64,000 nt of DNA from Clostridia bacterium (GTDB lineage Bacteria > Bacillota > Clostridia > UBA1381 > UBA9506). Made by a program: the position numbers and the translations under genes. The notes under the pieces are model-generated. The model saw only the letters and a program-made list of their open reading frames with translations. It did not search any database and was not told the origin of the DNA. Shown in pieces: positions 1 through 64,000 of this stretch. How positions within the stretch are numbered: position 1 is the stretch's first letter; every line of letters begins with the position of its first letter. The stretch lies in the NCBI GenBank assembly GCA_017546245.1, contig JAFYXI010000023.1, positions 1 to 64,000 of the forward strand. Reading direction: 5' to 3'.

Positions 1-1
1 A

Positions 2-1474
2 TTTTTTTTAAAAAAAACTTGCAAAAACGCAGTACTTTTTGATACAATATGTAGTGCGACAAATAAGAGACAGGAAGAAGCATTAGATTTGGCACAAAAA
101 ATGGATGCGATGATCGTTCTTGGTGGCAGGAATAGCTCCAACACGCAAAAGCTGTACGACATCTGCAAAGGGGCCTGTCCCGATACCTTCTGCTTAGAGT
201 CTATCAATGAGTTGGGCAGTCTGGACGTGCTAAAAGGCAAACGAGTTGGAATTACTGCAGGAGCCTCTACTCCGGCAGTTATAATAAAGGAGGCTATTAA
301 AAAAATGGAAAATCAAGAACTGAGCTTTGAAACACTATTCGAGGAATCCCTCAAAACTTTAAATACAGGTGATGTGGTTAAGGGTACTGTAATTGAAGTT
401 AGACCTACCGAGGTCATTGTGGATTTACAGGTTAAGCAGGATGGTATCATCCCTGCATCTGAAATTTCTGATGATCCGAGCGTAACAACCGATCAGGTTG
501 TAAAACCCGGCGACGAGATTGAGGTATTCGTTGTTCGTGTTAACGACGCAGATGGTAACATCATGCTTTCGAGAAGAAAGTTAGATGCAATTCAGACCTG
601 GAATGATGTTGTAAAAGCACAAGAGGAAGGAGCAATTCTTTCCGGTAAAGTTGCAAGTGTAGTAAATGGCGGTATCATCGCAATGTATAAAGGTGTTAAG
701 GTGTTTATTCCTGCATCTTTGGCAAGCGACCGCTTTTTAAGTGACTTAAACGAACTCGTTGGTAAAGAAGTTGAATTTAAGTTAATTGATATTAATGAAA
801 AACGCCGTCGTGTAGTAGGCAGCATTAAAGCTGTTATGATGGCTCAGAAAAACGAACTCGAAGCAAAATTCTGGGAAAGTGCAGCTGTTGGCAACAAATA
901 CAACGGTGTTGTAAAATCTATAACAAACTTTGGTGCGTTTGTTGACTTAGGCGGAGTAGACGGTTTAGTTCACATTTCTGAACTCAGCTGGCAGAGAATT
1001 AAGCATCCGTCCGATGTTGTAAGTGTTGGCGATACTTTAGAAGTTTATATCAAAGATATTAACGCAGAAACCAAGAAAATTTCTCTCGGCTTTAAAAAGG
1101 CAGAGGACAACCCTTGGGAAATCGCCAAGAAAACACTTAACGTTGACGACGTAGTTAATGTTAAAATCGTTAGAATGATGCCGTTTGGTGCATTTGCTGA
1201 AATTATTACAGGCATTGACGGTTTAATCCATATTTCTCAGATTGCAAACAAGAGAATTGCAAAACCTCAGGACGAGCTTGAAATCGGACAACAGGTTGAC
1301 GCAAAAATCGTTGAAATCGACTGGGGAAATAAGAAAATCGGTCTTTCTATCCGTGCTCTTTTACCTGAGCCAGCTCCGGTAGAAGCTCCTGCTGAAGAAA
1401 AGGCAGAAGAGGAAGAGACACCGGTTCATAAAGAAGAGCTTGGCGCAACTATTGGCGAAGCAGTAGAAGAATAA
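2..1474 (+). CDS. ispH-rpsA: IspH–ribosomal protein S1 fusion (3' part)
   Basis: The frame is open from the window edge (codon phase at base 2), so the gene is cut at its 5' end. An apparent start near base 89 is only an internal TTG. The first ~100 visible residues are the C-terminal third of 4-hydroxy-3-methylbut-2-enyl diphosphate reductase, the last MEP-pathway enzyme. They show the third iron-sulfur cysteine in DTICSAT, then the NSSNT and GASTP substrate-binding segments. Four S1 RNA-binding domains follow, beginning at GDVVKGTV, GAILSGKV, GNKYNGVV and DDVVNVKI, and then an acidic Glu/Ala tail. This fusion is well known in Clostridia, where S1-like proteins bind mRNA or the ribosome. A hairpin terminator follows directly. 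Confidence 0.95.
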   Translation, partial: FFLKKTCKNAVLFDTICSATNKRQEEALDLAQKMDAMIVLGGRNSSNTQKLYDICKGACPDTFCLESINELGSLDVLKGKRVGITAGASTPAVIIKEAIKKMENQELSFETLFEESLKTLNTGDVVKGTVIEVRPTEVIVDLQVKQDGIIPASEISDDPSVTTDQVVKPGDEIEVFVVRVNDADGNIMLSRRKLDAIQTWNDVVKAQEEGAILSGKVASVVNGGIIAMYKGVKVFIPASLASDRFLSDLNELVGKEVEFKLIDINEKRRRVVGSIKAVMMAQKNELEAKFWESAAVGNKYNGVVKSITNFGAFVDLGGVDGLVHISELSWQRIKHPSDVVSVGDTLEVYIKDINAETKKISLGFKKAEDNPWEIAKKTLNVDDVVNVKIVRMMPFGAFAEIITGIDGLIHISQIANKRIAKPQDELEIGQQVDAKIVEIDWGNKKIGLSIRALLPEPAPVEAPAEEKAEEEETPVHKEELGATIGEAVEE

Positions 1475-1486
1475 TTGAAATTTTAA

Positions 1487-1519
1487 AAGAGCTGTTGCAA
1501 ATGCAACAGCTCTTAATTT
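1487..1519. terminator. Bidirectional terminator between ispH-rpsA and AraC gene
   Basis: A perfect 12-bp stem (1487-1498 with 1503-1514) closes an AAAT loop and is followed by a T-rich run. It lies between two convergent genes and has U-rich flanks on both strands, so it can serve both. Confidence 0.85.
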
Positions 1520-1522
1520 TTG

Positions 1523-2350
1523 CTATAAAGTTATAATTTCTTTTCTGAAACCGGAAGGAGTTTGATTATATCGTTCTTTAAACTTTCTTGAAAAATAAAA
1601 CTGATCGCAAAACCCCAATTGCTGACTTATTTCTCCAATGGGAATATGTTTTTTTGCAAGTAATTGCTTAGCTTTAAAAAATACTAAATCGTCTATATAT
1701 TTTCCTATGGTTTTGCCGGTTTCTTTCTTAAATGTTTTTCGTAATTTGCTGTCAGATACGAACAAATCTTTTGATATTTGTTCAACACTTAGGTTTATGC
1801 TTGTGTGACGTTTAATATAGTTTATGGTTTTTTCTACTATCTCTGAATATTGTTTTACAAAAATTTCTTCAAAATTATATTTTTTTGCACAATCAGCTAC
1901 GGTTTTATAAAGTATTGATTTCATTTTTAAAAAATCTATGTAGTCTTCAGAGGTACTGCATTTTAAAATAATGTCAAAATCATCTTTTTCAAAAGGAATT
2001 ACATAAATGTCGTCTAAATTATCGAGTAAATCGTGTTTGTCTGTTGTGCTTATTGAAAAATGAAAGAAAATTTTTTCTAATTTCGTGCACCCGTATGAAA
2101 CTATGCAGCCAGCGGGAATAAGATAAGCATTTCCGCCTGTTAGCTCTGTTAATTTACCATTGCATTTTAAATAACCTTTTCCCTCTTTTATATAATAAAG
2201 ACGAGAAAAATTGTTGCATACTCCATCATTTTTCCAACGTTCATCAAGAAAAACATGTGCGCTGTAATAAACCTCCATATTAAGATTGTTTAGAGTGTTC
2301 GTTTTAATTTTTTCGCGCAAACGGATACCGTTTTTTTCATTTTCGTTCAT
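1523..2350 (-). CDS. AraC family transcriptional regulator
   Basis: The protein is 275 aa. The N-terminal ~100 residues look like a cupin-type sensor domain (YYIKEGKGYLKCNG, then a PAG turn), typical of AraC proteins that sense sugars. The last ~100 residues hold two helix-turn-helix motifs (LSVEQISKDLFVSDSKLRKTFK and IGEISQQLGFCDQFYFSRKFK) and the family ending YNQTPSGFR. The start ATG has GGAG 8 nt upstream. The gene stands alone, convergent with ispH-rpsA and followed by a divergently spaced DUF11 gene, so its target cannot be named from context. It is probably a cytoplasmic activator of a carbohydrate locus elsewhere. Confidence 0.88.
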   Translation of the reverse strand: MNENEKNGIRLREKIKTNTLNNLNMEVYYSAHVFLDERWKNDGVCNNFSRLYYIKEGKGYLKCNGKLTELTGGNAYLIPAGCIVSYGCTKLEKIFFHFSISTTDKHDLLDNLDDIYVIPFEKDDFDIILKCSTSEDYIDFLKMKSILYKTVADCAKKYNFEEIFVKQYSEIVEKTINYIKRHTSINLSVEQISKDLFVSDSKLRKTFKKETGKTIGKYIDDLVFFKAKQLLAKKHIPIGEISQQLGFCDQFYFSRKFKERYNQTPSGFRKEIITL

Positions 2351-2388
2351 ATTAAAACTCCATATTAAATATTTTGTTTGTTTGCTTT

Positions 2389-2419
2389 ATTATAGCATTT
2401 TATTAGTTTTAATGTTCAA
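2389..2419 (-). promoter_or_regulatory. Probable promoter of the AraC gene
   Basis: On the minus strand an extended -10 (TGCTATAAT, core at 2389-2394) is preceded by TTGAAC (2414-2419) with a long 19-nt spacer. The extended -10 would compensate for the poor -35 spacing. Confidence 0.45.
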
Positions 2420-2458
2420 AAAATACATATATATAATACCATAAAACATAAATAAGTC

Positions 2459-2484
2459 AAGGGGCGTGCCAAAGCACACCCCTT
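2459..2484 (-). terminator. Hairpin at the end of the DUF11 gene
   Basis: An 11-bp stem (2459-2469 with 2474-2484) closes a 4-nt loop. The single imperfect pair is a G-U wobble only when read on the minus strand, which suggests the hairpin is selected in the DUF11 transcript. The following U tract is weak, so termination efficiency is uncertain. Confidence 0.55.
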
Positions 2485-2512
2485 TAATATTATTCTTTCT
2501 TCAGACAATAAA

Positions 2513-3367
2513 TTAAACAGTTCCGGTAACTCTTAATACGCTAACACCGGGAGTAACCTCCCAAACACCTGTTGCAGGATTCTGTTCATACGTTGCGGCA
2601 GGAACCGTAATCTGACCGGGATTAGTTGCAAATTCACCTGTTGCTGTGTTATAGGTGTAGTTTGCAGGTTCAGTCCAAAGGGCATCGTTAAAGGTAACAG
2701 TAATCGGATTAAGAATCGGATTAAAGGTATCGGTAACGATAGCATTGTCAGTTGCAACAATAGGTGTGTTGCCTGTGTTCTGAATTACAAAGGTGTAGGT
2801 TAAAGTTCCGTTTTCTGCTACGGATTCAGGCGAAAGCGACTTGGTTATTGTTAAAAGAGCATCACCGTTAGAACTAATGGTTTCTTCTACAACGATAGGT
2901 GAAGAAAGGCCTCCACCGCTAATTGTTGCAGTGTTGGTAATAGTTCCGTCTTCGCCTGCCGGAGCAAATTCATTTGCACGAGCCTGATAGATAATTAATG
3001 CATTTCCGCCAGCAGGAACGGTTATTCCGCTAAACACAAGCGGAGGACCGGCTACAACAGCCGGGTCAGCCTGTGGCACACCATCTATAAAATAGCTGAC
3101 AGAACCCACGATATATTCAAGCGGAACTAAAGTAGATGTTCCAAACTCGTACGCGCCAAGGTCGTCAGAAACAGTAAGACCGGTAAATGCAGTCGCTCCA
3201 CTGTTCACGATGCTGATTGCATAGGTTACCACATCATCTGGTCGATAGTTTTCGCTGATTGCAGTTTTAGTAGCAGAAAGCACATCAACCAGCTCACCTG
3301 TAACAATATTTGAATTTGTTACATTGCCATTATAAGAAAGAGTTGCCTGATTGTAAAATGTTGGCAT
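2513..3367 (-). CDS. DUF11-type repeat protein, possibly a surface or spore protein
   Basis: The protein is 284 aa with no signal peptide and no membrane segment. It starts MPTFYNQATLSYNG, a beta-rich Asn/Thr region. Two Ig-like DUF11 repeats follow. The first (about 30-165) contains DVVTYAISIVNSGAT and DDLGAYEF; the second (about 170-270) contains LTYTFVIQNTGNTPI and DTFNPIL. Repeats of this kind build extracellular or spore-surface proteins, but the lack of an export signal is odd for a wall protein and would fit a mother-cell-made spore coat or exosporium component. The start has an excellent AAAGGAGG site. Composition is Thr/Val/Ala/Gly rich with almost no Cys, His or Trp. The function is not known, and the spore role is inference. 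Confidence 0.75.
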   Translation of the reverse strand: MPTFYNQATLSYNGNVTNSNIVTGELVDVLSATKTAISENYRPDDVVTYAISIVNSGATAFTGLTVSDDLGAYEFGTSTLVPLEYIVGSVSYFIDGVPQADPAVVAGPPLVFSGITVPAGGNALIIYQARANEFAPAGEDGTITNTATISGGGLSSPIVVEETISSNGDALLTITKSLSPESVAENGTLTYTFVIQNTGNTPIVATDNAIVTDTFNPILNPITVTFNDALWTEPANYTYNTATGEFATNPGQITVPAATYEQNPATGVWEVTPGVSVLRVTGTV

Positions 3368-3387
3368 TATTAAGCCTCCTTTAAATT

Positions 3388-3400
3388 AAGGGATTCCCTT
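3388..3400. promoter_or_regulatory. 13-bp palindrome in the DUF11 leader
   Basis: AAGGGATTCCCTT is a perfect palindrome around one central base. It sits about 21 nt upstream of the DUF11 start codon, just beyond its ribosome binding site. It could be an operator or a short leader hairpin. Confidence 0.35.
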
Positions 3401-3490
3401 TAATACATAATATGAAATTAAGTAAAAAATGCCACATAATTTATAATAACTAAAAAAAGAAAGTTTTTTAAAAAAATTACTAAAAAAATG

Positions 3491-3519
3491 TTGACAATGT
3501 ATAAAGGCTGTGCTATAAT
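3491..3519 (+). promoter_or_regulatory. Consensus sigma-A promoter of tRNA-Thr
   Basis: TTGACA (3491-3496), a 17-nt spacer and TATAAT (3514-3519), with an extended TG one base upstream of the -10. It is a perfect match to the housekeeping consensus, as expected for a stable RNA gene. Start of transcription is expected near 3526. Confidence 0.9.
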
Positions 3520-3550
3520 ATTGCTTGTTGGTTAAGGAAATTTAATATTT

Positions 3551-3626
3551 GCTGGTGTAGCTCAATTGGCAGAGCAGCTGATTTGTAATCAGCAGGTTGC
3601 GGGTTCAAGTCCCATCACCAGCTCCA
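3551..3626 (+). tRNA. tRNA-Thr (anticodon TGT), CCA encoded
   Basis: A 76-nt cloverleaf: 7-bp acceptor stem GCTGGTG/CACCAGC, D-arm GCTC/GAGC, anticodon stem GCTGA/TCAGC with loop TTTGTAA giving anticodon TGT (reads ACA), a 5-nt variable loop and T-loop TTCAAGT. The 3' CCA is encoded at 3624-3626. The T-stem GCGGG/CCCAT contains one C-A mismatch and one G-U pair, a small departure from the usual fully paired stem. Confidence 0.95.
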
Positions 3627-3666
3627 AAAAACAGATAATACCGCAAGGTGTTGTCTGTTTTTTTAT
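3627..3666 (+). terminator. Intrinsic terminator of tRNA-Thr
   Basis: A stem of about 16 bp with several G-U pairs (3627-3642 with 3647-3662) closes a GCAA tetraloop and runs into a T tract. A second small hairpin with a T run follows at 3683-3700. Confidence 0.8.
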
Positions 3667-3669
3667 TTT

Positions 3670-3687
3670 TGGTGGAGACTTGAACCC
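3670..3687 (-). other. Inverted tRNA 3'-end-like fragment
   Basis: Read on the minus strand this is GGGTTCAAGTCTCCACCA, which looks like the T-loop, acceptor 3' half and CCA of a tRNA. Eleven bases (3677-3687) are the exact reverse complement of the T-arm of the adjacent tRNA-Thr. No anticodon arm is visible beside it, so it is a remnant or a chance inverted repeat, not a gene. Confidence 0.4.
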
Positions 3688-3717
3688 TAAGAGGGTTTTT
3701 GCTATGTAATTGAGTTA

Positions 3718-3746
3718 TTGACAGCATTTTTCTTTTTTGTTATACT
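3718..3746 (+). promoter_or_regulatory. Promoter of azlCD
   Basis: TTGACA (3718-3723), a 17-nt spacer and TATACT (3741-3746), about 40 nt upstream of the azlC start. Confidence 0.8.
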
Positions 3747-3787
3747 AATTAGCGGACTTTAAATATAACATAATTATGAGGTGTAAT

Positions 3788-4525
3788 ATGTCTGATAATA
3801 AAAAACTAACCTTTAGTGCAGGTTTAAAAGACGGTATACCTATTGCGCTGGGTTATTTGTCAGTTTCATTTGCTTTTGGTATGAGTGCGGTTTCAAAAGG
3901 CTTTCCGCTATGGTCGCCTGTTGTAATATCGCTTTCGAATTTTACCGGAACAGGTCAGTTTGTCGGTGTAGATTTAATGGCGGCAGGCGCTGGACTTTTA
4001 GAAATTGCGTTTACGTTGCTTATTATAAATCTGCGCTATCTTTTAATGTCTTTATCGCTTTCACAAAGACTTGAGCCTAATATGAGTCTGTTAAAGCGTC
4101 TGGCAATTGCATTTGGAAACACAGATGAGATTTTTGCGGTTTCGATGCAACAGAAAGACCTGCTTAACTATAAATATATGTTCGGAATTATATTAAGCTC
4201 ATACTTCGGATGGGTCAGCGGAACAGTTGCGGGTGCTTGCGCAAGTAATTTGCTGCCGGCTATGATTTGCTCGGCTCTGGGCATAGCTGTTTATTCAATG
4301 TTTATAGCAATAATCGTGCCTCCTGCAAGAAAATACTGGTCTGTGCTGCAAATCGTGGCTATTGCAATTGGTTTAAGCTGTGTATTTTATTGGATACCAC
4401 CATTTAACAAGCTGTCGAGCGGATGGGCAATTATTATCTGCGGCGTTATTTCTTCAGCGTACGGAGCATACCGATTTCCACTTAAGAGCGACAATTTAGA
4501 GGAGGGTGTGCAAAATGAAAACTGA
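3788..4525 (+). CDS. azlC: AzlC family branched-chain amino acid exporter, large subunit
   Basis: The protein is 245 aa with several hydrophobic segments. It begins with a conserved-type segment LKDGIPIALGYLSVSFAFG and contains SNFTGTGQFVGVDLMAAGA and NLRYLLMSLSLSQRL, all typical of AzlC. An ATG at 3776 is in frame, but GAGGTG (3779-3784) lies just before the ATG at 3788, so the latter is the likely start. AzlC and AzlD together form a membrane exporter of leucine, valine, isoleucine or their analogues (4-azaleucine resistance in Bacillus). azlD follows and overlaps by 11 nt, which points to coupled translation. Confidence 0.92.
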   Translation: MSDNKKLTFSAGLKDGIPIALGYLSVSFAFGMSAVSKGFPLWSPVVISLSNFTGTGQFVGVDLMAAGAGLLEIAFTLLIINLRYLLMSLSLSQRLEPNMSLLKRLAIAFGNTDEIFAVSMQQKDLLNYKYMFGIILSSYFGWVSGTVAGACASNLLPAMICSALGIAVYSMFIAIIVPPARKYWSVLQIVAIAIGLSCVFYWIPPFNKLSSGWAIIICGVISSAYGAYRFPLKSDNLEEGVQNEN

Positions 4526-4835
4526 AATGTTAATTATTGCAATTTTGGTAATGGCAACAGTTACATATCTTCCAAGAGTGCTGCCGCTTGCGTTGTTTAA
4601 ACGAAAAATACAAAATCCGTTTGTACGCTCATTTTTGCTTTATATGCCTTATGGAATATTGGCGGCAATGATTTTTCCTGCTGTATTTTTCTCAACAAAC
4701 AGTATTATTTCGGCAATATGCGGAGCTGTTATATCGCTGATTTTAGCCTGGAACAAACGCGGACTTTTGACTGTTGCAATCGGCGGAACTTTAGCCGTTT
4801 TAATCGCAGAATGGGTTTTGATGTTGGTTAAATAA
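4515..4835 (+). CDS. azlD: AzlD family branched-chain amino acid exporter, small subunit
   Basis: The protein is 106 aa with about three membrane segments. The motif TYLPRVLPLALFKRK near the N-terminus and LLYMPYGILAAMIFPAVF are typical of AzlD. GGAGGG (4501-4506) precedes the ATG at 4515; a GTG nine bases earlier overlaps that site and is unlikely to be used. The start lies inside the end of azlC. It pairs with AzlC to make the exporter. No regulator of the Lrp/AzlB type is adjacent. Confidence 0.88.
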   Translation: MKTEMLIIAILVMATVTYLPRVLPLALFKRKIQNPFVRSFLLYMPYGILAAMIFPAVFFSTNSIISAICGAVISLILAWNKRGLLTVAIGGTLAVLIAEWVLMLVK

Positions 4836-4872
4836 GTAGTATGAGGGTGCTCTAAAGTGCAGATAGTTATGG

Positions 4873-4901
4873 TTGATTTTTATTACAGTTTATGATAGTA
4901 T
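4873..4901 (+). promoter_or_regulatory. Possible promoter of the restriction-modification pair
   Basis: TTGATT (4873-4878), 17 nt and TAGTAT (4896-4901). The -10 is imperfect; nearby alternatives TATGAT and TATAGT have poor spacing. Confidence 0.45.
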
Positions 4902-4932
4902 ATAGTTATTATGTTTGGTAAAGGTGAAGATT

Positions 4933-5778
4933 ATGAAAATATATTTAAAAGAAAAAGAAAACTTTTCAAAGGCACTTTCAGATTTTGCTAACAAATTAGG
5001 AAGTGCTATATCGCAAGATGACCAATGGACAATTAGGGGATTTATTGATATTTTTAAAAAAATTTATACGATATCAGCAGATACAAAAATTGTTTCAAAA
5101 GTCTTAGAAATACATCTTTTTCCGCATTTTTTAGTTTTTGCCGAAGAAAATGGATATGATTTAGAGTTGGCTACTTGTCAAAATTGGTATCCTGACTTGA
5201 CATTTGTTTCAAAGAGTAATAAGAATATAAAATTTGCAGTTGATTTGAAGACTACATACAGACTGGAAGAATATGAAGGATTTTGTAATGGTTTTACATT
5301 AGGTTCTCATGGTGAATATTTTATCAACAGAGATAGTACAAAAAATATTCAATATCCATATAATGATTATAGCGGTCATTTTTGTCTTGGTATTATATAT
5401 TCAAGAAATATGCTTGATAAATATGAGGAGTTAAAAAAATATACGTTAGAGCAGTTAAATGACATACCGGCAGTTATCGGTCACTTTACTTTTTTTGCTC
5501 AAGAAAAGTGGAAAATAGCTAGTGATAAAGGTGGTAGTGGAAATACAGCGAACATAGGAAGTATACAAAAGATTGAAGATATATTAAATGGTAATGGTGT
5601 GTTTGCAAAAGCAGGAGAAGAAATTTTTGATGATTATTGGGCTAATTTCGGAAAAATGCAAATTATTGGTGCAAATAAAAAAAGAAAAGCTCTGTCATCT
5701 TTTGAAGAGTATATTAAATACAGAGGCTTGTCATCTGAAATTAACAACCCAAAGGCATATAGAAAAAAGGTGAAATAA
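4933..5778 (+). CDS. EcoRV-like type II restriction endonuclease
   Basis: The protein is 281 aa. AAGGTGA (4921-4927) sets the ATG at 4933 as the start. The EcoRV catalytic layout is intact: Glu59 (SKVLEIHLFP), Asp88 (WYPDLTF), Asp104 and Lys106 (FAVDLKTTY). The region matching the EcoRV recognition loop, GGSGNTANIGSI, is almost identical to that enzyme's GSGNTTNIGS. Other shared blocks are FTLGSHGEYFINRDSTKNI and YPYNDY. EcoRV cuts GATATC to blunt ends as a homodimer; the shared loop suggests the same target here, which is inference. A GATATC site lies inside the gene itself (5070-5075). The methylase follows at once. Base composition is clearly more AT-rich than neighbouring genes, a sign of transfer. 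No controller gene is seen. Confidence 0.92.
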   Translation: MKIYLKEKENFSKALSDFANKLGSAISQDDQWTIRGFIDIFKKIYTISADTKIVSKVLEIHLFPHFLVFAEENGYDLELATCQNWYPDLTFVSKSNKNIKFAVDLKTTYRLEEYEGFCNGFTLGSHGEYFINRDSTKNIQYPYNDYSGHFCLGIIYSRNMLDKYEELKKYTLEQLNDIPAVIGHFTFFAQEKWKIASDKGGSGNTANIGSIQKIEDILNGNGVFAKAGEEIFDDYWANFGKMQIIGANKKRKALSSFEEYIKYRGLSSEINNPKAYRKKVK

Positions 5779-6681
5779 ATGAATGAAAAAGTATATATCC
5801 CACCAATTAAAATTCAAGGGATTAAGACAAAACTTGTCCCGCTAATTAAGGATAATGTTTTGTTAGAAAAAGACACCATATGGGTAGAGCCTTTTATGGG
5901 TTCTGGTGTGGTTGGTTTTAATATTCAACCAAATAAAGCCATTTTTGCTGACACAAATCCACATATAATAAACTTTTATAATAGTATTAAAGAAAATCAT
6001 ATTGATTCATATATGGTGAGAAATTTTTTGGAGATTGAAGGAAAAAAACTTGAAAAAAAAGATGATGAATATTATTATGAAGTTAGAGAACGTTTTAACG
6101 CATACCATTCATCGCTTGATTTTTTGTTTTTGAATCGCTGTTGTTTCAATGGAATGATACGATTTAACAAAGAATATAAATTTAATGTTCCTTATGGGCA
6201 TAAACCGCAAAGATTTTCTAAAGCATATATTACAAAAATTGTTAATCAGGTAAAATACGTTGAACAAATGATACATACTTCGGATTGGGAGTTTATATGT
6301 CAAGATTTTGAAGATACAATAATGTCGGTTTCTTTTCAAAAAGCATTTATATATTGCGATCCACCATATATAGGAAGGTATGTTGACTATTATGATAGTT
6401 GGGACTTAAAATCTGAAGAAAGATTAAAAGAACTTCTTGCAAAAAACGATAATCCTTTTATGCTTTCAACGTGGGACTATAACCAGTATAGAAAAAATGA
6501 ATATATAGATACTTTGTGGGGGTTTTGTCGCAAAATCAACAAAGAACATTTTTATTTTATAGGTGCAAACGAAACAAATAGAAATCAAATGATGGAAGCG
6601 CTGTTGGTAAATTACCCATTGAATATGGCACAAAATTATTATAGTACCATTAATGAGCAGCTGAAATTGTGCATTAACTAA
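5779..6681 (+). CDS. Dam-family DNA adenine-N6 methyltransferase of the EcoRV-like system
   Basis: The protein is 300 aa and starts on the base after the endonuclease stop, with AGGTGA inside the end of that gene, so the two are co-translated. Alpha-class motif order is clear: motif X (IKIQGIKTKLVPLI, about 10-23), motif I for S-adenosylmethionine (EPFMGSGVVGFN, about 37-48) and the catalytic DPPY (194-197). The central region holds LFLNRCCFNGMIRFN and the FNVPYG segment found in Dam-type enzymes. It should methylate adenine in the site cut by the partner and so protect the host. The same AT-rich composition as the endonuclease suggests they arrived together. A strong terminator follows. Confidence 0.93.
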   Translation: MNEKVYIPPIKIQGIKTKLVPLIKDNVLLEKDTIWVEPFMGSGVVGFNIQPNKAIFADTNPHIINFYNSIKENHIDSYMVRNFLEIEGKKLEKKDDEYYYEVRERFNAYHSSLDFLFLNRCCFNGMIRFNKEYKFNVPYGHKPQRFSKAYITKIVNQVKYVEQMIHTSDWEFICQDFEDTIMSVSFQKAFIYCDPPYIGRYVDYYDSWDLKSEERLKELLAKNDNPFMLSTWDYNQYRKNEYIDTLWGFCRKINKEHFYFIGANETNRNQMMEALLVNYPLNMAQNYYSTINEQLKLCIN

Positions 6682-6783
6682 AGTTTATGTCCGATACTGT
6701 AATAAACATATAATATAAATTCCGTAATATTTAGGATATTATAAAACATTTGCGTTTTGTCGAAAATCAACGAAACCTACGAG

Positions 6784-6820
6784 AAAAGGCAGAAACGAAT
6801 TCAATCGTTTCTGCCTTTTT
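6784..6820. terminator. Bidirectional terminator after the restriction-modification pair
   Basis: A perfect 15-bp stem (6784-6798 with 6805-6819), 6-nt loop and T tract on both strands, between convergent genes. Confidence 0.9.
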
Positions 6821-6866
6821 TAATTATTGTCCTTTAGAGTACATCCCCATACGACAATTTTTTTAT

Positions 6867-7844
6867 CTATTTATCCATCGGATACACAAGTCCAATTTGT
6901 TTTCTTATAAAGTCCATCTGTTCAATTATTTTAATACTTTCGTCAAGCGGCAGGATTTCGCTTTGGTTTTTGCCGTTGTTTATGCAGGTGCATACCTCGC
7001 GGATTTCGCCCTCGAAGCCGTTGCCGTCATATGCCAAAGAAAGCGTTTTTTCGTTGCCACCGGAGCGGACAACGAGTTTATCAGCCTGATAAAATTCGGG
7101 TATGTATATTGAGCCTTTTGTGCCGTAAATATATGCATCGGCAGGCTTTTCAAGCTTTGTGGCAGAAGATAAGGCTGCTATTGCACCGCTTTTATATTTT
7201 AAAAGCATTTGAGTGTGCAGGTCAACGCCATTATCTATATTCGCAAAAGCGGATATAGATTGAGGGTTATCGTCGAATACAACCGATGCTAAATGCAGAG
7301 CGTAAACACCTACGTCTAAAAGAGAACCGCCGGCTAATTCGTTTTTGAAAAGCTTGGGGTCTTCGTCGCATTCAATAGAGTAGCAGAAATCGGCGTTCAT
7401 CCCCATAACTTCGCCAATTTCACCGCTGTCTATAATAGCTTTAGCCTCTTTAATAGCCGGTAAAAATCTTGTCCACATAGCCTCCATTAAAAACACACCG
7501 TTTTTTTCGGCGCAAAGCTTTAATTCCTTTGCCTGCTTTGCATTTACACATAAAGGCTTTTCGCATAGTACGTGTTTTTTTGTGTTTAAAAATATTTCTG
7601 CACAGGATTTATGAAAAGGATGTGCTGTCGAAATATATACAGCATCTATTAACGGTGATGCCGCCATTTCTTCATAGCTTGAAAATGCATTTGGTATATT
7701 AAATTCAGATGCAAATTCTTCAGCTCTTTCTTGCGAACGCGAGGCTACGGCTGCAAGCTCTGCCGTATCTACATTACCTATTGCTTCTGCAAATTTATGT
7801 GCAATAACACCGGGACCTGCAATGCCCCATCTTATTTTGCTCAA
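6867..7844 (-). CDS. Gfo/Idh/MocA family oxidoreductase
   Basis: The protein is 325 aa. It has an N-terminal Rossmann fold with GIAGPGVIAHKFAEAI (GxGxxA-type NAD(P) site) and the family's EKP motif (HVLCEKPLCVN), whose Lys is catalytic. The C-terminal half is the family's beta-sheet substrate domain, including GGSLLDVGVYALH. EAMWTRFLPA resembles the dihydrodiol dehydrogenase / NADP-xylose dehydrogenase branch, but the substrate cannot be set by eye. The likely start is TTG with GAGGT about 9 nt upstream; no ATG fits. It is a single gene, divergent from cysE. Confidence 0.85.
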   Translation of the reverse strand: MSKIRWGIAGPGVIAHKFAEAIGNVDTAELAAVASRSQERAEEFASEFNIPNAFSSYEEMAASPLIDAVYISTAHPFHKSCAEIFLNTKKHVLCEKPLCVNAKQAKELKLCAEKNGVFLMEAMWTRFLPAIKEAKAIIDSGEIGEVMGMNADFCYSIECDEDPKLFKNELAGGSLLDVGVYALHLASVVFDDNPQSISAFANIDNGVDLHTQMLLKYKSGAIAALSSATKLEKPADAYIYGTKGSIYIPEFYQADKLVVRSGGNEKTLSLAYDGNGFEGEIREVCTCINNGKNQSEILPLDESIKIIEQMDFIRKQIGLVYPMDK

Positions 7845-7883
7845 TTAAGTCAACCTCTTTCATATTAGTTTTAATACAGGCAC

Positions 7884-7912
7884 ATTTTATCATATATTTT
7901 AATTGTTTACAA
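7884..7912 (-). promoter_or_regulatory. Promoter of the Gfo/Idh/MocA gene
   Basis: On the minus strand TTGTAA (7907-7912), 17 nt and TAAAAT (7884-7889). It is back-to-back with the cysE promoter. Confidence 0.6.
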
Positions 7913-7952
7913 TATTTTTTCATAAAACATCAAATTTTAGACAATGTGACAG

Positions 7953-7981
7953 TTGCTTTTTTTGGAATTTAGTACTATAAT
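7953..7981 (+). promoter_or_regulatory. Promoter of cysE-cysS-mrnC
   Basis: TTGCTT (7953-7958), 17 nt and TATAAT (7976-7981). The implied leader is only ~25 nt, so there is no room for a T-box upstream of cysE. Confidence 0.8.
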
Positions 7982-8012
7982 AATATTATCTATGTTATAA
8001 AGGGGTGATAGC

Positions 8013-8669
8013 TTGTTTAACTTTATTAAAGAAGAGGTGCGTGCGATTAAAGAGCGCGACCCTGCTGCAAGAAATGCTTTTGAAATTATTTTTATGTATT
8101 CGGGGTTTCACGCAGTCTGTTGGCATAGGCTGTCACATTGGCTTTATGTTCATAAAAGATATTCTTTGGCGAGATATGTTTCGCAAAGCTGTCGCTTTTG
8201 GACGGGTATTGAAATACATCCAGGTGCAAAGATAGGAAAGGGACTTTTTATCGACCACGGTATGGGAGTTGTTATTGGCGAAACTACCGAGATTGGCGAT
8301 AATGTTACCATATATCAGGGCGTAACCTTAGGCGGTACGGGTAAAGAAACGGGCAAACGTCATCCGACCATAGGCAACAATGTTATGATTGGCTGCGGTG
8401 CAAAGGTATTGGGTCCGTTTTATGTGGGCGATAATTCAAAGATTGCATCTAATGCAGTTGTATTAAGTGAAGTGCCTGCAAACTCTACCTGTGTGGGTGT
8501 TCCTGCAAGGGTTGTTAAAATAAACGACCAGAGAATCGGTCCTCAGGATCTTGACCAGATTCACGTTCCTGACCCGGTTGCACAACAGCTCGGATCTATG
8601 GAAGATCGCATTGCACAGCTTGAAAAAATGTTACAGAAAGTTGAGGAAAAACAAGATGAAAATATATAA
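8013..8669 (+). CDS. cysE: Serine O-acetyltransferase
   Basis: CysE moves an acetyl group from acetyl-CoA to serine, the first committed step of cysteine synthesis. The 218-aa protein has the helical N-terminal domain ([27 protein letters not shown]) and a left-handed beta-helix of hexapeptide repeats ([23 protein letters not shown]) with the catalytic DH pair and the GGTGK loop. The start is TTG with AAAGGGGTGAT just upstream. The C-terminus ends in a short coiled-coil-like tail. cysS overlaps its end by 14 nt, so serine acetylation and cysteine charging of tRNA are made together, a common Clostridia and Bacillus arrangement. Confidence 0.95.
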
Positions 8670-10062
8670 TACTCTTACAAGACAAAAAGAAGATTTTAAA
8701 CCGATAGAAGAGGGTAAGGTACGCATGTATTCGTGCGGACCTACCGTTTATAACTATTTCCATATCGGAAACGCACGTCCGTTTATTATTTTTGATACAC
8801 TTCGCCGTTATCTTGAGTATTCAGGTTATGACGTTAAATTTGTTCAGAACTTTACAGATATCGATGATAAAATGATTAACAAGGCAAACGAGCTTGGAAT
8901 TACGGTAAAAGAGCTTGCAGACCAATATATTGCAGAGTATTTTACCGATGCCGAAGGTCTTAATATCGGAAAGGCTACAGTTCATCCAAAAGCTACCGAA
9001 AATATTGATGCTATTTTGGCAATTATCGAAAAGCTTATAAATAAAGGCTATGCATACGAAACATCTGATGGTGTGTATTTTGATACACGTAAGTTCAATG
9101 AATACGGTAAACTCTCAAAGCAGCCTTTAGAAGACTTAGAAGCCGGTGCAAGAATTGATGTTGACGAGGGCAAAAAGCATCCGGCAGACTTTGCTTTATG
9201 GAAAAAGAAAAAAGAGGGCGAACCTTTCTGGGAGAGTGCGTGGGGCGATGGACGTCCCGGCTGGCATATTGAATGCTCTGCTATGGTTAATAAATATCTG
9301 GGCGAATCAATCGATATTCACTCAGGTGGTCAGGATTTAATCTTCCCGCACCACGAAAACGAAATTGCACAGAGCGAAGCAGCTAACGGGAAGCCGTTTG
9401 CACGTTACTGGATGCATAACGGATATATAAACGTTGATAATGAAAAAATGTCAAAATCAAAGGGTAACTTCTTTACTGTTCGTGACGTTTCTAAAAAGTA
9501 CGATTACGAGGTTATTCGCTTCTTTATGCTGTCAGCACATTACAGAAGTGCAATTAACTTCTCTGATGAGCTTTTAGCGCAATCAAAGGCAGGTCTTGAC
9601 CGCCTTTACAACTGCTTATATAACCTTGATTTTATTGCAAGCAAGGCTAAAAAAGCAGATATTTCTGCTGACGAGCAAAAGGTGTTGGAAGAAATATTCA
9701 AGCACAAAGAGCAGTTTAAAGCGGCAATGGATGACGACTTAAATACTGCCGATGCAATTGCTGCATTGTTTGATTTAGCAAGAAGCATAAATTCAAATGT
9801 AAGTGCCGATTCATCACCTGAGTTAATTGCTAAAAGCGCAGAGCTTTTGCGTGAACTTGGTGCAGTTTTGGGAATATTTACTAAAACTCAGGAGGATACT
9901 TTAAGCGACGATGCTAAAGCCTTGATTGAAAAACGTAAACAGGCACGTGCTGACAAAGATTGGGCACTTGCAGACAGCATTCGTGATGAGTTAAAAGAAA
10001 TGGGCATTGAGCTTGAAGACACCCGTCAGGGAGTTAAGGTTCATATTATCTCTAAGGCTTAA
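8656..10062 (+). CDS. cysS: Cysteinyl-tRNA synthetase
   Basis: The protein is 468 aa, the usual length for this class I synthetase, which charges tRNA-Cys. Zinc-site Cys27 lies in YSCGPTVYN, the HIGN signature at 36-39, further zinc ligands in HIECSAM and [12 protein letters not shown], and KMSKS at 264-268. An in-frame reading extends upstream into cysE, but the ATG at 8656 with GAGG 9 nt upstream gives the canonical [12 protein letters not shown] start. It lies between cysE and mrnC in one operon. Confidence 0.97.
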
Positions 10063-10084
10063 TCTGAAAGGTAGGCTTTGATAT

Positions 10085-10504
10085 ATGGATATATCTAACA
10101 TTGTGCCGGAAGGGCTGGCTGTGTCGCCTCGTGAATATTCACCTTTAGCATTGGCTTTTATAGGTGATGCGGTGTACGAAGTTTATGTTCGTGCCAGAAT
10201 TTTAGCAGAAGCGAACACAAGTGCAAATGTCCTGCATAAAAAGGCAATCGGCTATGTAAAAGCCGGAGCACAGGCTGTGGCTGCTAAACGGATAATGGAA
10301 AGCTTATCTGATGACGAGCTTGCGGCATTTAAGCGTGGTCGCAATGCAAAATCTGCAACCGTTCCCAAAAATGCAGATGTTACCGATTATCGCTATGCAA
10401 CAGCACTCGAGGCGCTGTTTGGTTATTTGTATCTTTCGGGAGAAACTGAGCTTTTAAATAAAAGAATGCAAGAGGCATTCGAACTGACGGTTAAAGAGAG
10501 TTAA
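10085..10504 (+). CDS. mrnC: Mini-ribonuclease III
   Basis: A 139-aa RNase III-like catalytic domain without a double-stranded RNA-binding domain. The signature PLALAFIGDAVYEVYVR carries the catalytic acidic residues, with ALEALFGYLYL near the C-terminus. In Bacillus the enzyme matures 23S rRNA ends. The place directly after cysS is conserved in Firmicutes and supports the call. A full-length rnc is present at 26.8 kb, so the two enzymes coexist. Confidence 0.93.
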   Translation: MDISNIVPEGLAVSPREYSPLALAFIGDAVYEVYVRARILAEANTSANVLHKKAIGYVKAGAQAVAAKRIMESLSDDELAAFKRGRNAKSATVPKNADVTDYRYATALEALFGYLYLSGETELLNKRMQEAFELTVKES

Positions 10505-10541
10505 TAATTTTTACAATATATAAGCAAAGGGGATTGTATTT

Positions 10542-11396
10542 GTGGATAACAAAAGAGCAATTGAATTAGAAATCATTGCAAACCGCATACGCAAAGACGC
10601 ACTTACAGCTGTATACAGCGCGTCTGCCGGACATCCGGGCGGTTCGTTGTCAATAGCAGACGTTTTGGCGGTGCTTTACTTTGAGGTGATGAATGTAGAC
10701 CCTAAAAATCCGAAAGACCCTGACCGTGACCGTTTTGTACTGTCTAAGGGTCATGCTGCGCCGGCTCTTTACGGTGTGCTTGCTGAGCGCGGATATTTTC
10801 CGGTCGAGGATATGCCGACATTCAGAAAAATCGGCAGCTATCTTCAGGGGCATCCCGATATGAAGGGTGTTCCGGGTGTTGATATGTCTACCGGTTCGTT
10901 AGGTCAGGGCGTATGTGCAGCAAACGGAATGGCATTAGCGGCTAAGATAGATAAAAAAGATTACCGCGTTTATACCATCTTAGGTGACGGTGAGCTTGAA
11001 GAAGGTCAGGTGTGGGAGGCGGCTATGTATGCTCCTCACTACAAGCTTGACAATTTAACTGCGTTTGTTGACTTTAACGGTCTTCAGATTGACGGTGATA
11101 TTAAAGAGGTTATGTCACCTCTTCCGATTGACAAAAAGTTTGAAGCTTTCGGATGGAATGTTATGGTTGTAGATGCTCACGATATAATCAAGCTTTACGA
11201 AGCAATTTGTGCGGCAAAAACAGTTAAAGAAAAGCCAACTATGATTATTTTAAAGAGTATAAAGGGCAAGGGTGTTTCGTTTATGGAAAACAACCCTGCT
11301 TGGCACGGCAGTGCGCCTAACGAAGAGCAGTACAATCAGGCAATAGCTGAGCTTGATGCACAGATAAAAGAGCTGGAGGTGCAGTTAAATGGGTAA
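10542..11396 (+). CDS. Transketolase, N-terminal subunit
   Basis: A 284-aa thiamine diphosphate-binding half of a split transketolase. It shows SAGHPGGSLSIADVLAVLY, SKGHAAPALYGVLAERGYF and the cofactor motif GDGELEEGQVWEAAMYA ending in DFNGLQIDG. The start is GTG with AAAGGGGAT 8 nt upstream. Transketolase moves two-carbon units between pentose and triose/hexose phosphates in the cytosol. The partner half overlaps by 8 nt. Split transketolases are common in Clostridia and Archaea. It may be read through from mrnC, since no clear promoter sits in the 37-nt gap. Confidence 0.95.
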   Translation: MDNKRAIELEIIANRIRKDALTAVYSASAGHPGGSLSIADVLAVLYFEVMNVDPKNPKDPDRDRFVLSKGHAAPALYGVLAERGYFPVEDMPTFRKIGSYLQGHPDMKGVPGVDMSTGSLGQGVCAANGMALAAKIDKKDYRVYTILGDGELEEGQVWEAAMYAPHYKLDNLTAFVDFNGLQIDGDIKEVMSPLPIDKKFEAFGWNVMVVDAHDIIKLYEAICAAKTVKEKPTMIILKSIKGKGVSFMENNPAWHGSAPNEEQYNQAIAELDAQIKELEVQLNG

Positions 11397-12327
11397 GGTA
11401 GCAACACGCGAGGCTTACGGTCTTGCTTTGGCTGAATTTGGTGATACATACGATTTTGTTGTTTTGGATGCAGACCTTTCTAAATCTACAAAGACAGATA
11501 CATTTAAGAAAAAGTTCCCTGAAAGATTTTTTAATACAGGAATTGCAGAGGCTAATATGATGTCGACTGCAGCAGGCTTAGCTGCTTGCGGAAAGACCGT
11601 ATTTGCAAGCTCGTTTGCAATGTTTGCGGCAGGCAGAGCTTTTGAGCAGATAAGAAACTCTATCTGCTATCCTAAGCTTAACGTAAAAATCGGTGCAACA
11701 CATGCCGGAATTTCTGTCGGCGAAGATGGTGCAACCCATCAGTGCTTGGAAGATATTGCTCTTATGCGTTCCCTTCCGAATATGACAATTATTAATCCTG
11801 CCGATGCTACAGAAGCTGTTTGCGCAGTAGAGGCGGCGCTTAAAATTGACGGACCTGTATATTTAAGATTCGGTCGTTTAGCCGTTCCTGAAATGTTTGA
11901 ACGTGCAAACTACAAGTTTGAACTGGGTAAGGGTGTAGAATTAAAAGACGGAAAAGATGTTACAATCGTAGCAACCGGTTTGATGGTTCCTGAAGCTTTA
12001 GAGGCTCAGAAAATCCTTTCAGAAAAGGGAATAAGTGCGAGAGTTATAAATATTCACACAATTAAACCGATTGACCGTGATATTTTAGTTAAAGCGGCAA
12101 AAGAAACAGGCGCTATAGTAACCGCAGAAGAGCACAATGTTATCGGCGGTTTGGGAAGTGCAGTTGCAGAAGTATTGTGCGAAGAATGCCCTGTTCCGAT
12201 GAGAAGAGTAGGTACTCAGGATGTGTTCGGACAATCAGGAAAACCTGCACCGCTTCTTGAAATGTACGGCTTGACTGCGGCAAATATTGCAAAGCAGGCT
12301 GAAGAAGTTATTAAACTCAAAAAATAA
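11389..12327 (+). CDS. Transketolase, C-terminal subunit
   Basis: A 312-aa pyrimidine-binding plus C-terminal domain partner of the preceding subunit. Key segments are FFNTGIAEANMMSTAAGLA (the catalytic Glu region), THAGISVGEDGATHQ and the C-terminal EEHNVIGGLGSAVAEVL. The start ATG lies inside the upstream gene with GGAGGTG ahead of it, so translation is coupled. Both halves are needed for an active site. It is followed by a strong terminator. Confidence 0.95.
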   Translation: MGKVATREAYGLALAEFGDTYDFVVLDADLSKSTKTDTFKKKFPERFFNTGIAEANMMSTAAGLAACGKTVFASSFAMFAAGRAFEQIRNSICYPKLNVKIGATHAGISVGEDGATHQCLEDIALMRSLPNMTIINPADATEAVCAVEAALKIDGPVYLRFGRLAVPEMFERANYKFELGKGVELKDGKDVTIVATGLMVPEALEAQKILSEKGISARVINIHTIKPIDRDILVKAAKETGAIVTAEEHNVIGGLGSAVAEVLCEECPVPMRRVGTQDVFGQSGKPAPLLEMYGLTAANIAKQAEEVIKLKK

Positions 12328-12348
12328 ATGATGTTATGTAAAGCACTA

Positions 12349-12386
12349 AAAAAGACAGTAAAAAACTTGTTTTTTACTGTCTTTTT
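12349..12386 (+). terminator. Terminator of the transketolase operon
   Basis: A stem of about 17 bp (AAAAAGACAGTAAAAAA with its complement) closes a CTTG loop and ends in T5. Confidence 0.88.
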
Positions 12387-12409
12387 GTTTAGGGATAGCA
12401 AAAGACAAT

Positions 12410-12446
12410 TAAAAAAGAAAAACATCGGTTTTAGACGATGTTTTTC
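12410..12446 (-). terminator. Terminator of the creatininase-family gene
   Basis: A perfect 11-bp stem (12417-12427 with 12436-12446). The U tract is on the minus strand side (12410-12416 is A-rich on plus), so it ends the leftward transcript. Confidence 0.8.
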
Positions 12447-12547
12447 CAAATTAATATATTAAATACTTAATTTTTAACAGTTAACTTATGTTTTTTTGTT
12501 AATAATATTATTTTTGTCTTTTGCGCTCTGGGCAATTTTAACATCCC

Positions 12548-13342
12548 TTATTTATTTTCAGCATTTACCATATCAACATACTTAACTAATTCTTCTACCA
12601 TTTCGTCAGCAACAAGCTTTCCTAATTCAGGGGTAGCAAGCTCCGGAAAGCCCATAACTCCAACCTCGATTTCAGGTCTCTGAAAGATTTCCTCAACAAC
12701 ATACGGATGGTCAATCTTTTTCTGACTTGTTGCATACCAGTCAGGGTCAGTACGCATCATTTTTGCTGAATACGGCTCGTCTATGCAAACATCGTCCTGA
12801 ACCAAATCAGGTCTCCAGTGCATCATAAGAGCTGTTTCTACCTGACCTGCGTGAATATCGCGCTCAGGCTGCTGATTAAATAAATCAAGCCAGGTCTGAG
12901 AAAGCTCAAAGCACTCAATCATCGAAATGGTTACTTCTTTGGCAATTTGTTTATCACGTCTTAAAAGCATCTGAAGAGCGCTCTTAACAGCTATAGTATT
13001 GTCTGTTCCGCCATGACCTAAGAAAATTATAACATTTTTAAATCCTGTGCGTATAAATTCAGAACAAATCTCGGTAAGATATGTAGCAAATACGTTAGGA
13101 TTAATGTTAATTGTACCTGTTAATTCACCGCCAGAAAATGAATAGTTAACTGACGGTGCAACAACTGCATTTAAGCGGTCGCCTGCCTGAATAAGCGGCT
13201 GAACTGCCATATGTATATCGGTAGTGAGTGGAAGATGATAACCGTGCTGTTCAACAATAGCAACGGGAATTATTATAGTTTTACAGGTTTTAAGTGTTTC
13301 TTTAAGGTCGCGAACACTCATTTCGTTAAGAAAATATGCCAT
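12548..13342 (-). CDS. Creatininase family amidohydrolase
   Basis: The protein is 264 aa. It has the family metal motif EQHGYHLPLTTD (Glu, His and Asp ligands), the FLGHGGTDN segment in place of the common GNGGN, and DIHAGQVETALMM with a further His and Glu. Members hydrolyse creatinine or cyclic and linear amides, for example formamides in mycofactocin and riboflavin-type pathways. The Gly-His-Gly-Gly variant and the sugar-operon setting make creatinine an unlikely substrate. The start ATG has AAGAGGAG upstream. It is the last gene of an isomerase/oxidoreductase operon and also has its own promoter. The exact reaction is unknown. Confidence 0.8.
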   Translation of the reverse strand: MAYFLNEMSVRDLKETLKTCKTIIIPVAIVEQHGYHLPLTTDIHMAVQPLIQAGDRLNAVVAPSVNYSFSGGELTGTININPNVFATYLTEICSEFIRTGFKNVIIFLGHGGTDNTIAVKSALQMLLRRDKQIAKEVTISMIECFELSQTWLDLFNQQPERDIHAGQVETALMMHWRPDLVQDDVCIDEPYSAKMMRTDPDWYATSQKKIDHPYVVEEIFQRPEIEVGVMGFPELATPELGKLVADEMVEELVKYVDMVNAENK

Positions 13343-13380
13343 AATTATTCTCCTCTTAATATTAAATTATATGTCAAGAT

Positions 13381-13408
13381 ATTATCATAAAAAAGCATAT
13401 TTTGTCAA
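13381..13408 (-). promoter_or_regulatory. Internal promoter of the creatininase-family gene
   Basis: On the minus strand TTGACA (13403-13408), 16 nt and GATAAT (13381-13386), about 40 nt upstream of the start codon. Confidence 0.6.
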
Positions 13409-13438
13409 CATACAGATTTTGATAAACTAATACAGGAT

Positions 13439-14437
13439 TTACTTATTTACAGCCTTATCAATGCCCTCTAAAGCTAACTCAACAGAACGCGCACCCTCTG
13501 CTAACGATGCAATGTTAGGCAGTGACGGATTTTCTAAAAGCTCGGTAAAATATTTAAGCTCGTTGTAGTATCCGCCAAGACTTGAAATATTACCGCTTCC
13601 GGCAGTTCCTATATTAGCTATGTCAAGCTCAGGTGTAAACTTTCCGCCCTCGGCAGGATAAACAATAAACTCGTCAAGACCGGAATCGTAATATACGGTT
13701 GCTTTTTCAAATCTTACGCAGAATGCCATAGTAAATCTGAAATCGGCAGGGTAGTTCCAGCAGCCTTCGGCAGTTAAAACGGCATCGTCATAGATGTAAG
13801 CGGTCATCATATATTCGGTAAGACCGGCCTTTTCTTCAATGCCAACAGCTTTAACATCTTTAGGCTCGCCCATTAAGTACCTCATAATGTCAACATCGTG
13901 AACGTGAAGGTCTAAAGCCATACCGCCGCTTTTTTCTGCATCGTGAAGCCAGCCCTCCCAAGCCCATTCAGGACGCGGAGAAAGTCTTTTAAACGAACCG
14001 CTGATAAGCTTTCCGTATGTGCCTTTTTCTTTTACATCTTTGAGCCATGCGTATTGATCCCAAAAACGAATAACCTGACCAACCTGAACGATTTTTCCGG
14101 TTTCTTTCTGAACCTTTAAAAGATTTTCAGCTTCTTCTTTGCTGCGGCAAAGAGGTTTTTCAACAAACACATGACGGTCGTTTTTCATTGCCATAACAGC
14201 ATATTTTTCGTGAAGGTATGTAGGCAGGCAGATGTCAACAAAGTCAACATTTTCTGCTTTGATTAAATCTTCGCCGTCAGCATATATTTTAGCACCGAAC
14301 ATATCGGCGATTTCCTTTGCATATTCGCTTCTTAAATCTGCAACGGCAACAACTTCTACCTTGTCAGCTAAAGCCTTATAGCAGTTAGCGTGCATTGTGC
14401 CCATAAATCCGCAACCAATTAAACCAACTTTTAACAT
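13439..14437 (-). CDS. Gfo/Idh/MocA family oxidoreductase in the sugar operon
   Basis: The protein is 332 aa. GLIGCGFMGTMHANCY is the NAD(P)-binding glycine loop, and HVFVEKPLCRS carries the EKP motif with the catalytic Lys. The substrate-domain motif GGMALDLHVHDVDIMRYL supplies the conserved Asp and His. The class oxidises or reduces sugars, inositols and sugar acids at one carbon. It lies 17 nt after the TIM-barrel isomerase gene, so they form one transcript. An oxidoreductase of this family beside such an isomerase is typical of pathways running through keto-inositols or 3-keto sugars. The substrate is not determined. Confidence 0.88.
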   Translation of the reverse strand: MLKVGLIGCGFMGTMHANCYKALADKVEVVAVADLRSEYAKEIADMFGAKIYADGEDLIKAENVDFVDICLPTYLHEKYAVMAMKNDRHVFVEKPLCRSKEEAENLLKVQKETGKIVQVGQVIRFWDQYAWLKDVKEKGTYGKLISGSFKRLSPRPEWAWEGWLHDAEKSGGMALDLHVHDVDIMRYLMGEPKDVKAVGIEEKAGLTEYMMTAYIYDDAVLTAEGCWNYPADFRFTMAFCVRFEKATVYYDSGLDEFIVYPAEGGKFTPELDIANIGTAGSGNISSLGGYYNELKYFTELLENPSLPNIASLAEGARSVELALEGIDKAVNK

Positions 14438-14454
14438 AATAAATCAATCCTTTC

Positions 14455-15294
14455 TTATTTTCTTCCTAAAATTTTGTCCATTGAATTTGATGTGTTATAC
14501 AAAATTGTTTCAGGATAAAGTGCATACGGCGGCAGCATTTCTGCAGTTACCCATCCTTCATAGCCAATGTCGTCCAAAGCTTTTTTTACAGCAACATAGT
14601 CAACATTTCCTGCTAAGAGATCAACGAAGCCGCTTAATGTGCCGATTTCGCGTTTGTAATCTTTAAAGTGAATCTTTTTAATTCTTTTATTTAAAATTTT
14701 AATCCAATGCTCAGGATAACCGCTGTATACAACGTTACCAACATCAAAATATGAGCATACATAAGGTGAACCAACCTTATCAATCATATCACGCATCTCT
14801 AAAGGTGAAAGCAAGAATTTGTTCCACACGTTTTCGATACAAAGCTCTACTTTAAATTTTTCTGCAATCGGAGCGAGCTCTTTTAAAGCAGCTAAGCAAC
14901 GGTCGTATGCTACATCGTATTCAACAACATCGCTGCCCGGTTCAAAATCGACGCCAACAGCACCCGGAACAACCAAAATGCTCTGACAGCCGAGCCAGGA
15001 AGCAATTTCTAACTGTTTTTTTGTAATTTCAATTGCTTCACGTCTTACCTCTTCGCTGTTTGCTGTGTAGTTTTTCTGCCAGTATAATCCGCTGGCAACG
15101 CTATAAAGCTCGATGCCTGCATCTTTTGCATATTGCTTAACCTTTTCCATATCCTCTTTAGTAGATTTTAAACTAACTTCACCCTCTGTGTCAAGTGCAA
15201 CCTCAACACCTTCAAATCCTGCATCTTTGGCAAGCTCGAAGCATTTTTTTAAGCTCGGCTCTGCAAAAGACCATATACTAATACCTTTTTTCAT
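14455..15294 (-). CDS. Sugar phosphate isomerase/epimerase (xylose isomerase-like TIM barrel)
   Basis: The protein is 279 aa. It begins MKKGISIWSFAEPSLKKCFELAKDAGFEGVEV, the usual start of this AP-endonuclease-2-like barrel. Predicted metal ligands are spread over the barrel: Glu in LCIENVWNKF, Asp in CSYFDVGNV, His in IKKIHFKDYK and Glu in GWVTAEMLPP. Relatives include IolE/IolI, UlaE-type epimerases and hydroxypyruvate isomerase. GGAGG lies 8-9 nt before the ATG. It is the first gene of the three-gene operon transcribed away from an AraC regulator. A sugar or keto-sugar epimerase is the safe call. Confidence 0.85.
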   Translation of the reverse strand: MKKGISIWSFAEPSLKKCFELAKDAGFEGVEVALDTEGEVSLKSTKEDMEKVKQYAKDAGIELYSVASGLYWQKNYTANSEEVRREAIEITKKQLEIASWLGCQSILVVPGAVGVDFEPGSDVVEYDVAYDRCLAALKELAPIAEKFKVELCIENVWNKFLLSPLEMRDMIDKVGSPYVCSYFDVGNVVYSGYPEHWIKILNKRIKKIHFKDYKREIGTLSGFVDLLAGNVDYVAVKKALDDIGYEGWVTAEMLPPYALYPETILYNTSNSMDKILGRK

Positions 15295-15307
15295 AGTTTT
15301 TACCTCC

Positions 15308-15336
15308 TTGATTTTTAGTTAATTTTATGATAAAAT
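15308..15336 (+). promoter_or_regulatory. Promoter of the divergent AraC gene
   Basis: TTGATT (15308-15313), 17 nt and TAAAAT (15331-15336). The 108-nt divergent intergenic region must also hold the promoter of the sugar operon, but no clear leftward -35/-10 pair could be fixed. Confidence 0.5.
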
Positions 15337-15402
15337 AAATATGCTTTAATATGAATACATTTTTTTATTCTTAAAGTACAATTTTGTAAACGAGATGATT
15401 AT

Positions 15403-16278
15403 ATGAAATCAAATTATGTAAAACATAAAATTGCAAATTTAATAAGCATAAACAAGATTGTTACCATACATTATTACGAGCTGGATAAGAGCTTTAACTA
15501 TGATGGCGAAAGTCACAATTTTTGGGAAATGGTGTATGTTGATGCAGGTCAGGTGGACATAAGGGCAAACAACCGTGAGTATTGCTTAAAGCAGGGTGAT
15601 ATAGTTTTTCACAAGCCAAACGAGTTTCACGCGATAAAGGCAGATGGCAAAACTGCAGCTAATGTTTTTGTAATAACGTTTGTATGCTCATCAGAAGCAA
15701 TGAAATTCTTTAAAAACAAGGTAACGGCTGTGCCGGCAAAACTAAAAAAATATATATCTACTATTATAGAAGAAAGCGAGCAGACATTTAATTTAATGTC
15801 TGTAAGTGATGTAAAATTGCAGATGAAAGCAGATTCGCCGATTGGCGGTCAGCAGATGATAAGAACACACCTAGAGCAGTTTTTGATTATGCTTATAAGA
15901 AGTGAACAAAAATCAGACGGAATCAGAATTTTCCCTACAAAAGAGAGTATGGAAAATCATCTGGTAAGTCAGATGATTCAGATGATTGACGACAGCCTTT
16001 ACGGTAAAATAACTGTTGAAGAAATATGTACAGCTTTAAATTATTCGCGTGCATATCTTTCAAAAATTTTTAAAGCATCATCGGGATATACAATTTTAGA
16101 ATATACACTTTTGCGCAAAATTCAGGAAGCAAAAAAACTGATACGCGAAGATACTTATAATTTTTCTCAGATATCAGATAAACTTGCTTTTGACAATCCT
16201 CATTATTTTTCGCGAGTGTTTAAAAGAATTACAAATATAACACCAAGCGAGTATAAAAAATCGGTTAAAAATCCGTAA
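15403..16278 (+). CDS. AraC family regulator, likely controlling the divergent sugar operon
   Basis: The protein is 291 aa. The N-terminal cupin domain shows NFWEMVYVDAGQVDIRANNREY and GDIVFHKPNEFHAIKADG, the metal/sugar-pocket pattern of AraC sensors. The C-terminal domain has two helix-turn-helix units (ITVEEICTALNYSRAYLSKIFK and FSQISDKLAFDNPHYFSRVFK) and the family ending ITPSEYKKS. It is transcribed away from the isomerase/oxidoreductase/creatininase operon across 108 nt, the classic layout of a local activator. The ligand is presumably the operon's substrate sugar. Confidence 0.88.
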   Translation: MKSNYVKHKIANLISINKIVTIHYYELDKSFNYDGESHNFWEMVYVDAGQVDIRANNREYCLKQGDIVFHKPNEFHAIKADGKTAANVFVITFVCSSEAMKFFKNKVTAVPAKLKKYISTIIEESEQTFNLMSVSDVKLQMKADSPIGGQQMIRTHLEQFLIMLIRSEQKSDGIRIFPTKESMENHLVSQMIQMIDDSLYGKITVEEICTALNYSRAYLSKIFKASSGYTILEYTLLRKIQEAKKLIREDTYNFSQISDKLAFDNPHYFSRVFKRITNITPSEYKKSVKNP

Positions 16279-16365
16279 ATATCAGGGTTAAAAGGTTTTT
16301 GAAAAATTTTACTTTCTTTTTTCGTAAAAATTATGTATAATAAATATAGATTGGCGGTGATAAGC

Positions 16366-17082
16366 TTGAGCGAGGCATTTAAACGAACAGAGCGGCTTTT
16401 AGGAAGTGCGGCTATGGATGAACTTAAAAGCTCTGAAATTTTATTGTTCGGAGTCGGCGGAGTAGGCAGCTTTGTGGCAGAAGCCTTAGTGCGTTCAGGA
16501 ATTGGCAACATTACGTTAGTTGACAACGATAATGTATGCGTAACAAACATAAACCGTCAGCTTCACGCAACTGTTCATACGGTGGGAAGACCAAAGACCA
16601 AAGTTATGAGCGAACGGCTTTTATCAATTAATCCGGAGTGTAATGTTCGAACGGTTGAGCATTTTTATCTGCCGGATGATGATGGCGGAATAATCACAGA
16701 TAAATACGATTATATAATAGATGCGATTGACACAGTAAGTGCCAAAATAGATATTGTTATAAAGGCACAGGCGTTGGGTATTCCTATTATAAGCTGTATG
16801 GGAACGGGCAACAAACTGCATCCCGAGCGGCTTGAGCTTTCAGATATTTTTGAAACCTCGGTTTGTCCCTTGTGCAGGGTAATGAGAACGGAGCTTAAAA
16901 AACGGGGTGTAAAAAAGCTTCGTGTTGTATATTCAAAAGAACAGCCTATCGTACCTAAATATGATGAAGAACAAGAAAACAGCAGAAAAAAAGCACCCGG
17001 CAGTACTGCTTTTGTACCGTCGGCAGCAGGCTTGATTATTGCTTCAGAGGTAGTTAATAATCTTACAAACGACTTAAGATAA
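16366..17082 (+). CDS. tcdA: tRNA threonylcarbamoyladenosine dehydratase
   Basis: TcdA is an E1-like enzyme that uses ATP to cyclise the t6A modification at position 37 of ANN-reading tRNAs. The 238-aa protein starts LSEAFKRTERLLGSAAMDEL and has the adenylation glycine loop LFGVGGVGSFVAEALVRSGIG, then DNDNVCVTNINRQLHA and DAIDTVSAKI. TTG at 16366 with GGCGGTGAT upstream is the likely start. An in-frame ATG at 16333 is less likely because TATAAT (16336-16341), a probable -10, lies within that extension. ThiF/MoeB functions are less likely because the length and motif set fit TcdA. Confidence 0.9.
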   Translation: MSEAFKRTERLLGSAAMDELKSSEILLFGVGGVGSFVAEALVRSGIGNITLVDNDNVCVTNINRQLHATVHTVGRPKTKVMSERLLSINPECNVRTVEHFYLPDDDGGIITDKYDYIIDAIDTVSAKIDIVIKAQALGIPIISCMGTGNKLHPERLELSDIFETSVCPLCRVMRTELKKRGVKKLRVVYSKEQPIVPKYDEEQENSRKKAPGSTAFVPSAAGLIIASEVVNNLTNDLR

Positions 17083-17112
17083 TTGCTTTAATAAACAAAT
17101 CAGGAGGAAAAT

Positions 17113-19293
17113 ATGGAACAAAATTTTACCGAACAAAATATAACGCACGCTCTTGAAAAAAACTATATGCCTTATGCAATGAGTGTTATAATTTCGCGTG
17201 CGATTCCTGAAATAGACGGTTTTAAGCCGTCGCACAGAAAACTGCTTTATACAATGTATAAAATGAATCTGCTTACGGGCAACCGCACAAAATCGTCAAA
17301 CGTTGTGGGACAGACTATGAAATTAAATCCGCACGGCGATATGGCGATTTACGAAACAATGGTGCGCTTAACACGCGGTAACGGAGCACTTTTGCATCCT
17401 TTGGTTGATTCAAAGGGTAACTTTGGTATGCAGCAATCGCGTGATATGGCATTTGCGGCACCGCGTTATACAGAGGTTAAGCTTGATTCGATATGTAGTG
17501 AAATATTCAGCGATATAGACAAAAATACTGTCGATTTTACAGATAACTACGACGGCACAATGAAAGAACCGACGCTGTTACCTACAACATTTCCTAATAT
17601 TTTAGTTAATCCCAATCAGGGAATAGCGGTAGGTATGGCATCTAACATTTGCAGTTTTAACTTAAATGAAATATGTAATACAACAATTGCGTTCTTAAAA
17701 GACCCTGAATGTGACCTTAAAAGAACTTTAATTGCTCCTGATTTTTCAACCGGCGCACAGCTTATTTATAAAGAAAGCGAAATTGACACAATATTTAAAA
17801 CAGGTCGCGGAAGCTTTAAGCTTCGTGCATGCTATCAGTACGATAAGAAAAACAATTGCATCGAAATTACCGAAATTCCTTACACCACAACGGTTGAAGC
17901 TATAATCGATAAAATTGTTGAGATGGTAAAACAGGGTAAGTTAAAGGATATTTCAGATGTCCGTGACGAAACCGACTTAAAGGGTTTAAAATTAACGCTT
18001 GATTTAAAAAGAGGAGTAGATGCCGAAAAGCTTATGGCTCGTCTTTACAAGCAGACACCTTTAGAGGATTCGTTCAGCTGTAACTTTAACATATTAATTG
18101 ACGGTGCTCCTCGTGTTATGGGTGTCAGAGAGATTTTAGATGAGTGGAGCAAATTCCGCTTAGGCTGCATAAAACGCCGTTTGGAGTTTGACCTTGATAA
18201 AAAGAATCACCGCCTGCATCTTTTGCTGGGACTTGAAAAAATCCTGATGGATATAGACAAGGCGATTTCTATTATCCGAAATACCGAAGAAGAGGCACAG
18301 GTTGTTCCGAATCTTATGTCAGGCTTTGGAATAGATGCAATTCAGGCAGAGTTTATCGCCGAAATTAAGTTGCGTCACTTAAATAAAGAGTATATTTTAA
18401 ATCGTTTAAAAGATATAGATTCTTTAAAGAAGGATATAAACGATTTGCAGAAAACTCTTGCAAGCAATGTTGCAATGAAGCACATAATAATTCGCGAACT
18501 TGAAGGAATTATGAAAAAATTTGGCGCAGAGCGCCGCACTCAGATTATATCAGAAGATGATGTTATAGAGGTTGTAGAAGAAAGCTTTGTAGAAGACTAT
18601 AACCTTAAAATGTTCTTAACCGAGCAGAATTACTTAAAGAAAATATCTTTAGTATCACTTCGTGCAAGCTCTGACCAGAAATTAAAAGAAGATGACAGAA
18701 TTATTTGCTCCTGTGAGTGCTCGAACCGTGATGAAGCATTATTCTTCAGTAATAAGTGCAACGTATATAAAATGAAAATTAATGATATTCCTGACTGCAA
18801 GGCAAGTGTTCTGGGAGAATATCTGCCGAATCTTTTGGGAATGGAAACTGACGAAAAAATAGTTTATATGGCAGTTACAGACGGAAAATATGCAGGTAAT
18901 ATGTTGTTCTGTTTTGAAAACGGAAAAATGGCAAAAGTTCCTTTAGAAAGCTATGCCACAAAAACAAACCGTAAAAAGCTTACCAATGCATATTATGCAA
19001 AATCACCGCTTGCATCTGTGCGGTATTTGGCGGCAGATACTGAGCTTGTTGTATTTAGCAGCATAAATAAGGTATTAATTTTTGATACTGCTAAAATTCC
19101 TTTAAAGACAACCAGAAGTACGCAGGGGGTTCAGGTAATGACTCCTAAGAAAGGAAGCGTAATAGCAAAGGTTGTAACACTTGATGAGGTAACATTTACC
19201 GAGTTTGATTATTACAGAACCAAAAATATTCCTGCGCGTGGTTCGTATTTAAAAGACGATGATGTGCAGGGTGAGCAGATTTCGTTGCTGTAA
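17113..19293 (+). CDS. parC: DNA topoisomerase IV/gyrase A-type subunit (ParC-like)
   Basis: The protein is 726 aa. The breakage-reunion domain starts MPYAMSVIISRAIPEIDGFKPSHRK and includes HGDMAIYETMVRLTRGN and the catalytic Tyr119 in FAAPRYTEVKL. A long helical coiled-coil tower spans about 380-480. The C-terminal beta-propeller-like region is short and lacks a recognisable GyrA box (QRRGGKG), which favours topoisomerase IV-type decatenation over supercoiling. The ATPase partner (ParE/GyrB) is not adjacent, which is unusual because the two are normally paired in Clostridia. AGGAGG precedes the start, and a strong terminator follows. Confidence 0.9.
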   Translation: MEQNFTEQNITHALEKNYMPYAMSVIISRAIPEIDGFKPSHRKLLYTMYKMNLLTGNRTKSSNVVGQTMKLNPHGDMAIYETMVRLTRGNGALLHPLVDSKGNFGMQQSRDMAFAAPRYTEVKLDSICSEIFSDIDKNTVDFTDNYDGTMKEPTLLPTTFPNILVNPNQGIAVGMASNICSFNLNEICNTTIAFLKDPECDLKRTLIAPDFSTGAQLIYKESEIDTIFKTGRGSFKLRACYQYDKKNNCIEITEIPYTTTVEAIIDKIVEMVKQGKLKDISDVRDETDLKGLKLTLDLKRGVDAEKLMARLYKQTPLEDSFSCNFNILIDGAPRVMGVREILDEWSKFRLGCIKRRLEFDLDKKNHRLHLLLGLEKILMDIDKAISIIRNTEEEAQVVPNLMSGFGIDAIQAEFIAEIKLRHLNKEYILNRLKDIDSLKKDINDLQKTLASNVAMKHIIIRELEGIMKKFGAERRTQIISEDDVIEVVEESFVEDYNLKMFLTEQNYLKKISLVSLRASSDQKLKEDDRIICSCECSNRDEALFFSNKCNVYKMKINDIPDCKASVLGEYLPNLLGMETDEKIVYMAVTDGKYAGNMLFCFENGKMAKVPLESYATKTNRKKLTNAYYAKSPLASVRYLAADTELVVFSSINKVLIFDTAKIPLKTTRSTQGVQVMTPKKGSVIAKVVTLDEVTFTEFDYYRTKNIPARGSYLKDDDVQGEQISLL

Positions 19294-19340
19294 AAAACAA
19301 AGAGTTGCTGCAATTTAATGCAGCAACTCTTTGTTTTATG
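19294..19340. terminator. Terminator after parC
   Basis: A perfect 19-bp stem (19294-19312 with 19319-19337), 6-nt loop and T tract. Confidence 0.9.
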
Positions 19341-19364
19341 TCGAATATACAAGATAATATCTTG

Positions 19365-19393
19365 TTGACGATGCCAAAGATTTTGTTTATAAT
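19365..19393 (+). promoter_or_regulatory. Promoter of uvrC
   Basis: TTGACG (19365-19370), 17 nt and TATAAT (19388-19393), ~45 nt upstream of the uvrC start. No LexA-type box (GAAC-N4-GTTC) is visible near it. Confidence 0.85.
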
Positions 19394-19438
19394 ATAATAA
19401 ACGTATATTTGTACCAAAAGCAGAAAGGAGGGCGAAAA

Positions 19439-21304
19439 ATGGATAAAGAGCGATTGTCGAACATTCCCGAAGAGCCGGGGGTTTATCTTATGAAGGATAA
19501 AACGGGCAAAATTATCTATGTCGGAAAAGCCAAAATATTAAAAAACAGAGTGCGCCAGTATTTTCAGAATCAGGAGCGTCACGCGCCGAAAGTGCGTGCG
19601 ATGGTAAGCAATATCCACGATTTTGAATATATAATTACCGACAGCGAATTAGAGGCTCTTATTTTAGAATGTAACCTTATAAAAAAATATCGCCCTTACT
19701 ATAATATACTGCTTAAAGATGATAAAAACTACCCGTACATAAAGGTTACGATTCAAGAGGATTATCCCAAAATTTTTCTGTCGAGAAAAATGCTTAAAGA
19801 CGGTGCAAAATATTTCGGACCGTACACATCAAGTGCTGCCGTGCGTGAGGCAATTGATATGGTAAGTAAATTGTATAAAATACCTGTCTGCAACATAAAG
19901 CTTCCTCGTGATATGGGTAAAAAAAGAGCATGCTTAAATGCACACATCGGTCAATGTATTGCTCCGTGTGAGAAATGCATTTCAAAACAGGATTATAAAA
20001 AAATTATATCTGATGCATGCAGCTTTTTAGACGGAGACCACGATGTGCTTATAGCAGACCTGGAACGTGATATGTATGCCGCATCGGACGAGATGGAGTT
20101 TGAAAAAGCGGCAATATACAGGGATAAATTAGAAAGCATTAAAAAAATTGATGAAAGGCAAAAGATTATATCAGAGCGTCAAGCAGATGAGGATGCAATC
20201 GGATTTTACCGTCAGGAAAACAAAACCTTTGCAGAGGTATTCTTTATCCGCAGAGGAAGACTGCTGGGCAGGCATCTTGCAATATTGGACAAGACTAAAG
20301 ATTTGTCGGAAAATGAAATAACGGCAGATTTTTTAAAACAGTTTTATCACGAAGCAAGCTATATACCCAAAAATATTTATGTTCAATATGACTGTGACGA
20401 GCTTGATTTGATTTCTCGGTGGCTTACAGGCAAAAAGGGGCAAAAGGTATTGGTATCTTGTCCGAAACGCGGAGAAAAGAAAAATATAGTTGAAATGGCA
20501 TATAAAAACGCACGACAGGCGGCAGTTGATTACATATTAAAAAGGTCAGACACCAAAAAAAGCATAAGCAAAACTATTTTAAAGTTAAAAGAAGAGCTGG
20601 CGTTGCCTGCACCGCCTTACAGAATTGAATCTTATGATATATCAAACACAAGCGGCGCCGACAGCGTGGGTACGATGGTGGTTTTTGTTGACGGTCAGCC
20701 TGCAAAAAGATTTTACCGAAGATTTAAAATCGAAACAGTTGAGGGCAGCGACGATTATAAAAGTATGTCAGAGGTTATTTATCGACGTTTTAAAAATGCC
20801 CGCGAAGAAGAATTGCTTATTGAAAAAGGTGAGCTGTTAAAAGAAAATGCAAAATTTCTTCCTAAGCCTGACTGCATATTTTTAGATGGCGGAAAAGGAC
20901 ATTTAAGCGTAGTTTCAGAGCTTATGGAGCTGCTCGACCAGGACATTGCGCTATTCGGTATGGTAAAAGACGAAAAACACAGAACACGTGCGTTAATTAA
21001 TGTAAATAACGAAGAAATTGAGTTTAAAAAATCATCAGAGTCGTTTGCGCTTATCACGCGCATACAAGATGAAGTGCATCGTTTTGCAATTGATTACCAT
21101 AAAAAGCTGCGCAAAAAAACCATGACCGGTTCTGTTTTAGAAGAAATCGAGGGAGTAGGGCCTCAAACCAGAAAAAAAATAATGAAACATTTTAAAACAA
21201 TTTCGGCGGTTAAAAGTGCCGAAAAAGCTGATATTATGCAGATTTCTGGCATGTCAGAAAAAACAGCAGAAAATATTTACAATTTTTTTGCTAAAAAAAC
21301 TTGA
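19439..21304 (+). CDS. uvrC: UvrABC excinuclease subunit C
   Basis: UvrC makes both incisions around bulky DNA lesions in nucleotide excision repair. The 621-aa protein has the GIY-YIG nuclease (PGVYLMKDKTGKIIYVGKA, 3' incision), a Cys-containing stretch (CLNAHIGQCIAPCEKCIS), a UvrB-binding UVR helix pair (MEFEKAAIYRDKLESIKKI), an RNase H-like nuclease (SYDISNTSGADSVGTMVVF and IFLDGGKGHLS, 5' incision) and a C-terminal helix-hairpin-helix (LEEIEGVGPQTRKKIMKHF). AAAGGAGGG sets the ATG at 19439; upstream in-frame codons carry no ribosome site. uvrA and uvrB are not in the window. Confidence 0.97.
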   Translation: MDKERLSNIPEEPGVYLMKDKTGKIIYVGKAKILKNRVRQYFQNQERHAPKVRAMVSNIHDFEYIITDSELEALILECNLIKKYRPYYNILLKDDKNYPYIKVTIQEDYPKIFLSRKMLKDGAKYFGPYTSSAAVREAIDMVSKLYKIPVCNIKLPRDMGKKRACLNAHIGQCIAPCEKCISKQDYKKIISDACSFLDGDHDVLIADLERDMYAASDEMEFEKAAIYRDKLESIKKIDERQKIISERQADEDAIGFYRQENKTFAEVFFIRRGRLLGRHLAILDKTKDLSENEITADFLKQFYHEASYIPKNIYVQYDCDELDLISRWLTGKKGQKVLVSCPKRGEKKNIVEMAYKNARQAAVDYILKRSDTKKSISKTILKLKEELALPAPPYRIESYDISNTSGADSVGTMVVFVDGQPAKRFYRRFKIETVEGSDDYKSMSEVIYRRFKNAREEELLIEKGELLKENAKFLPKPDCIFLDGGKGHLSVVSELMELLDQDIALFGMVKDEKHRTRALINVNNEEIEFKKSSESFALITRIQDEVHRFAIDYHKKLRKKTMTGSVLEEIEGVGPQTRKKIMKHFKTISAVKSAEKADIMQISGMSEKTAENIYNFFAKKT

Positions 21305-21339
21305 AATTTTCTTGATTTTATAGTATACTTTGTGATAAT
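21301..21339 (+). promoter_or_regulatory. Promoter region of the plsX-fab operon
   Basis: Two overlapping candidates: TTGAAA (21301-21306)-17-TATACT (21324-21329) and TTGATT (21312-21317)-16-GATAAT (21334-21339). No recognisable FapR operator palindrome is seen in the 94-nt intergenic region. Confidence 0.6.
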
Positions 21340-21398
21340 GTAGGTGTAAGAACTACAATATGTTGTGCATTATAATGAAGAGAAAAGAAGGGTGAAAT

Positions 21399-22397
21399 AT
21401 GCGGATAGTTGTGGATGCCTATGGCGGAGACAATGCCCCGTCAGAAGTTATAAAAGGCTGTGTTATGGCAGCAAACGAGCTTGATGTTCAGATTATTTTG
21501 ACAGGAAAAGAAGAAGAGATAGCCGAACTTTTAAAAAATGAGAGCTATCCAAAAGAAAAAATTTCAATAAAAAATGCAGAAGAAGTAATAACAAACGATG
21601 ACAGTCCGGTAAGTGCAATAAGAACCAAAAAAGATTCGTCTATGGTTGTTGCTCTTAATATGGTTAAAGAAAAAGAAGCGGATGCTATGGTTTCTGCAGG
21701 TAATACCGGTGCATATTTTGCAGGCGCATTCCGCATTTTAGGAAGAATTAAAGGTGTAAAAAGACCGGCTTTGGCGACTTTTGTACCCAATATTGTTTCG
21801 GGCAGTATTGCTCTTGATGTTGGCGCAAACACAGATTGTAAGCCTGAGCATCTGGTGCAGTTTGCACGCATGGGTTCGCTGTATGCCGAGCACGTTTTAA
21901 AAATCGAAAATCCGCGTGTTGGTCTTGTAAATATAGGCGCAGAGTCAGGCAAAGGCGATGAACTTTCTAAGACTACATACCAGCTTCTTTCTGAAAGCAA
22001 TATTAATTTTACCGGTAATATAGAGGCTCGCCAGATTCCGTTTGGTGATGCTGATGTTATAGTTTGCGACGGATTTGTAGGAAACGTAATATTAAAGCTT
22101 ATGGAGGGCGAAGCTCAGGCTTTGTTCGGAATGCTTAAAGAGGTTTTTGTTAAAAACATTTTAACCAAGCTTTCGTATTTAATATTAAAACCCGGACTTC
22201 GCAATTTAAAGAAAAAAATGGATTATGCCGAATACGGCGGAGCACCGATATTGGGAATAGACGGTGTAGTTATTAAAACGCACGGAAGTGCTAAAGCAAA
22301 GGCTTTTTACAATGCGGTAAAAAGTGCGGTTGTTTTTGCAGAATCAGGTGTGATTGAAAAAATCAAATCACAGCTGACAGAGCAAGAGGAGGAATAA
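21399..22397 (+). CDS. plsX: Phosphate acyltransferase PlsX
   Basis: PlsX turns acyl-ACP and phosphate into acyl-phosphate, the donor for PlsY at the start of phospholipid synthesis. The 332-aa length is standard. It opens MRIVVDAYGGDNAPSEVIKG and contains MVSAGNTGAYFAGAFRILGRI, LDVGANTDCKPEHLVQFARMG, LVNIGAESGKGDELSK and VCDGFVGNVILKLMEG. It leads an operon of fatty acid synthesis genes. A fapR repressor gene, which often precedes plsX in Firmicutes, is absent here. Confidence 0.97.
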   Translation: MRIVVDAYGGDNAPSEVIKGCVMAANELDVQIILTGKEEEIAELLKNESYPKEKISIKNAEEVITNDDSPVSAIRTKKDSSMVVALNMVKEKEADAMVSAGNTGAYFAGAFRILGRIKGVKRPALATFVPNIVSGSIALDVGANTDCKPEHLVQFARMGSLYAEHVLKIENPRVGLVNIGAESGKGDELSKTTYQLLSESNINFTGNIEARQIPFGDADVIVCDGFVGNVILKLMEGEAQALFGMLKEVFVKNILTKLSYLILKPGLRNLKKKMDYAEYGGAPILGIDGVVIKTHGSAKAKAFYNAVKSAVVFAESGVIEKIKSQLTEQEEE

Positions 22398-22402
22398 AAT
22401 AA

Positions 22403-23380
22403 ATGAATGCTAAGGTTATCGGCGTGGGCAAATATCTGCCTGAGCGAATCTTAACAAATTTTGATCTTGAAAAAATGGTAGATACATCAGATGAATGGAT
22501 TACCAAAAGAACAGGAATAAAAGAACGTCACATTGCCCGTGATGATGAGTTTGCAACAGATATGGCAATTGTTGCCGGCAAAGAGGCAATAGCAGATGCA
22601 GGTCTTAGTGCAGAAGATATTGAGCTTGTTTTGGTTTCGACTGTTTCGGCAGGACTTGTTACACCAAACGTATCGTGTCAGGTTCAGAAAGGCATCGGAG
22701 CGGTAAATGCGGCAGCAATTGATATGAATACTGCTTGCTCAGGATTTGTTTCGGCGATGATTATTGCACAGCAGTTTATAAAGGCTGGGGCTTATCGCAA
22801 TATTTTAGTTGTAGGCAGCGATACCATGTCTAAGTATACCGACTGGGAAGACCGTACCTCTTGCGTACTTTTCGGTGATGGTGCTGGTGCGGCTGTTGTT
22901 ACTGCGTGTGATGACGGTGACGGTATTTTAGCTTTTGAAATGGGAGCAAACGGTGAAAAGGGTGATGTGCTGTCTATCCCGAGCCTTGAGTTCTCTGATG
23001 AAGATATTGAGCGTCGAGGCGGTGAGAAAAAGCGCACCTTCTGGATGGATGGCAGCGAGGTATTTAAGTTTGCCGTTCGCATTATGGGCGAGTCAATGCT
23101 CAGAACGCTCGAAAAGGCAAATATGTCAATTGATGATCTTGATTTACTTATACCGCATCAGGCAAATATCAGAATAGTAGACGGCTCTGTTAAAAGACTT
23201 AACTTAGCACCTGATAAGGTTTTTGTAAATATCGAAAAAACCGGTAATATCTCAAGTGCTTGTGTTCCTGTTGCACTTTGCGAGGCTATTAAAGAAGGCA
23301 AAGCAAAAAAAGGCGATACAATAGGCTTGGTCGGTTTTGGCGGTGGTTTAACCTGGTCATCTTTAGTGATGAAAATTTAA
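22403..23380 (+). CDS. fabH: 3-oxoacyl-ACP synthase III
   Basis: FabH condenses acetyl-CoA (or a short branched acyl-CoA) with malonyl-ACP to start fatty acid chains. The 325-aa protein has catalytic Cys112 (DMNTACSGF), His in LIPHQANIRI and Asn in KTGNISSACVPVAL, and ends with LVGFGGGLTWSSLVMK. It starts 5 nt after plsX; GAGGAGG at the end of plsX is its ribosome site. Confidence 0.97.
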   Translation: MNAKVIGVGKYLPERILTNFDLEKMVDTSDEWITKRTGIKERHIARDDEFATDMAIVAGKEAIADAGLSAEDIELVLVSTVSAGLVTPNVSCQVQKGIGAVNAAAIDMNTACSGFVSAMIIAQQFIKAGAYRNILVVGSDTMSKYTDWEDRTSCVLFGDGAGAAVVTACDDGDGILAFEMGANGEKGDVLSIPSLEFSDEDIERRGGEKKRTFWMDGSEVFKFAVRIMGESMLRTLEKANMSIDDLDLLIPHQANIRIVDGSVKRLNLAPDKVFVNIEKTGNISSACVPVALCEAIKEGKAKKGDTIGLVGFGGGLTWSSLVMKI

Positions 23381-23396
23381 TTTGGAGTGTGAACAT

Positions 23397-24329
23397 ATGA
23401 GCAAAACAGCATTTTTGTTCTCCGGTCAGGGTGCGCAGACGGTTGGTATGGGTAAAGAGCTTGCCGAAAGCTTTTCAGTAGCTAACGAGGTTTTTGATAC
23501 AGCAAGCGAAGCACTCGGCATGGATATGAAAAAAATGATTTGGGAAAGCGATGAAGAAACTCTTAAAATAACTGAAAATACACAGCCTGCAATTGTTACT
23601 ATGAGTATAGCGGCTCTTCGTGTGTTAGAGCAGGAGGGTGTTAAGGCAGATGTAGTAGCAGGCTTAAGTCTGGGTGAATATTCTGCACATGTTGCAGCAG
23701 AATCGGTAGATTTTGCTGATGCTGTAAAATTAGTAAGAAAACGCGGTAAATATATGCAGGAAGAAGTTCCTGTCGGTAAGGGTGCAATGGCAGCTGTTAT
23801 GGGAATGGAGGATGCAGCGGTATATGCCGTTTGCGAAAAAGCAAAAGAGTTTGGAATTGTATCTCCGGCAAACTTTAACTGCCCCGGTCAGATAACGGTA
23901 GCAGGTGAAACGTCCGCTGTTGAAAAGGCTTGCGAAATTGCAAAAGAAATGGGTGCAAAACGTGCGTTAATGCTTCCTGTAAGTGCACCGTTTCATTGTG
24001 AAATGCTTATAGGTGCAGGTGAAAAGCTTGCAAAAGAAATGGAAAACGTAACCTTTGGCGAAATGAAAATTCCGCTTATTACAAATGTAACCGCAGATTA
24101 TGTTAAATCTGCTGATGATATAAAACCTCTTTTGGTTAAGCAGGTTTCGTCAAGTGTTTTGTGGGAAAAAAGCATAAACCGTATGCTTGCTGACGGTGTA
24201 GATACCTTTATCGAGGTAGGTCCGGGAAAAGCACTCAGCGGATTTATGAAAAAAATCAACAAAGAGGCTTTGGTGTATAATGTAGAAGATTTAAAATCTT
24301 TGCAGGCTACGCTTGAGGCAGTTAAATAA
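23397..24329 (+). CDS. fabD: Malonyl-CoA:ACP transacylase
   Basis: FabD loads malonyl groups on acyl carrier protein. The 310-aa protein has FSGQGAQTVGMGKEL, nucleophile Ser91 in AGLSLGEYSAHVAA and catalytic His200 in PVSAPFHCEM. TTTGGAGTG places the start at the ATG 23397 rather than at an in-frame TTG that overlaps that site. It lies between fabH and fabG. Confidence 0.97.
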   Translation: MSKTAFLFSGQGAQTVGMGKELAESFSVANEVFDTASEALGMDMKKMIWESDEETLKITENTQPAIVTMSIAALRVLEQEGVKADVVAGLSLGEYSAHVAAESVDFADAVKLVRKRGKYMQEEVPVGKGAMAAVMGMEDAAVYAVCEKAKEFGIVSPANFNCPGQITVAGETSAVEKACEIAKEMGAKRALMLPVSAPFHCEMLIGAGEKLAKEMENVTFGEMKIPLITNVTADYVKSADDIKPLLVKQVSSSVLWEKSINRMLADGVDTFIEVGPGKALSGFMKKINKEALVYNVEDLKSLQATLEAVK

Positions 24330-24341
24330 CGAGGTGAAAAA

Positions 24342-25097
24342 ATGAGTATAGAATTAGATTTAACAGGCAAAACCGCCCTTATTACCGGTGCGGGTCGCGG
24401 TATCGGCCGTGATATAGCAAGAAAACTGTCATCTATGGGAGCAAATATCGTTATAAACGATATTGCTTCATCAACAGATGCAGATAATGCAGCTGAAGAG
24501 CTTAATGCTGCAGGCGGCAATGCTATCTGCTTAAAAGGTGATGTAAGAAATTACGACGAAATTGAAAAAATTATTAAAAATACTCTTGACAAATTCTCTA
24601 CAATTGATATATTAGTAAATAATGCAGGTATCACAAAAGACGGTCTTATGATGCGAATGAGCGAAGATGACTGGGATGCGGTTTTAGACATTAACTTAAA
24701 GGGCGCGTTCCACACAATCAAGGCAGTTACACGTCCTATGATGAAGCAGAGAAGCGGAACAATAATTAACGTTGCATCTATCGTAGGTGTAATGGGTAAC
24801 GCAGGTCAGGCTAACTATGTTGCATCAAAGGCAGGACTTATCGGTCTTACCAAAACAACTGCAAAAGAGCTGTCATCACGCGGTATTACCTGTAATGCAG
24901 TAGCTCCGGGTTTTATCCGCTCGGCTATGACAGACCAGCTTACCGATGCAGTTAAGCAGGAATATTTTAAGGCAATTCCGCTTGCACGTTTCGGCGAAAC
25001 TGAAGATGTAGCAAATGTTGTTGCATTTTTGGCAAGCGATTTAGCAAAATACATTACCGGTCAGGTCATACATATTGACGGCGGCCTTGTAATGTAA
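24342..25097 (+). CDS. fabG: 3-oxoacyl-ACP reductase
   Basis: FabG reduces 3-oxoacyl-ACP with NADPH in the elongation cycle. This 251-aa short-chain dehydrogenase has TGAGRGIG (about 15-22), NNAG (93-96), the catalytic triad Ser146, Tyr159 and Lys163, and the C-terminal GQVIHIDGGLVM. Its place between fabD and acpP fixes the role among the many similar dehydrogenases. Confidence 0.96.
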   Translation: MSIELDLTGKTALITGAGRGIGRDIARKLSSMGANIVINDIASSTDADNAAEELNAAGGNAICLKGDVRNYDEIEKIIKNTLDKFSTIDILVNNAGITKDGLMMRMSEDDWDAVLDINLKGAFHTIKAVTRPMMKQRSGTIINVASIVGVMGNAGQANYVASKAGLIGLTKTTAKELSSRGITCNAVAPGFIRSAMTDQLTDAVKQEYFKAIPLARFGETEDVANVVAFLASDLAKYITGQVIHIDGGLVM

Positions 25098-25130
25098 TAA
25101 TATTTATATTCTATTCTGGAGGTGAAAAAT

Positions 25131-25358
25131 ATGGAATTTGAAAAAGTAAGAGACATTATCGTTGATCAGTTGGGCGTTGATGAAAGTGCAGTTGTACCGG
25201 AAGCATCTTTTATTGATGATTTAGGTGCAGATTCTTTGGATATCGTTGAGTTGATTATGGCTTTAGAAGAGGAATTCGACATCGAAATCCCCGACGGAGA
25301 GGCTGAAAACATCAAGGTTGTATCCGATGTAGTTAACTATATCAAGGCAAATGCGTAA
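25131..25358 (+). CDS. acpP: Acyl carrier protein
   Basis: A 75-aa acidic four-helix carrier of acyl intermediates. Ser35 in the [18 protein letters not shown] motif receives 4'-phosphopantetheine. CTGGAGGTGA (25116-25125) places the ATG at 25131; a GTG at 25122 lies inside that site and is not the start. A strong terminator directly downstream separates it from fabF. Confidence 0.97.
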
Positions 25359-25380
25359 TAACGATGAATTTGGATACATC

Positions 25381-25411
25381 AAAAAAGTCCCGTCTAAAGC
25401 GGGACTTTTTT
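25381..25411 (+). terminator. Terminator after acpP
   Basis: A 12-bp stem (25381-25392 with 25400-25411) with a 7-nt loop and T6. fabF expression must therefore rely partly on read-through or a further promoter. Confidence 0.88.
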
Positions 25412-25424
25412 GAAAAAGTCTATT

Positions 25425-25456
25425 AAGACAAGACATCTTCGGGATGTCTTAGTCTT
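25425..25456 (+). other. Leader hairpin upstream of fabF
   Basis: A 13-bp stem with one bulged A (25425-25437 with 25443-25456) closes a TTCGG loop, 9 nt before the fabF ribosome site. It has no U tract. It may stabilise the fabF 5' end or form part of a processing site. Confidence 0.5.
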
Positions 25457-25479
25457 TGATATATTTCGGAGGTAACACA

Positions 25480-26718
25480 ATGCGAAGAGTAGTAATTACC
25501 GGAACAGGAACAATTACTCCTATAGGTAACGATAAAGATACTTTTTGGAAAAACTTAAAAGACGGTGTTTGCGGCGTAGATTTGGTGACTCGTTTTGATA
25601 CAACAGAGTTTGCCTGCCGCATCGGTGCAGAGGTAAAGAATTTTAATCCTGAAGACTACCTCGACAAAAAAGAAGCAAAGCGCATGGACCGTTACACTCA
25701 GTATGCAATGGCAGCGGCTAAAATGGCAGTAGCAGATTCTAAGCTTGATATGGAAAAAGAAGATGCCACACGTGTCGGTGTTATTGTTGCATCGGGCGTT
25801 GGCGGTATGGAAACATTGGAAAATCAGGCAAATGCTCTTGCAAATAAAGGACCGGGCAGAGTAAGTCCTTTCTTTATTCCTATGATGATTTCGAATATGG
25901 CTGCAGGTCAGGTTGCAATTATGACCGGTGCAAAAGGTCTTAACTTTTGCATAACATCTGCCTGTGCATCAGGAACTCACGCAATCGGCGAGGCATTTCG
26001 TGCAATTAAAAACGGTGATGCCGATGTTATGATTACAGGTGGAGCAGAGGCGGCAATCACACCTTTATCATACGCGGGCTTTTGCTCTATGAAGGCACTT
26101 TCTACAAATAATGATGACCCTAAGGGTGCATCCTGCCCGTTTGATAAAAACCGTGACGGATTTATTATGGGCGAAGGCAGCGGAATACTTGTTTTAGAAG
26201 AATTAGAGCACGCTAAAGCAAGGGGAGCAAACATTGTTGCCGAAGTAGTTGGCTATGGAGCAACCGACGACGCACACCACATTACCGCACCGGCTCCTGA
26301 TGGTGAGGGCGGCGCGAGAGCTATGCAGCTTGCTATAGAGAATGCAGGAATTAAGGCAGAAGATGTTGACTACATAAATGCGCACGGAACATCAACACCT
26401 TATAACGACAAGTTTGAAACAGCGGCCATTAAAAAGGTTTTTGGTGACCACGCATACAAGCTGGCGGTAAGTTCGACAAAATCGATGACAGGACATCTTT
26501 TGGGTGCTGCAGGTGCAATCGAGGCTATTATAAGCGCATTTGCACTTAATGAGGGCTTTATTCCTGCAACAATAAACCACAAAGAAGATGACCCCGATTG
26601 CGATCTTGATTATGTATTCAATCAGGGAAGAGAAAAAGAAATTCGTTATGCCCTTTCAAATTCGCTAGGCTTTGGCGGTCATAACGCAACAGTTCTTTTG
26701 AAAAAATATGATGCTTAA
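25480..26718 (+). CDS. fabF: 3-oxoacyl-ACP synthase II
   Basis: FabF elongates acyl-ACP with malonyl-ACP. The 412-aa protein has catalytic Cys162 ([13 protein letters not shown]), the two His residues in [11 protein letters not shown] and [13 protein letters not shown], and [13 protein letters not shown] at the end. CGGAGGTAA fixes the ATG at 25480. It follows acpP after a terminator and a leader hairpin. No enoyl-ACP reductase, dehydratase or acetyl-CoA carboxylase gene is seen nearby. Confidence 0.97.
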
Positions 26719-26728
26719 TATTTAACAT

Positions 26729-26750
26729 ATGGGCGGCTTTTGTCGCCCAT
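26729..26750 (+). other. Hairpin in the fabF-rnc gap
   Basis: ATGGGCGGC pairs with GTCGCCCAT around a TTTT loop (9 bp, one G-U). There is no U run after it, so it is at best a weak terminator. It may mark the fabF mRNA end. Confidence 0.5.
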
Positions 26751-26765
26751 AAAGAAATTTTCGAT

Positions 26766-26806
26766 GGTTATTGACGAGGTGTTATATAAGGCACTTGGTC
26801 AATACC
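26766..26806 (+). promoter_or_regulatory. Long hairpin in the rnc leader, possible RNase III autoregulation site
   Basis: GGT(T)ATTGAC (26766-26775) pairs with GTCAATACC (26798-26806), and inside it AGGTG (26777-26781) pairs with CACTT (26792-26796). The result is a two-part stem of about 14 bp just upstream of the rnc ribosome site. In E. coli and other bacteria, rnc mRNA is cut by its own product in such a leader. The role here is inference. Confidence 0.45.
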
Positions 26807-26826
26807 TGTCGCACAGGGAGATAAAA

Positions 26827-27522
26827 ATGAATAAAATTAAAGAATTTGAAGAAATTATTGGCTATCGTTTTTCTAACGAAAGCCTGCTTATTAATGCGCT
26901 GACACACAGCTCATATTCTCACGAAAACAGGCACAAACCTATTGTATTTAACGAACGTCTGGAATTTTTAGGCGACTCGGTTTTAAGTCTTGTTGTAAGC
27001 CGTTATCTTTTTGAAAACTATCCACAGTTACCCGAGGGCGATTTATCTAAGGTGCGTGCAGCGGTTGTCTGCGAGCATTCTTTGTGGCTTTGTGCCCAGA
27101 ATATCGAGCTGGGGTCTTTTTTGCGTTTAGGACACGGTGAAGAAATGAGCGGAGGAAGAACCCGAGTATCAATTTTAGCTGATGCCTTTGAGGCAGTTAT
27201 CGCGGCAATTTATTTGGATTCTGGCTTAGATACAGTAAGAGAATGGGTTTTAGGTCAGCTTTACGAAACAATAGTTGCGGCAGTTAACGGAAAAAGATTT
27301 AAAGACTTTAAAACAACCTTGCAGGAGGTTATTCAGGCTGAATCAACCAAAACCATTACTTACGAGGTTGTAGGCGAATCAGGCCCTGACCATAACAAAA
27401 GCTTTTTTGTTCACGTGCTTTTAGACGGAGAAAAGGTAGGCGAGGGCGAGGGTAACAGCAAAAAACGTGCAGAGCAGGCAGCTGCACAGGATGCCTTGTC
27501 AAAACTTGAGGCAAATAAATAA
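26827..27522 (+). CDS. rnc: Ribonuclease III
   Basis: RNase III cuts double-stranded RNA in rRNA and mRNA processing. The 231-aa protein has the signature ERLEFLGDSVLSLVVSRYLF (from Glu43) with Asp50, the second acidic site DAFEAVIAAIYLD, and a C-terminal double-stranded RNA-binding domain from about residue 155 (DFKTTLQEVIQAE to KKRAEQAAAQDALSKL). AGGGAGAT upstream supports the ATG at 26827. The frame stays open upstream, but that stretch forms a hairpin and gives no family-like residues. rnc followed by smc is a conserved Firmicute order, here with one gene between. Confidence 0.96.
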   Translation: MNKIKEFEEIIGYRFSNESLLINALTHSSYSHENRHKPIVFNERLEFLGDSVLSLVVSRYLFENYPQLPEGDLSKVRAAVVCEHSLWLCAQNIELGSFLRLGHGEEMSGGRTRVSILADAFEAVIAAIYLDSGLDTVREWVLGQLYETIVAAVNGKRFKDFKTTLQEVIQAESTKTITYEVVGESGPDHNKSFFVHVLLDGEKVGEGEGNSKKRAEQAAAQDALSKLEANK

Positions 27523-27526
27523 AGCT

Positions 27527-28540
27527 ATGAAAAAACATATTAACATTCCGATTTTTGTTCCGCATTTAGGCTGTCCTAATGACTGCTCGTTTTGTAATCA
27601 GAAAAAGATAACCGGTGTTGGCACAACGGTTACTGCTAAAGATGTTGAAAATATAGTTAAAAGACATCTTGCGACAATAAACACCGACACAAGCGAAATT
27701 GAAATAGGCTTTTTTGGCGGCAGTTTTACAGGGATTGAGCCAAATCAGCAGGAAGAATTGCTTGGTGTGGCTTGTGACTTTTTAGAAAAAGGAAAAATAA
27801 GCGGAATCCGCTTATCGACACGGCCTGACTATATCGATGAAACTATACTTGACAGACTGAAAAAGTTTGGTGTTACCACTATAGAGCTTGGTGTTCAGTC
27901 AATGGAAGATGATGTACTTAAAAAAAATATGCGCGGTCATACCGCTAAAGACACTATTTTGGCATCAAAGCTTATAAAAAGCTATAACATAGGTCTTGGG
28001 CATCAGCTTATGCTTGGCTTGCCGGGTGATACGAAAGAAACCGCAATCAAAACAGCTGAAAAAAGTATAGAGTTAAAGCCCGATTGCGTTCGAATTTATC
28101 CCACTTTGGTAATTCGTGATACAATGCTTGCCCGTTGGTACGAAAACGGCAGTTATGCGCCGCTTACCTTAAAAGATGCAGTAAATCAGTGCAAAGAAAT
28201 TTTAAAGCTTTTAAGACAGGCAGATGTAAACGTAATAAGAATGGGGCTTTTAAGCAGCGATAATATAAATCCTGATGCTGATGTTTTAGCAGGACCTTAT
28301 CATCCGTCGTTTGGTGAGCTGGTCGAAAGTGAGCTGGTATATGATGCATTGTGTGAGCAAATGGCAAAAACGGATGCAAAGAAGATAGAAATAAGCGTAA
28401 ATCCCCGTTTTGTATCCACATTGGTAGGATGCAGAAAAGAAAATATAAAAAGATTAGAAGAAACATTTAATTTGAGTGATTTTAAAATTGTGCAGGACGA
28501 GAGCGTAAAGCTCGGTAATTGGAGGGTGAAATGTATTTAA
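27527..28540 (+). CDS. Radical SAM protein, Elp3-like
   Basis: The protein is 337 aa. The iron-sulfur cluster motif CPNDCSFCNQ (Cys16, Cys20, Cys23) opens a radical SAM barrel, with GFFGGSFTGI, TRPDYIDETILDRLKKFGVTT and ELGVQSMEDDVLK typical of the Elp3/HemN-like branch. There is no C-terminal acetyltransferase domain as in full Elp3. Such genes often lie between rnc and smc in Clostridia; the reaction is not established. The start ATG lies 5 nt after rnc with a weak ribosome site, suggesting coupling. It overlaps smc by 10 nt. Confidence 0.85.
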   Translation: MKKHINIPIFVPHLGCPNDCSFCNQKKITGVGTTVTAKDVENIVKRHLATINTDTSEIEIGFFGGSFTGIEPNQQEELLGVACDFLEKGKISGIRLSTRPDYIDETILDRLKKFGVTTIELGVQSMEDDVLKKNMRGHTAKDTILASKLIKSYNIGLGHQLMLGLPGDTKETAIKTAEKSIELKPDCVRIYPTLVIRDTMLARWYENGSYAPLTLKDAVNQCKEILKLLRQADVNVIRMGLLSSDNINPDADVLAGPYHPSFGELVESELVYDALCEQMAKTDAKKIEISVNPRFVSTLVGCRKENIKRLEETFNLSDFKIVQDESVKLGNWRVKCI

Positions 28541-31500
28541 AAGGTCTTGAGATGCAGGGGTTTAAATCCTTTGCAGATAAAATAACACTCGACTTTTCGA
28601 GTGGTGTTACCGCCATAGTCGGACCGAACGGAAGCGGAAAAAGTAACATTTCTGATGCTGTGCGTTGGGTTTTGGGCGAACAAAGCGCAAAAACTCTGCG
28701 TGGTTCTAATATGCAGGATGTTATCTTTAACGGTACGCAAAAAAGAAATCCGTTAGGGTTTGCCGAGGTTACACTTATACTTGAAAACAAAAATAAAATT
28801 TTCCCCATAGAGTTTGACGAAGTTGCAGTAACCAGAAAGGTTTTTGCATCGGGCGAAAGCCAATATATGATTAACAAAACTCCTTGCCGCTTAAAGGATA
28901 TTCACGAGCTGTTTATGGACACAGGTCTTGGTCGTGACGGATATTCTATGATAGGTCAGGGTAAAATTGAAGAAATTTTGTCTACCAAATCAGAAGACAG
29001 ACGACAGATTTTTGAAGAAGCGGCAGGTATTTCTAAATACCGTTACAGAAAAGAAGAGGCAGAACGAAAGCTTACTAAAACCGAAGAAAACATTTCGCGT
29101 GTAGCTGATATTATAGTAGAGCTTGAAAATCAGTTAGAGCCTCTTTTAAAGCAGTCAGAAAAGGCTAAAAAATATCTCGTGCTAAAAGAAGAACTTAAAA
29201 TTTACGAGGTAAATGCGGCGCTTGCTGTTATATCTGAAAACAAAACTCAAATGTCAGAGCTTGAAGAAAAATATCGCATTGTGTCGGGGCATTTAGAGGC
29301 GGCAAAGCGTGATATGGAAAAGGCAGAGCTTGAGCAGGAGGAGTTTTATCAGACTGCCCGCGAAAAAGAGGAAAGTGTTCGCCAAACTGAGCAGGAATTA
29401 AGAAATGCCGAAACGCAGATAAGCATGGATAAAAGCGATGTAGAGGTACTTTCTAATACAATCAGCGGTAATATGCAGTTGATTGAACGCATTGTAGGCG
29501 AAATGCGTGAGTTGGAAAGCAGAATTTTAGATGTTAAAAACGACATTTTAAAAGCTGAAGAAGAAAAAAGAGCATTTATTGAGCAAAAAGCAGAAAAAGA
29601 AGAAAAGATTGTAAAACTGCAGGCTGACAGTGAAGACCTGTCGGGCGGCGCAGGTCAGCAAAATGAATATATCGAGAGTTTAAAAGATGCAATGGTCGAG
29701 TCTTTAAACTTAGTAAGTGATTGCAAAATCAAGCTGTCTAACGAAGACATTATAAGACAAGGCTTAAAAAGCAGATGTCAGACCGTCGATAATGAAATTG
29801 CGAAGAAAAACGAAGACTTCAGTCATCTCGAAAATAAAATGAACGAGCTTAAAAAAGAGCTTGAAAGAAAAGAAAAATTTATTGCAGATATCGAGGCAAG
29901 AATGCACGATGAGCAAACTGAAAAAGAAGATTTTGTAAAAGCGTTGTCCGATAGTCAAAAGCGCTTAACACAAGTTAATATTGAGCTTAACGACAAGCGT
30001 TCGCGCCTTAATATGCTGCGTGCTATGGAGCAGAATTTTGAAGGCTACAGCAAAAGTGTAAAAGAAATTATGCAGCAGCACGAAAGCGGAGCTTTAAAAA
30101 AGGCTAAAATTTACGGACCTGTTTCTAAGCTTATATCCTCTGATGCCAAATATACCCTTGCTATCGAGGCGGCATTGGGCGGAAAAATGCAGAACATTGT
30201 TGTAGAATCGGAAGAAGATGCAAAAGAAGCAATCGAATATTTAAAGAGTGCCAAATCGGGTCGTGCAACCTTTATGCCCATAAGTGCCGTAAAGGGCAAT
30301 GAGCTTGAGGTTGATAAAATCAGTCATGAAAAAGGATTTTTGGGTCTTGCAAGCGATTTGGTAAGCTGTGACCGCAGGTTTGAAGATATAGTTAAAAATC
30401 TTCTCGGTCGCACGGTTGTGCTTGAAACTATGGATGATGCAATCAGCGTTTCAAGAAAATACAAAAACGAAATCCGCATAGTAACCCTGGGCGGTGAACT
30501 GTTTAATGTTGGCGGAAGTATCTCGGGTGGTAGTGCAAACCGCCACGCAAGCTTAATGGGTCGTGAAAAAGAAATCAAGCAGTTAGAGCAGGATGCAAAA
30601 AGACTTGAAAATGAATACGATCAAAAGACAAAAGAGTTGTCTGACAGCGAGAAAAAGTTAGAGGCTTTAGAGCTTGCAATTATGAAAAGTGCAGATATGC
30701 TCAGCGAAAACAGAGAAGTTTTAATCGTTATAAAGCAGGATATTGCACATAACGAAGAGCTTTCGCGTGATTTTGCCGATGCGACTGCACGTTTAGAAAG
30801 CGAAAAAGCAGAAATTGAAAATAAAATTTTAATGTCAGAAAAAGAATCTAAACTTTTATCTGAAAAAATTGGATCAGAAGAAGCAATAATTGCTCAAAAA
30901 CGTGATGAAATCAACAAACTCGAGCAGGAGTTTGAAGCAATAATGATTCGCAAACAGCGCATTGCAGACCAGATTGTAGACATAACGGTGGAAAAATCTG
31001 CAATAGAAAAAGACATTGCTGTTTTAGATGAAAAAATTGCAGATTTAACTCGTGACGGCGAGCAACACAGAAACAATGCTGATTTGCGCAAGAGCGAAAT
31101 AGAGGACATTAAAAACAAAAACAGTCAGTTTGCAGACGATATTGAGGCTAAGCGTTTAAATATCGAAATAATGACGGCAAAAACAGAAGAATACAAACAG
31201 GCAATAGCAAATCTTTTGGGCGAAAAATCGGATTTTGAAGAGAAATCAAGAAAGATGCAAACACGTTCAAAAGAACTGAGAGAAAATGTATATCAGCTTA
31301 CAAACGACTTTAACCGCATCGAAACCAAAAAGGTTAAGCTTGAGGTCGAGCTTGAAAATACAGTTAATCGCCTGTGGGACGAGTACGAGCTTACACATTC
31401 TGATGCGTTAGCATACAAAAAAGACGATTTGGGCACAAACGTTCAGGTGAACAAACGCATATCAGAGCTTAAAGGCAAAATACGTGAACTGGGTAACGTT

Positions 31501-32097
31501 AACGTAGATGCGATTGAAGAATATAAAAACGTAAAAGAGCGTTACGAATTTTTATCCGGTCAGCGTGATGATTTGGAAAAGGCGAAAGCAGACCTTTTAA
31601 AAATTATCGAAGAAATGACAAAGGTAATGAAAGAACAGTTTGAAGAAAAATTCCAGCAGATAAACAAATTCTTTAAAACTACCTTTGTTGAGCTGTTTGG
31701 CGGAGGTAGTGCAGAGCTAACGCTTACCGATCCGCAGAATATTTTAGAGTGCGGAATTAATATTGATGTTCAGCCTCCCGGCAAAAAACTGCAAAGCTTG
31801 TCACTTTTGTCGGGTGGAGAAAGAGCATTGTCTGCAATTGCTTTGCTTTTTGCAATATTAAAAACCCGCCCGACGCCATTCTGTTTCTTGGATGAAATCG
31901 AGGCGGCATTGGACGACGTAAACGTATACCGTTTTGCCGATTACGTTAAAAATTACAGTAACGATACACAGTTTATTATAGTTACTCACCGTCGTGGTAC
32001 AATGGAAAGTGCAGACGTAATTTACGGTGTTACTATGCAGGAAAAGGGTGTATCAAAACTTTTGCAGCTTAATCTTAATGAAATTGCCGGATTATAA
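28531..32097 (+). CDS. smc: Chromosome segregation protein SMC
   Basis: SMC forms the bacterial condensin ring with ScpA and ScpB. The 1188-aa protein has Walker A GPNGSGKSN (31-39), two long coiled-coil arms (about 170-500 and 660-1020) around the hinge (KIYGPVSKLI to VGGSISGGSANRH, about 520-670), the C-terminal ABC signature LSLLSGGERALSAIALLFA and Walker B FCFLDEIEAALDD. GGAGGGTG fixes the ATG at 28531, inside the end of the radical SAM gene. ftsY and ffh, which commonly follow, are not present. Confidence 0.97.
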   Translation: MYLKGLEMQGFKSFADKITLDFSSGVTAIVGPNGSGKSNISDAVRWVLGEQSAKTLRGSNMQDVIFNGTQKRNPLGFAEVTLILENKNKIFPIEFDEVAVTRKVFASGESQYMINKTPCRLKDIHELFMDTGLGRDGYSMIGQGKIEEILSTKSEDRRQIFEEAAGISKYRYRKEEAERKLTKTEENISRVADIIVELENQLEPLLKQSEKAKKYLVLKEELKIYEVNAALAVISENKTQMSELEEKYRIVSGHLEAAKRDMEKAELEQEEFYQTAREKEESVRQTEQELRNAETQISMDKSDVEVLSNTISGNMQLIERIVGEMRELESRILDVKNDILKAEEEKRAFIEQKAEKEEKIVKLQADSEDLSGGAGQQNEYIESLKDAMVESLNLVSDCKIKLSNEDIIRQGLKSRCQTVDNEIAKKNEDFSHLENKMNELKKELERKEKFIADIEARMHDEQTEKEDFVKALSDSQKRLTQVNIELNDKRSRLNMLRAMEQNFEGYSKSVKEIMQQHESGALKKAKIYGPVSKLISSDAKYTLAIEAALGGKMQNIVVESEEDAKEAIEYLKSAKSGRATFMPISAVKGNELEVDKISHEKGFLGLASDLVSCDRRFEDIVKNLLGRTVVLETMDDAISVSRKYKNEIRIVTLGGELFNVGGSISGGSANRHASLMGREKEIKQLEQDAKRLENEYDQKTKELSDSEKKLEALELAIMKSADMLSENREVLIVIKQDIAHNEELSRDFADATARLESEKAEIENKILMSEKESKLLSEKIGSEEAIIAQKRDEINKLEQEFEAIMIRKQRIADQIVDITVEKSAIEKDIAVLDEKIADLTRDGEQHRNNADLRKSEIEDIKNKNSQFADDIEAKRLNIEIMTAKTEEYKQAIANLLGEKSDFEEKSRKMQTRSKELRENVYQLTNDFNRIETKKVKLEVELENTVNRLWDEYELTHSDALAYKKDDLGTNVQVNKRISELKGKIRELGNVNVDAIEEYKNVKERYEFLSGQRDDLEKAKADLLKIIEEMTKVMKEQFEEKFQQINKFFKTTFVELFGGGSAELTLTDPQNILECGINIDVQPPGKKLQSLSLLSGGERALSAIALLFAILKTRPTPFCFLDEIEAALDDVNVYRFADYVKNYSNDTQFIIVTHRRGTMESADVIYGVTMQEKGVSKLLQLNLNEIAGL

Positions 32098-32126
32098 TTG
32101 CATTTTAGATATTTATATGATATAAT
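32098..32126 (+). promoter_or_regulatory. Promoter of hisS-aspS
   Basis: TTGCAT (32098-32103), 17 nt and TATAAT (32121-32126) with an upstream TG (extended -10). The leader is only ~28 nt, so no T-box is present before hisS. Confidence 0.85.
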
Positions 32127-32160
32127 TAAACAGTTAAATCGAAAAAAGGAGGTTGGTAAT

Positions 32161-33420
32161 ATGCAAGTTAAAGCACCAAGAGGAACGCATGACGTATTAC
32201 CTGCTGACGTATATAAATGGCACAGAGTAGAGCAAGAAATGCGCAATCTGTGTTTAGAATATGGTTACAGCGAAATCAGAACTCCGATGTTTGAGCATAC
32301 GGAGCTATTTGAGCGCGGTGTTGGTGACACAACTGATGTCGTGCAGAAAGAAATGTATACATTTTTGGATAAGGGTGACCGCAGCATAACCTTAAAGGCA
32401 GAGGGAACATCTCCCGTTGTGCGCAGCTTTGTTGAGCATTCGCTTTATGCAAATCCTCAGCCGTCAAAGCTTTATTATATTTCGCCCTGCTTCAGATATG
32501 AAAAACCGCAGGCAGGTCGTCTTCGTGCCTTTCACCAGTTTGGTATCGAGGCATTCGGGGCAAAAGGTCCTGCAATAGATGCTGAGGTTATATCTTTGGC
32601 AATGGATTTATTCAGACGACTGGGAATAAGCGGTGTTGAGCTTAATATAAACAGCATCGGCTGTCCGACTTGCCGCAAAATCTATAACGAAAAGCTTAAA
32701 GAATTTTTTAAACCGCATTTAGGTGAGCTTTGCGAAACCTGCAGACAGCGATATGAAAAAAATCCTTTAAGAATTTTAGATTGCAAATCTAAAGAGTGTA
32801 AAGAAATCTATATGAAAGCACCCATTTTACTTGACCATATCTGCGACGATTGCAGAGAGCATTTTGAAAGCTTAAAGCTATATCTTGATGAAATGGGAAT
32901 CGCTTATAATGTTGACGGCACAATCGTAAGAGGTCTTGACTATTACACCAAAACCGTGTTCGAAATTGTGTCAAAAAATATCGGTGCACAAGGAACAGTT
33001 TGCGGCGGCGGACGTTACAATGGTTTGGTTCAAGAGCTTGACGGTCCTGATACCCCTGCAGTTGGTTTTGGCTTGGGTGTTGAAAGACTTATGCTGATGA
33101 TAGACAATTTAAATATCGAGCTTGAAAATAACGAAACAGCCGAGATATTTATTGCAAATATCGGTGCTAATGCCGACCGTTTTGTACAAAAGCTTATCTA
33201 TGAGCTTAGAAAAGACGGAATACGTGCTGAACGTGATTATTTAGAACGCAGTGTTAAAGCTCAGATGAAGTTTGCAAATAAAATCGGTGCGAAATATTCT
33301 TTGGTTTTGGGTGATGACGAAATAAATGCCCAAAAGGGTATGATTAAGAATATGGAAACAGGCGAAGCAATAGAAGTCGAGCTTGATAAAATTTCAACGT
33401 ATATTAAAGATAACAGATAA
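32161..33420 (+). CDS. hisS: Histidyl-tRNA synthetase
   Basis: A class II synthetase of 419 aa that charges tRNA-His. It shows [10 protein letters not shown] at the N-terminus, motif 2 ([23 protein letters not shown]), the histidine-binding [12 protein letters not shown], motif 3 ([11 protein letters not shown]) and a C-terminal anticodon-binding domain. A Cys-rich insert ([22 protein letters not shown]) suggests a metal-binding loop, seen in some clostridial HisRS. AAAGGAGGTTGG fixes the ATG at 32161; upstream in-frame codons overlap the promoter. aspS follows 16 nt later. Confidence 0.97.
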
Positions 33421-33436
33421 ACTGGAGGACATAAAA

Positions 33437-35230
33437 ATGGAAACGATTAAGGGTTTAAAAAGAACACGTCTATGCGGCGAGTTTACAGTTGCTGATGTTG
33501 GCAGCACAGTAACAGTTATGGGCTGGACACAGTCATATCGTAACTTAGGCGGTGTAATTTTCATTGACCTGCGTGACCGCAGCGGTATTTTGCAGGTGGT
33601 TTTTAATGGTGAAGACGATCGCGAAATGTTTGATAAGGCATACACAATCCGCAATGAGTTTGTTCTTGCCGTAACCGGTGAAATCGTAAACCGTGCTCCG
33701 GAAATTGTAAACAATAAACTTGCAACCGGTGCAATCGAGCTTAAAGCAACCGAGCTTCGTATTTTATCTAAATCAGAAACACCTCCGATTTATATTGAAG
33801 AAAACAGTAATGTTCGTGAAGATGTTCGTTTAAAATACCGTTATTTAGACCTTCGTCGTCCTGATATGGTTCGATTGATGGAGCTTCGTCATCGAGTATG
33901 TAAATTAGCGCGTGACTACTATGACGAAAACGGATTTTTAGAAATAGAAACACCGATACTTGTTAAATCAACACCTGAAGGCGCTCGTGACTATTTAGTA
34001 CCGAGCCGTGTTCATCCGGGTTCGTTCTATGCGCTTCCGCAGTCACCTCAGCTTTACAAACAGCTTTTGATGGTTTCGGGCATGGACAGATATTTCCAGA
34101 TTGCAAAATGCTTCCGTGATGAAGATTTGCGTGCAGACCGTCAGCCGGAGTTTACACAAATAGACTTAGAAATGTCGTTTGTTAACGAAGAAGACGTTAT
34201 GACAATGAACGAAGGATTTATGAAGAAAATCTTTAAAGAGGTTTTAGGAAAAGACTTACAGACACCTTTCCGTCGCCTTCCTTACAAAGAGGCTATGGAT
34301 CGCTTCGGTTCAGACAAGCCTGACACACGTTTTGGTTTAGAGCTTGTTAATCTTTCTGACATCGTTAAAGACTGCGAATTTAAAGTGTTTGCAGATACAA
34401 TTAAAAATGGCGGCAGCGTTCGTGCCATTAACTTTAAAGATGGCGGTGCAAAGCTTTCGCGTCGTGATTTAGACGGACTTGTCGAATTTGTCAAAACCTA
34501 TAAGGCAAAGGGCTTAGCATGGATTGTTGTTGGCGAAAACGAACTCAGATCATCAATTGCAAAGTTCTTTAAACAGGAAGAAATTGACGCAATACTTTCT
34601 GCTATGAATGCAGAGGTTGGCGATGCTGTTCTAATTGTTGCCGACAAAGACCAGGTTGTATACGATTCACTTGGTGCACTTCGTTTAGAGCTCGCAAAAC
34701 GTTTTGATTTAATTCCAGAAGGCGTTTACGACTTATTGTGGGTAACAGAATTCCCACAGTTTGAATACAGCGAAGAAGAAGACCGCTACGTTGCTAAACA
34801 CCATCCGTTTACAATGCCGATGGAAGAAGATATCAAGCTTTTAGAAACCGAGCCGCAGAATGTTCGTGCTAAAGCTTACGATATGGTATTTAACGGCAAC
34901 GAGGTTGGTGGCGGAAGCATCCGTATCAACAATACAGAGCTTCAGGCTAAAATGTTTAAAGCTCTCGGCTTTACAGAAGAAAGTGCAAACGAAAGATTCG
35001 GTTTCTTGCTTGAAGCGTTTAAATACGGCACACCTCCGCACGGTGGTATGGCATACGGTCTTGACCGTTTGGTAATGCTTTTGGCAGGCCGTGACAGCAT
35101 TCGTGACGTTATCGCATTCCCGAAGGTTAAGGACGCATCAGAGGTTATGAGTGCAGCACCGGGCGCAGTTGACGAAAAACAGCTGGGTGAGCTTTGCATT
35201 AAGCTTGAATTACCTGAAGAAAACAAATAA
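33437..35230 (+). CDS. aspS: Aspartyl-tRNA synthetase
   Basis: A bacterial-type class II synthetase of 597 aa with an N-terminal OB anticodon domain (VTVMGWTQSYRNLGGVIFIDLRD), motif 2 (FRDEDLRADRQPEFTQIDLEMSF), the bacterial GAD insertion (about 295-420) and motif 3 (GMAYGLDRLVMLL). GGAGGACA lies 7 nt before the ATG. hisS-aspS is a conserved Firmicute operon. Whether it charges tRNA-Asp only or also tRNA-Asn depends on gatCAB genes outside this window. Confidence 0.97.
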   Translation: METIKGLKRTRLCGEFTVADVGSTVTVMGWTQSYRNLGGVIFIDLRDRSGILQVVFNGEDDREMFDKAYTIRNEFVLAVTGEIVNRAPEIVNNKLATGAIELKATELRILSKSETPPIYIEENSNVREDVRLKYRYLDLRRPDMVRLMELRHRVCKLARDYYDENGFLEIETPILVKSTPEGARDYLVPSRVHPGSFYALPQSPQLYKQLLMVSGMDRYFQIAKCFRDEDLRADRQPEFTQIDLEMSFVNEEDVMTMNEGFMKKIFKEVLGKDLQTPFRRLPYKEAMDRFGSDKPDTRFGLELVNLSDIVKDCEFKVFADTIKNGGSVRAINFKDGGAKLSRRDLDGLVEFVKTYKAKGLAWIVVGENELRSSIAKFFKQEEIDAILSAMNAEVGDAVLIVADKDQVVYDSLGALRLELAKRFDLIPEGVYDLLWVTEFPQFEYSEEEDRYVAKHHPFTMPMEEDIKLLETEPQNVRAKAYDMVFNGNEVGGGSIRINNTELQAKMFKALGFTEESANERFGFLLEAFKYGTPPHGGMAYGLDRLVMLLAGRDSIRDVIAFPKVKDASEVMSAAPGAVDEKQLGELCIKLELPEENK

Positions 35231-35238
35231 TTTTTGTT

Positions 35239-35268
35239 TTGTTCACAAAACGTACACAAATATATGAT
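35239..35268 (+). promoter_or_regulatory. Possible promoter of the ABC exporter operon
   Basis: TTGTTC (35239-35244), 18 nt and TATGAT (35263-35268). Transcription would begin just before the hairpin at 35278-35306. Confidence 0.4.
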
Positions 35269-35277
35269 ATAGTTTAA

Positions 35278-35306
35278 AATGCCGCATACTTCGGGTGTGC
35301 GGCATT
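35278..35306 (+). other. Hairpin at the 5' end of the ABC exporter mRNA or 3' end of aspS
   Basis: A 12-bp stem (AATGCCGCATAC with its complement, one G-U) closes a TTCGG loop, with no U tract after it. If the proposed promoter is used, this hairpin sits at the very start of the mRNA, as in stabilising 5' stem-loops. Confidence 0.5.
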
Positions 35307-35335
35307 ACTGGAATATAAGTTTAGGAGGTTATCAG

Positions 35336-36487
35336 ATGGTTGAAATTAAAAATTTAACCAAAAAATATGGCGATAATCTGGCTGTAGACAATATTTCTTT
35401 TACCGTTTCTAAAGGTGAAATATTGGGATTTTTAGGACCTAACGGCGCAGGAAAATCGACCACAATGAATATTTTAACCGGTTATTTATCATGCACAGAC
35501 GGTGAAGTTAAAATTGACGGCTACGATATTTTAGACAATCCTATCGAGTCTAAAAAAAGAATAGGCTATCTGCCTGAACATCCGCCGCTTTATATGGATA
35601 TGACGGTAGCTGAATATTTAGACTTTGTATATGAGTTAAAGGGTGTTAAAGAAGATAGAGCAGAGCATTTAGGCAAGATTATGGAAGCGGTTAAAATTAC
35701 AGATGTAAAAGACCGATTAATTGCAAATCTTTCTAAAGGATATAAACAGAGAGTTGGTCTTGCTCAGGCAATGGTGGGAAATCCTGAGGTTTTAATCTTG
35801 GACGAGCCTACTGTTGGTCTTGACCCTAAGCAGATTATTGAAATCCGCGATGTTATTAAAAAACTGGGAAGAGAGCATACTGTTATTCTTTCTTCGCATA
35901 TTCTGCAAGAGGTTAATGCAATTTGTGAACGTGTTATTATTATAAACAAAGGTCGCTTGGTTGCTAGTGATACAGCAGAAAACTTAGGCAAGTCAATTTC
36001 TAACGAAAATAAATTCCAGTTGCGTGTTTCAGGCGACGAACGTTCTATTTTAGATGCGTTAGAAGGTATTTCGGGCATTAAATACATTAAATCCTTGGGT
36101 CGCAAAGAGGCGGGCTCGATTGACTTTGTTATCGAGGCAGAGCCTAATGTAGATGTAAGAACACCTATATTTAACGCTTTGGCACAGAACGGATTGCCAA
36201 TTTTAGCAATGCAGGCAATGGACTTGAGTTTAGAAGATATCTTCTTAGAGGTTACTCAAAATTCTACTGATGTTAATGCCGTATATGAAAATGTATCTGA
36301 AGACGAAATTGAATTAGTTGGTTCTTCAAAAGATGCAAAAGAATTTGAGGAAGTAAAAGCAGCAGAACAGGCTAAAGAGGCAACTGTTGCCGAAGTAGCA
36401 CATCCGGCAGAACCTGCTGAAGCCGCAGAACCTGCCCCGGTAGCAGAACCTGCTCATAAAGCACAAGAAGAGGAGGGTGAAGAATAA
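35336..36487 (+). CDS. ABC transporter ATP-binding protein (Gld/Nos-type exporter)
   Basis: The protein is 383 aa. It has Walker A GPNGAGKST (34-42), a Q-loop region at GYLPEHPPLYMDMT, signature LSKGYKQRVGLAQ (about 132-144), Walker B VLILDEPTVGLD and the switch-His region ILSSHILQE. After about residue 320 comes a low-complexity tail rich in Ala, Pro and Glu, which is not part of the ATPase fold. The start ATG has AGGAGG 6-7 nt upstream; an in-frame ATG at 35279 lies in a hairpin. With the next two genes it forms a GldA-GldF-GldG-like exporter whose cargo is unknown. Confidence 0.92.
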   Translation: MVEIKNLTKKYGDNLAVDNISFTVSKGEILGFLGPNGAGKSTTMNILTGYLSCTDGEVKIDGYDILDNPIESKKRIGYLPEHPPLYMDMTVAEYLDFVYELKGVKEDRAEHLGKIMEAVKITDVKDRLIANLSKGYKQRVGLAQAMVGNPEVLILDEPTVGLDPKQIIEIRDVIKKLGREHTVILSSHILQEVNAICERVIIINKGRLVASDTAENLGKSISNENKFQLRVSGDERSILDALEGISGIKYIKSLGRKEAGSIDFVIEAEPNVDVRTPIFNALAQNGLPILAMQAMDLSLEDIFLEVTQNSTDVNAVYENVSEDEIELVGSSKDAKEFEEVKAAEQAKEATVAEVAHPAEPAEAAEPAPVAEPAHKAQEEEGEE

Positions 36488-37221
36488 TGAAAGCAATTTT
36501 AACAAGAGAATTTAAGTCATACTTCAGATCTCCTATCGGTTTTGTATTTTTAGCGGCATTTTTCTTTTATGCTTCGCTTCAGTTCGTCTTTATTAACCTT
36601 AGAGGTCAGATGACGCTGATGAAATATTTTTTTGAAAATATAAGTATGATATTTATTTTTGTTATACCGATTTTAACAATGCGAACCTTTGCAGAAGAAC
36701 GAAAAAGTAAAACAGACCAGTTGCTGTTAACCGCTCCGGTTAAAGTGACAGATATAGTTTTAGGAAAGTTTTTTGCAGCGGCAGGGGTGCTGTTGTTGGC
36801 GGTTGTAGCTACTATGTTCTATGTTTTAGTATTAAACAGCTACGGCGAACCGGTGTTTAGTGAAATATTCATCGGCTATTTAGGACTATTCTTAATGGGC
36901 ACGTTCTTTATATCGCTTGGTATGTTCTTATCATCGCTTACGCAAAGTCAGGTGATTGCCGCAGTTTCAACGCTTGTAATAGTATTCTTTTTGTGGTTTT
37001 CATCAAGCCTTAGCTTAAACTTTGCTGCTATGATGAGCGGAGTTTTTCATTGGCTCGGAGTATTTTTAGACTGGCTTGTTGACTTTTTGGCAATTAACAA
37101 TCGTTTTGCAGATTTTACTTTAGGTGTGCTTAACTTTGTTCCTGTATTCTATTTTGTCAGCTTAACTGCGCTGTTTTTACTGCTGACAGTATGTGTTATC
37201 GAGAAAAGGCGGTGGAAATAA
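36487..37221 (+). CDS. ABC transporter permease (GldF-like)
   Basis: The protein is 244 aa with about six membrane helices. The N-terminal TREFKSYFRSPIGFVFLAAFFF and FEEISMIF-like stretch (FENISMIFIFVIPILTMRTFAEE) are typical ABC-2 exporter features, and RTFAEERKSKTDQLLLTAPV is the conserved cytoplasmic coupling segment of this group. Its ATG shares one base with the stop of the ATPase gene, so translation is coupled. It forms the membrane channel of the exporter with the neighbouring ATPase. Confidence 0.9.
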   Translation: MKAILTREFKSYFRSPIGFVFLAAFFFYASLQFVFINLRGQMTLMKYFFENISMIFIFVIPILTMRTFAEERKSKTDQLLLTAPVKVTDIVLGKFFAAAGVLLLAVVATMFYVLVLNSYGEPVFSEIFIGYLGLFLMGTFFISLGMFLSSLTQSQVIAAVSTLVIVFFLWFSSSLSLNFAAMMSGVFHWLGVFLDWLVDFLAINNRFADFTLGVLNFVPVFYFVSLTALFLLLTVCVIEKRRWK

Positions 37222-37224
37222 GTG

Positions 37225-38640
37225 ATGAAAAAGAATAAAAAAGCATTGCGTTATTCAGTAAACTCCTCTGTTATTATAGTGGGAGCAATCATTATAACAC
37301 TTCTTTTAAATGCTGTTTTAGTAACTTTAAATGACAGATTTTCTTTGGAAATCGACTTTACCGAGGATGGCATTTATGAACTGACAGACACTACAAAAGA
37401 GCTTTTAGACAAGCTTGAAACTGATGTTGAAATGATAATGTTTACAAACGGCACCCAAACCGAAACGGTTGATATGTTAAAAACGGTGCTTAGCAAATAT
37501 ACACAGCACAGCTCTAAGCTGTCTGTAAGAGAGATTGATTTAGTCAAATCACCGTCAGATGTTACCGCATATAAAGAAGTTATCGAGGCGGATAAATTTA
37601 CTGTCGGTTCTTTGGTGTTAAAAAGTGCGAATAAAACCGAATTTGTAAGCTCAGCGAACTTTGTTACTACGGATGGATACAGCAATATCGAACGTTCTGT
37701 AACATCAAAGCTCGTGAATTTTGTAGACGGAATGTCGTTATCAGAAATCACGTTTACAAGTGGTCACGGAGAGGAAAAAGCAAGCTCTACCCAAACGGTG
37801 CTCGAGACAGATGCATATAGAATCGCAACGCTTGATACCTTAACGCAGGATTTTCCTTCAGATAAAAATTCTCTGGTTATAATTAATGCACCACAGAATG
37901 ATTTTTCGGCAGAGGAAATAGAAAAGCTTGATGCATATTTAGACCGCGGCGGAAATGTTATGATAGCCTTTGACCCGCTGATAGAAACAAAGCTTGAACG
38001 TTTAGAAAGCTATTTACAAGCTGACTGGGGTATTATCCGCAGTAACAACATAGTTGTTGATCAAAAACAACAGATAACAGGTACTCCGTATTCTATACTT
38101 CAGTTTACAGACCACGACATCGTAAAGCCTGTTAAAGAAGAAAGCAGATATGTTGTTACATCGTTCTCTAACAGCTTAGAAATCGCTCCTGAAGTTCCGC
38201 AGAGTGTAACAGTTAAAGAAGTGCTTACCACAACGCAGGATGCAACAGAAACGAATATAGAAAGCCTTTACGGCGGTGTAGCAATGCCTGATGCAAGAGT
38301 TGGCAAATTTAACGTTATGGTTGCGGCAAGCCGTGATAACTATATTATGGAGGACAACAAGACATTTACCGGTCACCTTGTTGTGTGCGGTTCAGAGTCG
38401 ATGTTTAACTCAGTTATTTTAGAATCGCGTTTTGCAAATGAGGATGTATTTTTAAATGCTGTAAACTGGATGAAAGGTTCTGACTCGGGTATATCTGTAA
38501 GAATTAAACGTATGCCGGGCGGCGCTTTAACAATAAGTCAGGGACATTTCTGGACTTGGTTTGTTATTTTGGTAGTAGCAGTTCCGTTAGGACTTTTAAT
38601 TTCTGGATTAGTAATTTGGTTAAAAAGAAGATATAAATAA
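37225..38640 (+). CDS. GldG-like ABC exporter auxiliary protein
   Basis: The protein is 471 aa, anchored by an N-terminal helix (SSVIIVGAIIITLLLNAVLV) and a C-terminal helix (WTWFVILVVAVPLGLLISG), with a large extracytoplasmic domain between them. FTEDGIYELTDTTKELLDKL and FTSGHGEEKA are typical of the GldG/ABC_transp_aux family. The start is either the GTG at 37222 or the ATG at 37225, with GGCGGTGG upstream of both. It completes the three-gene exporter. The DUF4340 protein that often follows in Clostridia is missing. Confidence 0.88.
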   Translation: MKKNKKALRYSVNSSVIIVGAIIITLLLNAVLVTLNDRFSLEIDFTEDGIYELTDTTKELLDKLETDVEMIMFTNGTQTETVDMLKTVLSKYTQHSSKLSVREIDLVKSPSDVTAYKEVIEADKFTVGSLVLKSANKTEFVSSANFVTTDGYSNIERSVTSKLVNFVDGMSLSEITFTSGHGEEKASSTQTVLETDAYRIATLDTLTQDFPSDKNSLVIINAPQNDFSAEEIEKLDAYLDRGGNVMIAFDPLIETKLERLESYLQADWGIIRSNNIVVDQKQQITGTPYSILQFTDHDIVKPVKEESRYVVTSFSNSLEIAPEVPQSVTVKEVLTTTQDATETNIESLYGGVAMPDARVGKFNVMVAASRDNYIMEDNKTFTGHLVVCGSESMFNSVILESRFANEDVFLNAVNWMKGSDSGISVRIKRMPGGALTISQGHFWTWFVILVVAVPLGLLISGLVIWLKRRYK

Positions 38641-38764
38641 AAAGGTGATGTTAAAAAACTCTGGAACGCAAGAAAAGAAAATAATATATAATATCAGTGA
38701 AATAATTATTTTACATTATTTGTATTAAGGGAGAAAAATCGAATTTTTTCGATTTTTCATAAAA
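38641..38764 (+). other. 3' flank of the exporter operon with a small AT hairpin
   Basis: No gene is seen. GAAAAATCGAA (38733-38743) pairs with TTCGATTTTTC (38748-38758) around a T-rich loop, which may end the exporter mRNA. TATAAT at 38687-38692 has no good -35. Confidence 0.5.
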
Positions 38765-39050
38765 TTTAAACTTTTCTTGCTATCAACAAACTTCGCCACT
38801 CGAGCGTCGAAACACACCTGCCGTGTTCAGATTTTCTTTACAAGAAAGAAAATCGTTCACGTTAGCAGGCGGTTTCTCCTTTTCATTCAAAGGCACTTGC
38901 CTTTGAATGATGAAGGAACAGATGCGAAGTGAGTAAAGTGGTTGGCATAAGCCGACCACGCAAAAAACGGAGCCATCTGTGACGTTATACGCCTTCGGGT
39001 AACCCAAAGCTAAAGCTTTGGCTCAGTTTGTTAATTCCAAAGCTTTTTTC
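38765..39050 (+). ncRNA. Candidate structured RNA or repeat element with terminator
   Basis: No supported gene. Many complementary segments can be paired by eye. Stem 1 is GAAAC (38809-38813)/GTTTC (38872-38876), CCTGC/GCAGG, CGTG/CACG and GATTTTCTTT/AAAGAAAATC, stacked. Stem 2 is a 13-bp hairpin (38883-38910) extended by CCTT/AAGG. Stem 3 is GTGGTTGGC/GCCGACCAC (38938-38959). ACTTCGC (38790-38796) can pair with GCGAAGT (38924-38930) to close stems 1 and 2, and ACAGATG (38918-38924) with CATCTGT (38974-38980), giving a pseudoknot or an alternative fold. It ends with AAAGCTTTGG/CCAAAGCTTT plus T6 (39012-39049), a terminator on the plus strand, preceded by a competing hairpin CCAAAGC/GCTTTGG (39004-39021). 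A non-coding RNA or a mobile interspersed repeat are both possible; a promoter was not found. Confidence 0.45.
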
Positions 39051-39067
39051 CTATCCCCTAACAAAAC

Positions 39068-39113
39068 AAAGGTGGCTTTTAAAAAGTCAATTGACTTTTT
39101 AAAAGCCACCTTT
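39068..39113. terminator. 46-bp perfect palindrome, terminator of the valS operon
   Basis: Bases 39068-39090 are the exact reverse complement of 39091-39113, giving a long hairpin between the structured element and the DUF1292 gene, with T-rich flanks on both sides. It should stop transcripts from both directions. Confidence 0.8.
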
Positions 39114-39129
39114 ATTTTTATAGTTAAAC

Positions 39130-39438
39130 CTATTCAAAATCAAATTCTTCCTGCATTCTCTTTTTAAATTCTTCAAATGCCATATCAAGCTCTGCCTCGT
39201 CTTCAACAAGGGCTAAAGCTTCGTTGCATTCATCATCTGTGTGAAGTGTGAAAATTAAAACTTCGTCAGCTTCTTCATCTTCTGCGCTGATTAAGCAAAC
39301 GTAAATCTCGCCGTTAAATTCAAAACTGTCAATATGTTCAAACTCGTGCGGATTTCCTTCTTCATCAAGCAGAGTAACGAATCTGTTTTCTTCGTCTTCG
39401 GCATTTTCCATACCGGGAACTTTTGTATTTTCAGCCAT
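39130..39438 (-). CDS. DUF1292 domain-containing protein
   Basis: A 102-aa very acidic cytosolic protein. The core FVTLLDEEGNPHEFEHIDSFEFNGEIYVCLI followed by DEVLIFTL matches DUF1292, a small family widespread in Firmicutes with no known function. The start ATG has AGGAGG upstream. It follows valS on the same strand by 18 nt and ends the operon, so it is co-transcribed with translation genes. Confidence 0.88.
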   Translation of the reverse strand: MAENTKVPGMENAEDEENRFVTLLDEEGNPHEFEHIDSFEFNGEIYVCLISAEDEEADEVLIFTLHTDDECNEALALVEDEAELDMAFEEFKKRMQEEFDFE

Positions 39439-39456
39439 TGGCTCAAACCTCCTTAA

Positions 39457-42096
39457 TTACTGATAATTTTTAATGCTTTCAAGAACTTTTTCAAGCATCT
39501 GCTTATATTTTTCACCTTTGCGTTTTTCTTCTTCTACTACCTTTTCAGGAGCCTTTGCGATAAAACCCTGATTTGACAGCTTACCTTCAACGCGCTTAAT
39601 TTCGCTTTCTAAGTTTTCTTTTTCTTTGTTTAAACGAGCCAACTCTTTTTCGCGGTCAACCAGGTCGTCAAGCGGCATAAATATCTGAGCTGATTCAACA
39701 ACGCAGGATACTGCATTTTTCGGAGCTTCGCCTGCATCGTCGGTAACTAAAACCTCGGATGCACCGGCAAGTTTTTCAAAGAATGTTGTGCCTTGTGCGA
39801 ACACATCTTTTTTAGCTGTTACAATAATTACTTTTGCACGTTTTGACGGCGGAATATTCATTTCGCTTCTCTGATTACGTACAGCCTTTAATGCTGATTT
39901 AATAAGCTCCATTTCATTTGATGCATCAGCGAATGAAAGCGCTTCGTCATACTTAGGCCAGCTTGCGATAACAATGCTTTCGCCCTCGTGCGGTAACTGC
40001 TGCCAGATTTCTTCTGTAATAAACGGCATAAACGGATGCAAAAGCTTTAATGTATTTGAAAGTACATATGCCAAAACCTGCTGAGCAGCACGGCTTGACG
40101 GACAAGCTTCGTCATAAAGACGCGGCTTAACAAGCTCGATATACCAGTCGCAGTACTCGTCCCAGATAAAGTCATAAAGCTTGCCTACTGCAATACCTAA
40201 TTCAAATTTATCAAGGTTTTCGGTTACTTCACGAACTAATGCATTATACTTGTCCAAAATCCATTTATCTTCTAATGTCATTTCTGAAACATCAGGCAGT
40301 TCTAACTTATCAATTTTTAAATTCATAAGCACGAAACGTGATGCATTCCAGATTTTATTTGCAAAGTTACGGCTTGCTTCAACACGCTCGGTTGAAAAAC
40401 GCATATCGTTTCCGGGTGAGTTACCGGTAGCTAAGGTAAAGCGCAGGGCATCAGCACCGTATTGTTCGATAACTTCAAGCGGGTCTATACCATTTCCTAA
40501 AGATTTACTCATTTTACGTCCCTGAGCATCACGCACAAGACCATGGAAGAGTACGTTTGAAAACGGTGCTTTTCCGGTATGCTCCATAGAAGAGAATATC
40601 ATACGGGCAACCCAGAAGAAGATAATATCATATCCGGTAACCAAAACATCGGTCGGGAAGAAATATTTAAAGTCTTCGGTTTCTTCAGGCCAGCCTAAAG
40701 TAGAGAACGGCCACAGAGCAGAAGAGAACCATGTATCCAATACGTCCTCGTCCTGATGAACCTTGCCGCCGCACTTCGGGCATACTGTAATATCATCTTC
40801 GGTTACAGTTGTTTCGCCACACTCATCGCAATAAAATGCAGGAATGCGGTGACCCCACCAGAGCTGACGTGAAATACACCAGTCGTGAACGTTTTCCATC
40901 CAGTTTGTATATGTTTTTGTAAGACGTTCAGGGCTGAATTTAATAGTTCCGTCTTCAACAACTCTTAAGGCCTCTTTAGCAAGCGGCTGCATTTTTACAA
41001 ACCATTGCTTGGATGTAATCGGCTCAACAGTTGTGCCGCAACGATAGCATCCGCCAACGTTATGAGTGTGGTCTTCAATTTTTAAAAGTAAGCCTTCGGC
41101 ATCTAAATCTGCAATCATCTGCTTGCGGGCTTCATAACGGTCAAGACCTTCATATTTTCCGCCAAAGCGGTTGATGGTTGCATCATCATTTAAAACTTTG
41201 ATACATTCTAAGTTGTGTCTTAAGCCAACCTCGAAGTCGTTGGGGTCGTGTGCCGGCGTAATTTTAACAGCACCTGTTCCGAATTCTTTGTCAACATATT
41301 CGTCAGCAACAATCGGAATCTCGCGACCAACCAATGGCAGAATTAAGGTTTTGCCGACTAAGTGTGTATAGCGCTCGTCTTCAGGATGAACTGCAACAGC
41401 GGTATCGCCAAGCAGGGTTTCGGGACGGGTTGTTGCAATAATTACAAACTCGTCGCTATCCTTTACAGGATATTTAATATGCCAGAAGTGGCCTGCCTGT
41501 TCAGAATATTCAACCTCAGCATCAGATAAAGCTGTAGTACAGCTGGGGCACCAGTTTATAATACGGTTGCCCTGATAGATAAGACCTTTTTCGTAAAGAG
41601 ATACGAATACTTTTTTTACAGCCTTCGATAAGGTTTCGTCCATTGTAAAACGTTCACGGGTCCAGTCGCAAGAACTGCCTAACTTTTTAAGCTGGTTTAT
41701 AATGCGGTCGCCGTAAAGCTTTTTCCACTCCCAAACACGTTCGGTAAATTTTTCACGACCTAAATCGTAACGTGTAAGACCTTCTTCTTTACGCAAAAAT
41801 TCTTCAACCTTAATCTGAGTTGCGATTCCTGCGTGGTCAGTTCCGGGAACCCAAAGAGTAGCAAAGCCTGCCATTCTTTTATAGCGGATTAAAATATCCT
41901 GCAGGGTTTCGTCAAGTGCGTGACCCATATGAAGCTGTCCGGTTACGTTTGGAGGTGGGATAACAATAGTAAACGGTTTTTTGTTTTTGTCAATTTCGGG
42001 TGTGAAATATCCGTTATCCACCCAGGTTTTATACAGACGGTCTTCAACGTCTGCCGGATTATAGGTTTTATTCAGAGTTTTTTTAGTGTCTTCCAT
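39457..42096 (-). CDS. valS: Valyl-tRNA synthetase
   Basis: A class I synthetase of 879 aa that charges tRNA-Val. It has [21 protein letters not shown] (HIGH-type signature HMGH), the CP1 editing domain ([22 protein letters not shown]), a zinc-type knuckle (CDECGETT then CPKCGGKV), [14 protein letters not shown] (KMSKS) and a C-terminal coiled coil ([26 protein letters not shown]). GCAGGAGG sets the ATG at 42096; an in-frame TTG 15 nt upstream overlaps that site. It overlaps the preceding small membrane gene by 14 nt. No T-box leader is seen. Confidence 0.97.
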
Positions 42097-42307
42097 ACAT
42101 GCCTCCTGCAATAAATATCATGGCAGCACCGATAATAACCAGCCACATGCCAATAATTTTTGTAATATAAATAATTTTGTTTTGTTTTTCCCTGGTTGCT
42201 TCGTCAGGCTTGTTTTGTTTTTTGGTAAGAATAGGTTTTACCGAAAAAGTTACCAAAGCTCCGACGATGATTAACAGCCATGCGAAAACATTTGATAAGC
42301 TGTTCAT
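42083..42307 (-). CDS. Small two-helix membrane protein overlapping valS
   Basis: A 74-aa protein with two hydrophobic helices ([17 protein letters not shown] and [19 protein letters not shown]) joined by a charged loop ([16 protein letters not shown]). AAAGGAGATAG precedes its ATG at the ideal distance, which marks it as a real gene. It lies between pgsA and valS in one transcript, and its last codons contain the valS start, so the two are translationally coupled. No family is recognised. Confidence 0.75.
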
Positions 42308-42321
42308 AATCTATCTCCTTT

Positions 42322-42894
42322 TTAAATCTGTTTTTCTGATACTTTTTGAGATTTGCCGGGAATATATTCTTTGAATTTCTTTTGTTTTAAAAGATAAGAA
42401 TATGTATATGTAATCATTGCAAAAAAACTAAGCGTAATACTTAGTGCAAGCATAACTGTGCAAACAACAGAGTTTATTTGCGGACAGGTAAGAACAACAC
42501 ACAAGGTTAAAAACAGCATTACGGTATTTAGCTTGCCGAAAATGTTTGAGCGGACATATGTATTTTTTGTGTAAAGAAAAATGCCGCCTAAAATCATTAT
42601 AAATTCTTTTGCTGCCGCCATAATTACAAACCATAACGGAATCATATCAGTAAGCAGCATTGACACAATAACCGTAATTTGCATAAGCTTGTCTGCCAGC
42701 GGATCCATAAGCTGCCCCCACCTGGTAGTAAGGTTATATTTTCGGGCGATATAGCCGTCTAAAACATCGGTGATGCTTGCTAAAATAAAAATAATAGCAC
42801 TAAAAAGCTTGTACTCACCCTCTATACAAAAAACTGCTATGTAGCACAGAATCATAAAGAAGCGTAGTGTAGTAAGCAGGTTCGGTATATTCAT
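42322..42894 (-). CDS. pgsA: CDP-diacylglycerol–glycerol-3-phosphate 3-phosphatidyltransferase
   Basis: PgsA makes phosphatidylglycerol phosphate in the membrane. The 190-aa protein starts MNIPNLLTTLRFF and carries the full CDP-alcohol phosphotransferase motif D46-G-x2-A-R-x8-G60-x3-D64-x3-D68 (DGYIARKYNLTTRWGQLMD and on), with about five membrane helices. AGGGGG lies 6 nt before the ATG at 42894; an ATG three bases earlier is possible. A reading extended to 42954 overlaps the promoter and is rejected. It heads the operon pgsA, small membrane protein, valS, DUF1292. Cardiolipin-type activity is less likely. Confidence 0.92.
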   Translation of the reverse strand: MNIPNLLTTLRFFMILCYIAVFCIEGEYKLFSAIIFILASITDVLDGYIARKYNLTTRWGQLMDPLADKLMQITVIVSMLLTDMIPLWFVIMAAAKEFIMILGGIFLYTKNTYVRSNIFGKLNTVMLFLTLCVVLTCPQINSVVCTVMLALSITLSFFAMITYTYSYLLKQKKFKEYIPGKSQKVSEKQI

Positions 42895-42925
42895 CATAAA
42901 CCCCCTAAATATATCATATTTAATT

Positions 42926-42954
42926 ATTATATAATAATTGGAAAGAATTTTCAA
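42926..42954 (-). promoter_or_regulatory. Promoter of the pgsA-valS operon
   Basis: On the minus strand TTGAAA (42949-42954), 17 nt and TATAAT (42926-42931), ~30 nt upstream of pgsA. Confidence 0.85.
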
Positions 42955-42995
42955 GTGTAAATGCTGATTTTTTAAGGATTTGACCCAATAAATAT

Positions 42996-43032
42996 AAAAA
43001 AGTCATTCCTTTTTTAACAGAATGACTTTTTT
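42996..43032 (-). terminator. Terminator of the cysteine-rich protein gene
   Basis: A perfect 13-bp stem (42996-43008 with 43020-43032) with an 11-nt loop and a T6 tract on the minus strand, 12 nt after the stop codon. Confidence 0.85.
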
Positions 43033-43043
43033 ATGCTCAATTA

Positions 43044-43346
43044 TCAGCAATAATCTTTGTGGTTATGTGCATAAAATGACTCGGGAGAAAATGTCTGAAA
43101 GTTGGTTTCGCAAGTGTCGTAATGGTTATCGCAATTATGATTATCGTATCTGCTGTTATATGCAATTTCGCAGCAGCAAGGGCAGCATCCGCAATTGCAG
43201 CAACAGTTATTATTGTTTGATGCCAACTGACACACATCATTTTCTAAATATCGTTTTGTTCTCGGAGTTCGGCGGCAGAGTGAAACCGAATTAAAGTAAC
43301 TGCTACTTCTTTGGCAGTTGTTTGTTCTTTTAAATAAACAACACAT
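43044..43346 (-). CDS. Cysteine-rich small protein
   Basis: A 100-aa protein with 17 Cys, nine of them in the block CCCNCGCCPCCC (48-59), plus many Asn and several His and Tyr near the C-terminus. There is no signal peptide. The ATG at 43346 has AAGAGGTGA at the right distance, and a strong terminator follows, so it is very likely expressed. Such Cys clusters can bind metal or cross-link, for example in spore coat layers, but no family is recognised. It is a single gene with its own promoter. An opposite-strand reading of the same bases has no ribosome site. Confidence 0.72.
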   Translation of the reverse strand: MCCLFKRTNNCQRSSSYFNSVSLCRRTPRTKRYLENDVCQLASNNNNCCCNCGCCPCCCEIAYNSRYDNHNCDNHYDTCETNFQTFSPESFYAHNHKDYC

Positions 43347-43382
43347 ATTTTTCACCTCTTTTAAAATTTTATGTTCTAAATT

Positions 43383-43411
43383 ATTATATGTCAAAAAATG
43401 TCAAATGCTAA
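43383..43411 (-). promoter_or_regulatory. Promoter of the cysteine-rich gene with a spacer repeat
   Basis: On the minus strand TTAGCA (43406-43411), 17 nt and TATAAT (43383-43388). The spacer contains two copies of TTGACA ten bases apart. The -10 region CATATAATA also resembles a sporulation sigma-K or sigma-E -10, though no matching -35 is clear. Confidence 0.45.
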
Positions 43412-43485
43412 CGCAAAACGAAAAGATTTATAAGCTGTAAATAAGCATAGAATAATAAAACAAATTCTGTAAATACTTATATCAG

Positions 43486-43497
43486 AAGAATATTCTT
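43486..43497. promoter_or_regulatory. 12-bp palindrome upstream of the sugar importer
   Basis: AAGAATATTCTT is a perfect palindrome 26 nt before the start codon of the binding protein. It may be an operator for the importer/alpha-glucan operon. Confidence 0.35.
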
Positions 43498-43523
43498 ATA
43501 TCACATTTAAAGGAGATAAAACT

Positions 43524-45023
43524 ATGCAAAAAAAAATAAAGCTTAAAGCTATGTTTACAGCTGTTTTTGTAGTTTGCGCCATGCTTTCGGGATGCTTGGG
43601 AAATAAACCTGATACATCACAGTCGCAAGCGAAAGAAACTCTGTATTTATTTAATTCAAAAGGAGAGAATGCACAGCAATTTAAAAAAATGTGCGATGAT
43701 TTTACCGCAGAAACCGGGATTCCGACGAGTCCTTTTTCAGTAGGCTCGGGTCAGGATGCATTAGAGCCGTTAAGAACCCAGATGAATTCTAAAAATCCTC
43801 CTGCTATTTTTTCGATGCAGGGTTTAAAAGAGCTTCCGGAATGGAAGGAAGGAGGCAGAGTTTTAGATTTATCTACCGTACAGGATGCCGAATTTAAGGC
43901 GATAGTAGATTCGATTCCTGACTCTATGAAGCTGTCGGCTGACGGAAAAGAAAGCTACGGCATCCCGTTTAATGTAGAAGGCTATGGCTATATGGTTGAT
44001 AAACAGATGCTGAATGATTTATTTGGCGAGGAAAACGGGCAAAAGATATTAGATGAGCTTAAAACCTGCTCTTATGACGATTTTACTGCATTTTGTTTGG
44101 CGGTAACAGATTATATTAACACATCTGCGGCACAGCCTGTAATCTTAAACGGAAATTCGTATTCATTTAATACACAAAAAACAGGACTTGCCCAAAAATT
44201 AAACGGCGTTTTTGCCTTTGCAGGCGCAGAAAAATGGACATATGGCGACCATTTGATAAATGTTGCAATGAATGCGGTTTTTCCTGATTCGCGTTCGGCA
44301 GAAAATACAACAGCGGCTCAGGTAGACGAGCTTAAAACGCCGTTTGTTGCATATGCCAAAGGTCTTGATTTTGTAAGCAGCCATGCAGCAGGTTTAAAAG
44401 CTGCTGCCAAAAGAGGAAGTGACTTAATAAGTCAGGCAAATTTCGGTTACGACCAGTCAATACAGATGTATGCCGATTCTAATGCTTTGTTTTTGCAGCA
44501 GGGCAACTGGGCGTATTCAAACATCAGCAAGGTAAATGATGAGGTTGCAAGACGTTCTGTATTTATTCCTGTAAAACTTCCGTTTACAAAAGATATGATT
44601 AAAACAGGCAAAAGTGTAGAAGATATAAATTCATCTATTCCCGTTTATGTTCCAAATTATTATACAATAAACGCCAAAGCATCAGAAACTGCACAAAAGC
44701 AGGCGATGCAGTTTTTAGTGTGGTTATATAAGCCCGAAAATGTGCAAAAATATATTGTAGATTCATTTGAATCAATACCGTTTAATGCAGATGAAAGCAT
44801 TAATATTAAAAACTCGTTATCTGTATCTATATTAGAGTATATGGAAAAAGACAAAATTTTAGGAGCGCCATATCACGGAGCGCCTAATATATGGTCGAGT
44901 GAAGTTGTAGGTAAAGAAATAATGGAAAAATATCTGGTAAAAGAAAACTGGTCAGAAAGCGATTACGAGGCAATAAGCAGCTTTGCTGTTGACCAATGGA
45001 AGCAGATGAAAAATATAAAATAA
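43524..45023 (+). CDS. Extracellular solute-binding lipoprotein of a sugar ABC importer
   Basis: The protein is 499 aa. The N-terminal signal peptide ends in the lipobox LSGC with lipidated Cys24. The rest fits the family 1 sugar-binding fold: ETLYLFNSKGENAQQFKKMC, the AIFSMQGLKELPEW segment and QQGNWAYSNISKVN, which is typical of maltodextrin/oligosaccharide binders. It is tethered outside the membrane and delivers a sugar to the two permeases that follow. A terminator between it and the permeases would give more binding protein than permease. The position upstream of malQ and glgP suggests maltodextrins, which is inference. Confidence 0.9.
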   Translation: MQKKIKLKAMFTAVFVVCAMLSGCLGNKPDTSQSQAKETLYLFNSKGENAQQFKKMCDDFTAETGIPTSPFSVGSGQDALEPLRTQMNSKNPPAIFSMQGLKELPEWKEGGRVLDLSTVQDAEFKAIVDSIPDSMKLSADGKESYGIPFNVEGYGYMVDKQMLNDLFGEENGQKILDELKTCSYDDFTAFCLAVTDYINTSAAQPVILNGNSYSFNTQKTGLAQKLNGVFAFAGAEKWTYGDHLINVAMNAVFPDSRSAENTTAAQVDELKTPFVAYAKGLDFVSSHAAGLKAAAKRGSDLISQANFGYDQSIQMYADSNALFLQQGNWAYSNISKVNDEVARRSVFIPVKLPFTKDMIKTGKSVEDINSSIPVYVPNYYTINAKASETAQKQAMQFLVWLYKPENVQKYIVDSFESIPFNADESINIKNSLSVSILEYMEKDKILGAPYHGAPNIWSSEVVGKEIMEKYLVKENWSESDYEAISSFAVDQWKQMKNIK

Positions 45024-45037
45024 ATTAAGTGTGCATT

Positions 45038-45072
45038 ATGTCCGCAGTAGGCTTATGCTGCGGACATTTTTT
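45038..45072 (+). terminator. Internal terminator after the binding protein gene
   Basis: A 10-bp stem (45038-45047 with 45058-45067) with a 10-nt loop and T6. Partial read-through would set the ratio of binding protein to permeases. Confidence 0.85.
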
Positions 45073-45098
45073 AGACCGAGAATAAGGAGGAAATTTTT

Positions 45099-45992
45099 TT
45101 GGAAAAGTATTACAGAAAATGGTTTTGGCTGCTTATAATGCCGTCGATGCTGCTGTTTTTCTTCGTTATAGCCATTCCGTTTATAGTCGGCACTCTTTAT
45201 TCGTTTACATCTTGGAGAGGAACTTATTTTGCAGGAGGCTCATTTTTAAATTCATTTGTAGGATTTGGTAATTATATAAAGGCATTTTCTGACGAACGAT
45301 TTATACATTCGCTTGTATATACAAGCCTATATACGCTTGCAGCAGTTGTTGCAATAAATCTTGTCGCGCTGGCATTTTCTCTTATGCTTAATAATATAAA
45401 AAAAGGTGTAGGCATATACCGGACGATATTTTTTCTTCCCAATATGCTTGGCGGTTTAGCGATGGGATTTGTATGGCAGTTTATTTTTCAGGTGGTATAT
45501 ACTGAAATTCTATTCAGTCCCGACGGATTGTTTCACGCAGAATTTTTGCGATATATGACACAAAATACCACTAAAGCCTTGTTTGCGCTTGTAATAATGA
45601 CTGTATGGCAAAGCGCAGGATATATGATGCTTATATATATCAGCGGCTTAAACTCAATTCCGGGTGATTTATACGAGGCGGCGCAAATTGACGGAGCAGG
45701 GCCTGTGCGCAGATTTTTTAAGGTTACCCTGCCGCTTTTAATGCCGTCGGTAACCATAGTTTTATTTTTAACTCTTGCAAACTCTTTTAAGCTGCTTGAC
45801 CAGAACGTAGCATTAACTAACGGTAACTTTAACACAAGACTTATAGCTCTTCAGATTTTGCGAACGGTTCAGGACAATACACCACCCGACTACGGAACAG
45901 CTCAGGCTCAGGCGGTGATATTTTTCGTGATAGTTGCGGTTATTTCGCTTTTTCAGGTATCCGTTACACGCAGAAAAGAGGTTGAATATTAG
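45099..45992 (+). CDS. Sugar ABC importer permease, MalF-type
   Basis: The protein is 297 aa with six membrane helices. The EAA-type coupling motif is DLYEAAQIDGAGPVRRFFKVTLPLL, the standard contact with the ATPase. It starts at TTG 45099 with AAGGAGGAAA upstream; no ATG fits. It pairs with the next permease, whose start overlaps the stop codon. No ATPase gene is present, so the pump probably uses a shared MsmK-type ATPase encoded elsewhere. Confidence 0.92.
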   Translation: MEKYYRKWFWLLIMPSMLLFFFVIAIPFIVGTLYSFTSWRGTYFAGGSFLNSFVGFGNYIKAFSDERFIHSLVYTSLYTLAAVVAINLVALAFSLMLNNIKKGVGIYRTIFFLPNMLGGLAMGFVWQFIFQVVYTEILFSPDGLFHAEFLRYMTQNTTKALFALVIMTVWQSAGYMMLIYISGLNSIPGDLYEAAQIDGAGPVRRFFKVTLPLLMPSVTIVLFLTLANSFKLLDQNVALTNGNFNTRLIALQILRTVQDNTPPDYGTAQAQAVIFFVIVAVISLFQVSVTRRKEVEY

Positions 45993-46840
45993 TGGATAAA
46001 AGCTTTTTTATAAAAAGAAAAATTGCAAATGCGATAATATATACAGTATTAACCGCAATTGCAGTTTATACCTTGATGCCAATGCTGTTTTTACTTTTAA
46101 ATTCCTTTAAAAGTCAGTCCGAAATAATAAGAAATCCTCTTGCTTTTCCTGAAGTATGGACAACTGAATATCTCACACGGGCATTCGATGCTATCAGCTT
46201 TCCGCGTGCCTTGGGATATACCGTATTAATTGCCGTATGCTCGCTTGTGCTTATAGTTTTGTTTTCGTCGCTGTGCGGATGGGTTATAACCAGATATAAA
46301 TCAAAGATTTCTACGGTAATTTATTTATTATTTGTATCTGCCATGCTAATTCCGTTTCAGGCGGTTATGTATCCTTTAATGAATATGATGGATTGGGCAG
46401 GACTTAAAAATATTTTCGGATTAATTATAATGTATGCAGGATTTGGCTTATCGCTGAGTATATTTTTATATAGCGGATTTTTTAAAACCATTCCTTATGG
46501 AGTAGAAGAGGCAGCGCTGATTGACGGAGCAAATATTTTCCGAATGTTTTTCTTTATTGTTTTTCCATTGGTAAAGGGAATTACGGTTACTGTGCTTATT
46601 CTAAACGGAATGTGGATATGGAATGACTATCTGCTGCCGTATTTAACATTGGGAACATCTGAAAGCAAAACTTTGGTTTTAGAGCTTTTTTATGCAAAAA
46701 TGACATCAGGTCAGTTCGGAAATCCGTGGGAGTTAATCTTTCCTGCGGTATTAATTTCGGTTATACCGATGATTATAGTATTTTTATTTTTGCAAAAGTA
46801 TTTTGTTAAGGGTGTATCAGCAGGGGCAATAAAATCTTAA
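45992..46840 (+). CDS. Sugar ABC importer permease, MalG-type
   Basis: The protein is 282 aa with six membrane helices. The EAA-type motif is GVEEAALIDGANIFRMFFFIVFPLV, and LLNSFKSQSEIIRNPLAFPEVWTTEYLTRAF is the usual MalG-family periplasmic segment. The start is GTG, sharing one base with the stop of the previous gene, with GAGGTTG upstream. It forms the second half of the channel. Confidence 0.92.
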   Translation: MDKSFFIKRKIANAIIYTVLTAIAVYTLMPMLFLLLNSFKSQSEIIRNPLAFPEVWTTEYLTRAFDAISFPRALGYTVLIAVCSLVLIVLFSSLCGWVITRYKSKISTVIYLLFVSAMLIPFQAVMYPLMNMMDWAGLKNIFGLIIMYAGFGLSLSIFLYSGFFKTIPYGVEEAALIDGANIFRMFFFIVFPLVKGITVTVLILNGMWIWNDYLLPYLTLGTSESKTLVLELFYAKMTSGQFGNPWELIFPAVLISVIPMIIVFLFLQKYFVKGVSAGAIKS

Positions 46841-46885
46841 GCTTGACGTATTTGCGAGTATTTTAACAAAGCGGATGGTGAAAAT

Positions 46886-48394
46886 ATGAAAAGACAAAAA
46901 CCGTTTAACAGAGGAGCGGGAATACTTCTTGCAATAAGCAGTCTTCCGTCGCCGTATGGAATTGGAACATTGGGTGACAGCGCATATAAATTTGTCGATT
47001 TTTTAAAAAAGTCAGGTCAAAGCTATTGGCAGGTACTTCCCATAGGTCCTACAAGCTATGGCGACAGTCCTTATCAAAGCTTTTCGGCATTTGCAGGAAA
47101 TCCGTATTTTATTGATCTTATAAGTCTTGCGCAAGATGGACTTTTAAAGCGAGAGGATATAGAGGCTTTTGACTGGGGTAAAGATGAAGAAAAAGTCGAT
47201 TATCAAAAGCTTTATGATTACAGATTTAATATCTTGCGTATGGCATATGAAAACAGTAATCACAAAGGCGAAGAAGAGTACAAAAAGTTCTGTGCAGATA
47301 ACGATTGCTGGCTTGCCGACTTTTCAGAGTTTATGGCTGTAAAAAAGCATTTCGGAGATAAAAGCTGGCAGGATTGGCCTGATGATATTCGCATGAAAAA
47401 GACAGAACCCTGCGAAGAGCTTTTAAAAAATCTTGAATATGAAATTGATTTTATAAAATTTTGTCAGTTTTATTTCTTTAAACAATGGAAAAAGCTCAAA
47501 GACTACGCAAACCGCTCCGGTATAAAAATCATAGGAGATATACCGATTTACGTTTCGCCTGACAGCGCAGATGTATGGGCAGGAAAAGAAGAATTTGAAT
47601 TAGATAAAGATGGCAAAATGATAAATGTCGCAGGTGTTCCGCCTGATGAGTTTTCAGATGACGGGCAGAAGTGGGGCAATCCGCTTTATAACTGGGAGGA
47701 AATGGAAAAAAACGGTTTTACGTGGTGGAAGTTAAGGATGGAGTTTTCTGCCCGTATGTTTGATGTTATAAGAATAGACCATTTTATAGGTATTGAAAGA
47801 TATTACAGCGTATCGGCAAACAGCAAAAATGCCAAGAACGGAAAGTGGAAAAAAGGTCCGGGCATAAAGCTTTTAAATGCCGTAAGCGAAGTGTTGGGTA
47901 ATACTAAAATTATTGCAGAAGATTTAGGGGCTGTTACGCCTGCGGTGACAAGGCTGAGATTAAAAGCAGGCTATCCCGGAATGAAAATTTTAGAATATGC
48001 CTTTGGTACAGATTCAAAAAATAAAAATCTGCCGCACAATTTTGAAACTGACTGTGTAGTATATGGCGGAACTCACGACAACGAAACCTTAGCAGGATTC
48101 TTTAAAAGACCGTCGGGCAAAGATGCAGATTTTGCAAGAGAATATCTTAATGTTAAAACCAATAAAAAGCTTGCTTGGGCTACGATACGCGCCGGGTATG
48201 CAAGTGTTGCATCTCTTGCTGTATTTCAAATGCAGGACTTTTTAGAGCTTGATAACAGCGCACGAATGAATTTTCCGTCAACTGTGGGAGATAATTGGAA
48301 ATGGCGGCTGAAATCTGATGAAATCAGCGATGAATTGGCGGAAAAAATATATAAAATGGCTAAAATTTACGGCAGAGTGGAGGATGAAGTATGA
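46886..48394 (+). CDS. malQ: 4-alpha-glucanotransferase (amylomaltase)
   Basis: MalQ rearranges maltodextrins, releasing glucose and making longer chains for phosphorylase. The 502-aa length and start FNRGAGILLAISSLPSPYGIGTLGD are typical of glycoside hydrolase family 77. QVLPIGPTSYGDSPYQSFSAFAGNPY is a hallmark. The nucleophile Asp298 lies in VIRIDHFIGIERY and the acid/base Glu345 in IIAEDLGAVTP, with THDNETLAGFF following. It is cytosolic and overlaps glgP by 4 nt. Confidence 0.97.
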   Translation: MKRQKPFNRGAGILLAISSLPSPYGIGTLGDSAYKFVDFLKKSGQSYWQVLPIGPTSYGDSPYQSFSAFAGNPYFIDLISLAQDGLLKREDIEAFDWGKDEEKVDYQKLYDYRFNILRMAYENSNHKGEEEYKKFCADNDCWLADFSEFMAVKKHFGDKSWQDWPDDIRMKKTEPCEELLKNLEYEIDFIKFCQFYFFKQWKKLKDYANRSGIKIIGDIPIYVSPDSADVWAGKEEFELDKDGKMINVAGVPPDEFSDDGQKWGNPLYNWEEMEKNGFTWWKLRMEFSARMFDVIRIDHFIGIERYYSVSANSKNAKNGKWKKGPGIKLLNAVSEVLGNTKIIAEDLGAVTPAVTRLRLKAGYPGMKILEYAFGTDSKNKNLPHNFETDCVVYGGTHDNETLAGFFKRPSGKDADFAREYLNVKTNKKLAWATIRAGYASVASLAVFQMQDFLELDNSARMNFPSTVGDNWKWRLKSDEISDELAEKIYKMAKIYGRVEDEV

Positions 48395-50736
48395 ATGAAT
48401 TTGAAAAAAACACAGATAACTGCCTTTTAAACGAATTTGGAGTATCAAGGCAAAATGCAACAACGCATCAATTATACAGAGCAATATCAAAAACAGCATT
48501 TGCAACGATTCAGTCTGAGTGGAAAAAGCCAAAAAACAAAAAGACAGTATGTTATTTTTCTGCTGAATTTTTAATAGGGCGAATGATAACATCTAATCTT
48601 TTAAATACAGGGCTTTTAGACGAATGCGAAAAATATTTAAATTCAGTAGGTAAAAGTATAAAAATATTTGAAAATATAGAGGATGCAGCTCTCGGTAACG
48701 GAGGCTTGGGCAGACTTGCCGCTTGCTTTTTAGACTCTGCGGCAACAATTGGCTATGCCTTAAACGGATACGGTATAAGATACAGATATGGCTTATTCAA
48801 ACAAAGCTTTGTTGACGGTTGGCAAAACGAAACAGCAGATGACTGGCTGGCGGCATCTGACCCCTGGAGTATAAGGCGAGAAGACGAAAAGGTGCTCGTT
48901 AAATTCGGAGCTCAGAGTGTTTATGCCGTACCTTACGATATGCCTGTAATAGGTTATTTTCCCGGTAACGATAAAGCCGCAATAAACACACTCAGGCTTT
49001 GGCAGTCAGAGCCTGTAAATGCATTTGATTTTACTGCATTTAATGAACAAAGATACTCAGATGCCGTAAGTGAAAAAAACAGAGCAGAAGCAATTAGTGC
49101 AGTTTTGTACCCTAATGATGAGGGATATGAGGGAAAATGCTTAAGATTAAAACAACAGTATTTTTTTGCAAGTGCATCTTTGGTCAGTATTTTAAAAGAG
49201 TATAAAAATAAATTTTCAAACGATTTTTCGCATTTTTCAGAACAGTATGCAATTCAGCTTAACGATACTCATCCGACGGTCGCAATACCTGAGTTATTAA
49301 GGCTGTTAACCGAACAGGAAAATTTAGGATTCGATGAGGCTTTTGAAATATGCAAAAATACCTTTGCATACACAAACCATACCATTATGGCAGAAGCTTT
49401 GGAAAAGTGGGATGTTAAGCTTTTTAACTCGGTGCTGCCCGAAGTTTACCCATATGTTGTAATGATTAACTTAAAGCTAAAACGTGATTTGGCTGCTATG
49501 GGTATATGCGGCAATGAACAAAATCAGTATCTGATTTTAGAGAATAATTTAGTTCATATGGCGCGTATGGCTATTTATGCAACGCATTCAACTAACGGAG
49601 TTGCACAAATTCATACCGAAATACTGAAAGAAAAAGCACTTTCAAACTGGCACAAGCTCTACCCGGGAAGATTTAAAAACGAAACAAACGGAATAACTCA
49701 GAGAAGGTGGCTTAAACTGTGTAATCCTGAGCTTTCGGCATTTATAACTGAAAAGACGGGCGAGGGCTGGACAGTAAATTTAGACGAAATTAAAAAGCTT
49801 GAAAAATATAAAGATGATCCTGATGTTTTAAATAAATTCAACGAAATAAAGCTTGAAAAGAAAAAACAGCTTGCAGAGTTTATACTGAAAAAAGAGGGAA
49901 TAAAAATCGACCCGACCTTTATGTTTGATATTCAGATAAAAAGACTGCACGAATATAAAAGACAGCTTTTGAATGCTTTTTCGATTTTGGATATTTACTA
50001 CGGAATTTTGGATGGCAGAATAACCGATTTTACTCCTACTGTTTTTATATTCGGAGCTAAAGCTGCTCCGGGATACAGACGCGCAAAGGCAATTATAAAA
50101 TATATAAACGAAATAGCAAAGCTTATTAACTCTGATGAAAGAGTGACCGATAAATTAAAGGTTGTTTTTGTGCAAAACTATAATGTATCTTATGCTGAAA
50201 AACTGATTCCGGCAGCAGATGTTTCAGAGCAGATTTCAACGGCAGGAACAGAGGCATCGGGCACAGGAAATATGAAGTTTATGCTAAACGGTGCGGTGAC
50301 GCTGGGCACTTATGACGGAGCTAATATTGAGATTGTTGAGCAGGCAGGCGAAGAGAATAATTATATTTTCGGAGCTGAAGTAGAAGATATTGAAAAAATA
50401 AAATACACATATTCTCCTAAAAAGCTTTACGATGAAAATCCGCGCATACGTGCGGTTTTGGATTCTTTAATTAACGGTACTTTGCAAGATAACGCAAGCG
50501 GATGCTTTCGCGAACTTTATGATGCGATTTTATACGGCACAAGCTGGCACAAGGCAGACCACTATTTTATTCTGCACGATTTTATGTCGTATGCAGATGC
50601 AAAGCTAAAAGTAAACAAAGATTATAAAAACAAATCAGAGTTTTCTAAAAAATGTCTTTTAAATGTTGCAAATGCAGGCAAATTTTCAAGTGACAGAACA
50701 ATTAAAGGCTATGCAGAAGATATTTGGAAAATTTAA
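48391..50736 (+). CDS. glgP: Glycogen/maltodextrin phosphorylase
   Basis: The enzyme splits alpha-1,4-glucans with phosphate to glucose 1-phosphate. The 781-aa protein is of family GT35. It shows ALGNGGLGRLAACFLDSAATI near the N-terminus, AIQLNDTHPTVAIPELLRLL and the pyridoxal phosphate site TEASGTGNMKFMLNGA with Lys629. Its ATG overlaps the malQ stop (ATGA), so the two are coupled. Together they convert imported or stored maltodextrins to glycolytic sugar phosphates. Whether glycogen or maltodextrin is preferred cannot be read from sequence. Confidence 0.96.
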   Translation: MNEFEKNTDNCLLNEFGVSRQNATTHQLYRAISKTAFATIQSEWKKPKNKKTVCYFSAEFLIGRMITSNLLNTGLLDECEKYLNSVGKSIKIFENIEDAALGNGGLGRLAACFLDSAATIGYALNGYGIRYRYGLFKQSFVDGWQNETADDWLAASDPWSIRREDEKVLVKFGAQSVYAVPYDMPVIGYFPGNDKAAINTLRLWQSEPVNAFDFTAFNEQRYSDAVSEKNRAEAISAVLYPNDEGYEGKCLRLKQQYFFASASLVSILKEYKNKFSNDFSHFSEQYAIQLNDTHPTVAIPELLRLLTEQENLGFDEAFEICKNTFAYTNHTIMAEALEKWDVKLFNSVLPEVYPYVVMINLKLKRDLAAMGICGNEQNQYLILENNLVHMARMAIYATHSTNGVAQIHTEILKEKALSNWHKLYPGRFKNETNGITQRRWLKLCNPELSAFITEKTGEGWTVNLDEIKKLEKYKDDPDVLNKFNEIKLEKKKQLAEFILKKEGIKIDPTFMFDIQIKRLHEYKRQLLNAFSILDIYYGILDGRITDFTPTVFIFGAKAAPGYRRAKAIIKYINEIAKLINSDERVTDKLKVVFVQNYNVSYAEKLIPAADVSEQISTAGTEASGTGNMKFMLNGAVTLGTYDGANIEIVEQAGEENNYIFGAEVEDIEKIKYTYSPKKLYDENPRIRAVLDSLINGTLQDNASGCFRELYDAILYGTSWHKADHYFILHDFMSYADAKLKVNKDYKNKSEFSKKCLLNVANAGKFSSDRTIKGYAEDIWKI

Positions 50737-50746
50737 GAATTTATTA

Positions 50747-50781
50747 AACCTCTCTGTTATATATAATATATCAGGGAGGTT
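50747..50781 (+). terminator. Hairpin after glgP that contains the next ribosome site
   Basis: ACCTCTCTG pairs with CAGGGAGGT (one G-U), extended by four A-T pairs after a mismatch, and is followed by TTGATTTTT. It resembles an intrinsic terminator for glgP, yet its 3' arm is the Shine-Dalgarno sequence of the next gene. Confidence 0.6.
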
Positions 50782-50788
50782 GATTTTT

Positions 50789-51460
50789 ATGGTTTTAAAA
50801 GCTGAATGTACAACGAAAGCAATAAGGCAGACTATGCATTTTAAAAATGTTGAGGTGCTGTCGTACGAAATTTTGTATCCGCTTTTTAGTTCGTCGATAT
50901 TTTTTAAGGGGGTACAAAAGATTAATAATTATTACCGTGAAAATGCAATGTTGTTTGAAAAATATTGCAGAACAGCACTTTACAGAATGGCTTGCGAATC
51001 GGCAGCCGAGGCAATGAAAAACGGATATATGCCGATAAAATTCGATGCGGTACAGAGCTTTACACTGACATACAACGAAAACTGTGCAATAAGTCTTTAT
51101 ATTGACCGATATATGTTTACAGGCGGAGCGCACGGATTGACAGAAAGAGTTGCTGATACATTTGAGCTTGGCAGCGGAGCAAAAAGAATTGAGCTGTCCG
51201 ATTTATTTCCTGATAATTTTTCATACAAACCCTATATAACTGACGCAGTAATAAAACAGATTAAAAGAGCAGAAAACGGAACGTATTTTGATGAGTATGA
51301 ACAGAATGTTAAAGAGTGCTTTAATAAAAACTATTTTTATCTGACTGATTCAGGTCTTTTGGTGTATTTTCAGCAGTACGATATAGCTCCGTATTCATCG
51401 GGGATACCTGCATTTGTTATACCTTATGAAAAGAATGGTCCGATGCCGCCAAAATGTTAA
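50789..51460 (+). CDS. DUF3298/DUF4163 domain protein
   Basis: The protein is 223 aa. The C-terminal part fits DUF3298 (FELGSGAKRIELSDLFPDN, YFYLTDSGLLVYFQQYDIAPYSSGIPAFVIPY) and the N-terminal part resembles the DUF4163/PdaC-like fold (YNENCAISLYIDRYMFTGGAHG). Such domains occur at the outside of RsiV-type anti-sigma factors and in PdaC, but here there is no signal peptide or membrane helix, so its place in the cell is unclear. GGGAGGTTGA lies 5-6 nt before the ATG at 50789 but is buried in a hairpin. The function is unknown. Confidence 0.78.
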   Translation: MVLKAECTTKAIRQTMHFKNVEVLSYEILYPLFSSSIFFKGVQKINNYYRENAMLFEKYCRTALYRMACESAAEAMKNGYMPIKFDAVQSFTLTYNENCAISLYIDRYMFTGGAHGLTERVADTFELGSGAKRIELSDLFPDNFSYKPYITDAVIKQIKRAENGTYFDEYEQNVKECFNKNYFYLTDSGLLVYFQQYDIAPYSSGIPAFVIPYEKNGPMPPKC

Positions 51461-51552
51461 AATAATTAAAAAAAGTTTGCATTAAATACTGGAATTTTGC
51501 TTTAGAATGTGGTATTATATTGAATATGGTATTATAAACTGGTGAAAATTGT

Positions 51553-51582
51553 TTGAAAAACTATGTTTTTGATTGTTATATT
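51553..51582 (+). promoter_or_regulatory. Possible promoter of ftsK
   Basis: TTGAAA (51553-51558), 18 nt and TATATT (51577-51582). Upstream, TGGTATTATA occurs twice (51510-51519 and 51527-51536), each resembling an extended -10. Confidence 0.45.
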
Positions 51583-51611
51583 AAACAACCGATAAAAAGG
51601 AGTATGAGAAA

Positions 51612-54155
51612 ATGGCTGAAGCCAAGAAAAAAAACCAAACAAATTCTAAGGCTAAAAAACCTGATACAAACAAAAAAACAACTAAAAAACAAGAAAATAA
51701 AAACGAAGAGACTATGAATCCCGAAATGATTTCGCTTCTTACCGTTGTGGGCGGAATTTTGCTTGGCGTATTTTTATTTGTGCCGTCAGGATTTTTTGGT
51801 GAGTGGATAAAAAACTTTTTTATGGGACTTTTAGGCTTGCCGGCGTATATTTTGCCTGTTTATCTTATAGTAAACGGAATACACAGAGCAATAAATAAAA
51901 AATATTACGAAAATATAAAAAATTATATTTTGGTGTTGGTTGGCATTGTAATTTTAAGCGGAATTTTTCATCTGTTTTCGCTTTTAGATAAAATGAATCC
52001 GTTTACACTTTCCGATCTTGCAGATTATTTTCTATATGGCTTAGAAGGTTTGGGAGGCGGACTTTTAGGCGGTATTTTAACCGACGTTATGCGTTCGATG
52101 GTTGGCGGTATTGCAACCGGAGTTATTTTGATTACAGTATTAATTATTTTAATAATGATTATAACAAAATGGTCGCCGGTAAAGGCACTCTTGCGTGGTA
52201 TTATCCGTATGGTAAGAGCTGCTAAAGAAACCGGAAAAGAAATTAAGGAAGAAGCAATTTTAATACCCGAGCAGACTATTGTCGAAGAACAGATGGCTGT
52301 CCGCAGTCGCAAAAAGTTTCCGAATTTCAGCGACGAAGATGTTACCCGTAATTCTGATGATAAAAAAGGTAAAATGCATACTGACGATGTTCCCGAAAAG
52401 CCGTACGATGAAGCAGGCTATTTGCCTGAAGCGCTGCGTGGCGTAGATTATGATATGTCGGTTGATATTGATAATATTGACGAAATTTTAGAAAATGCAG
52501 TTCCGGTATTTACCGGACGTGACTCTCGCAGAACAACATCGCCGGTTATAACAGAAGAAGTACCTCAGGAGGAAATAACAGAAGACTATCAGCCGACGGC
52601 ACAAATGGATTCTGATGTTAATATGGGCGATGAAGAAATTATCTATCCCGAAAAATTAGAGGGAATGATTGATGTTTCGGCAGAAATTGAGGGCGAAATA
52701 TTTGAAAAGATTCCTTATACATATCCTGATTACGATTTGCTTGATGATGTATCGGGTGCAACAAATAACGAAAATTCACGAAATGAGCTTAAAGAAACCG
52801 CACAAAAGCTTATTGCAACCTTAAAAAGCTTTAATGTTGAGGCAAAGCTTTTAAATGTCAGTAAGGGACCTACTGTTACGCGCTACGAACTTAAACTGGG
52901 CGAAGGTGTAAAGGTAAGTAAAATTGTCGGACTTTCTGAGGATATTTCTCTGCGCCTGGCTGCAAACAATGTGCGTATTGCACCCGTTCCCAACAAAGAG
53001 GCAGTCGGTGTTGAAATTCCTAACAAGAGTGTTGATACGGTACACATCCGTGAGGTTATAGACTCTGATGAATTCAGAGATTTTAAGTCGAAGCTTGCTT
53101 TTGCTCTGGGTAAAGACATCACGGGCAGAAACGTTGTGTTTGACCTCGCAAAAATGCCGCACGTTTTAATTGCAGGAGCAACAGGTTCGGGTAAGAGTGT
53201 ATGTATAAACACCCTTATAACAAGCCTTATTTATAAAGCCGACCCAAATGAAGTTAAGCTTTTGATGGTAGACCCAAAGGTAGTTGAGCTTGGAATTTAT
53301 AACGGCATACCGCATCTTTTAATACCGGTTGTAACTGACCCGAGAAGAGCATCGGGTGCTCTTTACTGGGCTGTGCAGGAGATGGTCAGAAGATATAATA
53401 TGTTTGCCGAATGCGATGTAAGAAATATGGACGGATATAACGAACTGCTGAGAGAAAGAGGCAACGAAAACACGCTTCCGCATATCGTTATCATAATAGA
53501 CGAGCTTGCAGACCTTATGATGGTTGCACCTAATGAGGTAGAAGATTCTATCTGTCGCTTGGCGCAGATGGCGCGTGCTGCCGGTATGCATCTTGTAATT
53601 GCAACACAAAGACCGTCTGTTGATGTTATCACCGGTCTTATTAAAGCAAACGTACCGTCAAGAATTGCGTTTTCGGTATCGTCAAGCATAGACAGCCGAA
53701 CAATTTTAGATACCGGCGGAGCAGAAAAGCTTTTAGGACGCGGCGATATGCTCTTTGCGCCTATGGGTGCGCCAAAGCCGACAAGACTTCAGGGTGCGTT
53801 TATATCTGACAAAGAGGTTGAACGTGTTGTTGAGTTTATCAAGCACGGCTCTAAAGCAAGATATGACGAAGACATTATGGAAAAAATTGATAACGGAAAA
53901 CCTGTAAACGTCAATGAACCTAACGGTGACGCAGGTGACAATGACGAGCTTTTGCCGCGTGCAATTGAAATAGCGGTTGACTCGGGTAAAATATCGGCAT
54001 CTTACCTGCAACGCCGCTTAAAAGTAGGATTTTCACGAGCTGCCCGTATGATAGACCAAATGGAAGAACGTGGGTGGATAGGACCTCCTGAGGGAAGCAA
54101 ACCCAGAGAGGTATTAATCAGCAAAGAAGATTATATGGAAATGAGTCTGCAATAA
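51612..54155 (+). CDS. ftsK: DNA translocase FtsK/SpoIIIE
   Basis: The 847-aa protein pumps DNA through the division or sporulation septum. A Lys/Asn-rich N-terminal tail precedes about four membrane helices (about 35-195), a variable acidic linker, the alpha/beta motor with Walker [10 protein letters not shown] (about 520) and Walker [14 protein letters not shown], and the C-terminal gamma winged helix ([33 protein letters not shown]), which reads KOPS/SRS sites. AAAAGGAG precedes the start. It cannot be told by eye whether it is the vegetative SftA/FtsK or sporulation SpoIIIE type; the membrane domain favours SpoIIIE-like. Confidence 0.95.
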
Positions 54156-54178
54156 AGCAGAAAAACGGTGAGGGAAAT

Positions 54179-56110
54179 ATGAACGGAATAGACGCAGGTT
54201 TTTTGCCTGTTACCAAAGAAGAAATGAAACAGCTGGGTTGGGAGCAACTGGACTTTTTATGTCTGTCCGGCGATGCTTATGTTGACCATCCCAGCTTTGG
54301 TCATGCCATAATAACACGTGTGTTGGTTGCGGCAGGCTATCGTGTCGGAATAATAGCACAGCCAAAATGGCACGACGCTGAGGATATTAAAAGACTGGGC
54401 AGACCCAGGCTTGGAGTTTTGGTAGCGGCAGGAAATATGGACTCTATGGTAAATCATTATACTGCCGCTAAAAAGCCGAGACACGACGATATGTATTCCC
54501 CCGGTGGTAAAGCAGGATTTCGTCCCGACAGAGCAACAATTGTATATTGTAATCGTGTAAGAGAGGCATTTGGCGATATTCCTGTTATTATTGGCGGTAT
54601 CGAGGCAAGTCTGCGCAGATTTGCGCATTATGATTACTGGTCAGACAAGGTACGTCGTTCGATTTTGGTTGACAGCCGTGCTGATTTATTAATATACGGA
54701 ATGGGCGAAAAGCCTGTTGAAGAAATAGCAGATGCCTTAGATAAAGGTACGCCGATTAAAGATATAACCAATGTGCGCGGTACTTGTTATCTTACAAAAG
54801 ACGCGCCGCAATCGAGCGATAATGTAAGGTATGTTCCATCGTTTGAAGAGGTAAGAGATGACAAAAGAAAATATGCCGAGGCAGTAAAAACCGAAAGCGA
54901 AGAGCAGGATGCGATTCGCGGCAAAACCTTGGTGCAAAAGCATATTGACAGATATTTGGTGCAAAATCCGCCTCCTATGCCGCTCACCCAGAGCGAAATG
55001 GACAGAGTATATAGCCTTCCGTATGCAAGAAACTATCATCCTATGTACGAAGATCAGGGCGGAATACCTGCTATATCAGAGGTTAAATTCAGTTTAACAA
55101 GTGTAAGAGGTTGTTTTGGCGCTTGTAATTTTTGCGCTTTGGCATTCCATCAGGGCAGAACAATTCAGGCAAGAAGCCATAAATCAATTATAGCAGAGGC
55201 GCAAAAGTTCATTCACGACCCTGATTTTAAAGGATATATACACGATGTTGGCGGTCCTACCGCAAACTTCAGACAAACTGCCTGCGAAAAACAGAAAAAA
55301 GCAGGCGTATGTAAGGACAGGCAATGCTTGTTCCCTGAACCGTGTCCTGCATTAAAAGCCGACCACAGCGATTATGTTGAGTTGCTTAGAAAGCTTCGTG
55401 CATTAGACGGAGTTAAAAAGGTTTTTGTGCGTTCGGGTATACGCTTTGACTATCTTATGGCAGACGATAGCGACAGCTTTTTTTACGAGCTTTGCGAGCA
55501 TCATATAAGCGGTCAGTTAAAGGTTGCACCTGAGCATATATCACCTAATGCGCTTAAATATATGGGAAAACCGGCACGCAAGGTATATGACAAATTTGTG
55601 GACAAGTTCTACCGCATAAATGAAAAACTGGGCAAAAAGCAGTATTTAGTTCCTTATTTAATGTCCAGCCATCCGGGCAGTACGTTAAATGATGCAATAG
55701 CTTTGGCACTTTATTTAAAAGAACACCACATAACGCCACAGCAGGTGCAGGATTTTTATCCGACACCCGGTACAATATCGACCTGTATGTTTTATACGGG
55801 AATCGACCCAAGAACAATGCAGCCGGTTTATGTTCCTAAAAGTGCAGAAGATAAGGCAATGCAAAGAGCACTTTTACAATATAAAAATCCCGATAACTAT
55901 AATACAGTATATAAGGCGTTGCAAAAAGCCGGACGCGAAGACTTAATTGGCTTTGGCAGCGAATGTCTTATAAGACCTAAAAGACAGATGAATGATAAAG
56001 GAGGATATAAAAATGAAAGCAAAAATTCTGGACGGAAAAATGGTTTCGACAAGAATAAAAGAGGAGTTAAAGCAAGAGGTGGCAAAGCTAAAAGCAGAAA
56101 AAGGCATTGA
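54179..56110 (+). CDS. YgiQ family radical SAM protein
   Basis: The protein is 643 aa. The N-terminal YgiQ region has [34 protein letters not shown] and [20 protein letters not shown]. The radical SAM cluster motif CFGACNFCA (Cys312, Cys316, Cys319) follows, then [15 protein letters not shown] and [17 protein letters not shown] basic Lys/Arg/Gly tail of about 35 residues ends the protein, a usual feature of this family. The chemical reaction is not known. Its last 98 nt overlap folD in another frame, so the basic tail and the FolD N-terminus share DNA. Confidence 0.92.
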
Positions 56111-56855
56111 GCCCGGTCTTGCGGTTATAATTGTGGGTGAAGACCCTGCATCTAAAATTTATGTTCGTAATAAAAAGCTTGCATGCGAAGCGATTGGTAT
56201 ACGTTCTGAAGAATATGCCCTTCCTGAAAACACAACGCAGGAAGAACTTATCGCATTGGTAGAAGAGCTTAACAACAAAAAAGAAATTCACGGTATTTTG
56301 TGTCAGCTTCCGCTTCCTAAGCATTTAGATGAAGAGGCGGTAATAAACGCAATTTCGCCTAAAAAGGATGTTGATGCATTCCATCCGGTAAACGTAGGAA
56401 AAATTATGATAGGCAATTTTGATTTTCTGCCGTGTACTCCTGCAGGAGTTATGGAGTTAATTAAAGAAAGCGGTATAGACGTTAAAGGCAAAGAATGCGT
56501 TGTCGTAGGTCGCAGTAATATTGTAGGAAAGCCAATGGCAATGCTGCTTTTACATCAGCACGGAACAGTGACTGTATGCCATTCTAAAACACGCGACCTA
56601 AAAGAAGTTTGCCAAAGAGCAGATATTTTGGTTGCAGCAGTTGGTGTACCTGAGCTTATTAAGGGTGATATGGTTAAAGAGGGCGCGGTTGTAATTGATG
56701 TAGGAATGAACCGTCTGCCCGATAAGCTTGTTGGCGATGTTGAGTTTGATTCTGTTGCAGAGCGTGCGTGCGCAATCACACCTGTTCCGGGTGGAGTAGG
56801 TCCTATGACTATTGCAATGCTTATGAAAAACACAGTAAAGGCTGCAACCCTTTAA
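56013..56855 (+). CDS. folD: Methylenetetrahydrofolate dehydrogenase/cyclohydrolase
   Basis: FolD interconverts methylene-, methenyl- and formyl-tetrahydrofolate with NADP. The 280-aa protein begins [19 protein letters not shown], the normal family start, and has catalytic Tyr50 and Lys54 in [24 protein letters not shown]-type segment [15 protein letters not shown], the Rossmann motif [16 protein letters not shown] and [27 protein letters not shown] fixes the ATG at 56013. The start lies 98 nt inside ygiQ, an unusually long same-strand overlap. Confidence 0.96.
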
Positions 56856-56898
56856 TTGTGAAAAAATAATGAATTTTAGTATCAAAAATAAATAGTTC

Positions 56899-56927
56899 TT
56901 GCGGTTTTGCTTTATATGTGATACAAT
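56899..56927 (+). promoter_or_regulatory. Promoter of kduI-kduD
   Basis: TTGCGG (56899-56904), 17 nt and TACAAT (56922-56927) with a TG one base upstream (extended -10). Confidence 0.7.
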
Positions 56928-56988
56928 ATATATGTAAAATAATGTTTTCTTAAATAAAACGAGAATATTGAAATAGGAGGCTTTAAAA

Positions 56989-57819
56989 ATGGAAGTAAGA
57001 TGCGCTTCAAATCCAAGAGATGTAAAACATTACACTACAGAAAGACTTAGAGAAGAATTTCATATCAGCGGTCTTTTTACAAACGACAACATTAAGATGG
57101 TTTACAGTCATATCGACAGAATCATCACAGCAGGTGTTATGCCCGTAACCAAAGAGTTAAAGCTTGAGGGCGGCAAAGAGCTTGCGTCAGACTATTTCTT
57201 AGAAAGACGTGAAATGGGCTGTATCAATATCGGCGGTAAGGGTATCATTACAATCGACGGAACAGATTATGAGCTTAATCCGCGTGACGGTATCTATATT
57301 GGTATGGGCAACAAAGAAATCGTATTTAAATGCGTAGATGCGGCAAATCCGCCGAAATTCTATGTTTCTTCTTGCCCTGCACACAAAACATATCCTATCG
57401 CTAAAATCGATATTACAAAGGCTAAAAAAGTTCCTTGCGGTTCGGTTGAAGAATGTAACAAAAGAGTTATTAACCAGTACATCCATCCCGAAGTTATGCA
57501 GAGCTGTCAGCTTGCTATGGGTCTTACTCAGCTTGAGGTTGGTTCTAACTGGAACACAATGCCTTCACACACTCACGACAGACGTATGGAAGTTTATCTG
57601 TATCTTGACATGGGCGAAAACGATGCAGTATTCCATATGATGGGCGAGCCGAAAGAAACAAGACATATTATTATGCACAACGAAGAAGCTGTTATCTCTC
57701 CAAGCTGGTCAATCCACAGCGGTGTAGGTACTAAAAATTATTCGTTCATATGGGCAATGTGCGGCGAAAATCAGGAATTTACCGATATGGATCATATCGA
57801 AACAAAAGAGCTTTTATAA
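56989..57819 (+). CDS. kduI: 5-keto-4-deoxyuronate isomerase
   Basis: KduI converts 4-deoxy-L-threo-5-hexosulose uronate from pectin or glycosaminoglycan unsaturated uronates to 3-deoxy-D-glycero-2,5-hexodiulosonate. The 276-aa length is standard. The bicupin carries the zinc ligands in PSHTHDRRMEVYLYLDM (two His and Glu) and SPSWSIHSGVGTKNY (His). FLERREMGCINIGGKG marks the N-terminal half. AGGAGG precedes the ATG. kduD follows, giving two consecutive steps of the pathway. Confidence 0.97.
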   Translation: MEVRCASNPRDVKHYTTERLREEFHISGLFTNDNIKMVYSHIDRIITAGVMPVTKELKLEGGKELASDYFLERREMGCINIGGKGIITIDGTDYELNPRDGIYIGMGNKEIVFKCVDAANPPKFYVSSCPAHKTYPIAKIDITKAKKVPCGSVEECNKRVINQYIHPEVMQSCQLAMGLTQLEVGSNWNTMPSHTHDRRMEVYLYLDMGENDAVFHMMGEPKETRHIIMHNEEAVISPSWSIHSGVGTKNYSFIWAMCGENQEFTDMDHIETKELL

Positions 57820-57860
57820 TTAAAAATTATACATATTAAAACAGAGAGAGGATGAATCAA

Positions 57861-58646
57861 ATGTTTGATTTAACAGGTAAAGTTGCTTTGGTAACAGGTG
57901 CATCTTACGGTATTGGTTATGCAATTGCCAAAGCATATGCTCAAGCTGGTGCTAAAATCGTATTTAACGATATTAAACAGGAATTGGTTGACAAGGGCAT
58001 AGAAAGCTATAAGGCAGACGGAATTGATGCTCACGGCTATGTTTGCGACGTAACAGATGAAGATGCTGTAAATGCTATGGTAGCACAGATTGAAAAAGAA
58101 GTTGGAGTTATCGACATTTTGGTTAACAATGCCGGCATCATCAAAAGAATCCCTATGGTAGAAATGAGTGCTGCAGAGTTCCGTCAGGTTATCGATGTTG
58201 ACTTAAACGCACCGTTTATCGTATCAAAAGCAGTTATTCCGTCAATGATTAAAAAAGGTCACGGAAAAATTATTAACATCTGCTCAATGATGAGTGAATT
58301 GGGTCGCGAAACTGTATCTGCATATGCTGCTGCTAAAGGTGGTCTTAAAATGCTTACCCGTAACATTGCATCTGAGTATGGTGAATTTAACATCCAGTGT
58401 AACGGTATCGGACCGGGTTACATTGCAACACCGCAGACAGCTCCGCTTCGCGAAAGACAGGCAGATGGCTCACGTCATCCGTTCGACAGCTTTATTATTG
58501 CTAAAACTCCGGCTGCACGTTGGGGAGATCCTGAAGATTTAGCAGGTCCTGCTATCTTCTTGGCAAGCGATGCTTCTAACTTCGTAAACGGTCACGTTCT
58601 TTATGTTGACGGCGGTATCTTGGCATACATCGGAAAACAGCCGTGA
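57861..58646 (+). CDS. kduD: Short-chain dehydrogenase, KduD/gluconate 5-dehydrogenase type
   Basis: The protein is 261 aa. It has TGASYGIG, NNAG in LVNNAGIIKRIPMVEMS, catalytic Ser (SMMSELG), Tyr and Lys (YAAAKGG), and the C-terminal VNGHVLYVDGGILAYIGKQP. The closest remembered relatives are labelled gluconate 5-dehydrogenase, but placement straight after kduI argues for 2-dehydro-3-deoxy-D-gluconate 5-dehydrogenase, giving 2-keto-3-deoxygluconate. Two in-frame ATGs (57852 and 57861) exist; GAGAGG abuts the first, so the second has the better spacing. A terminator follows. KdgK and KdgA are not in the window. Confidence 0.9.
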   Translation: MFDLTGKVALVTGASYGIGYAIAKAYAQAGAKIVFNDIKQELVDKGIESYKADGIDAHGYVCDVTDEDAVNAMVAQIEKEVGVIDILVNNAGIIKRIPMVEMSAAEFRQVIDVDLNAPFIVSKAVIPSMIKKGHGKIINICSMMSELGRETVSAYAAAKGGLKMLTRNIASEYGEFNIQCNGIGPGYIATPQTAPLRERQADGSRHPFDSFIIAKTPAARWGDPEDLAGPAIFLASDASNFVNGHVLYVDGGILAYIGKQP

Positions 58647-58678
58647 TAATTTGTCAAAAATAGTGATAAAATAAATAT

Positions 58679-58715
58679 AAAGCAGTCGAAATATTACTTC
58701 GGCTGCTTTAATTTT
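58679..58715 (+). terminator. Terminator of kduI-kduD
   Basis: A 12-bp stem with one G-U (58679-58690 with 58698-58709), 7-nt loop, then AATTTT. Confidence 0.8.
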
Positions 58716-58756
58716 GATAAAATATCCAAAAAATTTTAAAAGTTTGCAAAAAATGC

Positions 58757-58785
58757 TTGCATTCTTGTTTTAGTTTTGGTATAAT
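58757..58785 (+). promoter_or_regulatory. Promoter of rpmB
   Basis: TTGCAT (58757-58762), 17 nt and TATAAT (58780-58785) with TG one base upstream (extended -10). Confidence 0.88.
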
Positions 58786-58842
58786 ATATTCGTTGTTTTT
58801 ATGCGAATGAAATTTGATGATGCAATTGGAGGTGCAATATAT

Positions 58843-59028
58843 ATGGCAAAGTGTGAAATTTGCGGCAAAGGTGTAACTTTCGGAATTAAGGTCAGCCACT
58901 CTCACAGAAGAAGCAACCGTACATGGAAACCGAACATCAGAAGAGTAAAGGCAATCGTAGCCGGCACTCCTAAGACAATTTCTGTTTGTTCACGTTGTCT
59001 CCGTTCCGACAAGGTAACAAGAGCCTAA
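58843..59028 (+). CDS. rpmB: 50S ribosomal protein L28
   Basis: A 61-aa basic large-subunit protein. It starts MAKCEICGKGVTFG and has four zinc-ligand cysteines (Cys4, Cys7, Cys49, Cys52), so it is the zinc-containing paralogue type. HSHRRSNRTWKPNIRRV is the L28 core. TTGGAGGTG sets the ATG at 58843. It is monocistronic, with its own strong promoter and terminator. Confidence 0.97.
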   Translation: MAKCEICGKGVTFGIKVSHSHRRSNRTWKPNIRRVKAIVAGTPKTISVCSRCLRSDKVTRA

Positions 59029-59040
59029 TTAAAGAAATAT

Positions 59041-59067
59041 AACCGCCTTATATAAGGCGGTTTTTTT
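59041..59067 (+). terminator. Terminator of rpmB
   Basis: A perfect 10-bp inverted repeat AACCGCCTTA/TAAGGCGGTT around TA, followed by T7. Confidence 0.92.
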
Positions 59068-59087
59068 CTTTTGTAAACAAATCCTGA

Positions 59088-59116
59088 TTGACAAAAATGG
59101 CGTAATATGATAAAAT
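59088..59116 (+). promoter_or_regulatory. Promoter of the LacI-type regulator
   Basis: TTGACA (59088-59093), 17 nt and TAAAAT (59111-59116). The operator begins four bases after the -10. Confidence 0.75.
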
Positions 59117-59119
59117 TAA

Positions 59120-59133
59120 TGCAAACGATTGCA
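59120..59133. promoter_or_regulatory. LacI-family operator at the regulator gene
   Basis: TGCAAACGATTGCA, a palindrome with a central CG typical of LacI-family operators, placed over the expected transcription start. It is the exact reverse complement of the site before fucI. It also fits a loose catabolite response element, so CcpA binding is an alternative. Confidence 0.75.
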
Positions 59134-59147
59134 CGGGAGGAAATAAT

Positions 59148-60137
59148 ATGCCGGTTACATTAAAAGATATAGCCAGACAAACGGGCGTATCAGTTTCTAC
59201 TGTGTCAAGAGTTTTAAGCGGCGATAAGGCGATTAGTGTTCAAACACAAAAAAATGTTCGCAAGGCAGCTAAAAAAATGGGATACCGTGTTAATACTGTT
59301 GCGCGCAGTCTTAAAATGAACCGTACATATACTGTGGGATTTGTATGCCCTGAAATAACCAACGAATTTTTTATGAAAATCGCAAAGGGTGTAGAGCAGG
59401 AGCTAAAACAAAGCGGATACAGCGTTATAATCTGTACATCCAACGAAAATGTTGAAGACGAGGCACGAAGCCTGCGCATTCTGCGTGAAAAATGTGTTGA
59501 CGGAATGATAATAATTCCTTGTTCTAATGAGGGTAAGCATATAAAAGAGCTGTGCGGTGACAGTTGTCCTGTTGTTTTGGCAGACAGACTGGTTGACGAT
59601 TTAAAAACTGATGCTGTTTTGGTTAATAACGAGGCGGCAAGCTTTGCTTTAGTTGACGGACTTATTAAAAAAGGTAAAAAGCGAATAGCATTTTTAGGCG
59701 GTAATGAGCTTATTACCTCGGCAAAAGAACGTTTTTCAGGATACTTAAAAGCCTTAAAAGAAAATAACATAACCGTAGAGCCTGATTTAATTCGCTTTGG
59801 CGATTTTTATCTTCAAAGCGGATATGACATAATGAAAGATTTTTGTGAAATGGAAAATCCACCGAAAGAGTTTTTTATTTCAAACTATTTTATGCAGGTT
59901 GGTGCAGAGCGATATTTGCAGGAACATCAGAAAAACAAAGAAGACGAGCTTACCATTGTCGGATTTGATAATATGGATGCATCGCCGTTATTTCGATTTA
60001 CAGAGCGCACTGCGGTTCAGCCTATGGTTGCAATAGGAACAGAGGCGGCAAGACTTTTGCGCCGCAGAATAGAAGGCGATAAAGAATCTTTCCCGCTAAT
60101 CAGCCGTTTTGATGTTGACTGGAATGTCAATAACTAA
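59148..60137 (+). CDS. LacI family transcriptional regulator
   Basis: The protein is 329 aa. The N-terminal helix-turn-helix TLKDIARQTGVSVSTVSRVLSG and hinge region NTVARSLKMNRTYTVGF are family hallmarks. The rest is a periplasmic-binding-protein-like sensor (CPEITNEFFMKIAKGVEQELK, DGMIIIPCSN, IAFLGGNELITSAKERFSGY, TIVGFDNMDASPLFRFT). Its own leader and that of fucI carry the same palindromic site, so it likely represses itself and fucI and responds to fucose or a downstream metabolite. The ligand is inferred. GGGAGG precedes the ATG. Confidence 0.93.
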   Translation: MPVTLKDIARQTGVSVSTVSRVLSGDKAISVQTQKNVRKAAKKMGYRVNTVARSLKMNRTYTVGFVCPEITNEFFMKIAKGVEQELKQSGYSVIICTSNENVEDEARSLRILREKCVDGMIIIPCSNEGKHIKELCGDSCPVVLADRLVDDLKTDAVLVNNEAASFALVDGLIKKGKKRIAFLGGNELITSAKERFSGYLKALKENNITVEPDLIRFGDFYLQSGYDIMKDFCEMENPPKEFFISNYFMQVGAERYLQEHQKNKEDELTIVGFDNMDASPLFRFTERTAVQPMVAIGTEAARLLRRRIEGDKESFPLISRFDVDWNVNN

Positions 60138-60145
60138 AGTAAATT

Positions 60146-60170
60146 AAAGAGGAAAAACCTCTTTTATTTT
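60146..60170 (+). terminator. Terminator of the LacI gene
   Basis: AAAGAGG pairs with CCTCTTT around A5, followed by TATTTTT. It is short but well formed and separates the regulator from fucI. Confidence 0.7.
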
Positions 60171-60179
60171 TAAAGTTTA

Positions 60180-60193
60180 TGCAATCGTTTGCA
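60180..60193. promoter_or_regulatory. LacI-family operator before fucI
   Basis: TGCAATCGTTTGCA, within a 16-bp palindrome-like ATGCAATCGTTTGCAT. It covers TTGCAT (60189-60194), the likely fucI -35, with TAATTA 16 nt further on, so bound repressor would block polymerase. Confidence 0.75.
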
Positions 60194-60238
60194 TAAAGTG
60201 AGTAAAAAATTAATTAACATATTAAGGAGGAATTTGTT

Positions 60239-62041
60239 ATGGCAAAAAGCAGATTGATAGGCGATTATCCGGTTATCGGAATCCGCCCCACAATTGACGG
60301 AAGAAGAGGCGTACTTAAAGTAAGAGAATCCTTAGAGGTTCAGACGATGAATATGGCAAAGGCAGCAGCAGAGCTTATTTCATCTAACCTTAAATATTCA
60401 AATGGCGAGCCTGTAAAGGTTGTTATTGCAGATACTACAATCGGAAGAGTAGCAGAAGCTGCAGCTTGTGCAGATAAATTTAAAAAAGAGGGTGTTGATA
60501 TTACCTTAACTGTTACTCCGTGCTGGTGCTACGGCTCAGAAACAATGGATATGGACCCGATGACCATAAAAGGTGTATGGGGCTTTAACGGAACAGAGCG
60601 CCCCGGTGCTGTATACCTGGCTGCTGTTTTAGCAAGCCATGCACAAAAAGGCTTACCTGCATTCGGTATCTACGGTCACGATGTTCAGGATATGACAGAT
60701 ACATCAATCCCTGAAGACGTACAGGAAAAAATTCTGCGTTTTGCCCGTGCGGCAGTTGCAGCAGCAACAATGAGAGGCAAGTCATACCTGCAGATTGGTT
60801 CTGTATGTATGGGTATCGGCGGCTCTATTATCGACCCTGCATTTATCGAAGAATATCTCGGTATGAGAGTTGAATCAGTTGACGAGGTGGAAATTATCAG
60901 AAGAATGTCAGAGGGCATTTATGACGAGGCTGAATATCAGAAAGCTTTGGCTTGGGCTAAAGAAAAATGCAATATAGGCTTTGACAAAAACCCTGTTGAC
61001 TTGCAGATTAGTGCAGAAGAAAAAGAAGAGCAGTTTGCATTTGTTGTTAAAATGATGTGTATTATAAAAGACCTTATGAACGGCAATCCGAATCTTCCTG
61101 AGGGATGCGAAGAAGAAATGGTTGGTCACAACGCAATCGCGGCAGGATTTCAGGGTCAAAGACAGTGGACAGACTTCTATCCGAACTGCGACTTCCCCGA
61201 GGCTATGCTTAACACATCTTTTGACTGGAACGGTGCAAGAGAACCTTATATTTTAGCAACAGAAAACGACGTATTAAACGGTATCGGTATGTTGTTCGGA
61301 AAGCTTCTTACTAACCGTGCACAGATGTTTGCCGATGTCAGAACATACTGGAGCGGTGATGCAGTTAAAAGAGCTGCAGGATACGAAATTGAAGGAAAAG
61401 CTAAAGAGGCAGACGGTTTTATTCACCTTATTAACTCGGGTGCTTGTTGCCTGGATGCCTGCGGTGAAGTAAAAGACGAAAACGGTAACGGTGTTATGAA
61501 GCCTTGGTATGAAATAACCAAAGAAGACGAAGATGCTATTATGGCGGCAACAACATGGAATATGGCTGACCTCGGTTACTTCCGTGGCGGCGGATATTCT
61601 TCAAGATTCTTAACCAGAGCAGAAATGCCTGTAACTATGGTAAGACTTAACTTAGTAAAAGGCTTAGGTCCTGTTTTACAGCTTGCAGAAGGCTGGACTG
61701 TTAATCTTCCTGACGAGGTTTCGGATGTGCTCTGGAAGAGAACAGACTACACATGGCCGTGCACATGGTTTGCTCCAAGATGTACAGGTGAGGGCGCATT
61801 TAAAACCGCTTATGACGTAATGAATAACTGGGGTGCTAATCACGGCGCAATCAGCTATGGTCACATTGGTGCAGACCTCATTACACTTTGCTCAATCTTA
61901 AGAATTCCGGTTTCTATGCACAATGTTCCTGAAGAAAAAATCTTCAGACCTGCTAGCTGGAATGCTTTCGGTATGGATAAAGAAGGTCAGGATTACAGAG
62001 CTTGTCAGGCGTATGGTCCTACATACAAAACCATAAAATAA
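60239..62041 (+). CDS. fucI: L-fucose isomerase
   Basis: FucI converts L-fucose to L-fuculose (and D-arabinose to D-ribulose) with Mn2+. The 600-aa length fits the hexameric enzyme. It starts with [23 protein letters not shown]-type residues, and [30 protein letters not shown] and [16 protein letters not shown] are family blocks. Candidate metal ligands are Glu in [10 protein letters not shown], Asp in MFADVRTYW and His in [21 protein letters not shown] precedes the ATG. It is under the LacI-type operator. FucK, FucA and a fucose transporter are not in the window. Confidence 0.96.
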
Positions 62042-62066
62042 GGGATGTAAAAATTGTACGGAAGGC

Positions 62067-62115
62067 AAAAAGGGGATGCGGTAAAATGAATTTCATTTTG
62101 CTGCATCCCCTTTTT
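62067..62115 (+). terminator. Terminator of fucI
   Basis: A long stem-loop: 13 bp outside (62067-62079 with 62103-62115), with G-U and A-T pairs continuing inside, and T5 at the end. Confidence 0.9.
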
Positions 62116-62150
62116 CATAAATTTTGATAAGTTTTTAATAAAAATAGTAA

Positions 62151-62178
62151 TTTACATATTAAAAAAATGTAGTATAAT
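62151..62178 (+). promoter_or_regulatory. Promoter of the last two oxidoreductase genes
   Basis: TTTACA (62151-62156), 16 nt and TATAAT (62173-62178). No copy of the TGCAA-CG-TTGCA operator is seen here. Confidence 0.7.
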
Positions 62179-62198
62179 ATTCATAAGAGGTGATTGAT

Positions 62199-63170
62199 AT
62201 GAATATAGCATTTGCAGGATTTCGTCATGGACATATACTCAGTCTTTATTTTAAGGCGATAGATTCGGACGAGGTTAGCATTAAAGGTTGTTTTGAAGAA
62301 AATGATAAAGAAAGAGAAAAAATGGCAGACGCTTATAAGATAGATTTTAATTATCAGACTTATGAGGAAATTCTTTCAGACGATAGCATAGATATTGTTG
62401 CAATCGGAGATTATTTTGCCAAACGCGGTAAAATGTCAATCGAGGCATTAAAGCGCGGCAAACATGTTATTTGTGACAAGCCTATCTGTACTTCGCTTGA
62501 CGAACTTTCAGAAATTGAAAAGCTGTCAGCTGAAAAAAATCTTAAGGTTGGATGTATGCTTGATTTAAGATATATGGCACAGACCGAAAAAGTAAAAGAA
62601 TTAATTTTGCAAGGCGAAATAGGCGAGATTGTAAATATAGCTTTTACAGGTCAGCATTGCCTTGATTACGGTAATCGTGCTGCGTGGTATTTTGAAGAGG
62701 GCAAACACGGCGGAACAATAAACGATATTGCAATTCACGGTGTTGACCTTGTAAGATATTTAACCGGGAAAGATTTTACCAAGGTTAACTGCGCTAAGGC
62801 GTGGAATGCCTTTGCAACAAAAGAGCCGGATTTTAAAGATTGCGGACAGTTTATGGCTGAGATGGAAGATATATCTGTTATGGCAGATGTATCTTATGCT
62901 GCGCCAAAATGCAATAAAACTCTTCCTACATACTGGGATTTCTACTTGTGGGGTAAAAATGGAATGATTAACTTTAAATGCGCAGAAAAAGTTATCCATC
63001 TTTATAATAACGGCGAAGAAAAAATAATTGAATGTGAGGGCGGTGTCTCGAAATATCTTGATGATTTTGTTGCCGAGATAAAGGGAGATGGCAAATGCTT
63101 TGACACAACCGAAACATTAAAATCACAAAGACAGGTGTTAATGATTCAGCAGGAGGCGGACAAATGTTAA
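62199..63170 (+). CDS. Gfo/Idh/MocA family oxidoreductase
   Basis: The protein is 323 aa. It starts MNIAFAGFRHGHILSLYFKA; the glycine loop is a variant (AGFRHGH instead of GxGxxG), seen in some branches of the family. HVICDKPICTS stands in place of the usual EKP, so Glu is replaced by Asp while the catalytic Lys is kept. GGTINDIAIHGVDLVRYLTG provides the substrate-site Asp/His. AAGAGGTGAT sets the ATG at 62199 rather than an in-frame GTG inside that site. The next gene overlaps by 7 nt. The substrate is unknown. Confidence 0.85.
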   Translation: MNIAFAGFRHGHILSLYFKAIDSDEVSIKGCFEENDKEREKMADAYKIDFNYQTYEEILSDDSIDIVAIGDYFAKRGKMSIEALKRGKHVICDKPICTSLDELSEIEKLSAEKNLKVGCMLDLRYMAQTEKVKELILQGEIGEIVNIAFTGQHCLDYGNRAAWYFEEGKHGGTINDIAIHGVDLVRYLTGKDFTKVNCAKAWNAFATKEPDFKDCGQFMAEMEDISVMADVSYAAPKCNKTLPTYWDFYLWGKNGMINFKCAEKVIHLYNNGEEKIIECEGGVSKYLDDFVAEIKGDGKCFDTTETLKSQRQVLMIQQEADKC

Positions 63171-64000
63171 GAGTCGGTATTATCGGTGTGGGTCATATGG
63201 GAGCAAAGCACTTAGAAAATTTTTTGAATGGTAAAATAAAAAAGGCAAAAGTTACCGCACTTTGTGATGCCGGCGAAAAAAATATGAACCGATATAAAGA
63301 ACAATTAGATGAAAATGTTAAATGCTTTAAAAAACCGAGTGACTTAATAAATTCGGGTATGGTTGACGGTGTTATAATTGCTACGCCGCACTATAGTCAC
63401 CCTGAATTGTCAAAAGAAGCATTTGCTGCAGGACTTCATGTTTTTTGTGAAAAACCGGCAGGAGTTTATACAAAAAACGTAAGAGAAATGAATGATGCAG
63501 CACAAAAAAGCGGCAAGGTTTTTCAGATGAATTTTGTTATGCGGGATTTTGATCGCTTTAAAAAAATAAAAGAAATGATAGATTCGGGCGAACTTGGCGA
63601 AATTAAAAGATTCGTATGGATTTTAACCGACTGGTATCGCACACAGGCATATTATAACAGCAGTTCGTGGCGTGCAACATGGGCAGGCGAAGGCGGCGGA
63701 GTAATGTTAAATCAGAATCCGCATCAGTTAGACCTTATGTAATGGATGCTTGGTATGCCTGAAAGAGTAAGAGGTTTTTGCTATTTTGGCAAAAATCGTG
63801 ACATTGAGGTTGAAGACGAGGCTACTGCGTATTTTGAATATGAAAACGGTGCGGCAGGTGTCTATATTACAACGACCGGAGAATTTCCCGGAACAAACAG
63901 ATTAGAAATTTCGGGCGACAAAGGAAAACTTGTGCTTGAAGACGGTATAATAACTTTTTATAAGCTCGAAATATCTGAAAAAGAGTTTAACAGAATTACT
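63164..64000 (+). pseudogene. Gfo/Idh/MocA oxidoreductase broken by an in-frame TAA, cut by the window end
   Basis: The reading frame opens MLRVGIIGVGHMGAKHLENF (glycine loop) and has HVFCEKPAGVYTKN (EKP motif) and GGGVMLNQNPHQLDLM, then meets TAA at 63740-63742 after 192 codons. The same frame stays open to the window end and continues with normal family sequence (WMLGMPERVRGFCYFGKN, then EVEDEATAYFEYENGAAG and LEISGDKGKL). Relatives usually have Gln or a similar residue where the stop lies, so a single CAA-to-TAA change explains it. It could be a true pseudogene, a rare allele or an assembly error. It overlaps the preceding oxidoreductase by 7 nt. Confidence 0.82.

Follow-up and report, generated by a model that had tools for sequence, protein, structure and literature searches.

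A previously uncatalogued, multi-copy folded element in the genomes of uncultured gut Clostridia

Bacterial genomes carry several kinds of short repeats that spread without coding for anything themselves. MITEs, ERIC, the BOX and RUP repeats of pneumococcus and bcr1 of the Bacillus cereus group are, as general accounts and the abstracts of the papers on them describe, short, non-coding, intergenic, foldable and modular sequences present in tens of copies. Group IIC introns associate with terminators, and their structured sense strand lies immediately 3' to a hairpin. Elements of the IS200/IS605 type with their palindromes and the REP/RAYT systems have in common a folded single strand, the absence of target-site duplication and extragenic palindromes. 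Here we describe an element, E, that shares these respective traits with each of the three groups. It was found in a 64,000-nt stretch (hereafter the window) of contig JAFYXI010000023.1 from a Clostridia bacterium, in which a structured, gene-free segment at 38765-39050 had been pointed out from the letters of the sequence as a possible new non-coding RNA or mobile repeat. That suggestion was right in outline, while its borders, strand, pseudoknot and internal terminator proved wrong or unsupported.

Layout, fold and sense strand of the element

In the window, the intergene between the end of a plus-strand gene (38640) and the end of a minus-strand gene (39130) is almost wholly occupied by a single unit, which reads on the minus strand as hairpin H, spacer and E. 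Homologous copies, their alignment, folding and the strand call from wobble pairs place E itself at 38644-39058 on the minus strand (415 nt) and the unit including H at 38644-39110, so that the segment of the original prediction, over which the list of open reading frames indeed holds no long frame, is the inner part of E. In the sense direction E starts with GGGGATAGG at 39058 and ends with CATCACC at 38644. Hairpin H (39071-39110, without an assigned strand), found by a terminator scan, is a perfect inverted repeat of the 18-bp type flanked by an A-run and a T-run, and the T-rich spacer TTTGTTTTGTTA (39059-39070, minus strand) that joins it to E is conserved among copies within one genome. 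At the other end, 3 nt separate E from the stop codon (38638-38640) that closes the convergent plus-strand gene in the list of open reading frames (37222-38640, 472 aa), which adjoins an ABC transporter operon.

The fold on the minus strand is closed by an outer helix, P1, whose 5' arm (39034-39058) pairs with the 3' arm at 38644-38668, the two arms covarying in the alignment. Within it, GCAAGAAAAG (P2 5' strand, 38771-38780) pairs with CTTTTCTTGC (P2 3' strand, 38668-38677) over ten pairs, most of them double-changed, and AACAAAC (P3 5' strand, 39026-39032) pairs with GTTTGTT (P3 3' strand, 38785-38791) to form the first core helix, in which 98.1% of cells are paired in the core alignment. 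The second core helix, P4 (39004-39021, CCAAAGC...GCTTTGG), has double changes in all six pairs. This pairing had been read as a competitor of a terminator at 39012-39049; it holds as a conserved hairpin, and the competition, along with the riboswitch-like switching derived from it, finds no support. The internal terminator is also lost, because its part at about 39037-39058 pairs with about 38644-38665 as P1 across the family. The terminator-like hairpin of the locus is the one at 39071-39110, outside the segment first described.

Folding of the stretch is real. The region 38647-39060 reaches z = -12.1 on the minus and -12.5 on the plus strand, a level matched by none of 100 shuffles. A whole-element alignment of 48 sequences shows P2, P3 and P5 again and again, with numerous double changes, and in a core alignment of 58 copies 98.2% of cells are paired, as against 31-44% in controls with slid alignments. 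Double-changed cells number 151 in the core, whereas shuffles average 37, and 0 of 500 shuffles attain the observed covariation. The conserved fold had been read on the plus strand, yet consensus folding favours the minus strand (-93.7 versus -79.4 kcal/mol), and the non-Watson-Crick cells on that strand comprise 169 G-U against 30 A-C, a more than fivefold excess; one core pair is G-U in 38 of the 58 copies. Since double-stranded palindromes alone would yield about equal counts, the asymmetry identifies minus as the folded strand. The strongest conservation lies in the inner core of E and not at its ends. Judged from the aligned copies, the fold of E would be under strand-specific selection, with minus as its predicted sense strand.

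The 415 nt of the window copy exceed the base form of E, which measures about 215-260 nt. In a DNA search of the window genome, the two ends of the stretch were matched separately, and a shorter sequence joined the two matches; the base element accordingly measures about 250 nt, and the window copy is about 185 nt longer. The additional 185 nt constitute the long P5 domain (38799-38983, own strand not assigned), which replaces a short GGCGTAC/GTACGCC hairpin, and the helices first noted belong mostly to this rare, large domain. The stem at 38809-38876 and the hairpins at 38883-38910 and 38938-38959 recur in other copies that have it, and the helix ACAGATG/CATCTGT (38918-38924 with 38974-38980) is kept by double changes (GCAGAT/ATCTGC in loci L299 and L300, ACAGT/ACTGT in L094). 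The supposed closing helix ACTTCGC/GCGAAGT (38790-38796 with 38924-38930), on which the pseudoknot depended, does not hold in L081, where TTTCGC faces GCTAAGT, or in L297/L299, where CTTCACC faces GCGAAGC, and the fold therefore has no crossing helices.

Six copies with the long P5 domain are known (the window, two each in genomes G002 and G001, and one in G016); they form two sequence subfamilies, and their common fold has double changes in 18 of 62 pairs, with a sense strand that could be either of the two. The domain always sits at the tip of P5 in place of the short hairpin and occurs only inside E, which argues against an independent element. Other hairpin-rich inserts of about 80-130 nt occur at different junctions of E (L021, L025 and L026 in G000, L065 in G006, L042 in G028), and such variety across copies indicates that E tolerates the exchange of peripheral domains. 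The window also contains a core-less relative of E at 12353-12548, with plus as its sense strand and an H hairpin of its own (AGACAGTAAAAAACTTGTTTTTTACTGTCT), after which AGGGATAG is fused straight to the P2 domain and the 3' end of E; P3-P5 are absent, and the relative, like E, lies immediately ahead of a convergent gene's stop. Tandem pairs of E, a few nucleotides apart and with the second E in place of H, are seen at L103, L071, L073, L088, L196 and L238. Beside remnants of E in G000 and G002 (L017 at about 1205-1270, L086 at about 1590-1640, and L103) stands a separate repeated hairpin, CGGGAGGG..CAGA.AC.CTCCCCTACGATAATG, which is probably another repeat family.

Copies, placement at gene ends and movement

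Copies were counted with a covariance model (R1) of the 111-nt core, which finds about 25 in the window genome and between 1 and 33 in each of 39 out of 61 related genomes. Across the class, 291 genomes were sampled, and the 44 that carry E belong to many family-level groups. Among the genomes in which the covariance-model search did not find the core are the close relatives G003, G004 and G005; such an absence is soft because most of the assemblies are incomplete MAGs. Where records with the core bear a name, they are MAGs under the label Clostridia or Oscillospiraceae, many coming from ruminant guts, and E forms the terminus of many contigs in gut Clostridia assemblies. Four contigs of the IMG/VR viral catalogue (L307-L310) carry the core. 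Rfam 15 gave no relevant match for the window, three copies or the stretch alone at either gathering or permissive thresholds; plasmid and phage records left E unmatched, and literature searches by sequence and topic, whose coverage excludes figures and subscription papers, found no description of it. E is thus a previously uncatalogued multi-copy folded element of uncultured gut Clostridia genomes. Two of the checks put forward with the original prediction were run: the search of the host and related genomes returned many copies with conserved ends, the mark of a repeat, and the covariation analysis returned compensatory changes, the mark of a structure.

The placement of E is strict. A convergent gene abuts it in 96 of 114 copies, only 1 of 115 has divergent genes on its two sides, and where the neighbours are in tandem one orientation is preferred (33 versus 15). 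A median of 5 nt separates the 3' end of E from the stop codon of the convergent gene, most values falling between 0 and 14 (63 copies). A riboswitch or leader would precede a gene on the same strand and of one constant class, and this reading was rejected given the convergent downstream neighbour in those 96 copies. On the 5' side, a strong hairpin precedes 53 of 79 copies, compared with 3 of 313 random control stretches. In the window genome, hairpins of the H type lie mostly beside E, with at least one standing alone, and H was accordingly not taken for a generic terminator sequence. By its sequence H looks like a bidirectional terminator, and we infer that H and P1 terminate transcription.

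Several comparisons bear on movement. At the window site, the sibling genome G002 lacks E, whose place is taken by an ordinary terminator and a different gene; the convergent neighbour protein is 91% identical. At two other orthologous intergenes, the copies in G000 and G002 differ in subfamily or are oppositely oriented. Furthermore, seven of the eight loci with the element in G193 agree almost completely in H, in the 14-nt spacer and in the core, and near-identical sets of copies are also found in G111 and G307. These differences between siblings, together with near-identical copies at many loci, indicate that E moves, and the H, spacer and E common to the G193 loci indicate that H and E travel together. 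The ends of the unit, GGGG(C/A)TGTAAA and TTTACATCCCC, are inverted repeats, both present in G193 and less pronounced in the window copy. No sign of a target-site duplication was seen: the flanks of the young copies in G193, G111 and G307 have an A-run before and a T-run after the unit, as around a bidirectional terminator, and no direct repeats. A likeness between the 3' end of E and the 3' arm of H was considered as a target duplication and rejected; a copy's own H gives no better match (18.7) than those of the genome's other copies (16.3), so the likeness is a feature of the family and not of the locus. Five G307 copies (L326-L330) are nearly identical except in the outer stem of H, where both arms change together (GTGGCTG/CAGCCAC, GGGACAG/CTGTCCC, GGGACTG/CAGTCCC); this suggests that the hairpin is kept perfect by selection or by hairpin-templated correction.

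Possible modes of spread

We consider it probable that H and E together are a non-autonomous mobile element that is recognised as a folded single strand and inserts at terminators. A trans-acting enzyme would use the conserved P3-P5 core to recognise the folded minus strand, present either as RNA or in the form of single-stranded DNA, and the unit would be placed in, or would replace, a bidirectional terminator just past the stop codon of a gene. Its own hairpin H and its complementary ends would keep termination intact, so that insertion would be nearly harmless. We infer both the transposition in trans and the recognition of the folded strand. Among the candidate enzyme families Y1, IS256 and reverse transcriptase, none tracks the copy number of E across genomes. 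The Y1 transposase (PF01797) is absent from G001, G002, G008 and G012, which hold 9-24 copies and include some incomplete assemblies, and RVT_1 reverse transcriptase is absent from G001, G006, G011 and G016 (9-26 copies). Of these, G011 and G016, with 25-26 copies, have only weak Y1 or IS256 matches. Such absences, too, are soft in assemblies that are for the most part incomplete. No autonomous version of E was found among the loci examined.

The inverted ends, the MITE-like number and scatter of copies and the concerted variation of H stems even among the young G307 copies would also suit a classical MITE, of which a DDE transposase needs the ends only and whose inner fold persists for a different reason or through hairpin-correcting template switching. 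This is a possible, though clearly less likely, account: target-site duplications are not seen, the inner core rather than the ends is most conserved, and template switching predicts no wobble asymmetry, in contrast to the bias of G-U over A-C on one strand. The same asymmetry, the strong covariation and the strict position 3' of genes could instead reflect a structured RNA that serves the host, free-standing or derived from a 3'UTR on the minus strand, regulating mRNA ends or acting in trans and often duplicated. We regard such a role as unlikely, since close relatives (G003, G004 and G005) are without E and copies turn over, with sibling intergenes holding different subfamilies or orientations, varying neighbour genes and near-identical young copies. 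Slightly less likely still, E could be active as an RNA and steer its own spread, its conserved P3-P5 core and P2 domain leading a recombinase or some other enzyme, supplied in trans, to terminator hairpins; if true, E would represent a new class of mobile elements, RNA-guided or RNA-mediated and built from exchangeable domains. Descent by reduction from a terminator-targeting retroelement of the group IIC intron type, with reverse transcriptase supplied in trans, would explain why E lies directly 3' of a hairpin and T-run on its own strand, an arrangement we liken to that of these introns, but is improbable given that G011 and G016 hold their copies without reverse transcriptase and that the Rfam searches, by which the catalytic domain V hairpin was also judged, gave no group II family among the matches to E. 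The reading as no more than an intrinsic terminator of unusual length whose stems arose by chance, to which the hairpin and the position between convergent genes would be suited, is refuted by homologous covarying copies across the class.

Relation to known families

As a non-autonomous mobile element, E would be a widespread family spanning many family-level groups of one class, with a strand-selected fold and exchangeable domains, confined strictly to the space from stop codon to terminator. With it one can test how such an element can stay neutral by means of its own terminator, and which form is recognised, RNA or single-stranded DNA.

Compared with MITEs, ERIC, BOX/RUP and bcr1 as general accounts and abstracts portray them, E differs in that its inner core dominates conservation and its wobble pairs favour one strand, and in its own terminator-like hairpin, its placement within a few nucleotides of stop codons and a target duplication that is not seen. 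It is far smaller than group IIC introns, convergent with its neighbour gene, and abundant in genomes without a reverse transcriptase. Relative to IS200/IS605 palindrome elements and REP/RAYT it is larger and has several covarying domains, and Y1 transposases do not follow its copy number. E behaves like MITEs and the ERIC, BOX and bcr1 repeats and has a preference for terminators like that of group IIC introns, and it fits none of the families tested.
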